NCBI RefSeq assembly: GCF_023702125.1
Contig: NZ_CP098415.1
Span: 496,001 to 560,000 of the forward strand
Source: Halorubrum hochsteinianum
GTDB taxonomy: Archaea; Halobacteriota; Halobacteria; Halobacteriales; Haloferacaceae
DNA: 64,000 bases
Direction of reading: 5' to 3'
The notes beneath the pieces were generated by a model. That model did no database searches. It was not told the DNA's origin and worked only from the letters and a program-made list of their open reading frames with translations. A program made the position numbers and the translations under genes. This document shows positions 1-64,000 of this stretch, piece by piece. Position 1 is the stretch's first letter. The number at the start of each line of letters is the position of its first letter.

Positions 1-209
1 TGGTGCGCCAGAGTTCCGGCGGCGGGACCACCGTCTACAAGAACGCGGCGGGGGTCGGCTGTCCGAACCCCGACTGCGACCGCGGCGTGTTCCAGACGCT
101 GTTCGTCAGCGACCACGGCTGGCAGCAGATCGGCGCGACCCGCGACGGGATCGACCTCTGTCTGGTCAACACGGAGTCGAAGCGGCTCGTCTTCATCCAC
201 GACGAGTAG
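1..209 (+). CDS. C-terminal fragment of a small haloarchaeal protein of unknown function
   Basis: The reading frame is open from the left edge and ends with TAG at 207-209, so only the last 69 or so residues are present and the true start lies outside the window. The fragment contains a CPNPDC cluster near its middle that could bind a metal, followed by a beta-rich tail ending in a hydrophobic strand and an acidic terminus. Similar short proteins are common in haloarchaea and I recall some being labelled 'flagella cluster protein', but nothing here shows a motility role. No function is assigned. Confidence 0.6.
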   Translation, partial: VRQSSGGGTTVYKNAAGVGCPNPDCDRGVFQTLFVSDHGWQQIGATRDGIDLCLVNTESKRLVFIHDE

Positions 210-245
210 GGCGGAGGGCGGGGACGGCGGCGGAAGCGATCTCGA

Positions 246-1532
246 TCAGTCGCCCGCGCTCGACGACGCGTCCGGCTCGGCCGCGCAGCGGTTCGGCCCC
301 AGCTCCAGTTCGATCGCCGCGGTCTCGTCCGGCGGCGACTCGATCCCGCGGTTGGCCGCGATCACCGACTCGTAGTTCGGCGGCTTCTCCGGCAGGGTCC
401 GCGTGATCTTCTCGACGAACGCCTCGCGGTCGAGCCCGAGGACGCCGATCTCGCGGCGCGCGGCCCCGACCGTCGTGACGACCGGTTCGCCGGGGACGGC
501 GTCGCCGGTGGTCCCGTCGTTCGCGACCGCGAAGTGCCCCGGGCAGACGACGACGCCGTCCGGTTCGGCGAGCAGCGTCCCGTGGAGCGAGTCGTAGAGC
601 CGGTGCGCCGCGCTCGCTGCGCCCGCCCCCGAGTCGGCCTCCCCGGCGTCGCCAGCCGAGAACTGGAGCTCCGTCCGGCCGACGCCCTCTGTGAACAACG
701 TGTCGCCCGTGAGGACCGCCGCGCCGCCGACGAGGTAGCTCGCGCCGTCGTCGGTGTGGCCGGGCGTCGCGAGCGCCTTCAGGCCGACGCCGCCGACGTC
801 GAGGGTCTCGTTGCGCCCGATCGGCTCGAACTCGTGATCCACGTCGCGGTCGGCGGCCGCGGCGGGCAGGTAGTACGGGACCCCGAGGTCGTCCGCGAGC
901 GCCCGACCGCCCGAGAGGTGGTCTGCGTGGACGTGCGTGTCGAGGACGGCGGCGATCGACGCGTCGTGTTCGGCGGCCGCTTCGACCCACTCGTCGCCGT
1001 GTCGGGAAACGTCGACAGCGACGGCGACGCGGTCGGGGCCGTCGGATTCCCTTGAGTCGGCGGGCGTGTGGTCCGCCTCTCCCGGCTCGCGTCCGCCGAC
1101 CGCGAGGTAGCCGAGACACCCCTTCGCGCGGCGCTGGACCTGAACCACGTCGAGCGGCGGGGCGGAGGCGGCGCGGTCGGGCAGCGGCACGGCGGTCCGG
1201 TCGTACACCGCGGACCAGCCGCGCATGCCGTCGTCGACGACGGTCACGTCGTCGTAGCCGGCGGCGTCGAGCTCTGCGGCGAAGTCCTGCGAGGCCTTCC
1301 CCTTCGCGCACAGCGTGATCACGCTGTCGTCCGGCGAGATCCCCGTTTCGCGCTCGAAGTCGTCGACGTCGAACTCGTGGAACGGCTTGTGGAAGTAGTG
1401 GACCGCGTCCGCCACGCGCCACCCCTCGAAGCTCTCCTCGGGCCGCGTGTCGACGACGACGAACGAGCGGTCGCCCCGCCTGCGCGCGTCGATCAGGTCG
1501 CGGAACTCGTCGGCGGAGATTGTCTCGACCAT
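246..1532 (-). CDS. rhodanese / metallo-beta-lactamase fold hydrolase (persulfide dioxygenase-like)
   Basis: The 428-residue protein has an N-terminal rhodanese-like domain (about residues 1-115) with the loop cysteine C75 in the context LCAKGKA. A metallo-beta-lactamase domain follows, with the metal-binding motif H200-x-H202-x-D204-H205 (THVHADH). This pairing is known from persulfide dioxygenase and sulfurtransferase-type enzymes that handle glutathione- or protein-bound sulfane sulfur, so a role in sulfide or persulfide detoxification is inferred. The domain order (rhodanese first) is the reverse of many bacterial fusions. The frame stays open well upstream, but I start at ATG 1532 because the domain begins there and a T-rich TATA-like stretch lies about 25 bases upstream. 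The gene is divergent from the ParA-type gene at 1931. Confidence 0.85.
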   Translation of the reverse strand: MVETISADEFRDLIDARRRGDRSFVVVDTRPEESFEGWRVADAVHYFHKPFHEFDVDDFERETGISPDDSVITLCAKGKASQDFAAELDAAGYDDVTVVDDGMRGWSAVYDRTAVPLPDRAASAPPLDVVQVQRRAKGCLGYLAVGGREPGEADHTPADSRESDGPDRVAVAVDVSRHGDEWVEAAAEHDASIAAVLDTHVHADHLSGGRALADDLGVPYYLPAAAADRDVDHEFEPIGRNETLDVGGVGLKALATPGHTDDGASYLVGGAAVLTGDTLFTEGVGRTELQFSAGDAGEADSGAGAASAAHRLYDSLHGTLLAEPDGVVVCPGHFAVANDGTTGDAVPGEPVVTTVGAARREIGVLGLDREAFVEKITRTLPEKPPNYESVIAANRGIESPPDETAAIELELGPNRCAAEPDASSSAGD

Positions 1533-1599
1533 GATCGCGATTCGGCCCGCTGGATCAAAAGCGCTCGGTGGACGGGGGATGGGGACGATCGACGACGAC
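1533..1599. other. upstream region of the rhodanese/MBL gene
   Basis: This short spacer separates the start of the leftward hydrolase gene from the repeat element at 1600-1859. It holds the TATA-like TTTTGATCC sequence (minus strand, about 1549-1557) expected to drive the hydrolase. Nothing else is visible. Confidence 0.4.
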
Positions 1600-1859
1600 G
1601 AACGCCTCCAAAGCCCCAGCCGCGAGGACTCGATGGGCTCGCTGTGGTCCTCGTCGCTCACTCCGTTCGCTCCTGCGGTCCTTGCGTCGCCCGTCTTCGT
1701 CCTCGCGACTGCCCCTTTAAGTCCCGCCCGACCGCACAGCGACCGCACCTCACACCTCCCCAACCTCGCCGGCCGGCCTCCGCTTCGCTCCGGCCGACCG
1801 ACTCCCTCGCGCGTGCGGTTCGCGCCGCGGTACGGCGATCACCGGCACGCGCCACCGCG
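1600..1859 (-). repeat. dispersed structured intergenic element, copy 1
   Basis: Read on the minus strand, the element opens with GCGGTGGCGCGTGCC at 1859. Its 8-base arm at 1852-1845 pairs perfectly with 1816-1809 (GCGCGTGC/GCACGCGC). Between the arms is a hairpin CGCCG-TACCG-CGGCG. A GC-rich variable stem follows, then the conserved block GAGGTTGGGGAGGTGTGAGG, a GGGCGGGACTTAAAG block, GAGCGAACGGAGTGAGCGA, and a tail ending GGGGCTTTGGAGG near 1601. Three related copies occur at 45371-45699, 54428-54560 and 59781-60114. No long reading frame in it looks like a protein. It sits between two divergent promoters. Confidence 0.85.
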
Positions 1860-1904
1860 ATCGGCAGCAGGTAAGCGTCACCGCGACCGCGATGAATAGC
1901 TTTT

Positions 1905-1918
1905 ATTCGGACCGCCGG
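1905..1918 (+). promoter_or_regulatory. TATA element of the ParA/MinD-type gene
   Basis: The stretch AGCTTTTATTCGG contains a haloarchaeal TATA-like element, whose centre is about 19 bases before the ATG at 1931. This favours a short or absent leader and argues against the longer in-frame start at 1892, which would place the promoter inside the gene. Confidence 0.55.
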
Positions 1919-1930
1919 GTGAGCGGGCGT

Positions 1931-2698
1931 ATGGTCGAGGCGTTCGCGGTCGCCAGCGGGAAGGGCGGCACGGGGAAGACGACGAGCACGCTCGCGCTCG
2001 GGATGGCGCTCGCCGAGGACCACGACGTGACGGTCGTGGACGCCGACACCGGGATGGCGAACCTCCTCTTTCACGCCGGGCTCGACGACGCCGCGATCAC
2101 CCTCCACGACCTGCTCGTCGCGGGGACCGCGACGGACGTGAGCGAGGCGGTCTACGAGCGGTTCGGGCTCTCGGTCGTCCCCTGCGGCACCTCGCTCGCG
2201 GGCTTCGAGGCCGCGGAACCGGAGCGGCTCCGCGACGTGGTGGCGGAGCTGGCGCGCGACACCGACGTGCTCCTGCTCGACTCGCCGGCCGCGCTCGGCT
2301 CGAAGTCGGCCGTGCTGCCGGTCGTGCTCGCGGACCGCGTCGTCGTCGTCGTCGAGCCGACGATCCCCGCGCTCTCGGACGGGCTGAAGGTTCAGGAGTA
2401 CGCCCGCTCGTACGGGACCGAGACCGCCGGCGTCCTGTTCAACAAGGTCCGGGGCGAGGCCGACGACGTGGCGGCGCAGGCGGAGCGCCACTTCGGCGGC
2501 CCCGTCCTCGCGAACGTCCCCGAGAGCGACGCGGTCCGGGCGGCGCGCCGGGCCGGGAAGCCCCTGCTCGCGCACGCGCCGGAGAGCGAGGCCGCGGCGC
2601 GCTACCGACGGGCCGCCGACCGACTCGACGTGCGCCACGGCGACGGCGGCGCGGTGGCGGACCGGTTCCGTAGCGCGGTCGTCCCCGACACGCCATGA
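1931..2698 (+). CDS. ParA/MinD-family P-loop ATPase
   Basis: This 255-residue protein begins almost at once with a deviant Walker A motif, SGKGGTGKTT (about residues 7-16), the signature of the MinD/ParA/Mrp ATPases. The A' region VDADTGMANL and a Walker B-like LLLDSPAAL follow. Family members are membrane- or DNA-associated ATPases that position other proteins or plasmids. Haloarchaea carry several MinD homologues, and the one here has no diagnostic partner such as MinC or ParB next to it. The stop overlaps the start of the next gene (ATGA), so the two are probably translated together. The start at 1931 is supported by the TATA element just upstream. The exact role is unknown. Confidence 0.85.
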   Translation: MVEAFAVASGKGGTGKTTSTLALGMALAEDHDVTVVDADTGMANLLFHAGLDDAAITLHDLLVAGTATDVSEAVYERFGLSVVPCGTSLAGFEAAEPERLRDVVAELARDTDVLLLDSPAALGSKSAVLPVVLADRVVVVVEPTIPALSDGLKVQEYARSYGTETAGVLFNKVRGEADDVAAQAERHFGGPVLANVPESDAVRAARRAGKPLLAHAPESEAAARYRRAADRLDVRHGDGGAVADRFRSAVVPDTP

Positions 2699-3381
2699 GC
2701 GGAGAGTCGGCGGAGTCGTCCGCGGAGCCGGGCACGCTCACCATCCCCCGGGGGACGCTCCTGCGCTCGCGCGTGGTCTCCGACGTGGGGACGACGCTGT
2801 CGCGCGCGCTCGACCGCGAACTCACCGGCTACGCGACGCTCGTCCCCCAGGAGACGCTGCTGCTGTCCGGCGAGGCCCGCGGCGTGATCACCTTCGAGGA
2901 CGGCGTCCCCGTGCTGGCGTACAACACCGTGACGGACAGCGGCGGCCCGGACGCGCTCGCGGAACTGGCGGTCCCGGGCCCGTACCGCGTCGAACTGTAC
3001 GCCGTCGACGCGGACGATTTGGCCGCGGCCCACGAGGAGGACGCGCTGCGCGTCGCGCCCGACGCGGCCGCGACCGAGGTGGCCGACGACGCCGACCTCG
3101 CCGAGCGGACCCGCGAGGCGGCCCCCGACGACCGCCTCCGGGACGGCGCGGACGACGACGACGCGGTCGCCGCCTTCCTCAACGACGACGACCGGATCGA
3201 GGCGATCCGCGAGCAGGCGCGGTCGGAGGCCCGCGACCGCGCCGCGGAGTGGGGCCTCGACGACGCGCTCGACGAGCCGGGGGTGGCGGAGGGATCCGAG
3301 GGCGCAGACCCCGGAGAGACCGGCGGTGACGACCCGTTCGACTCGATCGGCGCGGGCGACGGCGGCGGCGCGAACGGGTAG
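2695..3381 (+). CDS. conserved haloarchaeal protein, partner of the ParA/MinD-type ATPase
   Basis: The 228-residue protein overlaps the stop of the ATPase gene by four bases (ATGA), a sign of coupled translation. The first 110 residues are ordered and beta-rich, with a segment around GVITFEDGVPVLAY that recalls the small DUF4388/PATAN-type sensory fold (a guess). The rest is extremely acidic, with long Asp/Glu/Ala stretches and a Gly-rich end, and is probably disordered. No signal peptide or membrane segment is seen. I do not recognise the family. Its constant pairing with the ATPase suggests that it is an effector, adaptor or activator for it. Confidence 0.75.
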   Translation: MSGESAESSAEPGTLTIPRGTLLRSRVVSDVGTTLSRALDRELTGYATLVPQETLLLSGEARGVITFEDGVPVLAYNTVTDSGGPDALAELAVPGPYRVELYAVDADDLAAAHEEDALRVAPDAAATEVADDADLAERTREAAPDDRLRDGADDDDAVAAFLNDDDRIEAIREQARSEARDRAAEWGLDDALDEPGVAEGSEGADPGETGGDDPFDSIGAGDGGGANG

Positions 3382-3467
3382 CGCGGGACCGCGGCGGAAT
3401 TCGACGCGCGTTTGGAACGCTCGATTCACCGGTAATTTTTTCCCCGGCGGTCGTGTGAAGATATAAC

Positions 3468-4226
3468 ATGTCATTTGGAGGGAAAGTGGAGCCGGAGAAC
3501 CGAGCGTCCGGGGGCGGGCCGGAGGCGACCGACTCCGGGCGCGAGCCGGAGGCCGAGGGGCCGGCGAGCGGGGAGGGACGGAGCGTCGACGCGGACGCGG
3601 CCGAACCGAGCGCGGAGGACGGACCCGCGACGGGAGGCGGCGGTAGCGCGACGGGAGACGGCGACGCGAGAGCGGTCGACGGCGACGGCAGGAGCGTCCG
3701 TGCGAACGAGCTCCTGGAGCTGCTCGGGAACCGCCGTCGCCGGCTCCTGTGGCGACACCTCCGCGCGGAGGAGGCGGAGACGGCGCTGTCGGACGCGTCG
3801 CGCCGGATCGCGGCGTGGGAGAACGACGTCGACCCCGCCGATGTCGAGTACGACCAGCGAAAGAGCGTGTACACCTCGCTGCGGCAGTTCCACTGCCCGA
3901 AGATGGCCGACGCGGGACTCGTGGAGTTCGACGAGCGCGACGGGACGGTGCGCCTGACCTCGGACCTCCCCGACGAGCTGGTGATCGAGATCGAACCGGA
4001 CACCGAGAACGTCAGGCGGACCGCGCTCGGTGCCCTCGCGCTCTCGACCGGGGTCATCCTCGGCTCGTGGGCCGCCGGACTTCCGGTGTTCGGCCCGCTC
4101 TCGTTCGGCGGCGTCGCGTTCGCCGTCGCGGCCGCGGTCGCCGCCGCCGGGCTCGTGTACGCCGTCGCGGTCCGCTCCGACCACGGCGTGTCGCTCGGCG
4201 ACGCGCTGGCCCGCGTCGACGGCTGA
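3468..4226 (+). CDS. DUF7344-type winged-helix membrane protein, paralogue 1
   Basis: The 252-residue protein starts with about 75 low-complexity acidic residues. A winged-helix-like domain of the haloarchaeal DUF7344 family follows (about 78-165), with the hallmark blocks LGNRRRRLLW, RIAAWEND and HCPKMADAGLVEFD. Two hydrophobic segments (about 185-205 and 208-230) then anchor it in the membrane, and a short conserved tail ends ALARVDG. Such proteins are presumed one-component or membrane-tethered transcription regulators, but their targets are unknown. A T-rich TATA-like element lies at about 3434-3442, before the ATG at 3468. Two paralogues lie at 11531 and 18452, and the one at 11531 is nearly identical in DNA across the core. 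Confidence 0.8.
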   Translation: MSFGGKVEPENRASGGGPEATDSGREPEAEGPASGEGRSVDADAAEPSAEDGPATGGGGSATGDGDARAVDGDGRSVRANELLELLGNRRRRLLWRHLRAEEAETALSDASRRIAAWENDVDPADVEYDQRKSVYTSLRQFHCPKMADAGLVEFDERDGTVRLTSDLPDELVIEIEPDTENVRRTALGALALSTGVILGSWAAGLPVFGPLSFGGVAFAVAAAVAAAGLVYAVAVRSDHGVSLGDALARVDG

Positions 4227-4377
4227 TCGGGCGGCGCTGACCGGGCGATTCCGGCCGGCGCGCCGGGGGGCGGTTCGCCGGCCCGCCGGACGCGGCCCGA
4301 ACGGTTATTTCGCCTCGGCCCCTCCGATCCGTATCACGGTCCTCCGACTCCTGCGGCTGACGACGCCCGCCGACTTC

Positions 4378-5058
4378 GTGGAGTGGTACGCGGCCGGCCG
4401 CGCGTACACCGCCGGGGTCGCCGAGGGAATGGGATTCTCGGGCGTCGACGCCGTCGACGCCGACCGGATCGCCCGTCGGCTCCGAACCGCGCCCGGGGAC
4501 CTGACGCCGGACGAGGCCCGCTCGGTCGCGGCGACGCTGCTCGCGGACGGCGCGTTCTCGGAGCCGTACTGCGAGTGGCTGCCGACGTGGTACGAACTCG
4601 CGCTGATCGCGCCGGTCCGGTACGGCGACTGGCGGCTGCGGCGGGTCGCCGGTGCGATCGCGGAGGGGGCGGGAGTGACCGCGACCGCGCCCCGATTCTC
4701 GCGGCCGACGGACGTCCGCATCGACGGCGCGCCGGCGCTGTCGCGGGTCGCCGGCTTCCGCGAGCGGTTCCTCCTCGCCGACTCGCTGCTCCACCTGGAG
4801 TGGTTCGACCACGTCGCGGCCGCCGACGGGATCGACATCCCCGCCGACCTCGTCGCCCGGACCCGCGAGGAGTCGCTCTCCTACTACGGCGGCGAGCGCG
4901 ACCGCCTCTCCCCCGACGTGCGGCGGTTCCAGCGTCACCTGTTCGCCGACGACCGGTGGGTCCGACGCGTCGACGAGGCGTACGGTCTCGACAGCCGGCT
5001 GTTCGGACTCTGGGAGCGGCTGCTGCGCGACGAGCGGCGACGGCTCGAAGCCGACTGA
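4378..5058 (+). CDS. conserved haloarchaeal protein of unknown function, start uncertain
   Basis: The C-terminal 226 residues form a convincing protein rich in Trp, Tyr and Arg, without membrane segments or motifs I recognise. The puzzle is the start. Coding character clearly extends upstream to about 4327 (residues IRITVLRLLRLTTPADF), and a TATA-like GGTTATTTCG lies at about 4300-4309, but no ATG, GTG or TTG exists in frame between there and GTG 4378. Either translation starts at a rare codon (ATC at 4327 or 4333), or the GTG at 4378 is used, or the base sequence has an error. The coordinates given use the first canonical start. Confidence 0.6.
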   Translation: MEWYAAGRAYTAGVAEGMGFSGVDAVDADRIARRLRTAPGDLTPDEARSVAATLLADGAFSEPYCEWLPTWYELALIAPVRYGDWRLRRVAGAIAEGAGVTATAPRFSRPTDVRIDGAPALSRVAGFRERFLLADSLLHLEWFDHVAAADGIDIPADLVARTREESLSYYGGERDRLSPDVRRFQRHLFADDRWVRRVDEAYGLDSRLFGLWERLLRDERRRLEAD

Positions 5059-5101
5059 GGGCGACGGCCGGTGCGTCTGACGCTTCTTCGGCCGGGGTGA
5101 T

Positions 5102-5118
5102 GTTACAGGTCCTGTAAC
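5102..5118. promoter_or_regulatory. 17-bp palindrome, candidate operator
   Basis: The sequence GTTACAGGTCCTGTAAC is a perfect inverted repeat around a single central base, and a further half-site (GTTACAG) follows at 5121-5127. It lies about 30 bases upstream of a good TATA element at 5149-5157. This is the arrangement expected for a dimeric regulator binding just upstream of an archaeal promoter. Confidence 0.6.
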
Positions 5119-5148
5119 GAGTTACAGCGCCCGACCGCGAAACGGGAG

Positions 5149-5157
5149 ATAAGTATA
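5149..5157 (+). promoter_or_regulatory. TATA element with no gene downstream
   Basis: The AT-rich ATAAGTATA stands out in this GC-rich DNA and would place a transcript start near 5180 on the plus strand. No reading frame begins downstream before the converging protease gene ends at 5348, so it points to a non-coding transcript. Confidence 0.5.
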
Positions 5158-5179
5158 GACGGAAACGACCCCTCCGAAA

Positions 5180-5347
5180 GGACACGAACCGCAGGTCGGT
5201 TCGCTGTCCCCGACGCTTCGGCCCCCATCTCGTTCGCGACCGCGAGGGTTCGTCACGGCTCTCTCTTCCGTTCTCGTTCGCCCCATAGCCGGCGCTCGGC
5301 GAGCGCGCGTCGGTGAAAAAATCCGCGTCGGAGCGGGCGAGCGCCCG
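5180..5347 (+). ncRNA. candidate small RNA downstream of an orphan promoter
   Basis: About 27 bases after the TATA element the sequence folds into a strong hairpin at 5180-5209. Its outer stem GGACA/TGTCC encloses GAACCG/CGGTTC with a short loop. The rest of the stretch has no ATG in any sensible frame and is partly pyrimidine-rich. A transcript starting at 5180 would run toward the 3' end of the large protease gene on the other strand and could be antisense to it. The 3' end is not defined. This is an inference from promoter and fold only. Confidence 0.35.
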
Positions 5348-8300
5348 TCAGGCCGCGGGGGCCGCGACCGGCGCGAGGTCGGGCTGAGTGCCCGCCTCCT
5401 CGTCTTCCTCCGCGGCGGCGGTACCGTCGGACGACGCGGCCATGCTCGCGGCCTCCTCGACGGAGTTCGCGAACAGCGTGAGGCCCGCGTCGGTGAAGTC
5501 GTCCGGATCGTCGTGGAAGAAGTCCATCGCGATCGCCGTGTTCAGGACCTCGTTACGGTCCTCGTCGATCGCGACGCCGGGGCCCTCGAACTCGCCCTCG
5601 TCGCTCGGGCTGAAGTCCGAGTGGCCGAGCACCTGTCCGTCGTAGTCGTTGAACCACGAGCCCCAGGTGATGTCCGATTCGACGACCGTGACCGACTCGC
5701 CCTCGCTGCCGACGCCGTCGAAGATCGGGTGGTCGGACTGGACGTCGACCTCGACGGGCTGGTCGTCGGCGTCGAGCGAGACGGACTCGCGCTCGGCCGG
5801 GTCGTCGCGGACGTTGTTCAGTCGGTAGATCCCGTCCGCGTACGCCTCGGCGGTCCCGCCCTGGTCGGAGTCCAGGTAGACGACCGCCTGGTCGTCGGCG
5901 AGCGCGTCCGCGAAGTCGGACGCCAGCGAGTCGCTGCCGAATCGCTGGACGACGAACACGTCGTAGCCGTCCATCTCGTCGAGCAGCTCGTCCGCGGTGA
6001 GCGTGTCGACGCTGGTGTAGACGTCGTCGTCGAGCTCCTCGGAGAGCGCGCTCGCGATGGCACCCTCGTGGTAGTCGTTCTCGTCGACGACCGCGACCGA
6101 GACGTCCTCGGGCTCGCTCGGTCCCTCGCCCGGACTCTCGCCCGGCGGTTGCGGGGCGGTCGGGGTCTCCGGGTCGAGCAGCGCGCGGTAGTCGTCGACG
6201 GTCGGATCCTGTTCCAGTTCGGAGAAGAGGGTGTAGCCGTCGCCCTCGGCTCCGATGCCGACCCAGTAGCCGCCGAACGGGTTGACCGTCGAGTCGGCGA
6301 CGGTCCCCTCGCCGACGTGGCCGTCGGCGTGGGACTCGGCGACCATCCACGTGCTCGGCGTGTAGTAGTCGCCGTCGCCCTTGTTCGTGCCGTCGGTCCA
6401 GAAGGCGTACTCCTCGTCGTGGTACGCCGACGGGCTCACCAGGTTCCACCCGTTGTGGAGGTCGACCTGGCCCGGGCTGGCGGGCTCGTCGCCGGACTGG
6501 AAGTCGAAGGTGGCGTAGGTGTCCTCCTCCGCGACGACGAGGACGGCCGAGAGCGCGCTGAGGCTGTCGTTCGCCGTCAGCATCTGCCAGTCGCCGATCT
6601 CGGCGTCGTAGCCGTAGATGGCACCCTCGAACTCGTCGTCGAACGCGTCGCCGACCGTCTGGTCGGTGGCCGCCGGGACGCCGACGGTGTAGGTCTCGTT
6701 GGCCTCCATCGTCAGGTCCACGGCGATCTGCGTCGTGTTCGTGTCGACCTCGCCGAGGTTGGCGGTGAGGAACGGCGAGTACCGCACGTCGCCCTCGACG
6801 CCGTTGTTGGCCTGCGGGCCGTCCGTACCGAACCAGTTGAGCGGGGCCTCGAAGGTCCCGCTCTCGGCGGCCATCGCGGTCTCGGTCTCGGCCAGGTCGT
6901 TGAAGTGGAAGGTGAGGTCGCCGCCCGCGTCGGACGCGAGCACGCCAGTCGTGGCGTTGACGTCGTTGTTCGCGAACTCGCCGCTGGTCGCGCTGCCGGA
7001 GAACGCGAAGCCGGTGGTGGCGTTCGCGATCTCGTTGTGCGCGGCGTCGGCGACCGCGGCACCGCCCTCCGCGGCGATGCCGTACTCGCTGTCGACGACG
7101 GACGCGTCGGTCAGGTTCGCGACCGAGCCGCCGTCGACGTGGACGCCGTAGCCGGCGTCGGTCACCGTCGCGTCGGTGATCTCGACGCCGTTCGAACCCA
7201 TCGACGCGATCCCCGCCTCGCCGGCGTCCTCGACGGACGCCCCGGTGACCGCGGTGTCGGTCGCGCCGTCGAGCATCACGCCGTACGAGACGTTCGTCGC
7301 GGCGGGCGCGTCGACGGCGACGTCCGCGCTGTCGGCGATCCGGACGCCGGTGCCGGCGTCGGTCGCCTCGGCGTCGGTGACGTCGACCGCCTCGCTGTCG
7401 GCGACGTGGACGCCGTTGTCGGCCGAGCCGGCCGCGCTGGCGTCGGTCACGTTCACGTCGCTGCTCTCGACGACCTGCACCGCGTCCGACGCGCCGGTCA
7501 CCGACACGTCGGTGACGTCGACGTCGCTCGCGCCGGAGACGCCGACGCCCGCGAGGGCCGCGGGCGTTTCGAGGTCGAAGCCCTCGAAGTGGGTCCCGGC
7601 GGCCTGGATGTCGACGTGCGCGTGGCCGTCGTCGCCGCCGGAGTCGGGCGCGACGATCGTGGCGTTCTCGCCGGAGATCGTGAGGTTCTGCGTCTCCTCG
7701 ACCGAGACCGTCTCGGCGTAGGTGCCTTCGGTGACCCCGATCTCGACCCCCGCGGGCGCGAGGTCGACGGCCTCCTGAATGGTCTCGACGTCCCCGCCGT
7801 CGCCGACCGTCAGCGGCGGGTCGTAGACGGCGGTCGGGCCGGTGGTGATCGTCACTTCGTGGGAGTCCTCGGGAGCGATGTCCCCGCCGTCACCCACCGC
7901 GTCCGGGTTGTTGGCGAAGGTGAACGTCGTCTCGAGGATCACCGATCCCACAGTGTCGTCCTCAGACTCGACCTCGACCGTGTAGTCGTCGTCGGTCCGC
8001 GGCGGCGAGTAGGCGCGCCACTCGTCCCACGCGTTGACCGTCCCGCCGACGTACAGGTCGAGTTCGGACTGGTTGGCGGTGCTGTCCTCGTGGAGCGACA
8101 CCTTCACTTTCTCCAGCTGCTGGACGCTGTACTCGGAGCCGAACCTCTCACCGGGGGTGTTCTGCGCGGGCTGCCCCTCGTTGAGGACGACCGGCGGCGT
8201 GGTCGCGGCCCACGAGGCCGCGTTCGCCAGCACGGCGTCGGCGTCGTCGCTGTAGTCGCCGGACTCGACGAAGGCGGTCGAGCCGAACGTCGACAGGAGC

Positions 8301-11083
8301 ACCTCGCGCTCCTGTCCGTTCGTCGCGGCGGCGGGACCGTCCGTCACGCCGCCGGCCTGGACGTAGCCGACCGTCTGGAAGTCGGTGCCCTCGAACCAGG
8401 CGTGGTCGGCGAAGTTCGCGGAGTGGATGCCGAAGGTGTCACCGGCCTCGCCGACGCCCTCGAAGAGGGGGCTGTCCGAGACGATCTCCATCTCGGGGTT
8501 CGGCGAGGCGAAGCTGTCGGACGTGCTCGTCGGGTCGCCGAGCGCGCTCGACCGGGCGGGGACGCCGGTGCTCCCGCTGCCCCACTGGTCGAGCCACACG
8601 ACGCCCGTCGAAGCGCCCGCGGTGTTCGACTTCAGGTCCTCGACGTGCGTCTCGTCGATGTCCTGCACGACGTACGCCTCGTGTTCGTCGTTCGCCGCGG
8701 CGTCGACGGCCTCGCTGCCGGTGAGAAGCGATATCTCGTACGACGCCGGCAGCTGGTCCGTCAGCCGGTCGACGACGTCGTCGCCGTAGGAGCCGTCGTC
8801 GACGACGGCGATCGGCGTGAACTCGGAGAACACCGTCGTCGGCCCGGTCGTCACGGAGACCGTGTCGCCCGCGCCGGAGAACGTGTGATCGAGGGAGAGC
8901 TCGCCCTCGGTGTTCTGCTTGGTGGTGACGGTGAGGGTGGCGGTCCCGGAGATGCCGCCGAGCGAGACCTCCTCGCCCTCCTCGATCTCGTCGCCGTTGA
9001 GCTCGAAGGTCAGGCTGCCGTTGTAGCCGCCCGTTCGCTCGACCGAGTAGGTGTCGAGGTTGGCGACGTTCACCTGGATCTCGAACTGCTGGCCGCCCTC
9101 GATCGCGTCGGGCTGGCCCGCGACGGGCTCGACGCCGAGCGCGTCGGCCAGCGTGATGTTCTGCTCGACGAACGTCTCGTTGTCCGGGATCGAGACGCTC
9201 TCGCTCGTCTCCTCGTAGCCGAAGCCGCTGGCGGTCACGGTGTAGTTGCCGGGCGGCGAGAGCACCGTGTACTCGCCGTCGGGCCCGGTCTCGGCACCGA
9301 AGCCGCTCTCCTCGACCTCGATGGTCGCGCCCTCGACGGGCTCGCCGTCGCCGTCGGTGACGGTGCCGGTGACGCCGCTGTCGAGCGCGACCTGGTCGGC
9401 CGCCGCCTTGGCGTCGATGATGCCGACGCCGTAGCGGGTGTCCGGCGTGCCCGGGGGCTCGGGCGCGTCGTCCGGCTTCCAGGCGGTGTCCTCGATCGCT
9501 TCGATCGCCGTCTGGCGGTCGAGGTCGCCGCCGGCCGCCGAGAGGACGAGCGCGAACGCCCCCGTCTTGTGCGGTGCCGACATCGACGTGCCGGAGTAGG
9601 TCCCGTCGTAGCCGCCGCCGGGGACGGAGCTCAGCACGTCCACGCCGGGCGCGGCCGCGTTCGGCACGACGTACTCGTCGGGCCAGTCGTCGGGGGCGTC
9701 GCTGCCCCACGCGGAGGAGGTGTCTATCGTCTCGCCGCCGGAGAAGGACGCCACCTCGGCGTCCTCGTTGACGGCACCGCTCGCGAAGTTCGGGTAGACG
9801 TTACCGGGCGATCCGGTGTTGCCGTCGCCGTCGTTGCCGGCGGACGCGACGAGGATGACGCCCGCGTCGCGCGCGTTCTCGGACGGTTCGATCAGGTCCG
9901 CGGCGTAGCCGGGCGCACCGAGGCTCATCGAGACGATGTCGACCTCGGCGGTGTCGACCGCCCACTCCATGCCGGCCGCGACCTGCGCGAACGAGCCGCC
10001 GCCGGCCGGGATCACCTGCCCGTGGTACAGCTCGACGTCGGGCGCGACGCCGAACGTCGACACGTCGCCCGCCGGGTCCTCGGCCCCGGCGACCGTCCCG
10101 GAGACGTGGGTCCCGTGGCCGCTGGAGTCGGACGGCTCGGAGTCGATCGGGTTGCCGTCGGAGTCCCACGACTGCCAGTGCTCGTCGTCGAGCTCCGGCA
10201 GGTCCGGGTGGGAGTCGTCCATCCCGGAGTCGAGGACGGCGACCTCGACGCCGTCGCCCTGGGTGTTGTACGCGTCCCAGACCTCGGTCGCGTTGATCAT
10301 GTCGAGGCCGTACGTCGTCGAGTAGTTCTCGGTCTGCATCGACGACGGAGCGATCGGCTCGGCGTCGGCCGTCGCGTCCTCGGACGACGCCTCGGTCGCG
10401 GGCGCGTCACTCGACGTCTCGTTCGTCGACGTGTCTTCCGACGTCTCGTTCGTCGGCGTGTCTTCCGACATCTCGTTCGTCGGCGCGTCGCCCGACGTGC
10501 CGTTCGTCGAGTTGTTGCCGCCGCTCGCCTGCGCCGTCGTGACCTCGAAGTTCACGTGCAGGCGCTCGACGCCCTCCGCGGACGCGATCTCCTCCAAGGA
10601 GACCCGGTCGGGGTTCACCTCGAGGAGCACCGCGTTCGTGATCCAGAACTGCCGTTCGAGCTCGACGTGCTCGGACATCTGCGCGAAGCGAACGACGTTC
10701 TGCTGGGTCTCGGCGGCGTGGCCCTTCAGCGCGTCGACCGTCGCCGCCTGTCCCTGAACCCCGCTCGTGTCGGCCGGCGAGAGCCTGACGACGACATCGA
10801 CGGTGCCCCCGGTGGACTCCGCGTCCCCCTCGAACTTGCGTTCGAGCGCGGGGTCGATGTCGACGTCGCTCGCGTCCTGCTGTTCGAACTCGCCGTCGCT
10901 CGTCTGTTCGTACGATACCTCGTCGGAGAACGCCGGCGACGCGCCGGCACCCTCCGTCGTTGGCGTGGCGTCGCCCGCGTCCGCGGCCACGGCGGCCCCG
11001 GCGGCCGGAGCCATCATGGAGACGACCATGAGAACCGCGAACAGCGCGGCGAGCGCCTTCGAGTAGTCGATGGTGCGTATCAT
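5348..11083 (-). CDS. giant secreted subtilisin-like serine protease (S8) with beta-helix and surface domains
   Basis: The 1911-residue precursor starts with a signal peptide (hydrophobic core about 8-30), then an inhibitor-like propeptide and a Thr/Asn/Ser-rich spacer of 9-residue repeats. The S8 catalytic domain has triad D285 (VLDSGMD), H323 (SGHGTHVSG) and S500 (SGTSMSAPH). After it come a carboxypeptidase-regulatory-like beta domain, a 'GQP' beta domain present twice, a first copy of an unnamed 200-residue domain (about 755-958), a right-handed beta-helix region (about 1095-1445) with many V-D-V-T-D-A turns, a GWNLV-type domain, and a second copy of the unnamed domain (about 1660-1885). 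The tail is acidic with no anchor, so it is secreted or held non-covalently. The start at 11083 fits the signal peptide. Its leader carries a hairpin at 11103-11119. Confidence 0.9.
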   Translation of the reverse strand: MIRTIDYSKALAALFAVLMVVSMMAPAAGAAVAADAGDATPTTEGAGASPAFSDEVSYEQTSDGEFEQQDASDVDIDPALERKFEGDAESTGGTVDVVVRLSPADTSGVQGQAATVDALKGHAAETQQNVVRFAQMSEHVELERQFWITNAVLLEVNPDRVSLEEIASAEGVERLHVNFEVTTAQASGGNNSTNGTSGDAPTNEMSEDTPTNETSEDTSTNETSSDAPATEASSEDATADAEPIAPSSMQTENYSTTYGLDMINATEVWDAYNTQGDGVEVAVLDSGMDDSHPDLPELDDEHWQSWDSDGNPIDSEPSDSSGHGTHVSGTVAGAEDPAGDVSTFGVAPDVELYHGQVIPAGGGSFAQVAAGMEWAVDTAEVDIVSMSLGAPGYAADLIEPSENARDAGVILVASAGNDGDGNTGSPGNVYPNFASGAVNEDAEVASFSGGETIDTSSAWGSDAPDDWPDEYVVPNAAAPGVDVLSSVPGGGYDGTYSGTSMSAPHKTGAFALVLSAAGGDLDRQTAIEAIEDTAWKPDDAPEPPGTPDTRYGVGIIDAKAAADQVALDSGVTGTVTDGDGEPVEGATIEVEESGFGAETGPDGEYTVLSPPGNYTVTASGFGYEETSESVSIPDNETFVEQNITLADALGVEPVAGQPDAIEGGQQFEIQVNVANLDTYSVERTGGYNGSLTFELNGDEIEEGEEVSLGGISGTATLTVTTKQNTEGELSLDHTFSGAGDTVSVTTGPTTVFSEFTPIAVVDDGSYGDDVVDRLTDQLPASYEISLLTGSEAVDAAANDEHEAYVVQDIDETHVEDLKSNTAGASTGVVWLDQWGSGSTGVPARSSALGDPTSTSDSFASPNPEMEIVSDSPLFEGVGEAGDTFGIHSANFADHAWFEGTDFQTVGYVQAGGVTDGPAAATNGQEREVLLSTFGSTAFVESGDYSDDADAVLANAASWAATTPPVVLNEGQPAQNTPGERFGSEYSVQQLEKVKVSLHEDSTANQSELDLYVGGTVNAWDEWRAYSPPRTDDDYTVEVESEDDTVGSVILETTFTFANNPDAVGDGGDIAPEDSHEVTITTGPTAVYDPPLTVGDGGDVETIQEAVDLAPAGVEIGVTEGTYAETVSVEETQNLTISGENATIVAPDSGGDDGHAHVDIQAAGTHFEGFDLETPAALAGVGVSGASDVDVTDVSVTGASDAVQVVESSDVNVTDASAAGSADNGVHVADSEAVDVTDAEATDAGTGVRIADSADVAVDAPAATNVSYGVMLDGATDTAVTGASVEDAGEAGIASMGSNGVEITDATVTDAGYGVHVDGGSVANLTDASVVDSEYGIAAEGGAAVADAAHNEIANATTGFAFSGSATSGEFANNDVNATTGVLASDAGGDLTFHFNDLAETETAMAAESGTFEAPLNWFGTDGPQANNGVEGDVRYSPFLTANLGEVDTNTTQIAVDLTMEANETYTVGVPAATDQTVGDAFDDEFEGAIYGYDAEIGDWQMLTANDSLSALSAVLVVAEEDTYATFDFQSGDEPASPGQVDLHNGWNLVSPSAYHDEEYAFWTDGTNKGDGDYYTPSTWMVAESHADGHVGEGTVADSTVNPFGGYWVGIGAEGDGYTLFSELEQDPTVDDYRALLDPETPTAPQPPGESPGEGPSEPEDVSVAVVDENDYHEGAIASALSEELDDDVYTSVDTLTADELLDEMDGYDVFVVQRFGSDSLASDFADALADDQAVVYLDSDQGGTAEAYADGIYRLNNVRDDPAERESVSLDADDQPVEVDVQSDHPIFDGVGSEGESVTVVESDITWGSWFNDYDGQVLGHSDFSPSDEGEFEGPGVAIDEDRNEVLNTAIAMDFFHDDPDDFTDAGLTLFANSVEEAASMAASSDGTAAAEEDEEAGTQPDLAPVAAPAA
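10391..10498 (-). repeat. 27-bp coding tandem repeat in subtilase 1
   Basis: Three clear units at 10418-10444, 10445-10471 and 10472-10498, and a degenerate one at 10391-10417, encode a 9-residue repeat of the type S-E-D-T-P-T-N-E-T. They form the Thr/Asn-rich linker between propeptide and catalytic domain. Such linkers are often glycosylated in haloarchaeal surface proteins, and each unit contains N-E-T or N-E-M. Copy number probably varies between strains. Confidence 0.75.
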
Positions 11084-11102
11084 GTCTTCTCGCTTCGGAG
11101 CA

Positions 11103-11119
11103 CCTCCCCCTACGGGAGG
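11103..11119 (-). promoter_or_regulatory. leader hairpin burying a GGAGG ribosome-binding site (subtilase 1)
   Basis: On the minus strand this 17-base segment reads CCTCCCGTAGGGGGAGG, a 6-bp stem CCTCCC/GGGAGG with a 5-base loop. The 3' arm is a perfect Shine-Dalgarno sequence, 19 bases before the ATG at 11083. A hairpin of the same length and the same CCTCC/GGAGG stem occurs before subtilase 2. Confidence 0.55.
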
Positions 11120-11499
11120 ATGTCGAGGCAACGGCGCGGTTCGCCCGTAGTTATTAGCGCAATGTGCGAACGCAACGCGCGGTTGCGTCGCCGCAATCGC
11201 CGGTGTCGACGCCGCGAACTCCGCCGATCAGCGCCGTAATGACTCGTGGCGGCGCGACGTATCACGTATCGAACGCGACGAGGGGCGGGAGCTTTCCGGC
11301 GTAACCGCTCGTTACGGCGCGGGCACTCGGCCGATCGCCGAGGCCGGAACGGACAGATATATACATCAGCCACCGGAGTCGATCATTCGCCGACGGCCCC
11401 GGTGTCGGGTGGTCGGTAACGCGATCTTACCGCCAGACCCCGATGCGCCCGGAAACGATTGCGACGGGGCGAGAGAGACATAGCAGCGTGGCAAGAAGT

Positions 11500-11507
11500 T
11501 ATATACA
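11500..11507 (+). promoter_or_regulatory. TATA element of DUF7344 paralogue 2
   Basis: TTATATAC lies 24-31 bases before the ATG at 11531, the spacing expected for a leaderless haloarchaeal transcript. It supports this start codon. Confidence 0.65.
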
Positions 11508-11530
11508 TTGAAGATAATTGAAACGTAGTC

Positions 11531-12280
11531 ATGCGCCTCCGGGATCTGGATCCGAGAGACTCGACCGGTGACGATCGGAACGGGACGGGCGCAGGCGGCC
11601 GCGACGGGAGGAGCGAACGGGAGGAGAACGCGCCTACGGTCGACGGTTCGGAGGATGGGACGGTCGCCCGGCCGGCGAGCGCGACCGGCCGGCTCGCGGC
11701 GGACGAGGGCGATTCCACGGCCGACGACGGGTCCCACTCGGCCGCGGGCGTGGCGGCCGACGACCTCCTCGAACTACTGAGCAACCGGCGACGGCGGTAC
11801 CTCTGGCGCGCGCTGCGTCGCGAGGGGGTGGAGCTGGAGCTGTCCGACGCGTCGCGCCGGATCGCGGCGTGGGAGAACGGCGTCGACGTCGAGGACGTCG
11901 AATACGACCAGCGCAAGAGCGTGTACAACTCGCTCCACCAGTTCCACTGCCCGAAGATGGCCGACGCGGGGCTGATCGAGTTCGACAAGCGGAGTTCGAC
12001 GGTCCGGCTCGCGACGGAGCTCCCGCCGCAGCTGACCGTGACCGTGGAGCCGGACACGGAGGACGTCCGCAACACGGCCTGCGGGGCGCTCGCGGTCGCT
12101 GGCGGCGTCGTCCTCGGCGCGTGGGCCCTCCGACTGCCCGTCTTCGGGACCCTGTCGCTGGCCGCGGTCGGCCTCTCGCTGGGCATCGGCGCGACCGCGG
12201 CCCTCCTCGTCTACTCGCTTTTCGTTCGAACCGAGTACGGGCTGTCGCTCGCCGACGCGCTCAGCCGCGTCGACGGCTGA
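11531..12280 (+). CDS. DUF7344-type winged-helix membrane protein, paralogue 2
   Basis: The 249-residue protein has the same plan as the one at 3468: about 75 acidic low-complexity residues, a winged-helix-like core (LSNRRRRYLW, RIAAWENG, HCPKMADAGLIEFD), two membrane segments, and the tail ALSRVDG. Across the core the DNA is nearly the same as in paralogue 1 (compare 3785-3835 with 11839-11889), so the two arose by a fairly recent duplication. It is divergent from subtilase 1 and converges on the PGF-CTERM cohesin gene, eight bases from its stop. This location suggests it senses the envelope or regulates the neighbouring secreted proteins, which is an inference. Confidence 0.8.
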   Translation: MRLRDLDPRDSTGDDRNGTGAGGRDGRSEREENAPTVDGSEDGTVARPASATGRLAADEGDSTADDGSHSAAGVAADDLLELLSNRRRRYLWRALRREGVELELSDASRRIAAWENGVDVEDVEYDQRKSVYNSLHQFHCPKMADAGLIEFDKRSSTVRLATELPPQLTVTVEPDTEDVRNTACGALAVAGGVVLGAWALRLPVFGTLSLAAVGLSLGIGATAALLVYSLFVRTEYGLSLADALSRVDG

Positions 12281-12288
12281 CGGACCGC

Positions 12289-13686
12289 TCAGCGTCGACG
12301 GGCGAGCAGCGCGGCACCGAGCGCCGCGAGCAGCGTCGTGAGGACGCCGAACCCGGGCGTCTGTTCTTCGAGGATCGGCTCGTCGCCGTCGCCCCCGCTC
12401 CCGCCGTCGCTCCCGGACGACGAGTCGTCGCCGGCGTCATCGCCGGCGTCGCCGCCCGCCGCCGAGTCGTCACCGGAGTCGGACGATCCGCCGGAACCGT
12501 CGCCGCCCGTCGAGTCCGAGTCGTCGGCGTCGGCGTCGTCGGCAGCTCCCGAGACGGCGAAGTACGAGAACCCGGGCGTCTCGGCCGTGTAGACGCCGTC
12601 GGCCTCGTGGGTCGTCTCCAGCGCGTTCCACTCGCCGTCGACCAGCCGGAACAGCCGCACGTCCTCCGGCTCCGCGCCGAGCGCGTCGGCGTCGGCGGTG
12701 AACGAGACCGTGGCGTTCGCGACGGCGTCCGACGAGGCGTTCGTCTCGAACTCGAGGTACGAGGGGTCGTCGCCGGACGCGGGCGGCTCCGCCGGAACCG
12801 TCTCGGCGTCGACCGACCGCGCCTCGACGGTGAGCGAGTCGACCGCCGCCGCGGTCTCGACCGTTAGCCCGTCGACCGCGACGGTCCCGTCGCCGACCGC
12901 GTCGCCGAGGTCGGCCTCGACGGTCGACCCGGCCTCGACGTCGGTCGCCGAGAGGGTCGCGCCGCCGTCGACCGGCGTCACGTCCGCCTCGACCGTCGCC
13001 GCCTCGTCGCCGCTCGGCGGGGCGGTGCCGCCGGTTCCGCCGTCGCTACCGCCGCTTCCGTCGCCGCCGTCTCCGCCGCCTGCCGGCGGGGAACCGGTTC
13101 CGCCGTCGCCGCCATCGCTACCGTCACCACCGTCACCGCCATCGCTACCGTCTCCACCGTCGCTCCCGTCACCGGCGAGGGTGACGCCGTCGCGCACGAG
13201 GTTCGTGACGTCTTCGGGTTCGCTCGTCGTCACGAGAGAGTCTTCGGGGACGAACGTCACGTCGGTCGGTTCCTCCGGCACCGCGAAGACGAGCGTCGCC
13301 ATCGTCGGCGCGTCGCTTCCCGACGAGATGTTCGCGGCGACCTGATTGAAGTTCACTGAGCCGTTCTCGTTGTCGACGTTCGTCACGGGATCGGCCGAGA
13401 ACTGCCCCTCGCCCCCGGAGACGCTCTGGACCGCGGTCGAATCCGGGTCGAACGTCAGGTTCGCCTGATAGCCCGCGACGTCGTCGACCGTCGTCGAGAG
13501 CGTCACGGTCACCGTCTCGTCGGTCTGGTTCGTTGTGGTCAGCGTCAGTTCGCCCGTCGGCTCCGTCTGGTCGACGGGAGCGGTCCCTACCGCAGCAGCG
13601 GCGGTGCCGGCCGAGAGCGGTGTGATCGCGACGAGCGCGACGAGGAGGCAAACGAGCAGTCGTCCGCGTGTGGTGTGAGTCGTCAT
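12289..13686 (-). CDS. PGF-CTERM surface protein with a cohesin domain
   Basis: The 465-residue precursor has a signal peptide (1-34, ending AGTAAAA). A cohesin-type domain follows (about 38-165, with DVAGYQANLTFDPD and NENGSVNFNQ), then a Gly/Asp/Ser-rich linker (about 188-235) and a 'PGF-pre-PGF' domain. The C-terminal sorting tail is TPGFGVLTTLLAALG followed by ALLARRR. In haloarchaea such tails are processed by an archaeosortase (ArtA) and the protein is lipid-anchored at the S-layer. The cohesin domain closely resembles that in the adjacent subtilase 2, which also carries a dockerin, so this protein is a plausible surface receptor for it. The two genes have the same orientation, 175 bases apart. 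Confidence 0.88.
   Translation of the reverse strand: MTTHTTRGRLLVCLLVALVAITPLSAGTAAAAVGTAPVDQTEPTGELTLTTTNQTDETVTVTLSTTVDDVAGYQANLTFDPDSTAVQSVSGGEGQFSADPVTNVDNENGSVNFNQVAANISSGSDAPTMATLVFAVPEEPTDVTFVPEDSLVTTSEPEDVTNLVRDGVTLAGDGSDGGDGSDGGDGGDGSDGGDGGTGSPPAGGGDGGDGSGGSDGGTGGTAPPSGDEAATVEADVTPVDGGATLSATDVEAGSTVEADLGDAVGDGTVAVDGLTVETAAAVDSLTVEARSVDAETVPAEPPASGDDPSYLEFETNASSDAVANATVSFTADADALGAEPEDVRLFRLVDGEWNALETTHEADGVYTAETPGFSYFAVSGAADDADADDSDSTGGDGSGGSSDSGDDSAAGGDAGDDAGDDSSSGSDGGSGGDGDEPILEEQTPGFGVLTTLLAALGAALLARRR
12978..13180 (-). repeat. Gly/Asp/Ser low-complexity coding region
   Basis: This part of the cohesin protein gene is built from degenerate copies of GGTGGCGACGGTAGCGA-like units encoding S-D-G-G-D-G runs. 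It forms a flexible linker between the cohesin domain and the wall-proximal domain. Length variation between strains is likely. Confidence 0.65.
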
Positions 13687-13861
13687 GTGGAGTGGTGTGT
13701 TCGCCGTGGCGTGTCTGTGAACGCGTCAGCGCGTCCGCGGGCGCGAGCCCATGCCGCCGTGGTCCGGGCACGGACCCGGACCGAGTTGCGTGTTCGAAAG
13801 CCGATTCGGCCACCGATAGTATAAAAATCGCCGCCGTGGCGGCGATGGGTCGGTGGCGTGC
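13687..13861. other. spacer between cohesin protein and subtilase 2 genes
   Basis: The 175-base gap holds an AT-rich stretch, CGATAGTATAAAAATCG (about 13813-13829), that reads as a TATA box in either direction. It probably drives the leftward cohesin gene with a leader of about 100 bases. No reading frame is supported here. Confidence 0.45.
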
Positions 13862-16800
13862 CTATGCGAGCGCGGTCGCCGCGCCGAGCGAGGCGGGACC
13901 GTCCGCGACCGCCTGAGCCACCTCGGGCTCCGCGGGGTCACCGCTCGCGTCGGCCGATTCGCCGCCGTCGTCCTCGACGACGGTCACGGTCGTCGACGCC
14001 GTGTCGTCGATCGCGGGGTCGGGCGGGTAGAGCGGGTTCACGTCCTGACCGGCGACGTGCGTGAACGCGACCTCGTCGCCGGGCTGGATCGAGACGCCGT
14101 CGATGTCGTCGATCGATTGGAGCGTCCCGAGGTTCACCTGAAGCGTCGCCGACTCGTTCGGCGCGAGCGGCCCCGCGGTGAACTCGTCGCTCTCCGGCGG
14201 ACTGAACACGATCGATCCCTGGAATCCGGGACCGGTCACCTCGACGACGTTGTCGACGGTGCCGTTGGCGTCCCCGACGTTGGTGACCTCGGCGTCGACC
14301 GTGAGCGAATCGTTGAGCGTCGCGTTCGACGGGCTCACGTCGAATCCGGTCACCTCGAACTCGGCTTCCGCCGGATCGCCGACGACGATGGTCGCCGTTT
14401 GGTTGTCGTCCTCGGTGAAGATCCCGTGTTCGTACTCGCCCGGTTCGCTCGGCAGCGTCACGTTCTCGAAGCCGACGCTCTCGCTCGCGCCGGCCCCCAG
14501 CGTCACGTTCTGCGACGCGACGACACTATCGTTGAACACGAACTCGACGACCTGCGTCCCGTTTGCGTCGCCGTCGTTAGTGACCGTCGCGTTCACGTCG
14601 ATCGCAGCGCCCGGCTCCGCCTCGGCCGGAGCGCTGAGGTCGCTTACGGTGAACGTCGGACCGTCAGCGGGGTCACCGACGACGATTGTTGCCGTCTGCC
14701 CGTCGTCCTCGGTGAAGATCCCGTGTTCGTACTCGCCCGGTTCGCTCGGCAGCGTCACGTTCTCGAAGCCGACGCTCTCGCTCGCGCCGGCCCCCAGCGT
14801 CACGTTCTGTGACGCGACGGTCTCGCCGGCGAACGCGAACTCGACGGCCTGCGTGCCGTTCGCGTTACCGTCGTTGGTGATCGTCGCGTTCACGTCGATC
14901 GCAGCGCCCGGCTCCGCCTCGGCCGGTGCGGCGAGATCGCTCACCGTGAACTCCTCACCGGTGACCGTGAACGCCGAAGTGCCCTCGTCGTCGATCACCG
15001 GATCGGGGCCCTCGTCGGGGTTGAGGTTCTCACCGACCTGCTGGACCCCCTCCAGTTCGTCGCCCGGACCCAAGTCGACGTCACCCAGCGCGGCGTTGAG
15101 TCCCTCTATCGAGGGGAACTCCGTCTGTAGCGTCGTCGACTCGCCCGGATCGAGCGTCACGGTGCTCGGCGGGAAGTAGACGAACGTGTCGTTCCCGCCG
15201 GTCGCCGCGTCCTGGATCGCGGTGATCGTCTGCGTCTGGCCGGACTGCTGGCCGACGTTCGTCACCGTGGCCTCGACCAGGATCGGTTCGTCGGTCGTAA
15301 CCGACTCCGGCGTCTCGACGTTCTCGACCTCGAACTCGGCGGGACCGAGCTCGTCAACGACTTCGGTCGGACCCGTCTCGACGACGATCTGCTCGCCGTC
15401 GTCGTGACCGTCCGCCGGAGCGACATCCCCGTCGGCGGTCGTTTCGGCGACCGCGTCGACACCCTGCGCGTTCGAGAGCACCGTCGCGGCGCTCTCGTCG
15501 ACGCCGACAAGCTGTTCGAGGATCAGGACAACGTCGGTCGTCGTGACGGTGCCGCTGTCGTCAACGTCGGCGAGCGACTCGTAGAACTCGCCGTTCGGCT
15601 CCTGATCGGCGATGAACTGCTGGGTCAACACCGCGTCGAACGGCGTGACCGCTCCGTCGTCGTTGACGTCGCCGGGGATTCCGGCGGACCAGGTGACCGT
15701 CTCGCCGACGGTCTGGAGGTCGCCGTCCGCGGCCGAGACGGTTGTTCCGTTGTCGGCGACTTCGAGGTCGGTCTCGTCGCCCTCGTCGCCGACGAACGTG
15801 AACTCAACGTTCGCGAGCGTCGGCTGGTCGACGCCCTCGCTCTGCGCGTCCGCGAGCGAGATCGTGCCGTTCTCGTTGTCGTAGCTGGAGATCAGTGAAT
15901 TTCCGACTTCGCCGCCCGAGACGCTCACGACCTGTAGCGCGTCGGGGTCGAAGTCGACCGTGGCTTGGTATCCGGCGACGTCGGCGGCGTCGGTGGAGAG
16001 CGCCACCGACCTCGTCTCGCCGACGTCGAAGACGAGCCCGTCCTCAAAGGAGACGGTCGCCTCGGCGTCCGGATCGTCCGGATCGTCCGGGTCCTCGGGC
16101 AGTCGCTCGAAGGTGTGTTCGAGCGCGACCGTGGATTCGAGGTCGGCGTCGTCAGCCACCGAAACGTTGAGCGTCACGGTGCCGGTGAGTCCGTCCGTCT
16201 CGATCGGCTCGCCGATCGGCACCTCGTCCCCGCCGACGGACAGCGTCAGATCGTCGGGGTCGACGGTGGCGTCGTCGGCGGGAGCGACCGTTAACCGGTC
16301 GAGATTTGCGACCTCAACGACGACATCGAAGGAGCCGCCCTGCTCGACGGCCGGCGGCTGTCCTTCGACGAGGTCGACGACCAGCTCGTCGTCAAGCTGG
16401 ACATCGGTCGTCTCGCCGCCGGAGACGTTCAGCGTCTCGCTCTCGTACCCGAAGGCGTCGACGGTGAGCTGTGCCGGCTCCGTCGTGGTCGGGAGCGAGT
16501 ACGTGCCGTTCTCGTCGGTCGCGGTGAGCGCGCCCGCGGCGGTTTCGACGGTGGCTCCGACGACGGGGTCGCCGTCGGCGTCGGTCACCGTTCCCTCGAT
16601 CGTCTGCCGCTCGTCGAGGGCTTGGGCGGCCGCGTAGACGTCGATGATCCCCGTGCCGTAGCGGATGTCTCGGCCGTTCAGTTCCGTGAAGTCGTTTTCC
16701 GGCTTCTCCGCCGTCTCCGCCAGCGCGGATTCGAGGACCGCTGCGTCAAGATCCTCGTCGGTGTACGACTGAAGGAGCGCGATAGCTCCTGTGTAGTGCG

Positions 16801-18217
16801 GCGCGGCCATCGACGTGCCGCTGGCGTACGAGTACGTGGCGTTGGCGTCGCCGATGTCGCCGCCGAGCGGGCCGGAGCTCAAGACCTCGTTTCCGGGAGC
16901 CGCGACGTCGGGTTGGACGTACTGACGCGGGAACCAGTCAGGAAGCGTCTCGTCGCCCTCGATGCTGTTCTCGTCGATCACCGCCCCGCTGGAGAACGTC
17001 GCGATGTCCCCGGCCTCGGTCGAGGCGGCGACGGCGACGGAACTGAAGCTCGTCGCCGGCGCGGAGACCGGCCCGCCCGAGTCGCCGCTACCGGAGTTTC
17101 CGGCGGACACGACCGCGGCGGTCCCCGCGGCGTTGACGTCCTCGATCGCGTCGGCGTACTGGAGACTGAAGGTCGATCGCCCGGTTTCCGACGGAAGTCC
17201 GAGGCTGAAACTCGCCGCGTCCGCGTCGTTCTCGGCGGCCCACTGCATCGAGGCGATGATGTCCTCGGTGTACGCGCCGCCCGCGAACACGTCGGCCATC
17301 AGCAGGTCGGCCTCGGGCGCGACGCCGTACCGCGGCACGTCGCCGGCCGGGTGGGCCGCGCCGGTCGCGGTGCCGGCGGTGTGCTCGCCGTGCGCGCCCG
17401 CGTTACCGCCGACGAGGGTCCCCTCCTCGACGGTGCCGTTCTCCGCGATCGCCTCCTTCGCGAACTCGAGGTCGGGGTGTCCCTCCTCGGGGTTCGAGAT
17501 TCCGTCGTCGCCGATCATGACGGTGGCACCCTCGCCGCGGACGCCGAACTCGTCCTCGAACTCGGGGACGTTGATCTGTTCGAGCCCGTACGTGTACTCG
17601 CCGTCGTGGTCCGCGGGGGTCGCGTCCGCGTCACTACCGGTCGCCGGCGGCTCGGGCCGCTCGTACTGGACGTTCGGCGACACGGAGCTCACGCCGTCGA
17701 TCGACGCGATCTCCTCGATGTCGTTCTCGTCGAGGTCGACGTCGACTGAGACGACGTTACCGGCCCAGAACGAGTTGCGGACCTCGGCGTCGAACCCCGT
17801 TTCGAGCGCGTCGATGACGGGGGCCTGTGTCGCCCTCGCGTCGGCCTTGAGTTCGTCCAACGCCGACGCGTCGTCCATCGCCGCGAGCCGCGGGACGTCG
17901 ACCGTCCGCTCGACGGACACGATCAGCGTGGTCTCGCCGCTAGCGTCGCGGAGCGACCCCGAGACCTCGCCGGTCGCCTCGGAGGCCGGTACCTCCTCGA
18001 CGACGCGCGTTTCGTCGCCCGTCGAGGCGGACTGGGTTTCGTTCGTTTCGGTTGTCGTCTGTGGCTGTACGTCTGCGTCGACGTCGGCGATGCCGGCGTC
18101 GACCGCGTCGCCGCCGGTCGCGTCCATGGCCGCCGCCGCACCCGCGGTCGGCGCGAACATGGACACGACCATGACGGCCGCGAACAACGTCGCAAAGAGT
18201 GTCTTCCGGTGTACCAT
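13862..18217 (-). CDS. secreted subtilisin-like protease (S8) with cohesin, dockerin and CARDB repeats
   Basis: The 1451-residue precursor has a signal peptide (about 1-30), an inhibitor-like propeptide, and an S8 domain with triad D237 (IGDDGI), H276 (AHGEHTAG) and S469 (SGTSMAAPH). A carboxypeptidase-regulatory-like domain and a 'GQP' beta domain come next, then a cohesin domain (about 725-848, DVAGYQATVDFDPD). A dockerin follows (about 849-907) with two calcium loops, DVNDDGAVTPFD and DVDDSGTVTTTD. Several CARDB-type repeats come next, two of them almost identical, and an acidic tail without a sorting signal. Cohesin and dockerin in one chain would allow self-assembly or docking to the neighbouring PGF-CTERM cohesin protein. 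The start at 18217 fits the signal peptide and a GGAGG ten bases upstream. Confidence 0.9.
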   Translation of the reverse strand: MVHRKTLFATLFAAVMVVSMFAPTAGAAAAMDATGGDAVDAGIADVDADVQPQTTTETNETQSASTGDETRVVEEVPASEATGEVSGSLRDASGETTLIVSVERTVDVPRLAAMDDASALDELKADARATQAPVIDALETGFDAEVRNSFWAGNVVSVDVDLDENDIEEIASIDGVSSVSPNVQYERPEPPATGSDADATPADHDGEYTYGLEQINVPEFEDEFGVRGEGATVMIGDDGISNPEEGHPDLEFAKEAIAENGTVEEGTLVGGNAGAHGEHTAGTATGAAHPAGDVPRYGVAPEADLLMADVFAGGAYTEDIIASMQWAAENDADAASFSLGLPSETGRSTFSLQYADAIEDVNAAGTAAVVSAGNSGSGDSGGPVSAPATSFSSVAVAASTEAGDIATFSSGAVIDENSIEGDETLPDWFPRQYVQPDVAAPGNEVLSSGPLGGDIGDANATYSYASGTSMAAPHYTGAIALLQSYTDEDLDAAVLESALAETAEKPENDFTELNGRDIRYGTGIIDVYAAAQALDERQTIEGTVTDADGDPVVGATVETAAGALTATDENGTYSLPTTTEPAQLTVDAFGYESETLNVSGGETTDVQLDDELVVDLVEGQPPAVEQGGSFDVVVEVANLDRLTVAPADDATVDPDDLTLSVGGDEVPIGEPIETDGLTGTVTLNVSVADDADLESTVALEHTFERLPEDPDDPDDPDAEATVSFEDGLVFDVGETRSVALSTDAADVAGYQATVDFDPDALQVVSVSGGEVGNSLISSYDNENGTISLADAQSEGVDQPTLANVEFTFVGDEGDETDLEVADNGTTVSAADGDLQTVGETVTWSAGIPGDVNDDGAVTPFDAVLTQQFIADQEPNGEFYESLADVDDSGTVTTTDVVLILEQLVGVDESAATVLSNAQGVDAVAETTADGDVAPADGHDDGEQIVVETGPTEVVDELGPAEFEVENVETPESVTTDEPILVEATVTNVGQQSGQTQTITAIQDAATGGNDTFVYFPPSTVTLDPGESTTLQTEFPSIEGLNAALGDVDLGPGDELEGVQQVGENLNPDEGPDPVIDDEGTSAFTVTGEEFTVSDLAAPAEAEPGAAIDVNATITNDGNANGTQAVEFAFAGETVASQNVTLGAGASESVGFENVTLPSEPGEYEHGIFTEDDGQTATIVVGDPADGPTFTVSDLSAPAEAEPGAAIDVNATVTNDGDANGTQVVEFVFNDSVVASQNVTLGAGASESVGFENVTLPSEPGEYEHGIFTEDDNQTATIVVGDPAEAEFEVTGFDVSPSNATLNDSLTVDAEVTNVGDANGTVDNVVEVTGPGFQGSIVFSPPESDEFTAGPLAPNESATLQVNLGTLQSIDDIDGVSIQPGDEVAFTHVAGQDVNPLYPPDPAIDDTASTTVTVVEDDGGESADASGDPAEPEVAQAVADGPASLGAATALA
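14405..14998 (-). repeat. 297-bp tandem duplication encoding CARDB-like domains
   Basis: Two successive units offset by exactly 297 bases (99 codons) encode CARDB-type beta domains in subtilase 2. The segment 14405-14512 is identical to 14702-14809, and further near-identical stretches occur around 14590-14640 and 14887-14937. The high identity implies a recent duplication or ongoing gene conversion within the gene. Confidence 0.85.
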
Positions 18218-18227
18218 CGATAGTTCG

Positions 18228-18244
18228 CCTCCACCGTGCGGAGG
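18228..18244 (-). promoter_or_regulatory. leader hairpin burying a GGAGG ribosome-binding site (subtilase 2)
   Basis: On the minus strand the segment reads CCTCCGCACGGTGGAGG, a 5-bp CCTCC/GGAGG stem with a 7-base loop. GGAGG ends ten bases before the ATG at 18217, a normal Shine-Dalgarno spacing. Its likeness to the 17-base hairpin before subtilase 1 suggests shared translational control. Confidence 0.55.
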
Positions 18245-18406
18245 TGTCACGTCACAACGGCCGGTCGGACGTGGTTATTCAGAATATAAGCCGTTCCCGC
18301 GGCGTGAAAATCCCACAAAGAGTCGTGTCTTCCGGTGATTTTCGTCGGTGTTTCCCGGCGGAACCGGTCGTCGGATGGGATCGGAGGGTAGCGCCTGCTG
18401 GCGAGC

Positions 18407-18466
18407 GGAGCCGACGTGAGGCGGTGTCGTCGGAGCCGACGTGAGGCGGTGCTACCGGAGCCGACG
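18407..18466. repeat. 25-bp tandem repeat at the 3' end of DUF7344 paralogue 3
   Basis: The unit GGAGCCGACGTGAGGCGGTG plus five variable bases starts at 18407 and 18432, and a third partial copy begins at 18457, inside the last codons of the leftward gene that ends at 18452. The repeat seems to have grown outward from the coding end into the intergenic space between two convergent or tandem transcripts. Confidence 0.6.
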
Positions 18467-19075
18467 GAGGACCTCGTCGAACTCGACCGCGGGGGTCGAC
18501 CTGAGGACGCTGTAGTAGAGGGAACACGCGACCGCGACGGCGATACCGAGAGCGATCGCGAGCGCTTCGAGGGTGAGCGCGCCGAACACCGGGAGACCGA
18601 GTCGCCACGCGCCGACCGTGACGAACGTCGACAGGCCGACCGCGCCGAGGACGGTGGCCCCCACCCGTCGTCGGTCGGGTTCGAGTTCCACGACGGGGTT
18701 CGACCCCTCGCAGGGGGAGACCCGGGCGGCGCGGCGGTCGAACTCGATCAGCCCCGCGTCGGCCATCTTCGGACAGTGGAACTGGAGCAGCGAGGTGTAC
18801 ACGCTCTTGCGTTCGTCGTAAGTCACGGCCGACGGGGGTTTGTCCAGTTCGCGGGCCGCGACCGCTTTCGACGCCTCCTGAAGGGGTATTTCGCGGTCTT
18901 CGCGCCGGATGTACTGCCAGAGGTACCGCCGGCGCGCGTTGGCGAGCAGTTCGATGAGCGCCTCTGACCGGTCGGGAGCGGGATCGTCGGCGTCCGGAGA
19001 CGCCGCTACCCGTTCGTCGTCGAACGCCGTCCGTTCGGCGTCGGAAGTGTGGGTAGATGCGGGCTGATGAGCCAC
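18452..19075 (-). CDS. DUF7344-type winged-helix membrane protein, paralogue 3
   Basis: The 207-residue protein has a shorter acidic N-terminal stretch than the other two paralogues. Its DUF7344 core has LANARRRYLW, DERKSVYTSL and HCPKMADAGLIEFD, and two membrane segments follow. The core diverges more (for example AVAARELDKPPS replaces the RIAAWEND block). I choose GTG 19075 as the start because the TATA element at 19097-19105 (CTTAAATAA on the minus strand) lies 22-30 bases upstream. The longer open frame to 19198 would begin upstream of this promoter. It lies beside subtilase 2, as paralogues 1 and 2 lie beside subtilase 1. Confidence 0.78.
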   Translation of the reverse strand: MAHQPASTHTSDAERTAFDDERVAASPDADDPAPDRSEALIELLANARRRYLWQYIRREDREIPLQEASKAVAARELDKPPSAVTYDERKSVYTSLLQFHCPKMADAGLIEFDRRAARVSPCEGSNPVVELEPDRRRVGATVLGAVGLSTFVTVGAWRLGLPVFGALTLEALAIALGIAVAVACSLYYSVLRSTPAVEFDEVLRRLR

Positions 19076-19096
19076 TGTGAACAACAGGTAGGAGTT

Positions 19097-19105
19097 TTTA
19101 TTTAA
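19097..19105 (-). promoter_or_regulatory. TATA element of DUF7344 paralogue 3
   Basis: The minus strand reads CTTAAATAA within a longer AT-rich tract (about 19092-19110). It sets a leaderless start at the GTG at 19075. Confidence 0.6.
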
Positions 19106-19211
19106 GAAAATTGTGTATATGATGCTGTTCTCGCCACAGCACCTGTAACATCTCGGCGTGCTCGACGGAGCGAGAGAATCCGAACAGCGCACGGTCACAA
19201 CTCGGACGCGA

Positions 19212-19223
19212 GTTGTGTTTTAT
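19212..19223 (+). promoter_or_regulatory. probable TATA element of ppsA
   Basis: The plus strand reads TTGTGTTTTATTC, with a TATA-like core about 65 bases before the ATG at 19283. This implies a leader of roughly 35-40 bases, longer than for most genes here. Confidence 0.45.
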
Positions 19224-19282
19224 TCATTGTTACGTCCGCCGGAACCTTCATACGTCGCCTCGCGGATCCTCCGAGTACACGA

Positions 19283-21637
19283 ATGGCAGTACTCTTGCTG
19301 GAGGACGTCAATGCCGACGACGTCGGGACCGTCGGCGGGAAGGCCGCGTCGCTCGGCGAACTCATCGGTGCGGGGCTCCCGGTGCCGCCGGGGTTCGCCG
19401 TCACCGCGGGCACGTACCGAACGTTCATCGAGGAGGCCGGGATCGACGAGGAGCTGTTCGACGCGGTCGACGTCGACCCCGAGGACTCCGCGGCGCTCCG
19501 CGAGGCCGAGGCGACCGCGGAGCGCCTGATCCTCGACACCCCGTTCCCGGAGTCGGTGCGCGAGGAGATCCTCGAACGGTACCGAGCGATGGGAGAGGAC
19601 GGCGAGGAGGCGTTCGTCGCCGTCCGCTCGTCCGCCACGGCCGAGGACCTCCCCGACTCCTCGTTCGCCGGCCAACAGGAGACGTTCCTCAACGTCCGCG
19701 AGGAGGACCTGCTCCGCCGCGTCAAGGAGTGCTGGGCCTCGCTTTTCACCCAGCGCGCGATCTACTACCGCCAGCAGCGGGGGTTCCCGCACGCCGACGT
19801 CGACATCGCGGTCGTCGTCCAGCGCATGGTCGACGCCGAGAAGTCCGGCGTGATGTTCACCAGCCACCCGTCGACGGGCGAGCCGCAGGTCACCATCGAG
19901 GCGGCGTGGGGGCTCGGCGAGGCCGTCGTCTCCGGCACCGTCTCGCCGGACAACTACGTGTACGACCGCGAGCGCGGCGCGGTCGACGAGGTCACCGTCG
20001 CGGACAAGAAGGTTGAGATGGTGAAAGACGCCGAGACCGGCGAGACGGTCGAACTCGACGTCGACGAGGAGCGGCGGACGGCGCGGGTGCTCTCCGACGC
20101 GGAGATCGGCGACCTCGTCGCGCTCGGCGAGCGCGTGGAGGACCACTACGGCTCGCCGCAAGACGTCGAGTGGGCGATCTACGACGGCGAGATATACATG
20201 CTCCAGTCGCGCCCGATCACGACGATCCGCGAGGACGCGGACGGCTCGGAGGACGCCGGGGGCGCGGTGGCGACCGCCGACGGCGACGGCAGCGGCGCGG
20301 AACTGGAAGCGACCGACGGGCGATCTGACGGGGCCGACGGCGGCGGCGCGGACGACGCCGACCTCCTCGTCGAGGGGCTCGGGGCCAGCCCCGGGGCCGT
20401 CTCCGGAACCGTTCGGATCGTCCACAAGCTCGACCAGCTCGATCAGGTACAGGAGGGCGACGTGATGGTGACGGAGATGACGATGCCGGACATGGTGCCG
20501 GCGATGAAACGCGCCGCGGGCATCGTCACCGACGAGGGCGGGATGACGAGCCACGCGGCGATCATCTCGCGGGAGCTCGGCGTCCCCGCGGTCGTCGGGA
20601 CCGGGAACGGGACCCGCGTCCTCGAAGACGGCCGGCACGTCACCCTCGACGGCGACAAGGGGACGGTCCGGGCGGGCGAGGACGAGTCGGCCGAGCCCGG
20701 CGAGGAGTTCGAGCCGGTGGAGGCCGCGCGCCCGGAGACGCCCGTCAAGCCGATGACGGCGACGGAGGTGAAGGTGAACGTCTCGATTCCGGAGGCGGCC
20801 GAGCGCGCCGCGGCGACCGGCGCGGACGGCGTCGGGCTGCTCCGGATCGAACACATGGTGCTGTCGCTCGGGAAGACCCCGGAGAAGTACATCGCCGACC
20901 ACGGCGCGCAGGCGTATCAGGACGAGCTCATCGAGGGCGTCCGGCGCGTCGCCGACGAGTTCTACCCCCGGCCGGTCCGCGTGCGGACCATCGACGCGCC
21001 GACCGACGAGTTCCGCGAGCTGGAGGGCGGCGACGGCGAGCCGGCCGAGCCGAACCCGATGCTCGGCTGGCGCGGGATCCGCCGGAGCCTCGACAAGCCG
21101 GAGCCGTTCCGGCAGGAGCTCGCCGCGTTCGCGCAGCTCCACGACATGGGGTACGACAACCTCGAAGTGATGTTCCCGCTCGTCAACGACGCGGCGGACG
21201 TCGAGGGGATCAAGGCCCATATGCGCGAGGCCGGGATCGACCCCGAGACGCACCGCTGGGGCGTGATGGTGGAGACGCCCGCGAGCGCGCTCCAGATCGA
21301 GGAGCTCGCCGAGGCGGGGATCGACTTCGCCTCCTTCGGCACCAACGACCTCACGCAGTACACGCTCGCGGTCGACCGCAACAACGGCCACGTCGCCGAC
21401 CGGTTCGACGAGCTTCACCCGGCCGTGTTGCGCCTGATCGGCGACACGATAGAGACGTGCCGGGAGCTGGGCGTCGACACCAGCATCTGCGGGCAGGCCG
21501 GCTCGAAGCCCGAGATGGTCGAGTTCCTCGTCGAGAAGGGCGTCTCCTCCATCTCCGCGAACATCGACGCGGTCCGCGACGTCCAACACGAAGTGAAGCG
21601 GACCGAACAGCGGCTGCTGCTCGATTCGGTCCGCTGA
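19283..21637 (+). CDS. ppsA: phosphoenolpyruvate synthase
   Basis: This cytoplasmic enzyme makes PEP from pyruvate and ATP with release of AMP and phosphate, feeding gluconeogenesis. At 784 residues it has the family's usual length. The N-terminal ATP-grasp domain carries AVRSSATAEDLPDSSFAGQQ. The swivelling phosphohistidine domain has H424 in GGMTSHAAI. The C-terminal TIM-barrel has ENPMLGWRG-like and CGQAGSKPE motifs, the latter with the catalytic cysteine. An acidic insert (about 320-360) sits between the first two domains, as in other haloarchaeal versions. It stands alone and is followed by mfnA. A pyruvate kinase gene for the opposing reaction lies 24 kb downstream. Confidence 0.95.
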   Translation: MAVLLLEDVNADDVGTVGGKAASLGELIGAGLPVPPGFAVTAGTYRTFIEEAGIDEELFDAVDVDPEDSAALREAEATAERLILDTPFPESVREEILERYRAMGEDGEEAFVAVRSSATAEDLPDSSFAGQQETFLNVREEDLLRRVKECWASLFTQRAIYYRQQRGFPHADVDIAVVVQRMVDAEKSGVMFTSHPSTGEPQVTIEAAWGLGEAVVSGTVSPDNYVYDRERGAVDEVTVADKKVEMVKDAETGETVELDVDEERRTARVLSDAEIGDLVALGERVEDHYGSPQDVEWAIYDGEIYMLQSRPITTIREDADGSEDAGGAVATADGDGSGAELEATDGRSDGADGGGADDADLLVEGLGASPGAVSGTVRIVHKLDQLDQVQEGDVMVTEMTMPDMVPAMKRAAGIVTDEGGMTSHAAIISRELGVPAVVGTGNGTRVLEDGRHVTLDGDKGTVRAGEDESAEPGEEFEPVEAARPETPVKPMTATEVKVNVSIPEAAERAAATGADGVGLLRIEHMVLSLGKTPEKYIADHGAQAYQDELIEGVRRVADEFYPRPVRVRTIDAPTDEFRELEGGDGEPAEPNPMLGWRGIRRSLDKPEPFRQELAAFAQLHDMGYDNLEVMFPLVNDAADVEGIKAHMREAGIDPETHRWGVMVETPASALQIEELAEAGIDFASFGTNDLTQYTLAVDRNNGHVADRFDELHPAVLRLIGDTIETCRELGVDTSICGQAGSKPEMVEFLVEKGVSSISANIDAVRDVQHEVKRTEQRLLLDSVR

Positions 21638-21712
21638 GACTGTCGGAGCCGGTTCCCTCCGCCGCGGCCGGGAGCGGAACGGGTAAGAGCCGCCCCCGGC
21701 AATAGGAGGCGA

Positions 21713-22798
21713 ATGCAACGGCCAGAACCGGAGCCGCAGTCGTTCGACCGGGTGCTCTCCTCGATGTGCACCGAGCCGCACCCCGACGCGCGGGCGGCCG
21801 CCGAGCGCTTCCTCGCCGCGAACCCCGGCGACCCCGCCACCTACGAGACCGTGGCCGCGCTCGAAGAGCGGGCGGTCGAGCGGCTCGCGACGCTCGCCGA
21901 CCACCCGACCCCGAGCGACGCGGCGGGGTACGTCACCTCGGGCGGCACCGAGGCGAACGTCCAGGCGGTGCGGTCGGCGCGGAACCGACACGACGGCGGG
22001 CGCGACGACCGCGGCGTCAACGTCGTCGCCCCGGAGAGCGCGCACTTCTCGTTCACCAAGGCGGCGGAGCTGCTCGACGTGGAGCTGCGGACCGTCCCCG
22101 TCGACGACGACTACCGGGCCGACACCGACGCGGTCGCGGCCGCGGTCGACGACGTCACCGCGCTCGTCGTCGGCGTCGCCGGCACCACGGAGTACGGCCG
22201 GGTCGACCCGATCCCGGAGCTCGCAGCGATCGCCGCGGAGGCGGGGGCGCGGCTCCACGTCGACGCGGCGTGGGGCGGGTTCGTCCTCCCGTTCACCGAC
22301 CACGACTGGTCGTTCGCCGACGCGGCGGTCGACACGCTGACGATCGACCCCCACAAGTTCGGGCAGGCACCGGTGCCGGCGGGCGGGCTGTTGGCCCGGG
22401 AGGACGCCGCGCTCGACGCGCTCGCGGTCGACACGCCGTATCTGGAGTCGCGGTCGCAGGCGACGCTGACCGGGACCCGGAGCGGCGCTGGCGTCGCCGG
22501 CGCGGTCGCGGCGATGGACGCGTTGTGGCCCGACGGCTACCGCGAGGCCGCGGAGCGGGCGGCCGACCACGCCGACTGGCTCGCCGCGGAGCTCGCGGAC
22601 CGCGGGTACGACGTGGTCGAGCCCGAGCTCCCGCTCGTCGCCGCCGCGGTCCCGGAGTCGGAGTTCGCAGCGCTCCGCGACGCCGGGTGGAAGGTGTCGC
22701 GGACCGGGGCGGGGGAGCTCCGCGTCGTCTGTATGCCGCACGTGACGCGGTCGACGCTGCGGGCGTTCCTCGACGATCTGGACCGGATCCGCGGGTGA
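21713..22798 (+). CDS. mfnA: MfnA-type pyridoxal-phosphate decarboxylase (L-aspartate/L-tyrosine)
   Basis: The 361-residue protein belongs to the group II amino acid decarboxylases. The PLP-binding lysine is K215 in DPHKFGQAP, with HVDAAWGG upstream giving the aspartate that pairs with the PLP ring. The archaeal MfnA family makes tyramine for methanofuran in methanogens, whereas in organisms without methanofuran it is thought to make beta-alanine from aspartate for coenzyme A. The latter is more likely in a haloarchaeon. It lies 75 bases after ppsA in the same direction without an obvious functional link. Confidence 0.88.
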
Positions 22799-22912
22799 GC
22801 GGTCGGGGCGGCGGAGCCCGGGGGAGGCGGAGCAGCCGCGGGCGGACGGCGACCGCCGCCGCACCGCGTTCGGATCAACATATTCACTACGGGTCATCAC
22901 GAACCGGGCAGT

Positions 22913-23548
22913 ATGAGTTCGGACGACGTCTCTCGGCGCGCGTTCATGCGGACGGCCGGCGGTGCGGCGGCCGCCGCCGGCGCGGCGACGGCGACGGCGG
23001 GGACGGCGGCTGCACAGGAAGTGGAACCCGACTGGCCGAGCGGGGCCGAAGGCAACGTCGGGTCGTACACGGACGCCCGCGGGCAGGACTCGGTGACCAT
23101 CTCGGTCGGCGCGGGCGACCAGGGCCTCGCGTTCGACCCGACGTTAGTGTGGGTCGACGAGGGGACGACGATCACCTGGGAGTGGACGGGCGCGGGCGGC
23201 GCACACAACGTTCAGACGGTCGAGGACGGCGGCCCGGCCACCCTCGACAGCGGCGACCCGGTCGGCGAGGAGGGAGCCACCTACGAGTACGAGACGTCGA
23301 GCGAAGACGCCGGCATCACCCACTACCACTGCGTCCCGCACACCGCGGTCGGCATGCACGCCGGCCTCGCCGTCGGCGAGGACGTCGCCACGGTCGACGT
23401 CGGCGGCGGGAGTTCGGACGCGGTGTTCGTCCCGGACGCCGCCCGGGCGCTGGGCGTCGCGACGTTCATCGCGATGGTGAGCACGCTGGGACTGGCGTTC
23501 GTCTTCATGAAGTACGGCGGGTCGATCACCCGGCAGGAACAGGCGTAA
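22913..23548 (+). CDS. halocyanin-like blue copper protein with C-terminal membrane anchor
   Basis: The 211-residue precursor has a Tat-type signal (R8-R9 in SRRAFMRT, then an Ala-rich hydrophobic stretch). A plastocyanin-type domain follows with probable copper ligands H98, C140, H143 and M148 (HCVPHTAVGM). A C-terminal membrane helix (about 180-200) and a short basic end keep it on the outer face of the membrane. Halocyanins shuttle electrons to terminal oxidases in haloarchaea. It is monocistronic, with a T-rich terminator just after it. A second halocyanin lies in the copper operon at 33854. Confidence 0.9.
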   Translation: MSSDDVSRRAFMRTAGGAAAAAGAATATAGTAAAQEVEPDWPSGAEGNVGSYTDARGQDSVTISVGAGDQGLAFDPTLVWVDEGTTITWEWTGAGGAHNVQTVEDGGPATLDSGDPVGEEGATYEYETSSEDAGITHYHCVPHTAVGMHAGLAVGEDVATVDVGGGSSDAVFVPDAARALGVATFIAMVSTLGLAFVFMKYGGSITRQEQA

Positions 23549-23560
23549 CGCACGACGCCG

Positions 23561-23580
23561 TCACTCGTTTTTCCCGTCGA
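23561..23580 (+). terminator. T-run terminator after the halocyanin gene
   Basis: CTCGTTTTTCCC supplies a run of five T in a GC-rich context 20 bases after the stop. This is the usual form of haloarchaeal transcription termination. It lies between two convergent genes. Confidence 0.45.
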
Positions 23581-23600
23581 CCGCGGCGAGCGGTCGCGGC

Positions 23601-24650
23601 CTACCCGTCGTCGATCTGGTCCTCGTACAGCGCGACGTAGCGGTCGATCACCGCGTCGTGGTCGTAGGCGGCGAACTCGCGGTCGACCGCCCGGCGTTCG
23701 AGGTCGCCGACCGCGACGAACTCGTCGGCCAGCTCCGCCGGACTCGTCACGAGCCGCCCGCGCTCCCGGCCCTCGACGAGTTCGTGCGCGCTCGAATCGG
23801 CCTGATACTCGACGAGGGCGACGCAGCCGCACGCGACCGCCCACAGCAGGTCTGTGGCGAACGTCTCCCACGTCGCGGTCGCGACCGCCACGTGGGTTCC
23901 CTTGAGTACCGGGAGCCGCTCCTCGGCGGGGAGGTCGCCGAGGAACTCGACGCGGTCGTCGATCCGGAGGTCGCGGGCGGCGGCCTCGACGCGCCCGCGC
24001 TCGGGGCCGTCGCCGATCACCGCCGCGGTCCAGTCGCGGCCGCGCAGCTCGGCGAGCCCGAGGAGGAACGTCTCGACGTTGGCGTGGCGGTCGAGCCGCC
24101 GCGCGTACACCGCGTCGAAGCGGTCGTCGACGCCCGCCGACTCGACCGCATCGAAGTCGATGCTCTCGGGGAGGACGCGCACGTCGCCGCCGTCCGCGCC
24201 GTGTTCGCGGACGCGGGTCTTGGTGGTCCGCGAGGGCGTGGTCACGGCGTCCGCGCAGCGCGCGAGCGGCCGGTACCAGCGGCGGGCGTCGGCCGGGTGG
24301 TCGCGCCACCAGTCGACGACGACCGGAACCCGCGAGAGCGACCCCGCGACCGTGGCCGCGAGCGCCGGCGTCGGCGGGCTGTTGACGGCGTGGACCACGT
24401 CGGGGGCGACGCGCCGGAGCGCGGCCGGGAGCTTCGCGGCGAACACGGTCGGTGCCGGCTCGGCGGTGACCGAGCGGTACTCGATCCCGTCGTCGTCGAA
24501 GGCGTCGTGGTCGCCGCCCCACCAGCGGGCGCAGAGCCAGACCACGTCGTGGCCGCGGTCGGCGAGCCCGCGGGCGGTTCGGAGCGTTCGCGTCCGCGCC
24601 GGGGTCTCCCCGTGACCGGGGGCGAAGAGCGAGACGAACGCGACGCGCAT
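23601..24650 (-). CDS. family 4-type glycosyltransferase
   Basis: The 349-residue protein has a GT-B fold pattern. The N-terminal half starts MRVAFVSLFAPGHGETPARTRT with the glycine-rich acceptor loop. The C-terminal half carries VIGDGPERG, VEFLGDLPAEE and a late ACGCVALVEYQ segment typical of sugar-nucleotide binding in GT4 enzymes. It probably transfers a sugar to a lipid or protein in the envelope, but donor and acceptor are not predictable. ATG 24650 is chosen because the fold begins there and a TTTTTACC promoter-like stretch lies about 25 bases upstream. It is divergent from the S9 peptidase gene. Confidence 0.85.
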   Translation of the reverse strand: MRVAFVSLFAPGHGETPARTRTLRTARGLADRGHDVVWLCARWWGGDHDAFDDDGIEYRSVTAEPAPTVFAAKLPAALRRVAPDVVHAVNSPPTPALAATVAGSLSRVPVVVDWWRDHPADARRWYRPLARCADAVTTPSRTTKTRVREHGADGGDVRVLPESIDFDAVESAGVDDRFDAVYARRLDRHANVETFLLGLAELRGRDWTAAVIGDGPERGRVEAAARDLRIDDRVEFLGDLPAEERLPVLKGTHVAVATATWETFATDLLWAVACGCVALVEYQADSSAHELVEGRERGRLVTSPAELADEFVAVGDLERRAVDREFAAYDHDAVIDRYVALYEDQIDDG

Positions 24651-24801
24651 ACGCCGACCGCACGGGGGCGGTCGGTAAAAAGACACGGCATCCGGGCGGG
24701 CGATCGCGTCGGTGGTACGTCGGCGGCGGAATCGGAGCCGAGGCCGCGACCGGGGTTCCGTCACCCGAAACGGTTTCCGGTCACGCGCGGAACCGGGTGG
24801 C

Positions 24802-26607
24802 ATGCGACAGTACGACATCGAGCGCTACCTCAACGTGCGGAACGCGGGCGGTGCCGACCTCGGCCCCGACGGGCGACTGTCCTTCCTCCTCGACACGACC
24901 GGGACGGGACAGGTGTGGTCGGTCCGCGAGGCGGAGTCGTGGCCGGAACAGCACACCTTCTTCGAGGAGTCCGTCTCCTTCGTCGACTCCTCGCCGGAGC
25001 GGTCGGAGGCCGTCTTCGGCATGGACGAGGGCGGCAACGAGCGCGCGCAGCTGTACCGGCTCGACTACGAGTCGGGCGCGATCACGGAGCTGACGGCGAT
25101 GCCCGAGGCGAAACACCGGTGGGGCGGGTGGGACTCGACCGGCGACCGGTTCGCGTTCGCGTCGAACCGCCGCGACGAGGCGGTCTTCGACGTGTACGTT
25201 CAGGGTCGCGACGAGACCGGCGACGACGCCGAGTTGGTCCACGAGGGCGACGGCTGGCTCTCGGTCGCCGGCTGGTCGCCGAGCGACGACCGCCTGATCG
25301 TCCACGAGGCGCACTCCTCGTTCGACCACGACCTCTACACGCTCGATCTGGCGAGCGGCGACCTGACCCACCACACGCCCCACGATGGCGACGTGCGGTA
25401 CTCCGGCCCCGAGTGGGGACCGGACGGCGACGGCGTCTACCTCGTCACCGACCGCGAGAGCGACACGCTCCGCTTGGAGCGGCTCGACCTGGAGACCGGC
25501 GAGTTCGCCGTCGTCGCCGACGGCGGCGAGTGGAACGTCGACGGCGTCGCGATAGACGAGGACTCGCGCCGGGTGGTCTACTCCCGGAACGTCGACGGCT
25601 ACACCGAACTCACGGTCGGCGAGCTGACGGGTCCCGACCGGGTCGACGAGCTCCCCGAGCCGGACCTCCCGGACGGCGTCGCCGGCGGCGTGAGCTTCGG
25701 TCCCGGGGGGGAGCGGTTCGCGGTGACCGCGACGGGCAGCACGCACAACGCGAACGTCTACGTCGTCGACGCGGCCACCGGCGAGACCGAGCGGTGGACG
25801 CGCGCCTCGACCGCGGGGATTCCGCGCGACTCGTTCGTCGAGCGCGAACTCGTCCACTACCCCACCTTCGACGGGCGGGACATCCCGGCGTTCTTCTCCG
25901 TGCCGGAGACGGAGCCGCCCGAGTCGGGATACCCGGTCGTCGTCGACATCCACGGCGGGCCGGAGTCCCAGCGGCGACCCTCGTTCGCCTCGGTCACGCA
26001 GTTCCTGCTGAACAACGGGTACGCCGTCTTCGAGCCGAACGTCCGCGGCTCCTCCGGATATGGGAAGGCGTACTCGGGGCTCGACGACGTGGAGAACCGG
26101 ATGGACTCGGTGAAGGACGTCCGGGAGGGGGTCGGCTGGCTCCACGACCACCCGGAGGTCGACCCGGACCGCGTCGTCGCGATGGGCGGCTCCTACGGCG
26201 GCTTCATGGTGCTCGCGTCGGTGACCGAGTACCCCGACCTGTGGGCCGCGGGCGTCGACATCGTCGGCATCGCGAACTTCGTCACCTTCCTGGAGAACAC
26301 CGGCGACTGGCGGCGCTCGCTGCGCGAGGCGGAGTACGGCTCGCTCGCCGAGGACCGCGAGTTCCTCGAATCCGTCTCGCCGATCAACAACATCGACCGG
26401 ATCGAGGCACCCCTCTTCGTCCTCCACGGCGAGAACGACCCGCGGGTGCCCGTTAGCGAGGCCGAACAGATCGTCGAGAAGGCCCGCGAGCAGGGCGTCC
26501 CCGTCCGGAAGCTGATCTTCGACGACGAGGGACACGGCTTCTCGAAGCTGGAGAACCGGATCGAGGCGTACCGGGGGATCGTCGACTTCCTCGCCGAACA
26601 CGTCTGA
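24802..26607 (+). CDS. S9-family serine peptidase (prolyl oligopeptidase / acylaminoacyl peptidase type)
   Basis: The 601-residue cytoplasmic enzyme has an N-terminal beta-propeller (about 1-340, with repeated DGD-V-YLVTDR-like blades). The C-terminal alpha/beta hydrolase domain has the triad S464 (GGSYGGF), D546 (HGENDPRVP) and H578 (EGHGF). No signal peptide is present. Members of this family hydrolyse short peptides, and the architecture fits acylaminoacyl peptidases. ATG 24802 opens the propeller domain. The upstream in-frame region is rich in Arg and looks non-coding. Confidence 0.92.
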   Translation: MRQYDIERYLNVRNAGGADLGPDGRLSFLLDTTGTGQVWSVREAESWPEQHTFFEESVSFVDSSPERSEAVFGMDEGGNERAQLYRLDYESGAITELTAMPEAKHRWGGWDSTGDRFAFASNRRDEAVFDVYVQGRDETGDDAELVHEGDGWLSVAGWSPSDDRLIVHEAHSSFDHDLYTLDLASGDLTHHTPHDGDVRYSGPEWGPDGDGVYLVTDRESDTLRLERLDLETGEFAVVADGGEWNVDGVAIDEDSRRVVYSRNVDGYTELTVGELTGPDRVDELPEPDLPDGVAGGVSFGPGGERFAVTATGSTHNANVYVVDAATGETERWTRASTAGIPRDSFVERELVHYPTFDGRDIPAFFSVPETEPPESGYPVVVDIHGGPESQRRPSFASVTQFLLNNGYAVFEPNVRGSSGYGKAYSGLDDVENRMDSVKDVREGVGWLHDHPEVDPDRVVAMGGSYGGFMVLASVTEYPDLWAAGVDIVGIANFVTFLENTGDWRRSLREAEYGSLAEDREFLESVSPINNIDRIEAPLFVLHGENDPRVPVSEAEQIVEKAREQGVPVRKLIFDDEGHGFSKLENRIEAYRGIVDFLAEHV

Positions 26608-26660
26608 GTGGAGCGTCGCGGGCGACGTGCGCCCGGTCGATACCGCGGAGCGGTCGGAAC

Positions 26661-26774
26661 TCAGCGTCGGCCGGACCGTCGCCCCTTCCAGAGGGGGTAC
26701 AGTTCCGCCAGCGCTATCAGCGATATCACCACGCCCGCGATCAACATCAGCGTGTCCGGATCAATGTCACGCAT
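26661..26774 (-). CDS. very small single-pass membrane protein
   Basis: A 37-residue frame starting at ATG 26774 encodes a short acidic head (MRDIDPDT), one strong membrane helix (LMLIAGVVISLIALAELYPL) and a basic tail (WKGRRSGRR). The charge pattern predicts the tail faces the cytoplasm. The gene is too short for most predictors. The neighbouring spacer also encodes two other tiny membrane proteins on the opposite strand. Function unknown. Confidence 0.5.
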   Translation of the reverse strand: MRDIDPDTLMLIAGVVISLIALAELYPLWKGRRSGRR

Positions 26775-26943
26775 ACCCGTGGTACGGTCCTCTGCCTCAA
26801 ATGGCTTCGTGCGGTTCGCGGGAGATGGACGGCGCGTCGGCGTTTGGGGCGCTCGCGGAGCCCGGAGGATACCGTTCGTAACGGACCCGCCGGGACCCGC
26901 CGCCGACACCGGGGTATATGAGACCGGACGCCGTACGCGTGCC

Positions 26944-27105
26944 ATGACCGTGAGATCGGCCCCCACGATGATCGATGACGAGCGCGCGTTCGCGGCGGTC
27001 ATGATCGCGCTGTCGGTCCTGATATTTCTGCTCGTGTTCCGGAGCGAGCGGTCCGAGTCGGCGTTATCCCGACTGCGCGGTCCGAGTCTCCGCCGTAGGT
27101 CTTAG
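26944..27105 (+). CDS. small single-pass membrane protein
   Basis: The 53-residue frame has one membrane segment (FAAVMIALSVLIFLLVF) followed by an Arg/Ser-rich basic tail. A TATA-like GGTATATGAG at about 26911-26920 lies 24-33 bases before ATG 26944, which supports this start over the ATG at 26968. Function unknown. Confidence 0.5.
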   Translation: MTVRSAPTMIDDERAFAAVMIALSVLIFLLVFRSERSESALSRLRGPSLRRRS

Positions 27106-27138
27106 CGGGGAAACACATTTTATCGTCTGGGTCGTTAG

Positions 27139-27384
27139 GTGAATGTGAGCGATACAACAGAAGAGACGGCGGTCGATGCGGTCGAGGAGGTCAGCAGCGA
27201 CGGACTCGGCCCCGCGGTGTTCGCATCGGTGGGGTCCGTGGCGCTCGCGCTGTACTTCTACTACGTTCGCGGCGACAAACAGCGCGGGCAGTTCGTCGGC
27301 CTGTGGCCGGTCACGATACTCGGCCTCGCCTCGTACTTCAAACTGGAGGAGATCCGGGAGGCGCTCTCCGAGGGCGACGACTGA
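27139..27384 (+). CDS. small haloarchaeal membrane protein
   Basis: The 81-residue protein has an acidic N-terminus and two hydrophobic stretches (about 25-45 and 53-68) joined by a charged loop RGDKQRGQ. GTG starts at 27139 and 27145 are both possible. The TATA-like ACATTTTATC at about 27114-27123 fits a leaderless message from either. I do not recognise the family. Confidence 0.65.
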   Translation: MNVSDTTEETAVDAVEEVSSDGLGPAVFASVGSVALALYFYYVRGDKQRGQFVGLWPVTILGLASYFKLEEIREALSEGDD

Positions 27385-27533
27385 GAGAGGCCGTCCGCCT
27401 CGGGGAACGGTTCGCCGGCGACTACGGTCGGTTCCGTCTCGTCGCGGCCGTTCCGATTCCACGGCCGTCGGGGGCGTCGACCGGGTCCGAACGGTCGCCG
27501 AGGTTATACGCGTAGCCGAGAGACACTCTGAAG

Positions 27534-28928
27534 ATGGACGGGTCCGATCCACACAGGCTGTTGCTCGATCAGGCCCAAGACAAGGTTGCCCTCCTCGACG
27601 ATGACGGGACGTTCACGTACGTGAACGAGGCGTCCGAGCGGATCCTCGGTTTCTCCCCCGAGGAACTCGTCGGCGAGAACGCGTTCGAGTACATTCATCA
27701 GGACGACCGGGAGGCGGTCAGCAGCGCGTTCCGCGAGGCGCTCTCCGCCGAGGAGTTCTCCGAGATAACCGTCGAGTACCGCCACCGGGCCGCCGACGGC
27801 TCGTGGGTGTGGCTGGAGAGCCGCATGTCGAACCTCACCGACGACGCGCTCGACGGGTACGTCGTCAGCTCGCGGGACATCAGCGACCGCGTCCGGGCCG
27901 AGCGCGAGCGCGAGGAGACGGCGGCGCACCTCGGCGAGATCTCGTCGGTCTCCAGCGACGTGCTCTGGATGTTCAACGCCGACTGGTCGGAGCTCCTCTT
28001 CGTGAACCCCTCGTACGAGGAGATCTACGGAACGTCGGTCGCCGAGCTGCGGGGCGACCCGAGCGCGTTCCTCGACGCGATCCACCCCGACGACGTCCCC
28101 GCAGTGAGGGAGGCGATGGAACGGCTCTCCGAGGGGACCCCGGTCGACGTCGAGCACCGGGTGAACCCCGACGAGGATTACAACCGCTGGGTGTGGGTCC
28201 AGGGCGAGCCGATCACCGTCGACGGCGAGGTCGCCCGCATCACTGGGTTCACCAGGGACGTCACGGACCGGCGGCGGCGCGAGCGACAGCTGGTCGTGAT
28301 GGACAACCTGCTCCGGCACAACCTGCGGAACGACCTCAACCTCATCCTCGGCACGGTGGAGACGATGGAGTCGGCGGTCCCGGAGTCGACCGAGCACACG
28401 GCGGTGATCCGCCGCGTCGGCGAACAGCTGCTCGCCACCGCCGAGAAGGAGCGCGAGATAATCGAGCTCATCACCGACCACCGGAACGGCGAGCCGATCG
28501 CGGTCCACGAGGCGGTAGAGGAGTGCGTCGAGCGCGTCCGCGAGCGGTTCCCGGCGGCGTCGGTCGAGGTCGCGTCGCTCGATCGGGTCGTGGTCGACGG
28601 GCGCGCCGAACTGCGGTCGGCGGTGACCGAACTCCTCGAGAACGCGGTCCGACACGCCGACGACGACGCGCCGACCGTGACCGTCGGCCTCCGACGCACC
28701 GCAGACGGGGCCGAGATCGTCGTCCGGGACGACCACGCGCCGATCCCGGCCGTCGAGGCGAACGTCCTCACCGGCGACCACGACATGACCGACGTCTACC
28801 ACAGCAGCGGGCTGGGGTTCTGGCTCGTCTACTGGAGCGTGGAGCTGTCGGGCGGCTCCGTCGCGGTCGAGTCCGGCGACGAGCGGGGCAACGAGATCAC
28901 GATCCGGCTGCCCGCGAGCGGGGAGTGA
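27534..28928 (+). CDS. PAS-domain sensor histidine kinase
   Basis: The 464-residue soluble kinase has two PAS domains (about 8-125 and 135-255). A dimerisation/phosphoacceptor helix with H262 (LLRHNLRNDLN, the form typical of haloarchaea) follows, then a HATPase domain with an N-box (LLENAVRHAD) and a G-box (SSGLGFWLVYW). The D-box is unusual: VRDDHAPIP replaces the canonical DNGPGIP. No membrane segment is present, so it senses an internal signal such as redox, light or a ligand. No response regulator is adjacent. Confidence 0.88.
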   Translation: MDGSDPHRLLLDQAQDKVALLDDDGTFTYVNEASERILGFSPEELVGENAFEYIHQDDREAVSSAFREALSAEEFSEITVEYRHRAADGSWVWLESRMSNLTDDALDGYVVSSRDISDRVRAEREREETAAHLGEISSVSSDVLWMFNADWSELLFVNPSYEEIYGTSVAELRGDPSAFLDAIHPDDVPAVREAMERLSEGTPVDVEHRVNPDEDYNRWVWVQGEPITVDGEVARITGFTRDVTDRRRRERQLVVMDNLLRHNLRNDLNLILGTVETMESAVPESTEHTAVIRRVGEQLLATAEKEREIIELITDHRNGEPIAVHEAVEECVERVRERFPAASVEVASLDRVVVDGRAELRSAVTELLENAVRHADDDAPTVTVGLRRTADGAEIVVRDDHAPIPAVEANVLTGDHDMTDVYHSSGLGFWLVYWSVELSGGSVAVESGDERGNEITIRLPASGE

Positions 28929-28988
28929 GTCGGGCCGCCCCGTCGGAGGCCGCTCGGAGCGACCCGGGGAAATCGCGGACGAGAGCGC

Positions 28989-29819
28989 TTACCAGTCCGG
29001 GCCGAAGTCGGGGTTCAGCTGCCGGTCGGTGCGGCCCAGTTCGTCGATCGCCGCGACGTCCTCGTCGTCGAGTTCGAGGTCGAGGCTCGCGAGGTTGTCG
29101 CGGATGTGGTCGATCCCGGTCGCCTTCGGGATGGCGGTGACGCCCTTCGCGCGGAGCCACGCGAGGCTCACCTGCGCCGCGCTGACGCCGTGCTTCTCGG
29201 CGATGTCGACGACCTCGGGGTCGTCGAGGATCTCGCCGCGGGCCAGCGGCGAGTAGGCGACGAGTTCGACGCCGTTGTCGTCGGCGTACTCGCGGAGCTC
29301 CTCCTGCCGGAGCAGCGGGTGCATCTCCACCTGGTTCGCGAACGGCGTCTCGCCGAGCGCGTCCGTCGCCGCGTCGAGGTGGTGCGGCTCGAAGTTGGAG
29401 ACTCCGATCCGGTCGATCAGGCCGTCGTCGCGCAGTTCGGCGAACGCCGGCAGCGTCTCCGCCGGCTCGTACTCCCCGGCCGGCCAGTGGACGTAGAGGA
29501 GATCGACCGCGTCGACGCCGAGCTTCTCCAGGCTCTCGCGGGTGGAGGAGGCGACGTCTTCGGGCGACAGCTGGTCGATCCACACCTTCGTCGCGAGGAA
29601 GATGTCCTCGCGGTCGACGTCGCTCTGCGCGATACCCTTCCCGACGGCCGCCTCGTTGCCGTAGATCTGGGCGGTGTCGACGTGGCGGTAGCCGGCGTCG
29701 AGCGCGTTCGCCACCGATTCGGTACACTGCGCCGGGTCGTCGTTCTCCCACGTGCCGAGGCCGAAGACGGGCATCCCGTTGCGGGTCGGCGTCGCGGGCT
29801 GCTGCTGTTGGTCTGTCAT
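28989..29819 (-). CDS. aldo/keto reductase
   Basis: The 276-residue protein carries the full catalytic tetrad D48, Y53, K78 and H111 (HVDTAQIYGNE, LATKVW, YVHWP) of the NADPH-dependent aldo/keto reductase barrel. The Gln-rich N-terminus (TDQQQQ) is non-conserved. It most resembles the 2,5-diketo-gluconate reductase-like subgroup, but the natural substrate is not predictable. It is a single gene between the kinase and a membrane protein gene. Confidence 0.9.
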   Translation of the reverse strand: MTDQQQQPATPTRNGMPVFGLGTWENDDPAQCTESVANALDAGYRHVDTAQIYGNEAAVGKGIAQSDVDREDIFLATKVWIDQLSPEDVASSTRESLEKLGVDAVDLLYVHWPAGEYEPAETLPAFAELRDDGLIDRIGVSNFEPHHLDAATDALGETPFANQVEMHPLLRQEELREYADDNGVELVAYSPLARGEILDDPEVVDIAEKHGVSAAQVSLAWLRAKGVTAIPKATGIDHIRDNLASLDLELDDEDVAAIDELGRTDRQLNPDFGPDW

Positions 29820-29912
29820 CGGCCCCGTCTACTCGGGTGAGCCGAAAACAGTTTGCGGTAGGGGCGGACGCGACCGCGTCGCGGGCGGCGGCCGCGGGAC
29901 GCGCCGCCGGAG

Positions 29913-30359
29913 TCAGTCGAAGGCGTCGGCGACCGCGAACAGGTACCCGACGACCGCGACGTCGAGCGCGAGCCCGCCGATCGGTGCCCGGAGGCCGCCG
30001 CCGGTGCCGACCGCGAACAGCAGTTCGGCCGCCGACACCGCAGCGCCGAACCCGAAGAACAGCACCGAAAGTCCCAGCCCGTGCGCTCGGAACAGGACGA
30101 GTTCGACGGCGGCCCACCACTTCGCGGCCCCGATCGCGCCGATCGGAACCGCGAGGAGGAGCAGCGCGTCGAGCGTGAACGCCACCGCGGTCAGCAGGTC
30201 CGTCAGCCCGCTGAGGAACCCCAGCGCCGCGACGAGCGGCACGCCGGTCGGACGGGCGGGGCCGTCGTCCGCGGCGTCGTCGGGACCGGAACGGTCCGGG
30301 TCTCGGTTCGTCGCGTCGTCCTGACCGGACCGGCGCTTCTCGGCCTCGTGGAGGGACAT
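29913..30359 (-). CDS. hypothetical membrane protein downstream of the copper operon
   Basis: The 148-residue protein has a charged 35-residue head and then four hydrophobic segments. It contains no recognised motif. It follows the P-type ATPase gene by 73 bases in the same direction and may be the last gene of the copper operon, though it has no Cys, His or Met cluster to bind metal. Confidence 0.7.
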   Translation of the reverse strand: MSLHEAEKRRSGQDDATNRDPDRSGPDDAADDGPARPTGVPLVAALGFLSGLTDLLTAVAFTLDALLLLAVPIGAIGAAKWWAAVELVLFRAHGLGLSVLFFGFGAAVSAAELLFAVGTGGGLRAPIGGLALDVAVVGYLFAVADAFD

Positions 30360-30432
30360 GCGCGGCAGATCGGCCGCCGACGAGAAGTGCCTTCGGGTGG
30401 GCGGCCGGGCGCGACCGCGACGAGCGCCGCCC

Positions 30433-33006
30433 TCAGTCCGACAGCAGCGCCCGCGAGGAGTTCGTCACCACGAGCAGGCTGGACGCGCCCATCGCGACCG
30501 CGGCGAAGAGGGGGTTGAGCAGGCCGGTCGCCGCGAGCGGGATGGCGACCGCGTTGTAACAGAACGCCCAGCCGATGTTCCCCTTCACGCGCCGGCCGGC
30601 CGCGCGCGCGAGTTCGAAGACGGTCGCCACGGAGCCGAGGTCGTCGTCGACGATGGCCACGTCGGCGGCGTCGGCCGCCATCGCGGTGCCGCCGCCGAGC
30701 GCGACGCCGAGGTCGGCCGCGGCCAGCGCCGGCGCGTCGTTGGTCCCGTCGCCGACCATCACCGTGACGCCGCGCGCCTTCAGCCGCTCGACCGTCTCGG
30801 CTTTCCCCTCCGGGGGCACGCCGGCGAACACCGACGAGACGGCGTCGTGGTCGGCGAAGACCGTCGCGGCGCGCTCGTCGTCGCCGGTGAGGACGATCAC
30901 CTCGACGCCCGACTCGTCGAGCGCCGTCACCGTCTCCTCCCACCCCTCGCGCAGTTTGTCACCGACGACGACGAACCCCTCGGCCGCGCCGTCGCGGCCG
31001 ACCGCGACCGGGACGCGCCCCACGTCGCGCGCGCCGTCGACGGCCTCGCGGACCGCGTCGGGGACGGTCCACCCGCGCTCGTCGAAGAGGTCCGGGTGGC
31101 CGACGACCACCTCGACCCCGTCGACGACGCCGGAGACGCCGCGGGCGTGGCTCTCGAAGGACTCGACGGTCGGGCCGGGGGCGGACCCCTCGCCCGGCGC
31201 GTCCGTGGCCGCCGCGCCGCCGTCCGCGACCGCCGGGGTCGCGCCGTCGCTCGGCGTCTCGCCCGGACCGCCGTCGACCGCGTCGGCCGCGTCCCGCGCC
31301 GCGGCGATGGCCTGTCCGACCGGGTGCGCGGACCGCGATTCGAGCGCGGCCGCGAGCCGGAGGAGGTCGTCGTCCACCTCGCGGGCGGTCAGGCGCATCT
31401 CGCCGGTCGTCAGCGTCCCCGTCTTGTCGAAGACGACGGTGTCGGCCTCGCGGATCCGCTCGAAGACGGTGTCGTCGAAGACGACGATGTTGCGTTCGAG
31501 GGCGTCGCGGATCCCGGCGGCGACCGCGAGCGGCGTCGCAAGTCCGAGCGCGCACGGACACGAGACGATGAGCACCGTGAGCCCGACGAGCATCGCGTCG
31601 GTCCCGCTCCCGCCGAGCGCGAGCGACGCGGCGGCGGCGACGGCCGCGATGACGAGGACGGCGGGGACGAACACCGTCGCGAGCCGGTCCGCGAGCTTCT
31701 GGACGCCGTGGTTCCCGCTCTGGAGGTCGTAGACGAGCTCCGCGACGCGGTCGAGGCTGGAGGTCGCGTCCGGGCCGACCGCGACCGTGAGCGACCCGTC
31801 GGTCACGACGGAGCCGCCGACGACCGCGTCGCCGTCGACCTTCCGGACCGGGAGCGACTCGCCGGTGACGACCGACTCGTCGACCGCGGCGTCGCCGTCC
31901 ACCGCCTCGCCGTCGACCGGGATCCGCTCGCCGGCGCGCACGAGGAGGCGGTCGCCCGGTTCGAGCGCGTCGACGGCGACCGATTCCGTCTCCCCGTTCC
32001 CGGTCATCCGGCGGGCGTCGTCGACCTGGACCGCGGTGACCTCGGAGAGCAGCGCCGTCGCGCGGTCCTTCACCGAGTCCTCGTAGTGGTTGCCGACCGT
32101 GACGATCACGACGATCGCGACGGTCACGTCGTAGTAGATCGAGGGCGACTCGACGAAGATCACCGCGAGCGTGCTGTAGAGGTACGCGCTCACCGCCGCG
32201 ATGGCGACGAGGAGGTCCATGTTCGGCGAGCGCGTCTTGGCGCTGACGTACGCGCCGCGCAGGATCGGCTTCCCGGTGAAAAACAGGACGATGGTCGTCA
32301 GCACGGCGATGACGATGAAGAAGTACGTGCCCGAGGTCGACGCCAACGCCTCGTCGAGGTACGAGAGGGTCCGCTCGTTGTAGAAGGGGAACGCGAAGTA
32401 CGTCGGGTAGATGAGGACGATGTACTGCAGCATGACCGCCATCCCGACGATGACGCCCGCCGCGAGCCGCGCGGTCGCCATGTTGCTCGCCTGCCGGCGC
32501 GAGAAGGCGTCGTCGCGGGCGTACGCGCTGTACCCCAGCCCGCTCACCGTCTCCGAGAGGTCGTCGACGGAGACCGCGTCCGGGTCGTGGTCGACGCGCA
32601 CCGTGTCGGTGACGTAGCTCGCGCTCGCGGCGCTGACGCCGTCGGCGTCGGTCGCCACCGTCTCGATGAACGCCTCGCAGGTGGCGCAGTGCATTCCGTC
32701 CACTTCGAGGAACGTCGCCTCGTGGCCGTCCGGCACGTCGCGGTCGCCGTCGCCCGCGTCGTTCGGGCCGGCGACGTCTCCCCCGTCCGCGTCGCCCGCG
32801 GCGTCCCCTCGCTCCCGTCGGCGCTCGCGGACCGCGTCGGCGTCCACGTCGACGTCGCCGAGGGCGGCGTACACGTCGCGGCAGCCGGCACAGCAGAACT
32901 CGTTGCCGTCCTCGTCCGTCACGTCGGCCCCCTCGGTCGGCAGTTCACAGAGGGTACAGGCACCGGAGTCGTCGGCCGGTCCCGCGGCGGGGGCGCTCCC
33001 ACTCAT
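30433..33006 (-). CDS. CcoI/CopA-type copper-transporting P1B-ATPase
   Basis: The 857-residue membrane pump has an N-terminal cysteine domain (CTLCELP, CCAGC) like that of the CcoI/FixI ATPases. A heavy-metal-associated domain with MHCATC (about residue 105) follows, then membrane helices with the CPC motif (SCPCALGLATP), the phosphorylation loop DKTGTLTTG and the hinge GDGTNDAPAL. The N-terminal domain and the TauE/SafE-like neighbour resemble bacterial sets that load copper into haem-copper oxidases, so export of Cu(I) for oxidase or halocyanin maturation is more likely than plain detoxification. Its start lies one base after the upstream gene's stop (TGAGATG). A 45-residue acidic insert (about 575-620) interrupts the nucleotide-binding domain. 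Confidence 0.92.
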   Translation of the reverse strand: MSGSAPAAGPADDSGACTLCELPTEGADVTDEDGNEFCCAGCRDVYAALGDVDVDADAVRERRRERGDAAGDADGGDVAGPNDAGDGDRDVPDGHEATFLEVDGMHCATCEAFIETVATDADGVSAASASYVTDTVRVDHDPDAVSVDDLSETVSGLGYSAYARDDAFSRRQASNMATARLAAGVIVGMAVMLQYIVLIYPTYFAFPFYNERTLSYLDEALASTSGTYFFIVIAVLTTIVLFFTGKPILRGAYVSAKTRSPNMDLLVAIAAVSAYLYSTLAVIFVESPSIYYDVTVAIVVIVTVGNHYEDSVKDRATALLSEVTAVQVDDARRMTGNGETESVAVDALEPGDRLLVRAGERIPVDGEAVDGDAAVDESVVTGESLPVRKVDGDAVVGGSVVTDGSLTVAVGPDATSSLDRVAELVYDLQSGNHGVQKLADRLATVFVPAVLVIAAVAAAASLALGGSGTDAMLVGLTVLIVSCPCALGLATPLAVAAGIRDALERNIVVFDDTVFERIREADTVVFDKTGTLTTGEMRLTAREVDDDLLRLAAALESRSAHPVGQAIAAARDAADAVDGGPGETPSDGATPAVADGGAAATDAPGEGSAPGPTVESFESHARGVSGVVDGVEVVVGHPDLFDERGWTVPDAVREAVDGARDVGRVPVAVGRDGAAEGFVVVGDKLREGWEETVTALDESGVEVIVLTGDDERAATVFADHDAVSSVFAGVPPEGKAETVERLKARGVTVMVGDGTNDAPALAAADLGVALGGGTAMAADAADVAIVDDDLGSVATVFELARAAGRRVKGNIGWAFCYNAVAIPLAATGLLNPLFAAVAMGASSLLVVTNSSRALLSD

Positions 33007-33007
33007 C

Positions 33008-33844
33008 TCACATCCCCCCCGCGCCGGCCACGTCGAGCGGGTTCCAGAACGGGAGCCGCGGGTGTGGCACGTGAACGCCGACAGCCATCAGCCCGTGCGC
33101 GAACAGGACGTAGCCGAGCGCGACGAACGCGGCCCCGAGCAGCCGGTGGATCCGACGGCGGGAGGCGGGGTCGACGCTCTCGATCAGCGTGCCGTACGCG
33201 AAGACGGCGGGGATCGTCCCCAGCCCGAGCGCGCCGAGCGCGACGCCGCCCGCGACCGCGGAGCCGCTCGCGAACGCGTACAGGTACGCCGGGTAGAGGA
33301 TCGGGCAGGGGAGGAGTCCGTGGACCGCGCCGAGCGCGACGATCCCCGGTCCGTTCGCGAGTCGGTCGACGCGGCCCGCGAGCCAGCCGGTGACGCGTTC
33401 GAGCCCGGGGAGGTGGACCCCGCCGGTCGCGCCCCCGAGGAGGTAGCGAACGCCGACGAGGATCACGGCCGCGCCGACGAGGAGGCCGACCCCGCCGCGG
33501 ACGGCCTCGGCAGCGCCCGTCAGGGTCGCGGTGGTGACGAGGACCGCGCCGCCGAGCGCGCCGAGGAGGGTCCCGATCGTCGCGTAGCTCGCGGCGCGCC
33601 CGAGGTTGAACAAGGCGTGCTGGCGGACCTCGTAGGTGGTCAGGTGTCCCTCGCGACCGGTCGCCGCGCCCGTACCGCGGGCGGCGTCCGCCTCGCCGCC
33701 GTCGGTCCGACCGGCGTCGGCGTCCATCCGGCTCGCGTAGACGGTAACGAGCGGCCCGCACATCCCGATACAGTGCGCGCCGCCGAGCAGCCCGATCGCG
33801 GCGAACAGCAGCACGTCGGTTCCGAGGAGCGGCGAGAGGGACAT
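33008..33844 (-). CDS. TauE/SafE- or UreH-like membrane protein of the copper operon
   Basis: The 278-residue protein has about six membrane segments and the motif GGAHCIGMCGPL near its N-terminus. That motif marks the group found beside CcoI-type ATPases in bacteria, which is often annotated as sulfite exporter but is thought to take part in copper handling or cytochrome oxidase assembly. The middle loop is acidic (about 50-75). It is spaced nine bases from the halocyanin gene and one base from the ATPase, so the three form a tight operon. Confidence 0.82.
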   Translation of the reverse strand: MSLSPLLGTDVLLFAAIGLLGGAHCIGMCGPLVTVYASRMDADAGRTDGGEADAARGTGAATGREGHLTTYEVRQHALFNLGRAASYATIGTLLGALGGAVLVTTATLTGAAEAVRGGVGLLVGAAVILVGVRYLLGGATGGVHLPGLERVTGWLAGRVDRLANGPGIVALGAVHGLLPCPILYPAYLYAFASGSAVAGGVALGALGLGTIPAVFAYGTLIESVDPASRRRIHRLLGAAFVALGYVLFAHGLMAVGVHVPHPRLPFWNPLDVAGAGGM

Positions 33845-33853
33845 CGAGGCGGC

Positions 33854-34279
33854 TCACTCCTCCACGATCACGGTCCCGTACATGCCGCCCTCGCGGTGGG
33901 GGATACAGACGTACTCGTACGTGCCGGGGACGGTGAAGGTGTGCTCGAAGCGGTCGCCGCTCTCCAGGATGCCGCCGAAGTCGGACTGCCACCCCGACAG
34001 CGCGGACTCGTAGTCGTCGAACCCGCCCGAGGCGAAGAACTCGGCGGCGTCCGGGATCCCGCCCGGAGTCGCGGTGACGGTGTGGGCCCGGGCGCTCGTG
34101 TTCTCCCAGACGACGGTCTCGCCGACGGAGACCGTTATCTCCCGCGGCTCGTACGCGCTGGCGAGCATGCCGACGTCGTGGTCGGGCTCGCCGCCGACGC
34201 CCGCGCAGCCGGCGAGCCCAACGGTCGTCGCCGCGCTCCCGACGGCACCGGCCCGCCGAAGGAACCGTCTGCGGTACAT
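33854..34279 (-). CDS. halocyanin-like copper lipoprotein
   Basis: The 141-residue precursor has a Tat-type signal (RRRFLRRAG) ending in a lipobox LAGCAG, so it is probably lipid-anchored outside the cell. The cupredoxin domain has candidate ligands H66, C125, H128 and M133 (VCIPHREGGM), the same spacing as in the halocyanin at 22913. It is the first gene of the operon with the TauE/SafE-like protein and the copper ATPase, which may supply its metal. ATG 34279 gives the complete Tat signal; the upstream open frame is a shadow. Confidence 0.88.
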   Translation of the reverse strand: MYRRRFLRRAGAVGSAATTVGLAGCAGVGGEPDHDVGMLASAYEPREITVSVGETVVWENTSARAHTVTATPGGIPDAAEFFASGGFDDYESALSGWQSDFGGILESGDRFEHTFTVPGTYEYVCIPHREGGMYGTVIVEE

Positions 34280-34371
34280 ACCCCACCTCGGGGCTTGGAC
34301 GGTTTCAATATCGCGGTCGGCCCCGTCGCGTGAGAAGGGGATGTGCCGTCGCCGGCCGACCGCGCCCGACC

Positions 34372-35238
34372 TCACCCGCCGACGAGGTCCTCGAAGACGC
34401 GCCGCTGCGCCGCCGCGAGGTGCTCCGAGAAGGTGGCGCGGGCGATGCCGATGGCGTCCGCGACCTCCGTCGCGCTCGCCCCGCGGGGGTGTTCGAAGTA
34501 GCCGAGCCGCTGGGCGGTCCGGATCACCTCGCGCTGTCGCTCCGTGAGCCGTCCGCGGTCGACGACGACCGGATCCGACCGGGTGTCGGCCCCGCCGGAG
34601 CTGGTGAGCCGTTCGAGCCGCACCGACCCGCCGGTCGCCTCCAGCGCGTCGATCACCTCGCCGAGCGGGTCGGCCGCCGGCAGCGACAGCCCCAGTCTGA
34701 CGCGGTCGGGTGCCGTCCGGACCGTGACCGACGAGACCGGGTAGCCGAGCGCCTCGACGGCGTCGGCGGGGAACGGACCCGCCGCGCCGCTCCGACAGCG
34801 GTACACGAGTTCGTCGCCCCCGTCGAAGACGAGCTCCGCGTCGACCCGGCGGTCGGCGCGGAACTGCGAGACGACCCCGCCGTCGACGCGGACGCGGGCG
34901 ACGTCCTCGGCGACTGCCCCCGGCGGCAGCGCCTCCGCGACCGGGGCCGGCGTCGGGTCCCGGACCACGACCTCGACGCGCACCCCGGCGTCGCCGCACG
35001 CCGCCGCGGTCGACGACGCGTCCGAAGCGCTTCGGCTCGAATCCGCCTCCGGGCGGCCGTCACCGGCGGCGTCGACCGGTCCGGCGTCTCCGGACTCCGG
35101 GTTCGTCGATCCGGCGTCCGGGGACCCGGCGTCGGGCGCGCTCGAACCGGCGACGCCGTCGGAGCCCGCAGAGCCGGTCGAGCCGGAGCCGACGGCGCTG
35201 GCGGGCGTGGAGTCAGACGACTGCGACCGCCGTCCCAT
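34372..35238 (-). CDS. Bat-type HTH transcription regulator
   Basis: The 288-residue protein ends in an HTH_10 ('bacterio-opsin activator') domain (about 230-285: LTERQREVIRTAQRLGYFEHPRG then ATEVADAIGIARATFSEHL). The middle region matches the Bat-associated regulatory domain. The first 85 residues are Ser/Gly/Asp-rich and repetitive, and translation could instead begin at GTG 34983 where the conserved part starts. A poly-A/T promoter tract at about 35258-35268 favours ATG 35238. It is divergent from crtI and near hop, so control of the retinal-protein and carotenoid genes is a reasonable guess. It lacks the PAS/GAF part of true Bat. Confidence 0.8.
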   Translation of the reverse strand: MGRRSQSSDSTPASAVGSGSTGSAGSDGVAGSSAPDAGSPDAGSTNPESGDAGPVDAAGDGRPEADSSRSASDASSTAAACGDAGVRVEVVVRDPTPAPVAEALPPGAVAEDVARVRVDGGVVSQFRADRRVDAELVFDGGDELVYRCRSGAAGPFPADAVEALGYPVSSVTVRTAPDRVRLGLSLPAADPLGEVIDALEATGGSVRLERLTSSGGADTRSDPVVVDRGRLTERQREVIRTAQRLGYFEHPRGASATEVADAIGIARATFSEHLAAAQRRVFEDLVGG

Positions 35239-35372
35239 ACCTCGATCGTGCGGTCCAACAGGGAAAAAAAGCGAGCCGAACGAGTACGTCTCGGGGGCGG
35301 TCGGCGATCGGTCTCATAAAATCCCGACGAGAGTTGGCAACGACTCACACGGGACGAGCCCGTAACGCACAC

Positions 35373-36905
35373 ATGAGCGACGATACACTTCGTGGGCAGT
35401 CGGTGGGGGTCGTCGGCGGCGGCATCGGGGGGCTCTCGGCGGCCGCGTACCTCGCGGCCGCCGGCGCGGAGGTGACGGTGTACGAGCGCGCCGAGCGCGT
35501 CGGCGGGGTGGCCGGGCGGCTCGAAGTCGACGGGTTCCGGTTCGACACCGGACCGTCGTGGTACCTGCTGCCGGAGCTGTTCGAGCGGTTCTTCGATGAC
35601 TTCGGCCGGTCGCCGGCGGAGTTCTACGAGTTAGAGCGACTCGACCCGCACTACCGCGTGTTCTGGGACGACGGCGACCGCGCCGACGTGCCCGCCGACC
35701 CGGCGGCGGCGGCCGACCTGTTCGAGTCGTACGAGGCGGGGGCGGGCGACGCCTTCCAGGAGTACCTCGACGACGCGGAGCGGGCGTACGACGCCGGGAT
35801 GAAGCGGTTCGTACTCCCCGGCCGGTCGCGGTTCCGCGACTACCTCTCGCTCGATGTCGTCGCCGGCGGGCGGGAGCTGGACCTGCTCTCCAGCCTCGAC
35901 GAGCGGGTGCGCTCGTACGTCGACCACCCGAAGCTGCGACAGCTGCTGGAGTACACGCTCGTGTTCCTCGGGGGGTCGCCGCACAACACGCCGGCGCTGT
36001 ACCAGCTGATGAGCCACGTCGACTACGGCCTGGGCGTCTACTACCCGCAGGGCGGGATGTACGAGGTCGTCGAGGCGGTCGAAACGGTCGCGCACGACGC
36101 CGGGGCGGACGTTCACACGGGGGTCTCGGTGACGGGACTGGAGCCGCTCGACGACGGCGTCGGCGTCGAACTCGGCGGGGACCGATACGTCCACGACCGG
36201 GTGGTCTGTAACGCGCCGCCGGCGCACGTCGAGCGCGAACTGCTCCCAGAGGGGACGGTGCCGCGGCTCGGCGACTACTGGGAGCGGCGGACCTACGGCC
36301 CCGCGGCGCACCTGCTGTACCTCGGCGTCGAGGGGGAGCTACCGGAACTGGAACACCATACCCTCGCGCTCCCGACGGACTGGGACCCGCACTTCGAGGC
36401 GATATTCGACGACCCCGCGTGGCCGACCGATGACACCGAGCCGGTGGTGTACGTGAACGTGCCGTCGCGGACGGACCCGTCGGTCGCGCCCGACGGCCAC
36501 GAGGCGGTCGTGACGCTCGTCCCGCTCGCGCCGGGGCTCGACGACACGCCCGAGCGGCGGCGGGCGCTCCGGGACCGCGTCTTGGAGGCGGTGGCGTCGC
36601 GGACCGGCGTCGACCTCCGCGACCGGATCGTCGTCGAGGAGTCGGCGTGCGTCTCCGAGTTCGCGGACCGGTTCGACCAGCCCGGCGGGAGCGCGCTCGG
36701 CCTCGCGCACACCATGCGACAGACCGGACCGCTCCGACCGGGACCGCGCGTCCGGGGGACGGACCGGCTCTACTACGTCGGCGGGAGCGCCAATCCGGGG
36801 ATCGGCGTGCCCATGTGTCTGCTCGGCGGCGAACACTGCGCGGACGCGGTCGCGGCCGACGTCGCCGGCGGGCCGCTCGACCGCCTCCCGCTGGTCGGGC
36901 GGTGA
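35373..36905 (+). CDS. crtI: CrtI-type phytoene desaturase / carotenoid oxidoreductase
   Basis: The 510-residue flavoprotein has an N-terminal FAD-binding motif GVVGGGIGGLSAAAYLAAAG and the family block ERAERVGGVAGR. Its C-terminal FAD-contact signature is YYVGGSANPGIGVPMCLLGG. It desaturates phytoene toward lycopene, the precursor of bacterioruberin and, through beta-carotene, of the retinal used by the halorhodopsin encoded next. A TATA-like TCATAAAATCC lies at about 35310-35320, and I start at ATG 35373 rather than the upstream 35334. Haloarchaea often have several CrtI paralogues, so the exact desaturation step is uncertain. Confidence 0.88.
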   Translation: MSDDTLRGQSVGVVGGGIGGLSAAAYLAAAGAEVTVYERAERVGGVAGRLEVDGFRFDTGPSWYLLPELFERFFDDFGRSPAEFYELERLDPHYRVFWDDGDRADVPADPAAAADLFESYEAGAGDAFQEYLDDAERAYDAGMKRFVLPGRSRFRDYLSLDVVAGGRELDLLSSLDERVRSYVDHPKLRQLLEYTLVFLGGSPHNTPALYQLMSHVDYGLGVYYPQGGMYEVVEAVETVAHDAGADVHTGVSVTGLEPLDDGVGVELGGDRYVHDRVVCNAPPAHVERELLPEGTVPRLGDYWERRTYGPAAHLLYLGVEGELPELEHHTLALPTDWDPHFEAIFDDPAWPTDDTEPVVYVNVPSRTDPSVAPDGHEAVVTLVPLAPGLDDTPERRRALRDRVLEAVASRTGVDLRDRIVVEESACVSEFADRFDQPGGSALGLAHTMRQTGPLRPGPRVRGTDRLYYVGGSANPGIGVPMCLLGGEHCADAVAADVAGGPLDRLPLVGR

Positions 36906-36991
36906 GAAGGGAAACGATCGTCCACTCTTTCTCCGAGAAAACGGATTATTTCGAATAAGCACCGCAGAGATCGGAATCAGTCAAGAAACCC

Positions 36992-37006
36992 TTACCAGTC
37001 AGGTTA
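36992..37006 (+). promoter_or_regulatory. candidate Bat-type upstream activating site of hop
   Basis: TTACCAGTCAGGTTA is an imperfect inverted repeat with ACC and GGT arms. It lies five bases upstream of the TATA element of the halorhodopsin gene, where the bop UAS with ACC/GG arms sits in Halobacterium. A Bat-type regulator is encoded 1.8 kb upstream. Confidence 0.4.
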
Positions 37007-37011
37007 GTACA

Positions 37012-37020
37012 TTTAATAAA
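37012..37020 (+). promoter_or_regulatory. TATA element of hop
   Basis: TTTAATAAA is one of the clearest TATA boxes in the window and lies 27-35 bases before the ATG at 37047, giving a leader of a few bases. Confidence 0.65.
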
Positions 37021-37046
37021 TTCGCCACGTTGTTTTCGAACGACGC

Positions 37047-37919
37047 ATGATCGAAACAGCAGCGGCTGACTTACTCGCAAGCGGAACAGTCCCGCTCGAA
37101 ATGACGCAGACCGAGATATTCCAGTTCATTCAGGACAACACCCTCCTGAGCGCGTCGCTGTGGGTGAACATCGCGCTCGCGGGCCTCTCCATCCTCCTGT
37201 TCGTCTACATGGGGCGAAACGTCGAGGACCCGCGCGCGCAGCTGATCTTCGTGGCGACGCTGATGGTACCGCTGGTGTCGATATCCAGCTACACGGGCCT
37301 CGTCTCCGGACTCACAGTTGGATTCCTCGAAATGCCGGCGGGTCACGCGCTCGCCGGGGCCGGGGCCGGCCCGGAGGGCGGCGTGTTCACCCCGTGGGGG
37401 CGCTACCTCACGTGGGCGTTCTCGACGCCGATGATCCTGATCGCGCTCGGCCTCCTCGCCGGGTCGAACCTGAGCAAGCTGTTCACCGCCGTGGTGGCCG
37501 ACGTCGGGATGTGTATCACCGGGCTGGCGGCCGCGCTGACCACCTCCTCGTACCTCCTGCGGTGGGTCTGGTACGGGATCAGCTGCGCGTTCTTCGTCGT
37601 CGTCCTGTACATCCTGCTCGCGGAGTGGGCGAAGGACGCCGAGGTCGCCGGCACCGCGGACATCTTCAACACGCTGAAGGTGCTCACCGTCGTCCTCTGG
37701 CTCGGCTACCCGATCTTCTGGGCACTCGGTGCCGAGGGGATCGCGGTGCTCGACATCGCGATCACCTCGTGGGCCTACAGCGGGATGGACATCATCGCGA
37801 AGTACCTCTTCGCGTTCCTCCTGCTGCGGTGGGTCGTCGACAACGAGCGGACGGTCGCCGACATGGCCACGGGACTCGGTGCGGCCTCCCGCGGCGGCGC
37901 GGCACCGGCCGACGACTGA
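37047..37919 (+). CDS. hop: halorhodopsin, light-driven inward chloride pump
   Basis: The 290-residue seven-helix retinal protein closely follows Halobacterium halorhodopsin. The third-helix motif is T122-S126-A133 (LTWAFSTPMILIALG), where bacteriorhodopsin has D85, T89 and D96, so it carries anions, not protons. The retinal Schiff-base lysine is K252 (SGMDIIAKYLFAF). Other family blocks include SISSYTGLVSGLTVG, EMPAGHALAG and DIGMC-like DVGMCITG. The short extension before the first helix is typical. It sits just after crtI, which helps supply the chromophore precursor, and has its own strong promoter. Confidence 0.96.
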   Translation: MIETAAADLLASGTVPLEMTQTEIFQFIQDNTLLSASLWVNIALAGLSILLFVYMGRNVEDPRAQLIFVATLMVPLVSISSYTGLVSGLTVGFLEMPAGHALAGAGAGPEGGVFTPWGRYLTWAFSTPMILIALGLLAGSNLSKLFTAVVADVGMCITGLAAALTTSSYLLRWVWYGISCAFFVVVLYILLAEWAKDAEVAGTADIFNTLKVLTVVLWLGYPIFWALGAEGIAVLDIAITSWAYSGMDIIAKYLFAFLLLRWVVDNERTVADMATGLGAASRGGAAPADD

Positions 37920-37954
37920 CGGCGCGGTCGCTCCCGTCGTCGCGGTCGATCTCG

Positions 37955-37975
37955 CGGATCTCCTTTTTGTTGTAC
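37955..37975 (+). terminator. T-run terminator after hop
   Basis: CTCCTTTTTGTTGT, about 40 bases after the halorhodopsin stop, is the only T-run in the spacer and is a likely transcription stop before pth2. Confidence 0.45.
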
Positions 37976-38045
37976 CACGTCCACAGGCCCCAGCCACGGC
38001 CGCCGAGAGGGAAGCGCTAAACCCGCGGCGGCGGTGGGGGGAGAC

Positions 38046-38384
38046 ATGAAACAGGCCATCGTCGCCCGGACGGACATCGGCATGGGCGAGGGGAAACTCG
38101 CCGCGCAGGTCGCGCACGCGTCGCTGTCGGCGTACCAGGACGCGGGCCGACGCGCCCGCAAGAAGTGGCAGGGGGAGGGACAGAAGAAGGTCGTGCTCAA
38201 GGGCGACTCCGAGAGCCAGCTGTTCGAGCTGGCCGACAAGGCGGACAAGGAGGGACTGCCGTACGCGATCGTTCGCGACGCCGGTCACACTCAGCTCGAT
38301 CCGGGGACCGTCACCGCGCTCGCGGTCGGTCCGGCCCGCGACGACAGCGTCGACCGCGTGACCGGCGACCTCTCGCTGTACTGA
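38046..38384 (+). CDS. pth2: archaeal-type peptidyl-tRNA hydrolase (Pth2)
   Basis: The 112-residue enzyme frees tRNA from prematurely released peptidyl-tRNA. It matches Pth2 along its whole length: [25 protein letters not shown] at the start (the GKLAAQ-AHAS helix), KVVLKG in the middle and [20 protein letters not shown] at the end. ATG 38046 is preferred over 38034 by homology. The next gene, truD, begins at the very next base after the stop, so the two tRNA-related genes form one operon. Confidence 0.94.
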
Positions 38385-39848
38385 ATGGCCTCCGAACACG
38401 CGCTCCGCGAGGCACACGCGACGGAGCGGGCGGTCGGGATCGAACACTACGTCAGCGGCGCGGACGGGATCGGCGGTCGCCTGCGGGAGTCGCCGGACGA
38501 CTTCCGGGTCCGAGAGCTGGAGGCGTTCGACGCGGAGCCGCTCGACGCCGACACCGGGAGCTACCCGGAGCTGGTGGTCCGGGCGACGCTCCGCGACTGG
38601 GACACGAACGACTTCGCGCGGCGGCTCTCCGACGCGCTCGGCGTCAGCCGCGAGCGCGTCTCGTGGGCCGGGACGAAGGACAAGCGGGCGGTGACCACGC
38701 AGCTGTTCACGGTCCGCGGGGTCGACGCCGACGACCTCCCCGAGGTCCGCGGGGCCGAGATCGAGGCGCTCGGCCGCGCGGGCCGCAGCCTCTCGTTCGG
38801 CGACCTCGCCGGCAACGCCTTCGAGATCCGGGTCGCGGACGCGGTCGAGGACGCCCCCGAGCGCGTCGCCGCCGCGGTGCGCGACCTCCGGGCGTTCGCG
38901 GGCGAGACAGAAGGGAGCGACGCGGCGGAGACCCCCGCCGACTCGGCGTTCCCGGTCCGCGCGACCGTCGGCGTCCCGAACTACTTCGGCCAGCAGCGCT
39001 TCGGCAGCCGGCGGCCGGTCACCCACGTCGTCGGGCTGGCGATCGCCCGGAACGACCCCCGCGAGGCGGTCCGGCTGTACGCGGGCAACCCGGCGGCGAC
39101 GGAGCCGGACGACACGCGGGCCGCGCGCGACCGCGTCGACGCGGCGTTCGGCGTGGGCGGTGAGGTGGAGTCCGACGGCACGGGCGACGGCGACTGGGCG
39201 GCCTGTCTCGACGAGATCCCCGGAAAGCTCCGGTTCGAGCGTTCGATGGTCCACCGGCTCGCCGACCGCGGGGTCGACCCCGACGCGCCGGCCGACAACG
39301 AGGACTGGTGGCACGCGCTGGAGGCCGTCCCCTCGAACCTCCAGCGGCTGTTCGTCAACGCGGCCCAGTCGTACCTGTTCAATCGGATCGTGAGCGAGCG
39401 CCTGCGGCGGGGGCTGCCGTTCGGTCGCCCCGTCGCCGGCGACGTGGTCTGTTTCGCCGACAGCGGCGCGCCGGAGGAGCTGTACGCGCCGGACGCGGAC
39501 CGGCTCCAGCGGGTCGACGCCGACCGGGTCGAGGTCGTCGCCCGGCACTGCGAGCGCGGGCGGGCGTTCGTCACCGCGCCGCTCGTCGGCACCGAGACGG
39601 AGCTCGGCGACGGCGAACCCGGCGAGATCGAGCGGGAAGTCCTCACAGACGTCGGGATCGAGCCGGGCGACTTCGCGCTTCCCGGCGAGTTCGACTCGAA
39701 GGGGACCCGGCGGGCGATACTCCTCCGGACCGACCTCGACGTGTCGATCGAGGGCGGCGACCCGCGGTTCGGCTTCGCGCTGCCGAGCGGCTCGTACGCG
39801 ACCGTGCTGCTCCGGGAGTTCACGAAGTCGGGGCCGCTCGACCTCTGA
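38385..39848 (+). CDS. truD: tRNA pseudouridine(13) synthase TruD
   Basis: The 487-residue protein has the TruD catalytic motif [13 protein letters not shown] with D99, and the family blocks [19 protein letters not shown] and NAAQSYLFN. It converts U13 (U35 in some archaeal tRNAs) to pseudouridine. The TRUD insertion domain spans about residues 205-370. The start codon directly abuts the pth2 stop (TGAATG), which implies coupled translation. Confidence 0.93.
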
Positions 39849-39952
39849 CCGATCCGCGTTCGTGTATTATCGTTCGGCTCAGTCGGACGAGATAACCACG
39901 ATACTGCGCTTCGTTCCGAGCCGTTTTTGTGCGACAGCCGTCAATCGACTCC

Positions 39953-40507
39953 ATGACCCGGATCGTCGTCATCGACCTCCACGGCCAGTTCACGCACCTC
40001 GAACGGCGGGCGCTCCGCGACATCGGCGTCGACACCGAGATCGTGTCGGCGGAGACGCCGGCCGACGAGGTCGACGCCGACGGGATCGTCCTCTCGGGCG
40101 GGCCGGACATGGACCGCGTCGGCAACGCCCCGGACTACCTCGACGGCGACGCGCCCGTCCTCGGGATCTGCCTCGGCATGCAGCTGATCGCCAGCGAGCT
40201 CGACGGCGCGGTGGGGTCGGGCAACTACGGCGGCTACGCCGACGTCGACGTGGAGATCGTCGACGACGAGGATCCGCTCGTCGGCTCGCTCGCGCCGGAG
40301 ACCCGCGTCTGGGCCTCCCACGCCGACGAGGTGACCGAACTCCCCGAGGGGTTCGACCGCACCGCCACCTCCGACGTCTGCGGCATCGAGGCGATGGCCG
40401 ACCCGGACGCGGGGCTGTACGGCGTCCAGTGGCACCCGGAGGTCGCCCACACCGAGCGCGGCGAGGAGGTCTTCGAGAACTTCGTCGCGATCTGCGAGTC
40501 GGCCTGA
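39953..40507 (+). CDS. guaAa: GMP synthase, glutamine amidotransferase subunit
   Basis: The 184-residue class I glutaminase provides ammonia to the separate synthetase subunit that converts XMP to GMP, the split arrangement used by archaea. The nucleophile C73 is in GICLGMQ, and H161 and E163 are in VQWHPE. ATG 39953 matches the family N-terminus (TRIVVIDLHGQF). A T-rich element (CCGTTTTTGTG, about 39921-39931) upstream is a likely promoter. The ATP-pyrophosphatase partner is not in the window. Confidence 0.93.
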   Translation: MTRIVVIDLHGQFTHLERRALRDIGVDTEIVSAETPADEVDADGIVLSGGPDMDRVGNAPDYLDGDAPVLGICLGMQLIASELDGAVGSGNYGGYADVDVEIVDDEDPLVGSLAPETRVWASHADEVTELPEGFDRTATSDVCGIEAMADPDAGLYGVQWHPEVAHTERGEEVFENFVAICESA

Positions 40508-40543
40508 ACGCGACCCCGCGGCTGCGATCCCGCGGCCGCGACC

Positions 40544-40741
40544 TCAGAGCCGGTGGCGACGGACCGTCTCCGTGCCGCAGCTCGGGCACTCGCGCCGGTA
40601 CTCGACGGTCCCGCCGGTCGTCGCCGCCTCCCACTCGCCGGCCTCGTCGACGAAGCCGCACGCCTCGCAGACGTGGGGCTGCCCGTCGAGTCGAGCGCGG
40701 AGCCGGTCGAACGCCGTCGTTCCGCCGTGGCTGGATGACAT
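40544..40741 (-). CDS. small zinc-ribbon protein (HVO_0649-like)
   Basis: The 65-residue protein has two CxxC knuckles, CEACG (about 24-28) and CPSCG (about 53-57), separated by a short beta region. This is the plan of the tiny zinc-finger proteins that are abundant in haloarchaea. ATG 40741 is set by a strong TATA tract on the minus strand (TTAATAATTA, about 40764-40773), giving a leaderless message. Function unknown, perhaps nucleic-acid or protein binding. Confidence 0.75.
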   Translation of the reverse strand: MSSSHGGTTAFDRLRARLDGQPHVCEACGFVDEAGEWEAATTGGTVEYRRECPSCGTETVRRHRL

Positions 40742-40860
40742 GTGTTGCCGACACACAATGTAATTATTAATAGTTTACTACGGGGATCGGGAGCGTGCGG
40801 GAGCCGAGGCTCCGCGGAGTCGGGTCGTCGTCGCTCGAAAAGGGGCGGGACGCCGCCCGG

Positions 40861-41145
40861 CTACGCCGCGAACAGCTCGTCGACCGCCTCGCCGGCGGTC
40901 TCGACCGCCTCCTGCGCGACCGCCTCCCGGTCCGGATCCGCGTCCTCGGGGGCGTTGAGGTAGACGTCGACGTCGAGGACGCCGTCCTCGAACGTGACGG
41001 TGATGTCGAGGTCCTTCACGGTCGACTGGTCGTAGTGTTTGAACACGATCCCCTCGGCCGCCTCCGCGGCGGTGCGGACGACGTCGTCGTCGTCCGGCCC
41101 GTCCGCGTCGACCGGCTCCGAGGCGTCGCTCGCGTCGTCGGTCAC
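40861..41145 (-). CDS. DUF3194 archaeal protein
   Basis: The 94-residue acidic protein belongs to the archaeal DUF3194 family, which is regularly found next to prefoldin beta. It starts with GTG at 41145, four bases after the prefoldin beta stop, so it is co-transcribed. Role unknown, possibly linked to chaperone or KEOPS function. Confidence 0.85.
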   Translation of the reverse strand: MTDDASDASEPVDADGPDDDDVVRTAAEAAEGIVFKHYDQSTVKDLDITVTFEDGVLDVDVYLNAPEDADPDREAVAQEAVETAGEAVDELFAA

Positions 41146-41149
41146 GGCC

Positions 41150-41548
41150 TTACGCGCCGCCAGCGCCCGGACCGCCCGGTCCCATCGGGCCGCCGCCGCC
41201 AGCGCCGCCCTGGAGCATCTGCTGGAGCTCGCTCTGGAGCTCGTCGAACTGCTCCTCGACGCGCTCCTCCTGCTTCTCGAGCTGCTCGACGCGGACCTCG
41301 AGCGAGTCGACCTTGTTCTCGAGGTCGTCGTAGGCGGACTCGTAGTCCGTCTCGACGAGGACCTCGCCGATCTCTCGGTACATCCCCGCGTCCTCGTCGA
41401 CGTCTTCGAGGGCGTCGAGGGCGGTCTTGGACTCGTTGAGCGCGGACTGGGCCTGCTCTTTCTGCTCGGAGACCTGCTGTGCGGTCTCCTGAAGCTCCTG
41501 CAGCTCCTCTATCTTCTCCTGTGCCTCGGGCGGCATATTCCCTTGCAT
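41150..41548 (-). CDS. pfdB: prefoldin beta subunit
   Basis: The 132-residue chaperone subunit has two long coiled-coil helices (about 5-45 and 75-115) around a short beta hairpin ([12 protein letters not shown]), and ends in a Gly/Pro-rich tail. Archaeal prefoldin (alpha2-beta4) captures unfolded proteins for the thermosome. ATG 41548 corresponds to the usual start [12 protein letters not shown]. It belongs to the cluster with Pcc1, RpoP and L37Ae. Confidence 0.94.
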
Positions 41549-41650
41549 AGACGGACGGACGCGGCCCGGACGGAAAAACCCCCGACTTCTCCGACGACGG
41601 CCCATGCGGACGCGACAGCCCCGAAAGAGGCCGTTATCGGTGTCTGCGCG

Positions 41651-41914
41651 CTACGTCCGATCGGCGCTCGTCCCGACGCGTTCGGCGACCGCAACGAGGC
41701 GCGACCAGCTGTTGACGCCGGCGCGGAGGGCGACGAGGTCGTCGGCGCGGACGCGGACGCGGACCGCGCTCCCGTCGCGGTCGACGGTCGCGGTCGAGCG
41801 GGCGTCGTCGATCTCGCCCACCTCGGGACCGAGCGCGTCGGCCACGACGCGGGCGCGTCGCTCTGAGGGGTAGGTAACGGAGAGGACCGTCTCGTGTGGT
41901 CGCGTCGCCGTCAC
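41651..41914 (-). CDS. pcc1: KEOPS complex subunit Pcc1
   Basis: The 87-residue protein has the two-strand-helix Pcc1 fold, with VLSVTYPSERRARVVADALGP and the later ALRAGVNSWSRLV helix. Pcc1 dimerises within the KEOPS complex, which makes the N6-threonylcarbamoyl-adenosine of tRNA. It starts with GTG 41914, 20 bases after the rpoP stop. Confidence 0.9.
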   Translation of the reverse strand: MTATRPHETVLSVTYPSERRARVVADALGPEVGEIDDARSTATVDRDGSAVRVRVRADDLVALRAGVNSWSRLVAVAERVGTSADRT

Positions 41915-41934
41915 GGTCCGAAGAGAAGACGGCG

Positions 41935-42069
41935 TTACTCGACGTTGACTTCCTTCACGTCGCCGCCGCGCTCCTTCAGGAGGACGCGGTGGCCGCAGTA
42001 CGGGCAGCGCACGCCGCCGTACTCGTCGAGGGTGACGTCGCGCTTACAGCGGGAGCACTTGTAGCTCAT
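41935..42069 (-). CDS. rpoP: DNA-directed RNA polymerase subunit P (Rpo12)
   Basis: The 44-residue subunit has the complete zinc ribbon CSRC-x(15)-CPYCG and the basic LLKERGG segment that define Rpo12 (the RPB12 homologue). It stabilises the Rpo3-Rpo10 assembly platform. It begins four bases after the L37Ae stop. Confidence 0.95.
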
Positions 42070-42073
42070 CGTC

Positions 42074-42340
42074 CTATTCCTCGTCGGCGAGCGCGGCGCG
42101 GATGGAGCGGCGGACGGTGCGACCGCCGGGCGTCTCGGGGCGGTACGCGCCGCCCGTGAACGTCTCGCCGGTCTCCTCGTTGACCCAGATGCCGGTGCCC
42201 TTGCGCGTGACGTCGTCGCCGTCGACGGTGGCGTTGCGCATCTCCTCTTCGATGTCCTGGACCCGCTTGCGCGCGACCCGGCCGTAGCGGGCACCGAATC
42301 GGCCCGCACTCCCGGTGCTTCGTGCCTTGTCCTCAGCCAT
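42074..42340 (-). CDS. rpl37ae: ribosomal protein L37Ae (eL43), zinc-less variant
   Basis: The 88-residue large-subunit protein matches L37Ae at both ends ([19 protein letters not shown] and [22 protein letters not shown]). In the middle, where other L37Ae proteins have two CxxC zinc knuckles, it has no cysteine at all ([20 protein letters not shown] then TGETF). The fold must be held without zinc. First gene of the cluster, with a TTTTTACC promoter-like element about 25-35 bases upstream (42368-42375). Confidence 0.9.
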
Positions 42341-42570
42341 AGTGAGTCCGTCTACCGCCAGCGCGGGTAAAAAGGCTACGAGTCGCGGCGGTCGGTCGGC
42401 ACCCCGGGGAGCGGCTCGACGTGCCGCCTCACTGCGACTGCGACCCGCCCTCGATCTTTTTATCACCGTTCGGATCGGAGAAACGCCGACTGAGGCTGTT
42501 GTGAGCCCGTTTTGACGGGTTTCCTCGTCGCAGGTTTTTAAGCCGTAGAGCCCTTTATTACTGTAGATTC

Positions 42571-44019
42571 ATGTCCATCGAGGACCCCAACGAGGCGGCG
42601 ACCGCGCCGGTCGAGATCCTCCACGTCGACGACGACCCTTCGGTGCTCGATCTGACCGAGTCCTTCCTCGACGCGGAGTTGGACGGGGTCGACGTCACCA
42701 CGACGACCGATCCGGGCGAGGTGATCGGCCACCTCGAGTCCGGGACGTTCCACTGCGTGATCAGCGACTACGATATGCCGGGACGGGACGGACTGGAGGT
42801 GCTCTGCGACGTGCGCGACGAGTACCCGGACCTCCCGTTCATCCTGTACACCGGGAAGGGGAGCGAGGAGATCGCCGCGGAGGCGATCAACGCCGGAGTC
42901 ACGGGCTACCTTCAGAAGGGCGGTCCGGACCAGATCCGACGGCTGGCCAACCGCGTCGAACACGCGGCGGTGGAGTTCCGGAGCCAGATCGAGTCGGAGC
43001 GGTACTCGACGGTTCTGAAGGCGCTCGACTACCCGATATACGTCGTCAACGAGGACGCCGAGTTCGAGTACGTCAACGAGGCGTTCGTCGAGCTCACCGG
43101 TTACAGTCGGGACGAGATCCTCGGGAGTCCCCCCGGGCTCATCAAGACCGAACCGGACGTGGAGAAGGCCAACGAGAAGCTCGCGGGCATCGTGTCTTCG
43201 ACCGGACCGGAGCGGGAGAAGTTCGGGGTCGACATCCGGACGAAAGACGGGGAGACGGTCCCGTGTTACGACCACATGGCCGCCCTCCCGTTCGACGACG
43301 ACTTCAGGGGCTCGGTCGGCATCCTCCGGGACGCCTCCGAGGAGCAGCGGCGGCGCGAGGAGCTGCTCCGACAGAACGAGCGGCTGGACGAGTTCACCTC
43401 CGTCGTGTCGCACGACCTCCGCACGCCGCTGAACAACGCGAAGGCGGCGGCGGAGCTGGCCCGAGCGGACGGGGACGAGGACCACTTCGATCGGCTCGAA
43501 TCGGAACACGAGCGCATGGACCGGATGATCCGGGACCTGCTGCGGCTCGCCCGCGACGGGCGGACGGTGTCGGACACCGAGCCGGTCGACGTGGGAGCGG
43601 TCGCGTCGGAGGCGTGGGAGTCGTTCGGCTGCCCGGCCGACGGGCTCCGACTGCCCGACGGGGAACTGGTCGTCGACGGCGACCCGCCTCGGGTCCGGCG
43701 GCTGGTCGAGAACCTCCTGCGCAACGCCGTCGATCACGGACGGTCGCCGGTGACGGTGACCGTCGGGAAGCACGCCGGCGGATTCTACGTCGCCGACGAC
43801 GGTCCGGGAGTCGACGAGGAACGGGTCGATGCGGTCTTCGAGCCGGGGTTCACGACCGCGTCCGACGGCACCGGATTCGGACTGACGATCGTGAAGCGGA
43901 TCGCCGACGCGCACGGGTGGAAGGTTGACGTGGCGGAGAGCGACGCGGGCGGCGCTCGGTTCGAGTTCGCGCTCGACACGGAGCCGAACACGCAGATCGA
44001 AGAGCCGCGCGTCGTCTGA
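42571..44019 (+). CDS. receiver-PAS hybrid histidine kinase
   Basis: The 482-residue soluble protein starts with a receiver domain whose phospho-acceptor is D66 (ISDYDMPG, with LHVDDD before and KGG near the end). A PAS domain follows (about 145-260), then a HisKA helix with H281 (VVSHDLRTPLNN) and a HATPase domain with intact N, G1 and G2 boxes (LLRNAVDHG, DDGPGVD, GTGFGLTIV). Receiver-first kinases of this type are typical of haloarchaeal signalling and receive phosphate from another kinase. It is divergent from the L37Ae cluster across a 230-base spacer containing promoters for both. Confidence 0.9.
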   Translation: MSIEDPNEAATAPVEILHVDDDPSVLDLTESFLDAELDGVDVTTTTDPGEVIGHLESGTFHCVISDYDMPGRDGLEVLCDVRDEYPDLPFILYTGKGSEEIAAEAINAGVTGYLQKGGPDQIRRLANRVEHAAVEFRSQIESERYSTVLKALDYPIYVVNEDAEFEYVNEAFVELTGYSRDEILGSPPGLIKTEPDVEKANEKLAGIVSSTGPEREKFGVDIRTKDGETVPCYDHMAALPFDDDFRGSVGILRDASEEQRRREELLRQNERLDEFTSVVSHDLRTPLNNAKAAAELARADGDEDHFDRLESEHERMDRMIRDLLRLARDGRTVSDTEPVDVGAVASEAWESFGCPADGLRLPDGELVVDGDPPRVRRLVENLLRNAVDHGRSPVTVTVGKHAGGFYVADDGPGVDEERVDAVFEPGFTTASDGTGFGLTIVKRIADAHGWKVDVAESDAGGARFEFALDTEPNTQIEEPRVV

Positions 44020-44227
44020 GCCGAGTCCGACTCTTCTCGCATCCGCCGCGGTCCGACCGTCGGTTTTGTGCTCCGAGCGCGATCGAGGCGGCCGCTCGCC
44101 GGCCGGTCGCGTCCCGGCCAGCGCGAGCCGAGGCGCGCGATCGGCGGGTCCGGACCCGTCGATCGGAGGGCCGACCGCGTCGGCCACTCGGAGATTGACG
44201 ACCCGTCGCCGGACCGCAACGCCTTTC

Positions 44228-44253
44228 ACAACCAAGTAATACTACTAAGTTGT
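44228..44253. promoter_or_regulatory. 26-bp imperfect palindrome abutting the thi4 start, candidate ThiR operator
   Basis: The 26 bases run from an ACAAC arm to a GTTGT arm, with AGTA/TACT as inner matching arms. About 20 of 26 positions are symmetric, and the last base touches the ATG of thi4. Binding here would cover the expected transcription start of a short-leader message. An HTH-ThiN regulator encoded at 50185 is the obvious candidate protein. Confidence 0.5.
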
Positions 44254-45189
44254 ATGGACGGATTCAACGGCTTCGCGGACGTGAGCGAGACGGACGTAAC
44301 GAGGGCCATCGGCACCGAGTGGACCGACGGCTTCCTGGACTTCACCGACTCCGAGGTGATCATTCTCGGCGGCGGTCCCTCGGGGCTGATGGCCGCGAAG
44401 GAACTGGCCGAGCGCGGCGTGAAGGTGATGATCGTCGAGAAGAACAACTACCTCGGCGGCGGGTTCTGGCTCGGCGGGTTCCTGATGAACACGGTGACGG
44501 TCCGCGATCCGGCACAGGAGATCCTCGACGACCTCGACGTGGACTACGACCCGGTCGAGGACGTCGACGGCCTCTACACCGCGCCGGGGCCGGAGGCCTG
44601 TTCGGGACTGATCAAGGCGGCCTGCGACGCCGGCGCGCGCGTCCAGAACATGACGGAGTTCACCGACCTCGTCGTCCGCGAGGACCACGAGGTCGGCGGG
44701 ATCGTGATGAACTGGACGCCGGTCCACGCGCTGCCCCGAGAGATCACCTGCGTCGACCCCATCGCGGTGGAGTCCGACCTCGTCATCGACGCGACCGGCC
44801 ACGACGCGGTCGCGATCAGCAAGCTCGACGAGCGCGGCGTCCTCTCCGCGCCCGGCATCGAGCACGCGAAGGAGCACAACACCGGGATGGACCAGACCGA
44901 GGACGGCGAGTACGGCGCGCCCGGCCACGACTCGCCCGGCCACGACTCGATGTGGGTGGGAGAGAGCGAGGACGCCGTGGTCGAGCACACCGGCGTCGTC
45001 CACGACGGCCTGATCGCGTCCGGCATGGCGGTCGCGACCGCCCACGGCCTCCCGCGGATGGGCCCGACGTTCGGCGCGATGCTGGTCTCCGGCAAGAAGG
45101 CGGCCCAGAGCGCCCTCGACGAGCTTGGCACCGACGCGCCCGAGGTGTCGCTGTCGACCGGCGGCGCGCCCGCTCCCGCTGACGACTGA
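44254..45189 (+). CDS. thi4: thiamine thiazole synthase Thi4
   Basis: The 311-residue enzyme makes the thiazole part of thiamine from NAD and glycine. It has the dinucleotide-binding [20 protein letters not shown], the GGGFWLGG loop and the C-terminal [16 protein letters not shown]166 (EITCVDP) is at the place of the cysteine that yeast Thi4 gives up as sulfur donor, whereas methanogen enzymes have histidine there and use free sulfide. The enzyme may thus be the cysteine-type also known in Haloferax. ATG 44254 directly follows a palindrome, and no TPP riboswitch is visible upstream. Confidence 0.94.
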
Positions 45190-45370
45190 GACTCGGATCG
45201 CGGTTCCGGGGTCGACCCGAAACGAGCCGCGGTATTGACCGCGCCCCTCGGCCCTCCAGACGGTCGGTACTGCGAGATCGGTTTCGACGCGATCACGTTT
45301 CCGACCGAGACCACCGAACCCCGGTCGCTCGGCTGTACGACGGAGGAACCGCTTATAAACAGCCGGTCGA
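45190..45370. other. spacer after thi4
   Basis: This part of the 635-base gap between thi4 and pyk has no gene. A TATA-like CTTATAAAC at 45351-45359 borders the 3' end of the repeat element that follows. No obvious hairpin-T terminator is present. Confidence 0.4.
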
Positions 45371-45699
45371 CACGAACACCACCGAAGCCCCGGCCGCGAG
45401 AATCTCCGAAAGACTGTCGCCCCGCTTCGCTCGGCGCTGCGTCTTTCGTGGTCCCGCTCGCGTTCCGGGACTCGCGCGGCTCGCTGTGCGCTCAGTCGCT
45501 CACTCCGTTCGCTCTTTGCGGTGCTTGCGTCGTCGTGCTTCGGCCTCGCGGCTGCTCCTTCGAGTCCCGCCCCCGCACCGCACCTCACACCTCCCCAGCC
45601 TCGCGGCTCACGCTTCGCGGCTGCGCCGCTCGCGTTCGCCGCGTCCCTCGCGCGTGCTGTCTCGCGCCCTTCGGGCGCTCGCCGGCACGCGCCACCGCG
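45371..45699 (-). repeat. dispersed structured intergenic element, copy 2
   Basis: Read on the minus strand, the element opens GCGGTGGCGCGTGCC. The outer arms 45692-45685 and 45657-45650 pair perfectly, and the inner hairpin is GCGCCC-GAA-GGGCGC. The variable module is a three-part stem: CGCGGC/GCCGCG outside, ACGC/GCGT, and GCGGC-GCA-GCCGC at the tip. Conserved blocks GAGGCTGGGGAGGTGTGAGG, GGGCGGGACTCGAAG and GAGCGAACGGAGTGAGCGA follow, and a longer 3' part ends GGGGCTTCGGTGG. This is the longest unexpanded copy. Confidence 0.85.
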
Positions 45700-45824
45700 T
45701 GTTGAAAGATAACCCGTCGCGACACCCGAACCCGGAATCCGCGGCGTGACCGTTTTTCACGAACGTTCCTGCGAGAGGGACGCAACCGGATGCCTTTTTC
45801 CGACCATACCGCGAACCCGGCGAC
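45700..45824. other. promoter region of pyk
   Basis: This spacer contains ATGCCTTTTTCCGACC (about 45790-45805), a T-rich element 25-35 bases before the ATG at 45825, as expected for the pyruvate kinase promoter. Nothing else is seen. Confidence 0.4.
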
Positions 45825-47582
45825 ATGCGCAACGCCAAGATCGTCTGTACGATCGGTCCCGCCTCGGACGACCGGGACACGATCCGCGGCCTCGCGGAGG
45901 CGGGGATGTCCGTCGTCCGACTCAACGCCAGCCACGGAACGACCGACCACCGGGAGACGGTGATCGAGCGCGCCCGAGCGGTCGACGACGAGATCGACGA
46001 CCCCCTCGCGGTGATGGTCGACCTGAAGGGCCCGGAGGTCCGGACCGCCGAGATCGACGAGCCGATCCACCTCGCGGAGGGCTCGGAAGTGGCCTTCGAG
46101 GAAGGCGACGACGCCACCCCCGAGCGCGTCGGCCTCACGCACTCCATCGCCGCGGCCGGCCCGGGCGACACGATCCTCTTAGACGACGGCCGGATCGAGT
46201 GCCGCGTCGAGCGCGTCGACGGCGAGTCCGTGGTCGCGACCGTCCGCTCCGGCGGGAAGCTGGGGTCGCGGAAGGGCGTGAACCTCCCGGGCGTCGCCAT
46301 CGACGTCGACCTGATCACCCCCGAAGACGAGGCCGAACTCGACCTCGCGGCGCGGACCGACGCGGACTTCGTCGCCGCCTCCTTCGTCCGCGACGCCGAC
46401 GACGTGTACCAGATCGCCGACGAACTGGAGGCTCGCGGCGGCGACGACATCCCGATCGTCGCCAAGATCGAGCGCGCCGGCGCGGTCGAGAACTTGGAGG
46501 GAATCGTCGACGCCGCAGACGGCGTGATGGTCGCCCGCGGCGACCTCGGCGTCGAGTGCCCGCTGGAGGACGTGCCGGTGATCCAGAAGCGGATCATCCG
46601 CACCTGCGTCAACGAGGGCGTGCCCGTCATCACCGCGACGGAGATGCTCGACTCGATGGTCTCCTCGCGTCGGCCGACCCGCGCCGAGGCCTCCGACGTG
46701 GCGAACGCCGTCCTCGACGGGACGGACGCCGTAATGTTATCCGGCGAGACCGCGGTCGGCGAGGACCCCGTGAACGTCGTCGAGACGATGGACCGGATCG
46801 TCCGGCAGGTCGAGTCCAGCGACGAGTACGCCGAGACGCGCGAGCAGCGCGTCCCGACCGCGGACGAGGGGTCGCGCACGGAGGCGCTGGCCCGCTCGGC
46901 GCGCTACCTCGCGCGCGACATCGGCGCGTCGACGGTGGTCGCCGTCTCCGAGTCGGGCTTCACCGCGCGCAAGACCGCCATGTTCCGGCCGGGCGTCCCG
47001 GTCGTCGCGACGACGCCGAGCGACCGCGTCCGTCGCCAGCTCGCGCTCTCGTGGGGGGTCCGCCCCGTCTTGACCGAGTACGCGGACGACATGGAGGGGA
47101 TCCTCGACAACGCGGTCGACGCCGCGCTCGACCGCGGCGGGGCCGCGTCCGGCGACACGCTCGTCGTCCTCTCCGGCATGCTCACCGAGTTCGAGGGGAC
47201 GAACACGACGAACACCCTGAAGGTCCACGTCGCCGCCGAGACGCTCGTGACCGGCAAGGCGGTCGTCGCCGGCCGCGTCGCCGCGCCGGTCCACCGGACC
47301 GAGGACGGCGACATCGACGCGCTGCCGGACGGGTCCGTGGTCGCGATCGGCTCCGACTTCGACGGGGAGTTCTCCGGGGACCTCGACCGGATCGCCAGCA
47401 TCGTCGACGCCCGCGAGGGGATGACCGGCTACCCGGCCGTCGTCGCCCGGGAGCTCGGCGTCCCGATGGTCTCCGGCGCTCGCCTGCCCGAGTCGGTCGT
47501 CGACGGGACCACGGTGACCGTCGACGGGGAGCGCGGCGTCGTGTACGACGGCGACGTGATCGCCGCCGCCCGGGAGCGGTAA
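45825..47582 (+). CDS. pyk: pyruvate kinase with C-terminal swivelling domain
   Basis: The 585-residue enzyme converts PEP and ADP to pyruvate and ATP. The N-terminal signature (NAKIVCTIGPAS, VVRLNASHG), the catalytic lysine region (PIVAKIERAGA) and MVARGDLGVE are intact. The C-terminal 100 residues form a PEP-utiliser-type swivelling domain, as in Bacillus pyruvate kinase, but the usual T-S-H phosphohistidine site is replaced (GMTGYPAVVAREL), so the domain cannot be phosphorylated there. It may serve a structural or allosteric role. It opposes the PEP synthase encoded at 19283. Confidence 0.95.
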   Translation: MRNAKIVCTIGPASDDRDTIRGLAEAGMSVVRLNASHGTTDHRETVIERARAVDDEIDDPLAVMVDLKGPEVRTAEIDEPIHLAEGSEVAFEEGDDATPERVGLTHSIAAAGPGDTILLDDGRIECRVERVDGESVVATVRSGGKLGSRKGVNLPGVAIDVDLITPEDEAELDLAARTDADFVAASFVRDADDVYQIADELEARGGDDIPIVAKIERAGAVENLEGIVDAADGVMVARGDLGVECPLEDVPVIQKRIIRTCVNEGVPVITATEMLDSMVSSRRPTRAEASDVANAVLDGTDAVMLSGETAVGEDPVNVVETMDRIVRQVESSDEYAETREQRVPTADEGSRTEALARSARYLARDIGASTVVAVSESGFTARKTAMFRPGVPVVATTPSDRVRRQLALSWGVRPVLTEYADDMEGILDNAVDAALDRGGAASGDTLVVLSGMLTEFEGTNTTNTLKVHVAAETLVTGKAVVAGRVAAPVHRTEDGDIDALPDGSVVAIGSDFDGEFSGDLDRIASIVDAREGMTGYPAVVARELGVPMVSGARLPESVVDGTTVTVDGERGVVYDGDVIAAARER

Positions 47583-47652
47583 CCACCGGCCCCGCGCCGG
47601 CGCGCGTCGACCGCCCGCCAGCCATTTATTACGGAACCGCCTACGTGCGTCC

Positions 47653-47970
47653 ATGAGCGACGAATCCGGCGACCGCGCCCGCGACGAGGGACCGGCCGCC
47701 GACGCCGGCGACGGTGCCCGCGACGACGCCCCGGTCTCCGGCGACAGGAGTCGGGCCAACGACGCCGGCGACGAGACTCCCGGCGACGCCGAGGGCGACG
47801 GGGGAGAGTGGCGCTTCTCGATCGACGAGGTCGGGCCGGACGGCGTCACCGAGGACACCGCCACGCCGGAGAGCGAGCCGATAGAGCCGGGAGACGTCAC
47901 CCTCGAACACGCGGTCTTCGTCGTCCTCGGCGTGGCGCTCACGGTCGGCGTCCTCGTCGTCGGGTTCTGA
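47653..47970 (+). CDS. small haloarchaeal protein with C-terminal membrane helix
   Basis: The 105-residue protein is acidic and disordered for about 50 residues. A conserved patch WRFSIDEVGPDGV follows, then one C-terminal membrane helix (HAVFVVLGVALTVGVLVVGF), so it is probably tail-anchored with its head in the cytoplasm. A TATA-like CATTTATTACGG at about 47621-47632 supports ATG 47653. I recall similar proteins next to pyk in other haloarchaea (possibly family DUF7312). Function unknown. Confidence 0.7.
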   Translation: MSDESGDRARDEGPAADAGDGARDDAPVSGDRSRANDAGDETPGDAEGDGGEWRFSIDEVGPDGVTEDTATPESEPIEPGDVTLEHAVFVVLGVALTVGVLVVGF

Positions 47971-48070
47971 GCGCGACCGGCGCGGTCGCGCGCACCGCGC
48001 CGCCGCACCACCGCTTCGGGCCGCGACGGCGCGCACCACCACTTATCAGGCCGCGGCCGTAGGGGCGAAC

Positions 48071-48694
48071 ATGGACGCGCTCGCACAGGCCGGCCTCCTC
48101 TCGCCGGACACCCTCCCGCTGCTGCTTTTGACCGCGGGACTGCTGCTCTCGATGGCGGAGGCGCTGGCACCCGGAGCGAACTTCATCGTCGTCGGCATCG
48201 CGCTCATCGGGGCCGGGCTCGGGGGGCTGCTCCTGGCCTCGCTCGCCGTCCCCGGCGCGCTCCTCACGCTCTTCATGGCGGTCCTCACGCTCGTCTTCGG
48301 CGCTGCCGCCTTCTACGGCTACCACGAGTTCGACCTCTACGGGGGCAAGGGACAACAGCAGACGAGCGACAGCGACTCGCTGAAGGGGAAGACGGGGACC
48401 GTCACGGAGCGCGTGACCCCCACGGGCGGCGAGGTGAAACTCGCCGGCGGCGGCTTCAACCCCCATTACTCCGCCCGGTCGATGGACGGCGAGATCGCGG
48501 AGGGCGAGGAGGTGATGGTCGTCGACCCCGGCGGGGGCAACGTCGTCACCGTGGAGTCGATAGGGTACGTCGAGGACGACATCGACCGCGAGCTCGCGGC
48601 CGACCGCGCCCGGAAGGCCGCGGCGACCGAGGTCGAGGCGGAAGAGTCTGAGGAAGGCGACGCGGACCCGGAGACCGAACTGGAGCGGGAGTGA
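48071..48694 (+). CDS. NfeD-family membrane protein
   Basis: The 207-residue protein has three membrane segments (about 15-90), followed by the NfeD-type OB-fold (about 105-175, with GKTGTVTERVTPTGGEVKLAG and GEEVMVVDPGG) and an acidic tail. NfeD proteins associate with SPFH/stomatin-type proteins and membrane proteases in membrane quality control. No stomatin gene is adjacent, but an SppA-type protease lies 8 kb downstream. A CTTATCAGG promoter-like element lies about 30 bases upstream. Confidence 0.82.
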   Translation: MDALAQAGLLSPDTLPLLLLTAGLLLSMAEALAPGANFIVVGIALIGAGLGGLLLASLAVPGALLTLFMAVLTLVFGAAAFYGYHEFDLYGGKGQQQTSDSDSLKGKTGTVTERVTPTGGEVKLAGGGFNPHYSARSMDGEIAEGEEVMVVDPGGGNVVTVESIGYVEDDIDRELAADRARKAAATEVEAEESEEGDADPETELERE

Positions 48695-48769
48695 CGCCGG
48701 CGGACGACTGCGCCGCGGCGCGCACCGCCGAGAAAAAAGCACTTGCCGCTCGCGGCGGATCGCCCGACC

Positions 48770-49531
48770 ATGCCCTCCCCGTTCGCCCTCCTCCCGCGGC
48801 CGGTCGGTGGCCTGCTCGACCGCGTCCGCGACGGCTTCGAATCGCCCCGGGCCACGTCGGTCGCCGTCGCGATGCTCGTGATCGTCACGATCGGCACCGC
48901 GCTCGGGGTCGTCGCGCTTGGCGGGATCTTCGACGCGACCATCGACCAGCAGGTCACCGTCGACAACCCGGATCGCCCGCCCGAGTCGACCTGCGAGACG
49001 TTCGGGGACGACCCCGACTCCGTGTTCGGCGAGCGGTGCGACGAGCCGGCGCGGATCGAGGTCGACGCCGGGGCGGAACTCCGGGAGGCCGCGGACGGCT
49101 ACATCCACTACGGCCTGATCGGCGTGCCGATCTGGTGGGGGATCTTCGCGCTCGCCCTCCACGTCGGCGCGCGCGTCGCCGGCGGGGAGGGGTCCGTCGG
49201 CGACTCGTTCCTGATCGCCGGCTGGGCGCTCGTCGGCGAACTGCTCCGGGTGATCGCCGGCCTCGCGGCGATCTGGTTCGCCCTCTCGAACGCGGCGATA
49301 ACGGGGTCGACCGGCGAGGCGATCGCGAGGGACGCGGTCGCCGCGATCACGGGCACGACCGGCCCCCTGCTCGTCGCGTCCGCGGTCGCGATAGCGGTCC
49401 AGTGGGCGATCGTCGTCGGCGGGCTGGAGGCCCGACACGACCTCGGCCGCGGGACGGCGGCGGGCGTGGCGACGGTCTTCGCCGCGGTCGCCCTCCTGCT
49501 CGCCGTGCCCGCGAACTTCGGGAGTTTTTAA
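48770..49531 (+). CDS. Yip1-type multi-pass membrane protein
   Basis: The 253-residue protein has about five membrane segments and the layout of the haloarchaeal Yip1-domain family: a short basic head, one helix, an extracellular Asp/Glu-rich loop with two cysteines (about 70-90) and then four helices. In eukaryotes Yip1 proteins act in vesicle traffic, but the archaeal role is unknown. A run of A (AGAAAAAAGC, about 48730) lies 40 bases upstream. The dcd gene begins 25 bases after its stop. Confidence 0.7.
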   Translation: MPSPFALLPRPVGGLLDRVRDGFESPRATSVAVAMLVIVTIGTALGVVALGGIFDATIDQQVTVDNPDRPPESTCETFGDDPDSVFGERCDEPARIEVDAGAELREAADGYIHYGLIGVPIWWGIFALALHVGARVAGGEGSVGDSFLIAGWALVGELLRVIAGLAAIWFALSNAAITGSTGEAIARDAVAAITGTTGPLLVASAVAIAVQWAIVVGGLEARHDLGRGTAAGVATVFAAVALLLAVPANFGSF

Positions 49532-49555
49532 GCCGACGGCGCTCCCCGATCCGAC

Positions 49556-50188
49556 ATGATCCTGTCGGACGCCGACATCCTCGACCGGCTCGCGGAGGGC
49601 GACCTCGCGATCGAGCCGCTCGACGACGTCGATCAGCAGGTCCAGCCGGCGAGCGTCGACCTGCGGCTCGGCGAGCGGTTCCTGGAGTTCCAGCGCACCA
49701 ACATCCCCTGTATCCACCCGACGGACGCGGGCGAGGTGAGCGAGTACGTGACGGAGACGACGGTCCCCGAGGGCGACGAGTTCATCCTCCACCCCGGCGA
49801 CTTCGTCCTCGGGACGACCGCCGAGCGCGTCGCGATCCCGGACGACCTCGTCGCCCACGTCGAGGGGCGGTCGTCGCTCGGCCGCCTCGCGATCGTCGTC
49901 CACGCGACCGCGGGGCTGTGCGACCCGGGCTACGAGGGCCAGATCACGCTCGAACTGTCGAACCTCGGGACCGCTCCCGTGGCGCTCTCGCCGGGCATGC
50001 GCGTGTCGCAGCTCACCTTCACGGAGCTGAAGCGACCGGCCGAGCGCCCGTACGGTGCCGAGCGCGGCTCCAAGTACCAGGGACAGGACGGCCCGCAGGC
50101 GTCGCGGATCGGCGACGATCCGGAGTTCGCGGCGGAGGGAGACGAGTCCGGCGGCGGGGAGGAGACCGCCGCGGGGGAAGAGCCATGA
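49556..50188 (+). CDS. dcd: dCTP deaminase
   Basis: The 210-residue enzyme deaminates dCTP to dUTP, and some archaeal forms also act as dUTPase. It has the trimer-fold blocks [31 protein letters not shown] and [14 protein letters not shown], where the catalytic Glu lies in LELSN. The last 25 residues are Gly/Glu-rich and non-conserved. The stop overlaps the next gene's start (ATGA), which couples it to the HTH-ThiN regulator. Confidence 0.93.
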
Positions 50189-51093
50189 GGTTCATCGAGG
50201 AGGTCGTCGTCGACGAGTTCCTCCCGACCGTCCGCTCGATGCTCGCGGAGGACCTCCGGGAGCGCGGGTTCACCCAGCTGGAGGTCGCCGACGCGCTCGG
50301 CATCTCGCAGTCGGCGGTCTCGAAGTACGCCGCGGGCGACGTGGCGAGGCACGACCGGATCGTCGCCGACGAGCGCGTTCTCGACCTCGTCGAGCGCGTG
50401 GGCGAGGGGCTCGCGAGCGGCGACCTCACGCCGGTCGGCGCGCTCGTCGAGATCGAGGTGCTGATCCGGCAGTTGGAGGAGGGCGACCTGCTGGCCGACC
50501 TCCACGAGGAGGCGATGCCCGCGCTCGCCGACGCCGACGTGGAGTTCTCCGTCCACGACCCCGACAGCGGCCTCCGCGAGCGCGAGCGCGTCCTCACGTC
50601 GGTCCGTCGAGGGCTCCGGACCCTGACGAACGCCTCCGGGTTCGCCGGGCTGATCCCGAACGTCGGCGCGAACGTCGCGGAGTGCCTCGCCGACGCCGCC
50701 ACGGTGGACGACGTGGCCGCGGTCCCCGGCCGGCTCGTCGACGTGAAGGGGCGGGCGATGGTCCCCGGCGAGCCGGAGTTCGGCGTGAGCGAACACGTCG
50801 CGACGGTGCTGCTCGCGGCGCGCGAGGGCGGCGCTGCCGTCCGCGGCGCGGTCAACCTCCGGTACGACCCCGAGACCGTCGCGGCGCTCGGCGAGTCGCA
50901 CCCGACCGTCGAGTTCGACGCGGAGCGGCCGACCCGCGAGGCGGTCGCGGACGCGGTCTCGGCGGCCGATCTCCCGGCGGACGCGGACGGGGTCGTGGTG
51001 TACCAGACCGGGGCGGTCGGCGTCGAGCCGATCGTCTACGTCCTCGCGCCCACCGCGGCCGGGGCGGCGCGGATCGTCCGCGGCCTGCTGTGA
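50185..51093 (+). CDS. HTH-ThiN transcription regulator (ThiR-like)
   Basis: The 302-residue protein has an XRE-type helix-turn-helix near the N-terminus (about 25-60: [21 protein letters not shown]). The C-terminal half is a ThiN-type domain (about 125-300, with [34 protein letters not shown] and the final [11 protein letters not shown]). ThiN domains act as thiamine-phosphate synthases in ThiDN fusions, whereas HTH-ThiN fusions have been described in archaea as the thiamine regulator ThiR that binds thiamine phosphate. It probably controls thi4 at 44254. It overlaps dcd by four bases, an unexplained link. Confidence 0.85.
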
Positions 51094-51466
51094 GCCGCCG
51101 ACACGGGTGCTTTTATTTTCCGCGACGACGAACGACCGGGCGTGATCCGACACCGGCGGCCCGGGATGCGGATGCGTTCCTTCTAGCGGCGGGTGGACCC
51201 GTCGCGTCGGCGACGACCGGTAACGCGGTCGGCGGCGGCGCGGCGACGAAGCCCGTCGCCTCCCCGTAGCGCCCGGGCCGCCGGCGAGCCGCGAGCGGGA
51301 CCGCCCGCCACACGCGACCGAGAAGCGTCGACGCGCACGGAACCGCCGACGCGCACAGATCCGCCGACGCGATCGGTGTCGCACCGACGCGGGCGGGACG
51401 CTCCGCGGACGGCCCCGAACCAGCGGGCTTTAGACCCGATCGACCGACACACGACACACGCACCAC
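51094..51466. other. 373-base spacer before metG
   Basis: No gene is supported here. There is a TATA-like CTTTTATTTTCC at about 51111-51122 followed by a frame of only 14 codons from GTG 51141, which I do not annotate. Degenerate 17-18-base tandem repeats with the core CCGACGCGCAC lie at about 51327-51380. A second TATA-like GGCTTTAGAC at about 51427-51436 is the likely metG promoter. Confidence 0.45.
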
Positions 51467-53599
51467 ATGAGCCACGACGATTTCCCCACCGACCGCCCGG
51501 CGGTGGTGACCTGTGGACTGCCGTACGCCAACGGCGACCTCCACATCGGTCACCTCCGCACCTACGTGGGCGGCGACGTGTACAGCCGCGCGCTCGACCG
51601 ACTCGGTCAGGAGGCCGCGTTCGTCTCCGGCTCCGACATGCACGGCACGCCCGTCGCGGTCAACGCCGAACAGGAGGGCGTCTCGCCCGAGGACTTCGCG
51701 CTCGACTGGCACGAGCGCTACGCCGAGACGTTCCCGAAGTTCAACGTCGAGTTCGGCAACTACGGCCACACCCACGACGAGACGAACACGGAACTGACAC
51801 AGGAGCTGGTCCGCGACCTCGACGAGGCGGGCCACCTCTACGAGAAGGAGATCATGGTCGCGTACGACCCCGTCGACGACCAGTACCTCCCCGACCGCTA
51901 CGTCGAGGGGACCTGTCCGTACTGCGGCGCGCACGCCCGCGGCGACGAGTGCGACGAGGGGTGTCAGCGCCACCTCGAACCCGGCGAGATCGAGGACCCC
52001 GAGTCGACGATCACCGGCAACCCCGCGGAGTACCGCGAGCGCACCCACGAGTTCTTCGCGGTCTCCGAGTTCGCTGACTACCTCTCGGAGTTCCTCGACC
52101 GGCTCGAAGGGACCCCGAACGCCCGGAACCAGCCCCGCGAGTGGATCGAGCAGGGGCTTCAGGACTGGTGTATCACCCGCGACATGGACTGGGGGATCGA
52201 CTACCCCGGCGACGACGGGGAGCAGGACCTCGTCTTATACGTCTGGGTCGACGCGCCGATCGAGTACATCGCCTCGACGAAGCAGTATTCCGAGCGCGTC
52301 GGGTCCGACGCGTTCGACTGGGAGACCGCCTGGAAGGAGGGCGCGAGCGACGAGTTCCCCGAGGGCGGGGAGATCGTCCACGTGATCGGCCGCGACATCA
52401 TCCAGCACCACACGATCTTCTGGCCCGCGATGCTGGAGGCGACCGACCACGCGGAGCCGCGCGCGGTGATGGCCAGCGGCTTCGTCACGCTCGACGGGAA
52501 GGGGTTCTCGACGAGCCGGGACCGCGCGGTCTGGGCGGACGAGTACCTCGACGAGGGGTTCCACCCCGACCCGCTGCGCTACTACCTCGCGACCAACGGC
52601 GGGTTCCAGCAGGACGTGGACTTCTCGTGGGAGAAGTTCGCCGAGCGCGTCAACACCGAACTGGTGGGGACCGTCGGCAACTTCCTCTACCGCTCCCTGC
52701 TGTTCGCCCACCGGAACTACGAGGACGGGCCCGACGCCGACGCCCTCAGCGAAGACGTGGCGGCGCGGATCGACGAGGCGGTCGAGGACGTGACCGCCGC
52801 GGTCAACGACTACTCCGTCCGCGCGCTCGGCGACGCCGTCACCGACCTCGCCCGCTTCGGCAACGAGTACATCCAGCGCAACGAGCCGTGGAAGCTCGTC
52901 GACGAGGAGCCCGACGAGGCCGAGCGGGTCATCTACGACTGCGTCGCGCTCGCGAAGGCCATCGCGGTCCTCTTCGAGCCGCTGGCCCCCGAGAAGAGCG
53001 AGCGGCTCTGGGATCAGCTCGGCGAGCCCGGATCCGTCCACGACGCGACGGTCGAGGCGGCCGGCGAGGCCCCCGCGGGGGACCTGAGCGAGCCGACCGA
53101 GCTGTTCGAACAGATCGAAGACGAGCGCGTCGAGGCGCTCAACGAGAAGCTCGACGCCCGCGTCGCCGAGTCGGAGAGCGACGACGGCGGCGACGCCGGG
53201 AATGACGACGACGGCGGCGACGACGGCAGCGACGCGAACACCGAAGACACCGACATGAGCGACATCGAACCCCTCAGCGACGACCGCATCAGCTTCGACG
53301 AGTTCCAGGAACTGGACATCCGGGTCGGCCGGATCGAGGAGGCGGACGGGATCGACGGGGCCGACGACCTCGTGAAGCTCACCGTCGACCTCGGCGCGGA
53401 GACCCGGACGATCGTCGCGGGGCTCAAGCAGCTCCACGACGTCGACGACCTGCCTGACACGAAGGTGATCGTCCTCGCGAACATGGAGAAGGCGGAGCTG
53501 TTCGGCGTCGAGTCGAACGGGATGGTGCTGGCCGCCGGCGAGGGGGCCGACCTCCTCACCACCTACGAGGACGCCGGGCCGGGGACGAAGGTGAAGTGA
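51467..53599 (+). CDS. metG: methionyl-tRNA synthetase
   Basis: The 710-residue class I synthetase has the HIGH motif at H26-H29 (GDLHIGHLR), a zinc knuckle (CPYCGAHARGDECDEGC, about 150-167) and the KMSKS-loop variant KGFSTSR (about 345). An anticodon-binding helical domain (about 390-540) follows, then a very acidic disordered linker (about 565-600), and a fused C-terminal tRNA-binding OB domain (about 605-710: FQELDIRVGRIEEAD). In some archaea the OB domain is a separate protein, whereas here it is fused. Alone in its transcription unit. Confidence 0.95.
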   Translation: MSHDDFPTDRPAVVTCGLPYANGDLHIGHLRTYVGGDVYSRALDRLGQEAAFVSGSDMHGTPVAVNAEQEGVSPEDFALDWHERYAETFPKFNVEFGNYGHTHDETNTELTQELVRDLDEAGHLYEKEIMVAYDPVDDQYLPDRYVEGTCPYCGAHARGDECDEGCQRHLEPGEIEDPESTITGNPAEYRERTHEFFAVSEFADYLSEFLDRLEGTPNARNQPREWIEQGLQDWCITRDMDWGIDYPGDDGEQDLVLYVWVDAPIEYIASTKQYSERVGSDAFDWETAWKEGASDEFPEGGEIVHVIGRDIIQHHTIFWPAMLEATDHAEPRAVMASGFVTLDGKGFSTSRDRAVWADEYLDEGFHPDPLRYYLATNGGFQQDVDFSWEKFAERVNTELVGTVGNFLYRSLLFAHRNYEDGPDADALSEDVAARIDEAVEDVTAAVNDYSVRALGDAVTDLARFGNEYIQRNEPWKLVDEEPDEAERVIYDCVALAKAIAVLFEPLAPEKSERLWDQLGEPGSVHDATVEAAGEAPAGDLSEPTELFEQIEDERVEALNEKLDARVAESESDDGGDAGNDDDGGDDGSDANTEDTDMSDIEPLSDDRISFDEFQELDIRVGRIEEADGIDGADDLVKLTVDLGAETRTIVAGLKQLHDVDDLPDTKVIVLANMEKAELFGVESNGMVLAAGEGADLLTTYEDAGPGTKVK

Positions 53600-53681
53600 G
53601 GCCGCGGTCCGTCGCGGCGCGGTCGGTCGTGGCGCGGTTTCTCGAAGTTTTATCCGACTGACGTTTGAAGCGGAGACTGGC

Positions 53682-53891
53682 ATGTCCCTCCTTCCCCGCT
53701 GGTTCGAGACGCTGTCGTTTCAGGCGCAGGTGATCCTCCTCGCGGTCGTGTTCGACCCGATCGGGTTCGGCGCGGGCTACCTGCTCGCGCCCGAGTTCGG
53801 CCTCGAACCGATCGTGGGCGGCGCGTACGGACTGGTCGCCGCGAACCTCCCGCTGTCGATGCTGGTGATGCGCGAGGCGGGCGGCCGGTAG
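53682..53891 (+). CDS. small two-helix membrane protein
   Basis: The 69-residue protein has two hydrophobic segments (about 14-36 and 43-62) connected by a short acidic loop, and no known motif. A TATA-like AGTTTTATCC at about 53647-53656 lies 26-35 bases upstream of ATG 53682 and supports expression. Function unknown. Confidence 0.6.
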   Translation: MSLLPRWFETLSFQAQVILLAVVFDPIGFGAGYLLAPEFGLEPIVGGAYGLVAANLPLSMLVMREAGGR

Positions 53892-53922
53892 CCGCCGCGG
53901 AGTCCCGGAGCGGTCGGCCGTC

Positions 53923-54342
53923 TCAGGCGTCCAGCACTTCGATCAGGTTCCCCTCCGGGTCCCTGACGAACAGGACCGTCGTCCCGCTCGACGTGGTGCG
54001 GGGCGGCGAGAGCGTCTCCACGTCGTCGGAGAGTCCCTCGTAGAACGCCTCGACGTCGTCGACGGAGAGTCCGAGGTGGGTCGCGCTCGGGCGATTCAGT
54101 TCGGGGTCCGCGCCTGCCTCGCCCGCCGGCTCGTAGGCGACGAGTTCGACGATCGCGTCGTCGGCGTCGAGGTGGGCGAACTCGGCGGACGCGCCCTCGA
54201 CGGCGACCGCCTCGGCGAAGGCGTCGCCGCCGACGGAGAACTCGGCGACGACGTCGAGGTCGAACGTTTCGGCGTAGAAGTCGACGGCACGGTCGAGGTC
54301 GGCGACGGTGACCCCGACGTGGTGCGCGGTTGGGTCTGACAC
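53923..54342 (-). CDS. VOC-family (glyoxalase/bleomycin-resistance fold) protein
   Basis: The 139-residue protein has the paired beta-alpha-beta modules of the vicinal oxygen chelate fold. Likely metal ligands are His near residue 7 (AHHVGVTV), Glu in VELVAYE, His in ATHLGLSV and Glu in NLIEVLDA, a glyoxalase I-like set. It could be a lactoylglutathione lyase-type or methylmalonyl-CoA epimerase-like enzyme, but the substrate is not clear. The start is GTG 54342, with a T-rich promoter element (GTTTTTCC on the minus strand, about 54367-54374) upstream. Confidence 0.82.
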   Translation of the reverse strand: MSDPTAHHVGVTVADLDRAVDFYAETFDLDVVAEFSVGGDAFAEAVAVEGASAEFAHLDADDAIVELVAYEPAGEAGADPELNRPSATHLGLSVDDVEAFYEGLSDDVETLSPPRTTSSGTTVLFVRDPEGNLIEVLDA

Positions 54343-54427
54343 GTCGGATCGGTCGCGGACCGAAGGAAAAACCGTGTCGACGAGCGTCGGGTGTGGTGGG
54401 GAACGGCGCAGTCTAAACCAGCCGGGT
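54343..54427. other. promoter region of the VOC gene
   Basis: This spacer carries the T-rich promoter of the leftward VOC gene. A TCTAAACC stretch at 54411-54418 lies just before the repeat element. Nothing else is seen. Confidence 0.35.
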
Positions 54428-54560
54428 GCGGTGGCGCGTGCCGGCGAGCGCCCGAAGGGCGCGAGTCGCACGCGCGAGGGAGTCGGCGGCGACCATCGGG
54501 AGCCGCCGACGAGGCTGGGGAGGCGTGAGGCTGCGGTTGTGGGGCGGGGCTTCGGAGGTG
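54428..54560 (+). repeat. dispersed structured intergenic element, copy 3 (short form)
   Basis: The outer arms 54434-54441 and 54468-54475 pair perfectly, with the inner hairpin GCGCCC-GAA-GGGCGC as in copy 2. The variable module is a single perfect 9-bp stem GTCGGCGGC/GCCGCCGAC. The conserved block GAGGCTGGGGAGGCGTGAGG follows and then jumps directly to the tail GGGGCTTCGGAGG, so the middle part present in copies 1, 2 and 4 is deleted. This minimal copy defines which parts are core. Confidence 0.85.
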
Positions 54561-54691
54561 TCGGTCACGACGCCAGTTTCGTAGTAGTTGATGGCGAGGG
54601 ATCCGACACCTTCCATGTCGGGTACGCCTGAATCAAATTCGAAAACGTATCGGACCGAAACGACCATTCCGCGCCCGCACTACCTTCGCGT
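54561..54691. other. spacer before the ArfC-like gene
   Basis: The 131 bases hold no gene. A weak TATA-like element (GAAAACGTATCGG, about 54638-54650) lies 40-50 bases before ATG 54692. Confidence 0.35.
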
Positions 54692-55369
54692 ATGCACGTG
54701 GTCGTCAACGCGGCCCAGAGCGTCGACGGGAAGCTCGCCACCCGCCGCCGGGAACAGCTCCGGATCTCGGGGTCGGAGGACTTCGACCGGGTCGACCGGG
54801 TCAGGGCGGCCGCGGACGCGGTCCTCGTCGGGGTCGGGACCGTCCTCGCGGACGACCCGCACCTCACGCTCGACGAGGAGGACCGCCGCGTCGAACGCCT
54901 GCGGGCCGGGCGGTCCGGGGACCCCGCCCGCGTCGTGGTCGACTCGACCGGCCGGACGCCGACCGACGCCCGGATCTTGGACGACGCGGCGACGACGTAC
55001 CTGCTCGTCTCGGAGGCGACCGACCGGGAGCGACGGGAGGCGCTCGCCGACGCGGGCGCGGAGGTGATCATCGCCGGGGAGGAGCGCGTCGACGTCGCGG
55101 TCGGGGTCGAGCGGCTCGCGGACCGCGGCGTCGACCGGCTGATGGTCGAGGGGGGCGGCGAGGTGATCTTCTCGTGTTTCGAGGCCGGGGTGGTCGACGA
55201 GCTCCACGTCTACGTCGGCTCGCTCGTGATCGGCGGCCGCGACGCGCCCACGCTGGCGGACGGGACGGGGTTCACCGAGGCGTTCCCCGACCTGACGCTC
55301 GCGGACGTGGAGCGGCTCGACGACGGGGTCGTCCTCTCGTACGACGTCGTGGACGGCGACGGCTCGTAG
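54692..55369 (+). CDS. 2,5-diamino-6-(ribosylamino)pyrimidinone phosphate reductase, riboflavin pathway
   Basis: The 225-residue protein belongs to the RibD C-terminal/dihydrofolate-reductase fold family. In archaea the stand-alone member reduces the ribosyl chain of the GTP-derived pyrimidine in riboflavin (and F420) synthesis. Family blocks are NAAQSVDGKLATRRREQLRIS, ADAVLVGVGTVLADDPHLT, RVVVDSTGRTP and LMVEGGGEVIFS. Its length is typical. It stands alone, with no other riboflavin gene in the window. Confidence 0.9.
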   Translation: MHVVVNAAQSVDGKLATRRREQLRISGSEDFDRVDRVRAAADAVLVGVGTVLADDPHLTLDEEDRRVERLRAGRSGDPARVVVDSTGRTPTDARILDDAATTYLLVSEATDRERREALADAGAEVIIAGEERVDVAVGVERLADRGVDRLMVEGGGEVIFSCFEAGVVDELHVYVGSLVIGGRDAPTLADGTGFTEAFPDLTLADVERLDDGVVLSYDVVDGDGS

Positions 55370-55468
55370 CGGGATCTCCCGCCCTCCGTTTGCGGATCGT
55401 GTGAACCGTGCCCACGAAATCCGACGGTACACGGTCCGTGACAGCGATGTACACGAAAATCACCGAAG

Positions 55469-55478
55469 TATTTATGTA
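55469..55478 (+). promoter_or_regulatory. TATA element of the coiled-coil protein gene
   Basis: TATTTATGTA is a clear TATA box that predicts a transcript start near 55500, so the coiled-coil gene at 55621 would have a leader of about 120 bases. This is unusually long for this genome. Confidence 0.6.
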
Positions 55479-55500
55479 TCGCCCGGGGGTAGTTGCGGGT

Positions 55501-55523
55501 ACCAGAACGCCTCTGGCGCTGGT
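55501..55523 (+). promoter_or_regulatory. 5' leader hairpin of the coiled-coil protein gene
   Basis: ACCAG at 55501-55505 pairs with CTGGT at 55519-55523, enclosing a GCC/GGC inner stem. The hairpin would sit at the very 5' end of the predicted message and could protect it from decay or take part in regulation. Confidence 0.4.
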
Positions 55524-55620
55524 GGAATCGCACACTGAAATGAACGGGAGTTCTTGCAGACGGCCCGACGCACCACAGCGAGCGGTCGCTATCGCCGGAG
55601 CGGTGATGGAGAGATAACAA

Positions 55621-56544
55621 ATGGTAACGAAAGAAGAAGTCATCGAGCAGTACGACGTGGAACCGATGGACGAGGCGGACAACGTGGACCTTTCTGAGGA
55701 CGACTTGGACAACGGCTCCAAGGGGCAGCTCATCAAGCGCGCCGGTCAGCTGCGAGACCGACGCAACGAGCTGAACCAGATGGCCTCCGAGCGCGCCTCC
55801 AAGCGCGACGACCTCAACGCGAAGACGCGCGAGAAGGTCGACGAGGCCCAGGAGCACCGCGAGAGCCGCGACGAGCTCAACGAGCAGGTCCAGGAGCACA
55901 AGGACAAGCGCAACGAGCTCAACGCCGAGGCCAACGAGCTGTTCGACGAGGTCGAGGAGCTCAAACAGGACCTCGAACTCGGCTCCGGCAAGTCCATCGA
56001 GGAGCTCGAAGAGGAGATCGAGGACTTAGAGTTCCGTCAGCAGACGGAGGTCCTCGACGCGGAGGACGAGCGCGAGCTGATCGAGAAGATCGACGACAAA
56101 CGCGAGAAGCTCGCCGAGAAGAAGGAGAAGGTCGACGACACGAGCGAGCTCGACGAGCTCGTCGAGGAGGCCGAGGAGGTCCGCTCCGAGGCGTCCCAGC
56201 ACCACCAGAAGGTGACGGAGCTCGCCGACAAGGCCCAGGAGCACCACAACCAGATGATCGAGGCCTACCGCGAGGCCGACGACATCCGCGACGAGGCCGA
56301 CGAGATGCACGAGCTCTTCGTCGAGGCCCAGGAGGCGGCCGACCGCCACCACGAGGACTTCGTCCGCGTCCAGAAGCGCCTGCGCGAGCTCGACAAGAAG
56401 GAGGAGGAGGAGCGCCAGGACGAGCGCGCCGAGAAGCGCGAGGAAGAGAAGGAGGAGGCCGAGGAGATCTATCAGAAGTTCAAGGAGGGCGAGACGCTCG
56501 ACACCGAGGACCTGATGAAGCTCCAGAAGACCGGCCTCCTGTAA
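55621..56544 (+). CDS. large coiled-coil protein (DUF7121-like)
   Basis: The 307-residue protein is almost wholly coiled coil from about residue 35 to 290. It is very rich in Glu, Lys, Arg and Asp, and ends with a conserved non-coil tail FKEGETLDTEDLMKLQKTGLL. Archaea-wide relatives exist, sometimes misnamed phosphoserine phosphatase. They resemble SMC-like rods without an ATPase head. No membrane or DNA-binding motif is visible. Its strong promoter, long structured leader and a GGAG sequence about ten bases before the ATG suggest abundant, controlled expression. Function unknown. Confidence 0.85.
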   Translation: MVTKEEVIEQYDVEPMDEADNVDLSEDDLDNGSKGQLIKRAGQLRDRRNELNQMASERASKRDDLNAKTREKVDEAQEHRESRDELNEQVQEHKDKRNELNAEANELFDEVEELKQDLELGSGKSIEELEEEIEDLEFRQQTEVLDAEDERELIEKIDDKREKLAEKKEKVDDTSELDELVEEAEEVRSEASQHHQKVTELADKAQEHHNQMIEAYREADDIRDEADEMHELFVEAQEAADRHHEDFVRVQKRLRELDKKEEEERQDERAEKREEEKEEAEEIYQKFKEGETLDTEDLMKLQKTGLL

Positions 56545-56691
56545 GCCGGCGACTCCAGCGGTTCCGACGCGGTTTTCTGCGGTTTTCTTCCAACGACCAG
56601 CGCCGCGGCCGGCGGCTCCTCGGCCTCGACCGCAGCGGCCGGGCGGCGCACCGGCCACGGCTTATAAGCGCGTGCGACGCCAACCGCCGGT

Positions 56692-57627
56692 ATGGACGAC
56701 GCGCCGACGAACGGACGGAAGGGGTTGCTCGCGGCCGCCGCGGTGGGCGCGGCGACGACGATCGCGGGCCGCGCGGCCCTCGCGCGGCTCACCGGCGGGC
56801 GGTTCGGTGACGCCGAGACGTACAACACCGCAAAGGTGACCGTGTCGGGCCCGATCCGGCGGAATCAGGGCCGTCCCTCGCCGCTTTCGGGACCGGGCGG
56901 CGCGACCGCGGACGACGTGGTCGAACAGATCGAGGCGGCCGACGAGGACGACGACGTCGAGGCGCTACTCTTAGAACTCAACACGCCGGGCGGCGAGGTC
57001 GTCCCGAGCGACGACATCCGGCGGGCCGCCGCCGGCTTCGACGGGCCGACGGTCGCGTACGCGACCGACACCTGCGCCTCCGGCGGCTACTGGATCGCGA
57101 GCGGCTGCGACGAGCTGTGGGCGCGCGAGGCGAGCCTCGTCGGCTCCATCGGCGTCGTCGGCTCGCGCCCGAACGCGAAGGGGCTGGCGGACAAGCTCGG
57201 AATCAGCTACGAGCAGTTCACGGCCGGCGAGTACAAGGACGCCGGCGTCCCGCTGAAGCAGATCGAGGAGGACGAGCGGGAGTACCTCCAGGGGATCATC
57301 GACGGCTACTACGAGCAGTTCGTCGAGACCGTCAGCGAGGGCCGCGACATGGACCCCGACGAGATCCGAGACACCGAGGCCCGCGTGTACCTCGGCGAGG
57401 ACGCCGCCGAGATGGGGCTCGTCGACGAGCTCGGCACCGAGGACGACGTCGAGGGGCGGCTCGCCGAGCTGATCGGCGCGAAGCCGGAGGTGCGCGAGTT
57501 CACCCCGGAGCGGGGGCTGGCCGAGCGGCTCGGCATCGGCGCGGAGCGCGTCGCGTTCGCGGCCGGGAGCGGCGTCGCGAGCGTGTTCGGCGGCGACGGC
57601 GGCGACATCGACGTGGAGTTGCGATAG
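56692..57627 (+). CDS. sppA: SppA-type signal peptide peptidase (S49)
   Basis: The 311-residue membrane-bound serine protease has an N-terminal hydrophobic segment (about 8-27). The S49 domain has nucleophile S130 (TCASGGYWIASGCD) and general base K182 (AGEYKDAG), the Ser-Lys dyad of SppA. It degrades signal peptides left in the membrane and takes part in membrane protein turnover. A GGCTTATAAGCG TATA element at about 56659-56670 precedes ATG 56692, giving a leaderless message. Confidence 0.92.
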   Translation: MDDAPTNGRKGLLAAAAVGAATTIAGRAALARLTGGRFGDAETYNTAKVTVSGPIRRNQGRPSPLSGPGGATADDVVEQIEAADEDDDVEALLLELNTPGGEVVPSDDIRRAAAGFDGPTVAYATDTCASGGYWIASGCDELWAREASLVGSIGVVGSRPNAKGLADKLGISYEQFTAGEYKDAGVPLKQIEEDEREYLQGIIDGYYEQFVETVSEGRDMDPDEIRDTEARVYLGEDAAEMGLVDELGTEDDVEGRLAELIGAKPEVREFTPERGLAERLGIGAERVAFAAGSGVASVFGGDGGDIDVELR

Positions 57628-57712
57628 CGGCCGCGAGAGCGTCCGCGGGGACCGAAGCGCGCGCGGCGGCCGACGGGGAGGATTTTTGTCCGGCCGCGGT
57701 GTGAGACGACAC

Positions 57713-58849
57713 GTGACGACGCTGGTCATCTGCGTCGACCGCTCGGGGGCGATCGGTCGCGCCACCAACGTCCCGATGCCGGTCGCGGGCTGGGAGGCCG
57801 TCCGCTCGCTGGTGACGGACGCCGGGCTGGACGACCCCGAGGACGCCAGCGTGAACTGCCTGCTGGAGTCGCTGCGGGTCGCGCGCGACCTCCGGGACGA
57901 GCGCGAGGAGTCGGTCGTCGCGGTCGTCTCCGCCGAGAGCGACACCCCGGTCGGGGCCGACCGGTCGATCGCGGCCCAGCTCGACGACCTCGTGGAGCGG
58001 TACGACCCCCGGGCCGCGATCGTCGTGGTCGACTCCGCGGAGGACGAGCGCGTCCTCCCGGTCGTGGAGTCGCGGGTCCCGGTCGACTCGGTCGACCGCG
58101 TCGTCGTCCGGCAGGCCCGCGACATCGAGTCCACCTACTACCTGCTCAAGCAGTTCCTCGCCGACGAGCAGCTCCGGTCGACGGTGTTGGTCCCGATCGG
58201 CGTCGCGCTACTCCTGCTGCCGGTGCTGTTCGCCCGGTTCTCCGCCGGGGAGGCGGTCGCGGGCGTCGCCGGCCTGCTCGGCGCGGCGCTGCTCTACAAG
58301 GGGCTGGCGATCGACCGGCGCGTGGCGGGGATGCCCGAACGCGTGCGCGAGGCGCTGTACGCCGGGCAGGTGTCGGTCGTGACGTACGTGGTCGCCGGCG
58401 GGCTGGCGCTGGTCGGCGGCTTCTTCGGCGTCCTCGCCGCGTCGGAGCTGGACGCCGGGTCGCCCCGGCTCGTCGAGGCCGTAGAGTTCGCCTTCGCGGC
58501 GGTGCCGTGGTTCGCGGTCGCCGGCGTGACCGCGGCCGTGGGGCGACTGCTCGACGAGCTGATCCGCGACGAGGGGATCCGGACGCCGTATCTCAACCTC
58601 CCGTTCGTCATCGCGGCGGTCGCCTTAGTCGTCCGCGGCTTCGCCGGCTACTTCCTCGCGCAGGAGGCGGTCCGGGACCCCCTGTCCGTCTACGGGATGG
58701 CGATGACCCCGGTCCAACAGCTCGCGGCGTTCATCGTGAGCGGCATCGTCGTGTCGCTCGTCGGCGTCAAGGTCGCCAGCGATGTCGGCACGGAGACCCT
58801 CGAAGACGTCATCGACGCGGAGCGGGAGGCGGACGGCCGACGGGAGTGA
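57713..58849 (+). CDS. DUF373 archaeal membrane protein
   Basis: The 378-residue protein has a soluble N-terminal alpha/beta domain (about 1-140, [13 protein letters not shown] at the start and YYLLKQFL at the end), followed by about six membrane helices, the standard layout of the archaeal DUF373 family. The GTG start at 57713 lies about 25-30 bases after the TATA-like GATTTTTGTCC (57681-57691), which rules out the longer frame from 57686. The function is unknown. Confidence 0.85.
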
Positions 58850-58925
58850 GGAGCCGACGAGACCGGAGCGGCAGATCCCGCGGCCGACCGACCCCCTTTT
58901 GTCGGTCGCGCCCGCGTCGGCGGGC

Positions 58926-59750
58926 ATGGACGTGTACGGACTGATCGGAAACCCGGTCGGCCACTCGCTGTCGCCGCCGATGCACGAGGCGGGCTACGAG
59001 GCGCTCGGACTCGACGCGCGGTACGTGACCTTCGAACCCGACGCCGACGCCGCGGCCGGAGCCATCGCGGGCGCGGCCGACCTCGGCGTCGCCGGCCTCA
59101 ACGTCACGGTGCCGTTCAAGCGCGACGCGCTCGACGCGGTCGACCCCGCCCCGCTCGCCGAGCGCATCGGCGCGGTCAACACGGTCGACTACGGCCCGGT
59201 CCGCAAGGGCGACGCCGACCGCCCGCGCGGCCACAACACCGACGCGGCCGGGGTGACCCGGGCGCTCGAACACCACGACGTGACGATCGACGGTCGCGAC
59301 GCGCTCGTGGTGGGCGCGGGCGGGGCGGGGCGGGCGGCCGCGTTCGCGCTGGCGGACGCGGGCGCGGCGGTCCACGTCGCGAACCGCACCGCCGGACGGG
59401 CGGTCGAACTCGCGGAGGCGGTCCCGGGCGCGACCGGCGGCGGGCTCGACGACCTCGCCGACCGCGTCGCGGCCGCCGACCTGCTCGTCAACGCGACGAG
59501 CGTGGGGATGGAGTCGCCCGAGGAGACGCCGGTCCCCGCGGAGCACCTCCACGGCGACCTCGCGGTGCTAGACGCGGTGTACGCCCCGATCGAGACGCGC
59601 CTGCTCCGGGAGGCGGCCGACGCGGGCGCGACGACGGTCGACGGCGCATGGATGCTACTGTTCCAGGGGGTCGAGGCGTTCGAGATCTGGACCGACGAGG
59701 ACGCACCGGTCGAGGCGATGAACGCGGCGCTGCGAGCGGAACTGGAGTGA
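58926..59750 (+). CDS. aroE: shikimate dehydrogenase
   Basis: The 274-residue enzyme reduces 3-dehydroshikimate with NADPH in the chorismate pathway. The substrate-binding SLS motif ([10 protein letters not shown]), catalytic K65 (TVPFKRDA) and D106 (GHNTDAAG) are present, as are the NADP loop [10 protein letters not shown] and the NRT motif (ANRTAGRA). ATG 58926 fits the family start, with a CTTTTGTCGG promoter element about 25 bases upstream. Chorismate made in this pathway feeds the pabB gene at 61331. Confidence 0.94.
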
Positions 59751-59780
59751 TCGGCGGGGCTTTATTTATAAACAGACGAC

Positions 59781-60114
59781 GCGGTGGCGCGTGCCGACGA
59801 GCGCCGCACCGCGGCGCGAGTCGCACGCGCGAGGTCGTCGGGCTTCGCCCGACTGCCCGTGGCGCGTCGCGCCACGCTGTCGCCGGCGCGTAGCGCCGGC
59901 TGTCACCGGGCTAAGCCCGGTTGCCCGAGGGACCGTGTCCCTCGCTGCCAGAGAATCTTCGATTCTCGCTGGAGTCGGCCGGCCGGAGCGACGCGGAGGC
60001 CGGCCGACGAGGCTGGGGAGGCGTGAGGATGGTTGCGGTGCGGGGCGGGACTCGAAGCCGCAGTCGTAGCAGAGTCAGTCACGTACAGCCAAGCGACCGG
60101 GGCTTCGGAGATGC
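59781..60114 (+). repeat. dispersed structured intergenic element, copy 4, with expanded hairpin array
   Basis: The outer arms 59787-59794 and 59823-59830 pair perfectly. The inner hairpin CGCCGC-ACC-GCGGCG differs in sequence from copies 2 and 3 but keeps its pairing. The variable module is an array of seven perfect hairpins (59837-59853, 59858-59876, 59882-59900, 59905-59921, 59926-59944, 59951-59967, 59974-60008). The first six have 7-8-bp stems and tight loops of about 3 bases, and are joined by CTGYC-like linkers. The conserved block GAGGCTGGGGAGGCGTGAGG, a GGGCGGGACTCGAAG block and the tail GGGGCTTCGGAG follow. TATA-like AT-rich tracts flank both sides (59762-59772 and about 60133-60142). 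Confidence 0.85.
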
Positions 60115-60175
60115 CCGCCGCCTCCCTCCTGTCAGCTATTTATAATTGATAAGCGACGATCCGAGCCGAGATTTA
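60115..60175. other. spacer between the repeat element and copD-like gene end
   Basis: An AT-rich stretch, AGCTATTTATAATTGATAAG (about 60130-60150), could be the terminator of the leftward CopD-like gene or a promoter-like tract bordering the repeat element. No gene is present. Confidence 0.35.
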
Positions 60176-60634
60176 TTAGATCATCGTCGGGCTGGCGAGC
60201 AGCCCGGCGGTGACGATCAGCCCGACCGAGACCGCCGACGCGCCGTAGAGGAAGGGCTTGGCGTCGCGGGCCGGCTCGCGGAGCTTCCCCGCGTCGAGTC
60301 CGTCCGCCAGCTTCGAGCCGGCGACCTCGACGAGGCCGGTGCCGACGAACCACAGCCCCAGCATCGTCAACACGAGGTGGCCCCGGGGCGTGCCGGTCAG
60401 CGCCTCGAACGTGTACAGGGTGCCGGCCATGTGGCCGCCGGAGAGGACGAACGCGACCGCGGCGATCCGGGTGATCCACCGCAGGCGACCGACGACCGAG
60501 CCGAGCGCGTCGCTACCGACGTCGCCGCGGAGCGCGGGCGGGAGTACCGCGAGGGTGACGAACAACACGCTGCCGACCCAGAGGATCGCGAAGCCGACGT
60601 GGACCGACCACATGACGGGGTTGATGACGTCCAT
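60176..60634 (-). CDS. CopD-family membrane protein
   Basis: The 152-residue protein has four membrane helices of the CopD type, with conserved His in SVHVGFAILWVG and in SGGHMAGTLY that could bind haem or copper. CopD proteins are linked with copper uptake or membrane electron transfer, but many archaeal members are uncharacterised. A TATA-like TTTATAAGT on the minus strand (60656-60664) lies 22-30 bases upstream of ATG 60634. It may act together with the copper operon at 30-34 kb, but is far from it. Confidence 0.8.
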   Translation of the reverse strand: MDVINPVMWSVHVGFAILWVGSVLFVTLAVLPPALRGDVGSDALGSVVGRLRWITRIAAVAFVLSGGHMAGTLYTFEALTGTPRGHLVLTMLGLWFVGTGLVEVAGSKLADGLDAGKLREPARDAKPFLYGASAVSVGLIVTAGLLASPTMI

Positions 60635-60737
60635 ACCACCGGGACGACGCGACCGTACTTATAAACCGGCGAGACGGGACGACGGGCGCTTGCGTCGGAG
60701 ACGGTTTTTAAATATCTCGCACGTGTAGCCGTCGGCA

Positions 60738-61274
60738 ATGGCCCTACTTCAGAAGCTCAAAGAGAAGCTCGGATTCGGGAGCGGCTCCGCCGACCGGGAG
60801 TCGGCCGAGACCGAAGTGACCGTCGAGCGCGAGTCGGAACCGGCCGCCGACGCGGCCGCCTCCGAGAGCGACGACGGCGCGGACGACGCCGAGACCGGCG
60901 ACGCCGGGACCGACGAAGCGGAGCCGGTCGCCGCGGGGACGGAGGCCGCCGCCTCGACCGAGTCGCTCGTCGACGATGAGGCCGCGGCCGACGACGCGGC
61001 CGACGACGCCGAGAGCGCGACCGGCGACGGGGTGGCCGAGCCGGCGGAGGCCGCGGGCGACGAGGGCGACGACGTCGCGGTCGACGGCGACGACCGCGGG
61101 CCGAGCGTCGAGGAGATCAAGGGCATCGGGCCGGCGTACGCGGAGCGGCTCGCGTCCATCGGGATCGAGACGGTCGACGAGCTCGCGGGCGCGGACGCCG
61201 CGGACGTGGCCGAGGGGGCGAGCGTCGGCGAGAAGCGCGCCGCGACGTGGATCGACCGCGCGAGCGAGTTCTGA
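60738..61274 (+). CDS. helix-hairpin-helix protein with long acidic domain
   Basis: The 178-residue protein has a basic amphipathic start (MALLQKLKEKLGFGSG), about 105 residues of Ala/Asp/Glu-rich disordered sequence, and a C-terminal helix-hairpin-helix module (about 128-178: EEIKGIGPAYAERLASIGIE then TVDELAGA). The HhH fold usually binds DNA non-specifically and this version resembles the helical domain seen in 'DUF4332'-type proteins. The TATA-like TTTTTAAATATC at 60704-60715 gives a leaderless start. The role could be in DNA repair or protein interaction. Confidence 0.75.
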   Translation: MALLQKLKEKLGFGSGSADRESAETEVTVERESEPAADAAASESDDGADDAETGDAGTDEAEPVAAGTEAAASTESLVDDEAAADDAADDAESATGDGVAEPAEAAGDEGDDVAVDGDDRGPSVEEIKGIGPAYAERLASIGIETVDELAGADAADVAEGASVGEKRAATWIDRASEF

Positions 61275-61330
61275 GGCCGGGCGGTTTCGACGACCGCAAC
61301 TGTTTCACCGCCCCCGCCGAAGGGGGGCAC

Positions 61331-63112
61331 ATGAGGCGAACGGCACACACCGACCGGGACCGATTCCACGCGGTCGCCGCCGCGGCTCCGGCCGGCGCGC
61401 GGGTCCCGGTCGAGCTCCGGGTCGCCGTCGACGACCCCTTCTCGGCGTACCGGCGGGCGCGGGACGGTCCCGGCGGCGTGTTCTACGAGACGACCGGCGG
61501 CCAGTCCGGCTGGGGGTACTTCGGCGTCGACCCGGTCGAGCGGCTGACCGTCTCCGGCGACGCGGTCGCGCTCGGCGGCGGGGCCGAGAGATCGGGGCCG
61601 GACGAGCGCGACGACGCGGATTCCACGGGCGACTACCGCCGTCCGTCACCGTCGCTCGCCGCGCTGGAGGGCGTCCTCGACGGCGAGACGCTGGCGCGCG
61701 GCGACTGCGAGGTCCCGTATCCCTGCGGCGCGTTCGGCTGGCTCTCCTACGACGCCGCCCGCGAGTTGGAGGACTTCCCGGCCGCCGCGTCGGAGGGGCC
61801 GGGCGCGGTCGACGACCGGGGCCTCCCGCGGCTTCGGGCGGCGCTCTTCGACCGGATCGCTGCGTGGGAGTGTCCGACGGAGAGCGGCGGCGACGGACGG
61901 CGCGACGCGGGCGCGAACGCCGAGGGCGCGACCGTCACGCTCCGCGTGACCGCCTGTCCCCGCGTTCCGGAGGGGCTCGACGACCCGGACGCCGACCGCG
62001 ACGCGCTCGACGCGCTGTTCGACGAGGGGGCCGAGCGGGCGGCGGACCTGATACGCCGGATCGAGACGGGCGACCCCGAGGCGGAGCGGCCGCCCGACCC
62101 GACCGCGGAGCGCGCGACCTTCGAGAGCGACGTGGGTCGGGAGGGGTACGCCGACGCGGTGCGGCGCGTCAAGGAGTACGTCCGCGAGGGCGACACGTTT
62201 CAGGCGAACGTCTCCCAGCGCCTGACCGCGCCGGCCGCGGTCCATCCGGTCGACGCCTACGACGCGCTCCGGGAAGTGAACCCCGCGCCGTACTCCGGGC
62301 TGATCGAGTTCGGCGGGAGCGGTGACGGTGAGACCGGGGCCGACGGAGCCGCGGCCGACGGGACGAACCGCCCGAGCGGCACCGACCTCGTGAGCGCGAG
62401 CCCGGAACTGCTCTTACACCGGGAGCCGACCGACGACCCCGAGCGCGGCGCGCGCCTCGTCACGGAGCCCATCGCCGGGACGCGCCCGCGGGGGGACAGC
62501 GACGAGGCCGACGCCGCGCTCGAAGGGGAGCTGACAGGCGACGCGAAGGAGCGCGCCGAGCACGCGATGCTGGTCGACTTAGAGCGCAACGACCTCGGCA
62601 AGGTGTCGCGGTTCGGCACGGTCGACGTGAGCGAGTACCGCCGCGTCGACCGCTACAGCGAGGTGATGCACCTCGTGAGCCTGATCGAGGGGGAGGCGCG
62701 GAGCGACGTGGGGCTCGCGGACGCCGTCGCCGCCTGCTTCCCCGGCGGGACGATCACCGGCGCGCCCAAGCCGCGGACGATGGAGATAATCGACGAACTG
62801 GAGCCGACGCGCCGGGGGCCGTACACCGGGTCGATGTTCGCGGCCGGGTTCGACGGGCGCGCGACGCTCAACATCGTCATCCGCACGCTCGTCCGCCACG
62901 CGACCGAGTACCACCTCCGAGTCGGGGCGGGGATCGTCCACGACTCCGACCCCGACGCCGAGTACGAGGAGACGCTCGCGAAGGCGCGCGCGCTGGTGAG
63001 CGCCGTCGACGAGGCGCTCGCGACCGGCGGGATGGCGGTCGACGAGACGAGGGGCGATGCGGCCGCCGAAGAGGCACCCGACGGGACGACCGAGGGGGCG
63101 GTCGAGCGATGA
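61331..63112 (+). CDS. pabB: aminodeoxychorismate synthase component I
   Basis: The 593-residue chorismate-using enzyme aminates chorismate in the synthesis of p-aminobenzoate for folates. The C-terminal chorismate-binding domain has EYVREGDTFQANVSQRL, PIAGTRPRG, ERAEHAMLVDLERNDLG, FPGGTITGAPKPR and RGPYTGSMF. Anthranilate synthase (TrpE) is closely similar, and I prefer PabB because the same operon continues with a glutaminase and a class IV aminotransferase (PabC). Acidic inserts at about 80-100 and 340-360 lengthen it. Its stop overlaps the next start (ATGA). Confidence 0.88.
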   Translation: MRRTAHTDRDRFHAVAAAAPAGARVPVELRVAVDDPFSAYRRARDGPGGVFYETTGGQSGWGYFGVDPVERLTVSGDAVALGGGAERSGPDERDDADSTGDYRRPSPSLAALEGVLDGETLARGDCEVPYPCGAFGWLSYDAARELEDFPAAASEGPGAVDDRGLPRLRAALFDRIAAWECPTESGGDGRRDAGANAEGATVTLRVTACPRVPEGLDDPDADRDALDALFDEGAERAADLIRRIETGDPEAERPPDPTAERATFESDVGREGYADAVRRVKEYVREGDTFQANVSQRLTAPAAVHPVDAYDALREVNPAPYSGLIEFGGSGDGETGADGAAADGTNRPSGTDLVSASPELLLHREPTDDPERGARLVTEPIAGTRPRGDSDEADAALEGELTGDAKERAEHAMLVDLERNDLGKVSRFGTVDVSEYRRVDRYSEVMHLVSLIEGEARSDVGLADAVAACFPGGTITGAPKPRTMEIIDELEPTRRGPYTGSMFAAGFDGRATLNIVIRTLVRHATEYHLRVGAGIVHDSDPDAEYEETLAKARALVSAVDEALATGGMAVDETRGDAAAEEAPDGTTEGAVER

Positions 63113-63753
63113 CGGACAGGGACGCGGCGGCGACCGTCGGATCGGACGACGGCTGGCGACCGGGCGCGGGCGAGACCGACGCGCGGGTCCTCGTCGTCGA
63201 CAACTACGACTCGTTCGCGTACAACCTCGTCCAGTACGTCGGGGAGGTCGCGGGCGCGGTGACGGTCCGGCGCAACGACGCGGTCGACCTCGACGGGATC
63301 CGCGCGCTCGACCCGGACGGCGTCGTCGTCTCCCCGGGCCCCGGCACCCCGGCCGAGGCCGGCGTCTCGACCGGGGTCTTCGAACTCGATCGCCCCGTGT
63401 TCGGCGTCTGTCTCGGCCATCAGGCGCTGTGCGCGAGCGGCGGGAGCCGCGTCGGCCACGCGCCCGAGGTCGTCCACGGGAAGCCGTCGACGATCACCCA
63501 CGACGGCGAGGGCGTCTTCGCCGGCCTCCCCGACCGGCTCCGCGTCGGGCGGTACCACTCGCTGTGCGTCGAGCGCGAGGACCTGCCCGACGAACTGGTC
63601 GAGACCGCCCGCACCGAGGACGAGCGCGAAGTGGTGATGGGCGTGCGCCACCGCGAGAAGCCGCACGTCGGCGTCCAGTTCCACCCGGAGAGCATCCTCA
63701 CCCCGCGCGGGAAGCGGCTGGTGCGGAACTTCGTGGCGGGGTGCGAGCAATGA
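63109..63753 (+). CDS. pabA: aminodeoxychorismate synthase, glutamine amidotransferase component
   Basis: The 214-residue class I glutaminase supplies ammonia to PabB. The nucleophile C101 is in FGVCLGHQ, with H192 and E194 in VQFHPESILTPRG. The phrase DNYDSFAYNLVQYVGE at residues 31-46 is the family start, preceded by about 25 extra residues. It overlaps both neighbours by four bases (ATGA), so the three genes are translationally coupled. TrpG activity for anthranilate synthase is also possible. Confidence 0.9.
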   Translation: MTDRDAAATVGSDDGWRPGAGETDARVLVVDNYDSFAYNLVQYVGEVAGAVTVRRNDAVDLDGIRALDPDGVVVSPGPGTPAEAGVSTGVFELDRPVFGVCLGHQALCASGGSRVGHAPEVVHGKPSTITHDGEGVFAGLPDRLRVGRYHSLCVEREDLPDELVETARTEDEREVVMGVRHREKPHVGVQFHPESILTPRGKRLVRNFVAGCEQ

Positions 63754-64000
63754 GCGACCGATCCGCGCCGACCGGGGGCGACGACCTGCGCTATCACGTC
63801 GACGGCGACCTCGTCCCCGCCGAGGAGGCGACCGTCTCGGTCGAGGACCGCGGGTTCGCCTACGGCGACGCCGCCTTCGAGACGATGCGCGCGTACGGCG
63901 GCGACCCCTTCCGCTGGGAGGCGCACGCCGACCGGCTCCGCGACACCTGCGAGACACTCGGGCTGGATCACGGCATCGCCGACGCGGAGTTGCGACGGCG
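63750..64000 (+). CDS. pabC: aminodeoxychorismate lyase (class IV aminotransferase), 5' part
   Basis: The gene starts at ATG 63750, overlapping the pabA stop, and runs off the window after 83 codons. The visible part has the class IV aminotransferase start (YHVDGDLVPAEEATVSVEDRG then FAYGDAAFETMRAYGG), as in branched-chain aminotransferase and aminodeoxychorismate lyase. The pabB-pabA context favours the lyase that releases p-aminobenzoate and pyruvate. The PLP lysine lies beyond the edge. Confidence 0.85.
   Translation, partial: MSDRSAPTGGDDLRYHVDGDLVPAEEATVSVEDRGFAYGDAAFETMRAYGGDPFRWEAHADRLRDTCETLGLDHGIADAELRR

Follow-up and report, generated by a model that had tools for sequence, protein, structure and literature searches.

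Paired hairpins arrayed in a dispersed Halorubrum element and in frame in protein genes: a putative miniature mobile unit of about 45 bp

The window, i.e. the whole 64-kb stretch of Halorubrum chromosome analysed here (G000:C1:496001-560000), contains several copies of a dispersed non-coding element, hereafter called the host element. The copy of interest lies downstream of aroE, whose stop codon is located near position 59750, and its designation as copy 4 in the preliminary description was correct, since four element cores were counted in the window (Table 1). About 127 copies were recorded in genome G000 (67 forward and 60 reverse, compared with 0 and 1 for the reversed-pattern control). 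The core was present in all 52 Halorubrum genomes, at 9 to 194 copies per genome. Beyond Halorubrum, 90 copies were found in one genome, 16 in a second one and a few sporadic occurrences elsewhere, most genera of the family being devoid of them.

Three parts recur in host element copies: the 5' helix P1, which bears the variable hairpin P2; the stem P3, likewise variable; and the core GAGGCTGGGGAGGCGTGAGG. In most copies the interval between P1 and P3 reads GCGCGAGGGAGTCGG. Mismatches in P1 were G-T in 16 cases vs A-C in one, and in P3 eight vs two, these being small numbers drawn from related copies. Because G-T predominates in both stems, selection at the RNA level may act on the host element itself. 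An Rfam search over positions 59600-60300 gave nothing above gathering score. The host element thus described forms a large and apparently undescribed family of structured repeats, with interchangeable P2 and P3 and RNA-like mismatches in P1 and P3. Copies are also preceded by an AT-rich stretch at -21 to -3, which may reflect a promoter or a target preference. When the locus downstream of aroE was compared across species at the DNA level (L171-L200), some Halorubrum species had the host element and others lacked it, and those that had it differed completely in its stems. Elsewhere in the chromosome, a tandem repeat with a period of 63 bp (L040, G000:C1:452492-452776) adjoins an element copy and shares sequence with the 3' end of the host element.

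Table 1. Features of the window, in window coordinates. Hairpins are written in the orientation in which their coding relatives read.
Feature	Position	Strand	Remarks
Host element copy 4, dispersed non-coding Halorubrum element	59780..60107	+	Ends approximate, from comparison of copies; 5' GCGGTGGCGCGTGCC ... core ... GGGGCTTCGG 3'
Core GAGGCTGGGGAGGCGTGAGG of copy 4	60009..60028	+	
Host element core, further copy	54511..54530	+	
Host element core, further copy	45583..45602	-	
Host element core, further copy	1748..1767	-	
TATA-like TTTATAAA, 5' of host element	59765..59772	+	Such a box in only about 20% of copies
Hairpin insert, 137 bp	59834..59970	-	Units of 47 + 45 + 45 bp
Hairpin A, class R	59837..59853	-	GTCGGGC-GAA-GCCCGAC (+ strand GTCGGGC-TTC-GCCCGAC)
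Hairpin B, class L	59858..59876	-	CGTGGCGC-GAC-GCGCCACG; partner of A
Hairpin C, class R	59882..59900	-	GCCGGCGC-TAC-GCGCCGGC
Hairpin D, class R	59905..59921	-	ACCGGGC-TTA-GCCCGGT
Hairpin E, class L	59926..59944	-	CGAGGGAC-ACG-GTCCCTCG; inner partner of D
Hairpin F, class L	59951..59967	-	GAGAATC-GAA-GATTCTC; outer partner of C
Variable stem P3 of host element	59974..60008	+	Found in every copy, stem sequence differing

At the place of the insert, host element copies devoid of it read GCGAG|GGAGTC. The insert itself is made of six consecutive perfect hairpins with stems of 7-8 bp (59837-59967), joined from A to F by the linkers TGCC, CTGTC, TGTC, TGCC and CTGCCA. Seven perfect hairpins had initially been reported; six were confirmed, while the seventh, a real hairpin with an 11-bp stem and a 13-nt loop, is the ordinary P3 stem of every copy and does not belong to the array. 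This was the only array of at least three hairpins in the 64-kb window. Chance does not account for it, since 20 order-2 Markov controls yielded 62 pairs, one triple and nothing longer. A 400-kb sample screened for stems of at least 7 bp gave four hairpin pairs, two of them chance-like and two in host element copies (one with stems of the window array, the other with different ones). Folded as single-stranded DNA, the insert reached -53.9 kcal/mol vs -32.6 +/- 2.6 for shuffled sequences (z -8.3). A CRISPR array was ruled out, as there are no identical direct repeats with unique spacers: the hairpins differ, the linkers measure 4-6 nt and the Rfam model CRISPR-DR20 scored 24.8 bits, below its gathering score of 42.

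When the arrays were read in a common direction (for the window, that of the minus strand), the stems fell into two sequence classes, named L (GAGGCGC, GAGAATC, GAGGGACC, CGAGGGAC, CGTGGCGC and GCGAGAGC) and R (GTCGGGC, GCCGGCGC, GCCGGCGGC, ACCGGGC, GCCGGAC and ACCGGAC). About 12 stem families, with variable 3-nt loops, made up most hairpins among 124 distinct arrays, a collection assembled by similarity to the window array and by perfect stems, so that vocabulary and perfection are biased. The stems had previously been described as unrelated in sequence: those of the window do differ from each other, yet they belong to this limited and reused set. The same modules were recovered in other arrays, other genes and other species. 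The units are L-R pairs of about 45 bp (range 45-51 bp), of which E-D is the commonest and also the nested one. The window array accordingly reads LLRRLR, i.e. F(E D)C followed by B A.

All 39 arrays with an even number of at least four hairpins formed balanced bracket strings (LLRR 17, LRLR 12, LRLRLR 5, LLRRLR 4 and LRLLRR 1), compared with 12 of 39 expected and a maximum of 25 in 2000 shuffles of the order within arrays, the two classes having been set after the data were seen. Counted as distinct architectures, 24 out of 24 were balanced (7.5 expected, maximum 15 in shuffles). With the fixed rule that R begins with [AG][CT]CGG, the score was 21 out of 23 (6.6 expected, maximum 14); both failures concerned the final R stem, and in one of the two arrays this stem was recognised only in shortened form. 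In a train/test split all 11 test arrays were balanced; they covered four architectures, none of them nested, ACCGGGC having been left unclassified and most arrays lost by this procedure. The association between L and R partners amounted to 1.53 bits vs a maximum of 1.02 in 2000 shuffles, and in nested arrays the inner pair was always (C)GAGGGAC-ACCGGGC. Because the arrays behave as balanced brackets, one pair is often nested in the linker of another. Gain of hairpins one at a time, as first proposed, is therefore replaced by gain of L-R pairs of about 45 bp, with pairs nesting inside pairs. Side-by-side LRLR arrays could have been formed by tandem duplication. Slippage of one unit, already discarded in the preliminary description, is indeed ruled out by the different stems and the nesting.

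Related arrays were found in 33 of the 52 Halorubrum genomes (E below 1e-10), most host element copies being without any. At the site occupied in the window, other copies carried F-C alone (L014 and L015), F-(E-D)-C (L011) or the full set of six hairpins (L009, L010 and the window). Hairpins were also encountered at other positions of the host element, in both orientations. As whole pairs differ at the same site between copies and between species, the earlier suggestion that hairpins are gained as whole modules was upheld. The three full arrays of G000 were 98-99% identical in flanks only 71-84% identical, which fits gene conversion; the finished six-hairpin array was thus probably copied between element copies in this genome. 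One might go further and consider that recombination is all there is, gene conversion and unequal exchange having reshuffled old arrays among the many host element copies. These near-identical arrays in diverged flanks, together with the inversion of A-B in L012, are in its favour. It does not explain, however, why the units recur at new codons in unrelated genes (see below), and it gives no exact nesting in a linker, which makes it a very unlikely explanation on its own. Outside cellular genomes, the search of a second viral pattern and of a phage collection returned no arrays, and a match on viral contig L320 was discarded as a chance occurrence of the pattern with no array around it.

L-R units also occurred in frame inside unrelated protein genes across Halorubrum. 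Of 25 such coding inserts, 23 had the same reading orientation. Their length was a multiple of three in 19 out of 19 (45 or 90 bp), as against 7 out of 38 in the host element, and stems of frame-breaking length (GCCGGCGC, GCCGGCGGC, GAGGGACC and CGTGGCGC) were absent from coding arrays. Purifying selection on inserts would give both the length bias and the missing stems.

The gene for 5-formyltetrahydrofolate cyclo-ligase (FCL) was the most informative in that different states occur at one and the same codon. The insert was lacking in 26 species and present in 16, with +45 bases in six, +57 in one (decayed), +90 in eight and +132 in one. In the nested +90 forms, a unit of the E-D type lies exactly in the linker of the first pair (SEAQRASG-[SEGQSPSGNRASPGD]-SRTQSGD). 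At this same codon, the E-D type was found alone in one species and the outer pair alone in others. On the FCL gene tree, built without the insert, at least eight state changes were needed, four of which were forced by well-supported branches; transfer or recombination of the FCL gene could imitate part of this repeated gain. With so many species and different states at a single codon, the sequences give a direct view of gain, nesting and decay.

Further Halorubrum genes with in-frame units comprised hemC, purD, a zf-CHY protein, a DUF7095 protein, histidine kinases and merA, and the merA insert was met at the same place in a plasmid of Natrinema zhouii. In other genera, such units were recorded in genes for a glycosyltransferase, a Rieske protein and ribosomal protein L2. 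An Lhr-type helicase carried an insert in G044 and G004 and none in 21 orthologues. The Lhr helicase of G026 (L333) displays a short remnant, AGDSEALG, which suggests an insert that was partly deleted. The peptides SEAQRASGSRAKPDD and SEGQSPSGNRASPGD and the VEHGST repeats come from inserts, and it would be wrong to take them for conserved domains.

These coding inserts bear directly on the proposal, put forward in the preliminary description, of an RNA scaffold or protein-binding array, in which the transcript of the host element would present a growing row of hairpins whose structure is kept by selection. Host element and array do fold well together as RNA (z -3.8), and the stems proper to the host element show the RNA-like mismatches reported above. 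The array hairpins, by contrast, had no G-U preference (13 GT/TG vs 22 AC/CA among their mismatches in the RNA wobble test, again small numbers from related copies), and in coding genes they decay by point mutation. Unrelated proteins contain the same arrays in frame, and most host element copies have no array to present. Such a role was therefore abandoned as highly improbable.

Hairpins could also arise in place, local sequence being made self-complementary by template switching or quasi-palindrome repair. The perfect stems, the variable and sometimes inverted loops (TTC/GAA) and the resemblance of the L hairpin of histidine kinases to the native SVEHG codons speak in favour of this process. 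It predicts, though, stems derived from local flanks, whereas stems of the shared vocabulary stand at loci without matching flanks, and unrelated loci and different genera have identical stem families in common, in every case as L-R pairs. As the sole source of the arrays, we hold this process to be extremely improbable.

At a probability of about 70%, we favour the view that three insertions of a minimal mobile DNA unit are stacked in the window array, the unit being some 45 bp long and organised as AGC-(L hairpin)-TGGCAG-(R hairpin)-GAC on the minus strand of the window. F-C would be the outer pair, with E-D nested inside it and B-A beside it. Comparison of copies, genes and species showed units that, as judged from sequence, are gained or lost whole, nest and occupy both genes and the host element. 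Their mobility, and the way in which they would move, are inferred. Units would be moved by a process acting on folded single strands and would insert beside GAC or GGC before AGC, without clear target duplication. None was apparent at the host element site or in FCL. Compared with MITEs, which combine a target duplication with terminal inverted repeats that match a transposon, the units lack an inverted repeat spanning their whole length, and a 3-bp GAC duplication is possible at some coding sites. Each insertion would bring new linkers of the GAC/GGC-AGC type, so that arrays would grow at their own linkers. Hairpins would be perfect on arrival and decay afterwards, and frame-breaking units would be purged from genes. 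A more specific and tentative proposal, to which we give clearly less than even odds, is that a haloarchaeal system inserts folded two-hairpin single strands recognised by shape and by their short linkers (L and R ends), irrespective of stem sequence. If true, stems would be free to vary while units nest, and host proteins would gain ready-made in-frame peptides.

Several known systems resemble these units in part. The PATEs of Haloquadratum walsbyi are depicted, in the relevant parts of their description, as non-coding elements with near-terminal palindromes and no target duplication; the same parts mention elements inserted in other elements and leave the mobilisation of small mobile repeats (SMRs) unexplained (PMC3119063). 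The haloarchaeal host, the lack of clear target duplication and the nesting are thus common traits, and L-R units likewise have near-terminal palindromes and are too short for a transposase. However, PATE palindromes resemble those of IS605-type transposons, a relationship that was not found for the array stems in the Y1 neighbourhoods sampled (see below), SMRs have terminal inverted repeats, and in-frame coding insertion of PATEs or SMRs was not met in those parts of the description (PMC3119063). In REP doublets, pairs of small palindromes form the replicative unit (PMC3116915), which recalls the L-R pairs, with their balanced arrays and 45-nt steps. Group 3 REPs include perfect palindromes of 16 nt with a 3-nt interruption (PMC8266576), much as in the hairpins described here. 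REPs and REPINs associated with a RAYT (TnpAREP) are nevertheless extragenic, with one sequence per RAYT, a preceding GTAG and pairs in which one REP is repeated in inverted orientation. In the present units L and R are unlike, some 12 stems are used, genes contain them and the bases preceding array hairpins are CAG, GGCA or GACA instead of GTAG.

These likenesses raise the question whether the units, like REPINs or PATEs, are mobilised in trans, either by a RAYT or by a Y1 transposase of the IS200/IS605 type. A small hairpin towards each end, a short adjoining target and the lack of any clear target duplication correspond to the anatomy of PATEs (PMC3119063, in the parts concerned) and of REP doublets (PMC3116915), and Y1 transposases occurred in 41 of the 52 Halorubrum genomes. 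Yet no Y1 transposase (PF01797) was found in G000, an assembly of two contigs that is 99% complete, nor in five other array-bearing genomes (G002, G009, G018, G028 and G044). The array stems were absent from 20 sampled Y1 neighbourhoods (99.5 kb, IS1341/TnpB-only elements being left out) except for one hairpin of the vocabulary. The units moreover have neither a fixed tetranucleotide such as GTAG nor a single palindrome sequence, and we consider mobilisation of this kind unlikely.

BOX elements of Streptococcus pneumoniae are likewise dispersed and modular, with inner modules variable in number, which is reminiscent of the host element. Their boxB modules have one common sequence, and nested hairpin pairs are not known from them.

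As for insertion into genes, a counterpart is provided by the Rickettsia palindromic elements (RPEs), several families of which occur in intergenic regions and in frame in many unrelated genes, where they add a peptide (PMC10969869). Short palindromic repeats and in-frame insertion in unrelated protein genes are shared by both (PMC10969869). RPEs measure about 150 bp, compared with 45-51 bp for the archaeal unit, which also has two separate hairpins, nests in itself and builds bracket-like arrays. In none of RPEs, REPINs, REPs, PATEs and SMRs does coding insertion go together with bracket-like nesting, a pair of unlike hairpins and a stem vocabulary that is reused. Our search of the open-access literature found no description of L-R hairpin units, and these have the appearance of a hitherto undescribed miniature mobile element, not of an RNA scaffold. 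Mobile DNA in frame in housekeeping genes is best known from the Rickettsia elements; the present case is archaeal, with a much smaller unit and a simple grammar. The units are a source of new protein segments and offer a test bed for the movement of hairpin DNA.

Two minor observations complete this description. At the N-box of haloarchaeal histidine kinases (L150, L154, L364 and L368), tandem SVEHGST... repeats correspond to L-R hairpin units. Finally, hairpin pairs with other stems (ATCAGAACGC/TCACGAGAGC and CGAGACGCC/GCCAGAAATC) were observed in the 3' domain of the host element at L025, L222, L034 and L218, and possibly represent another unit family.
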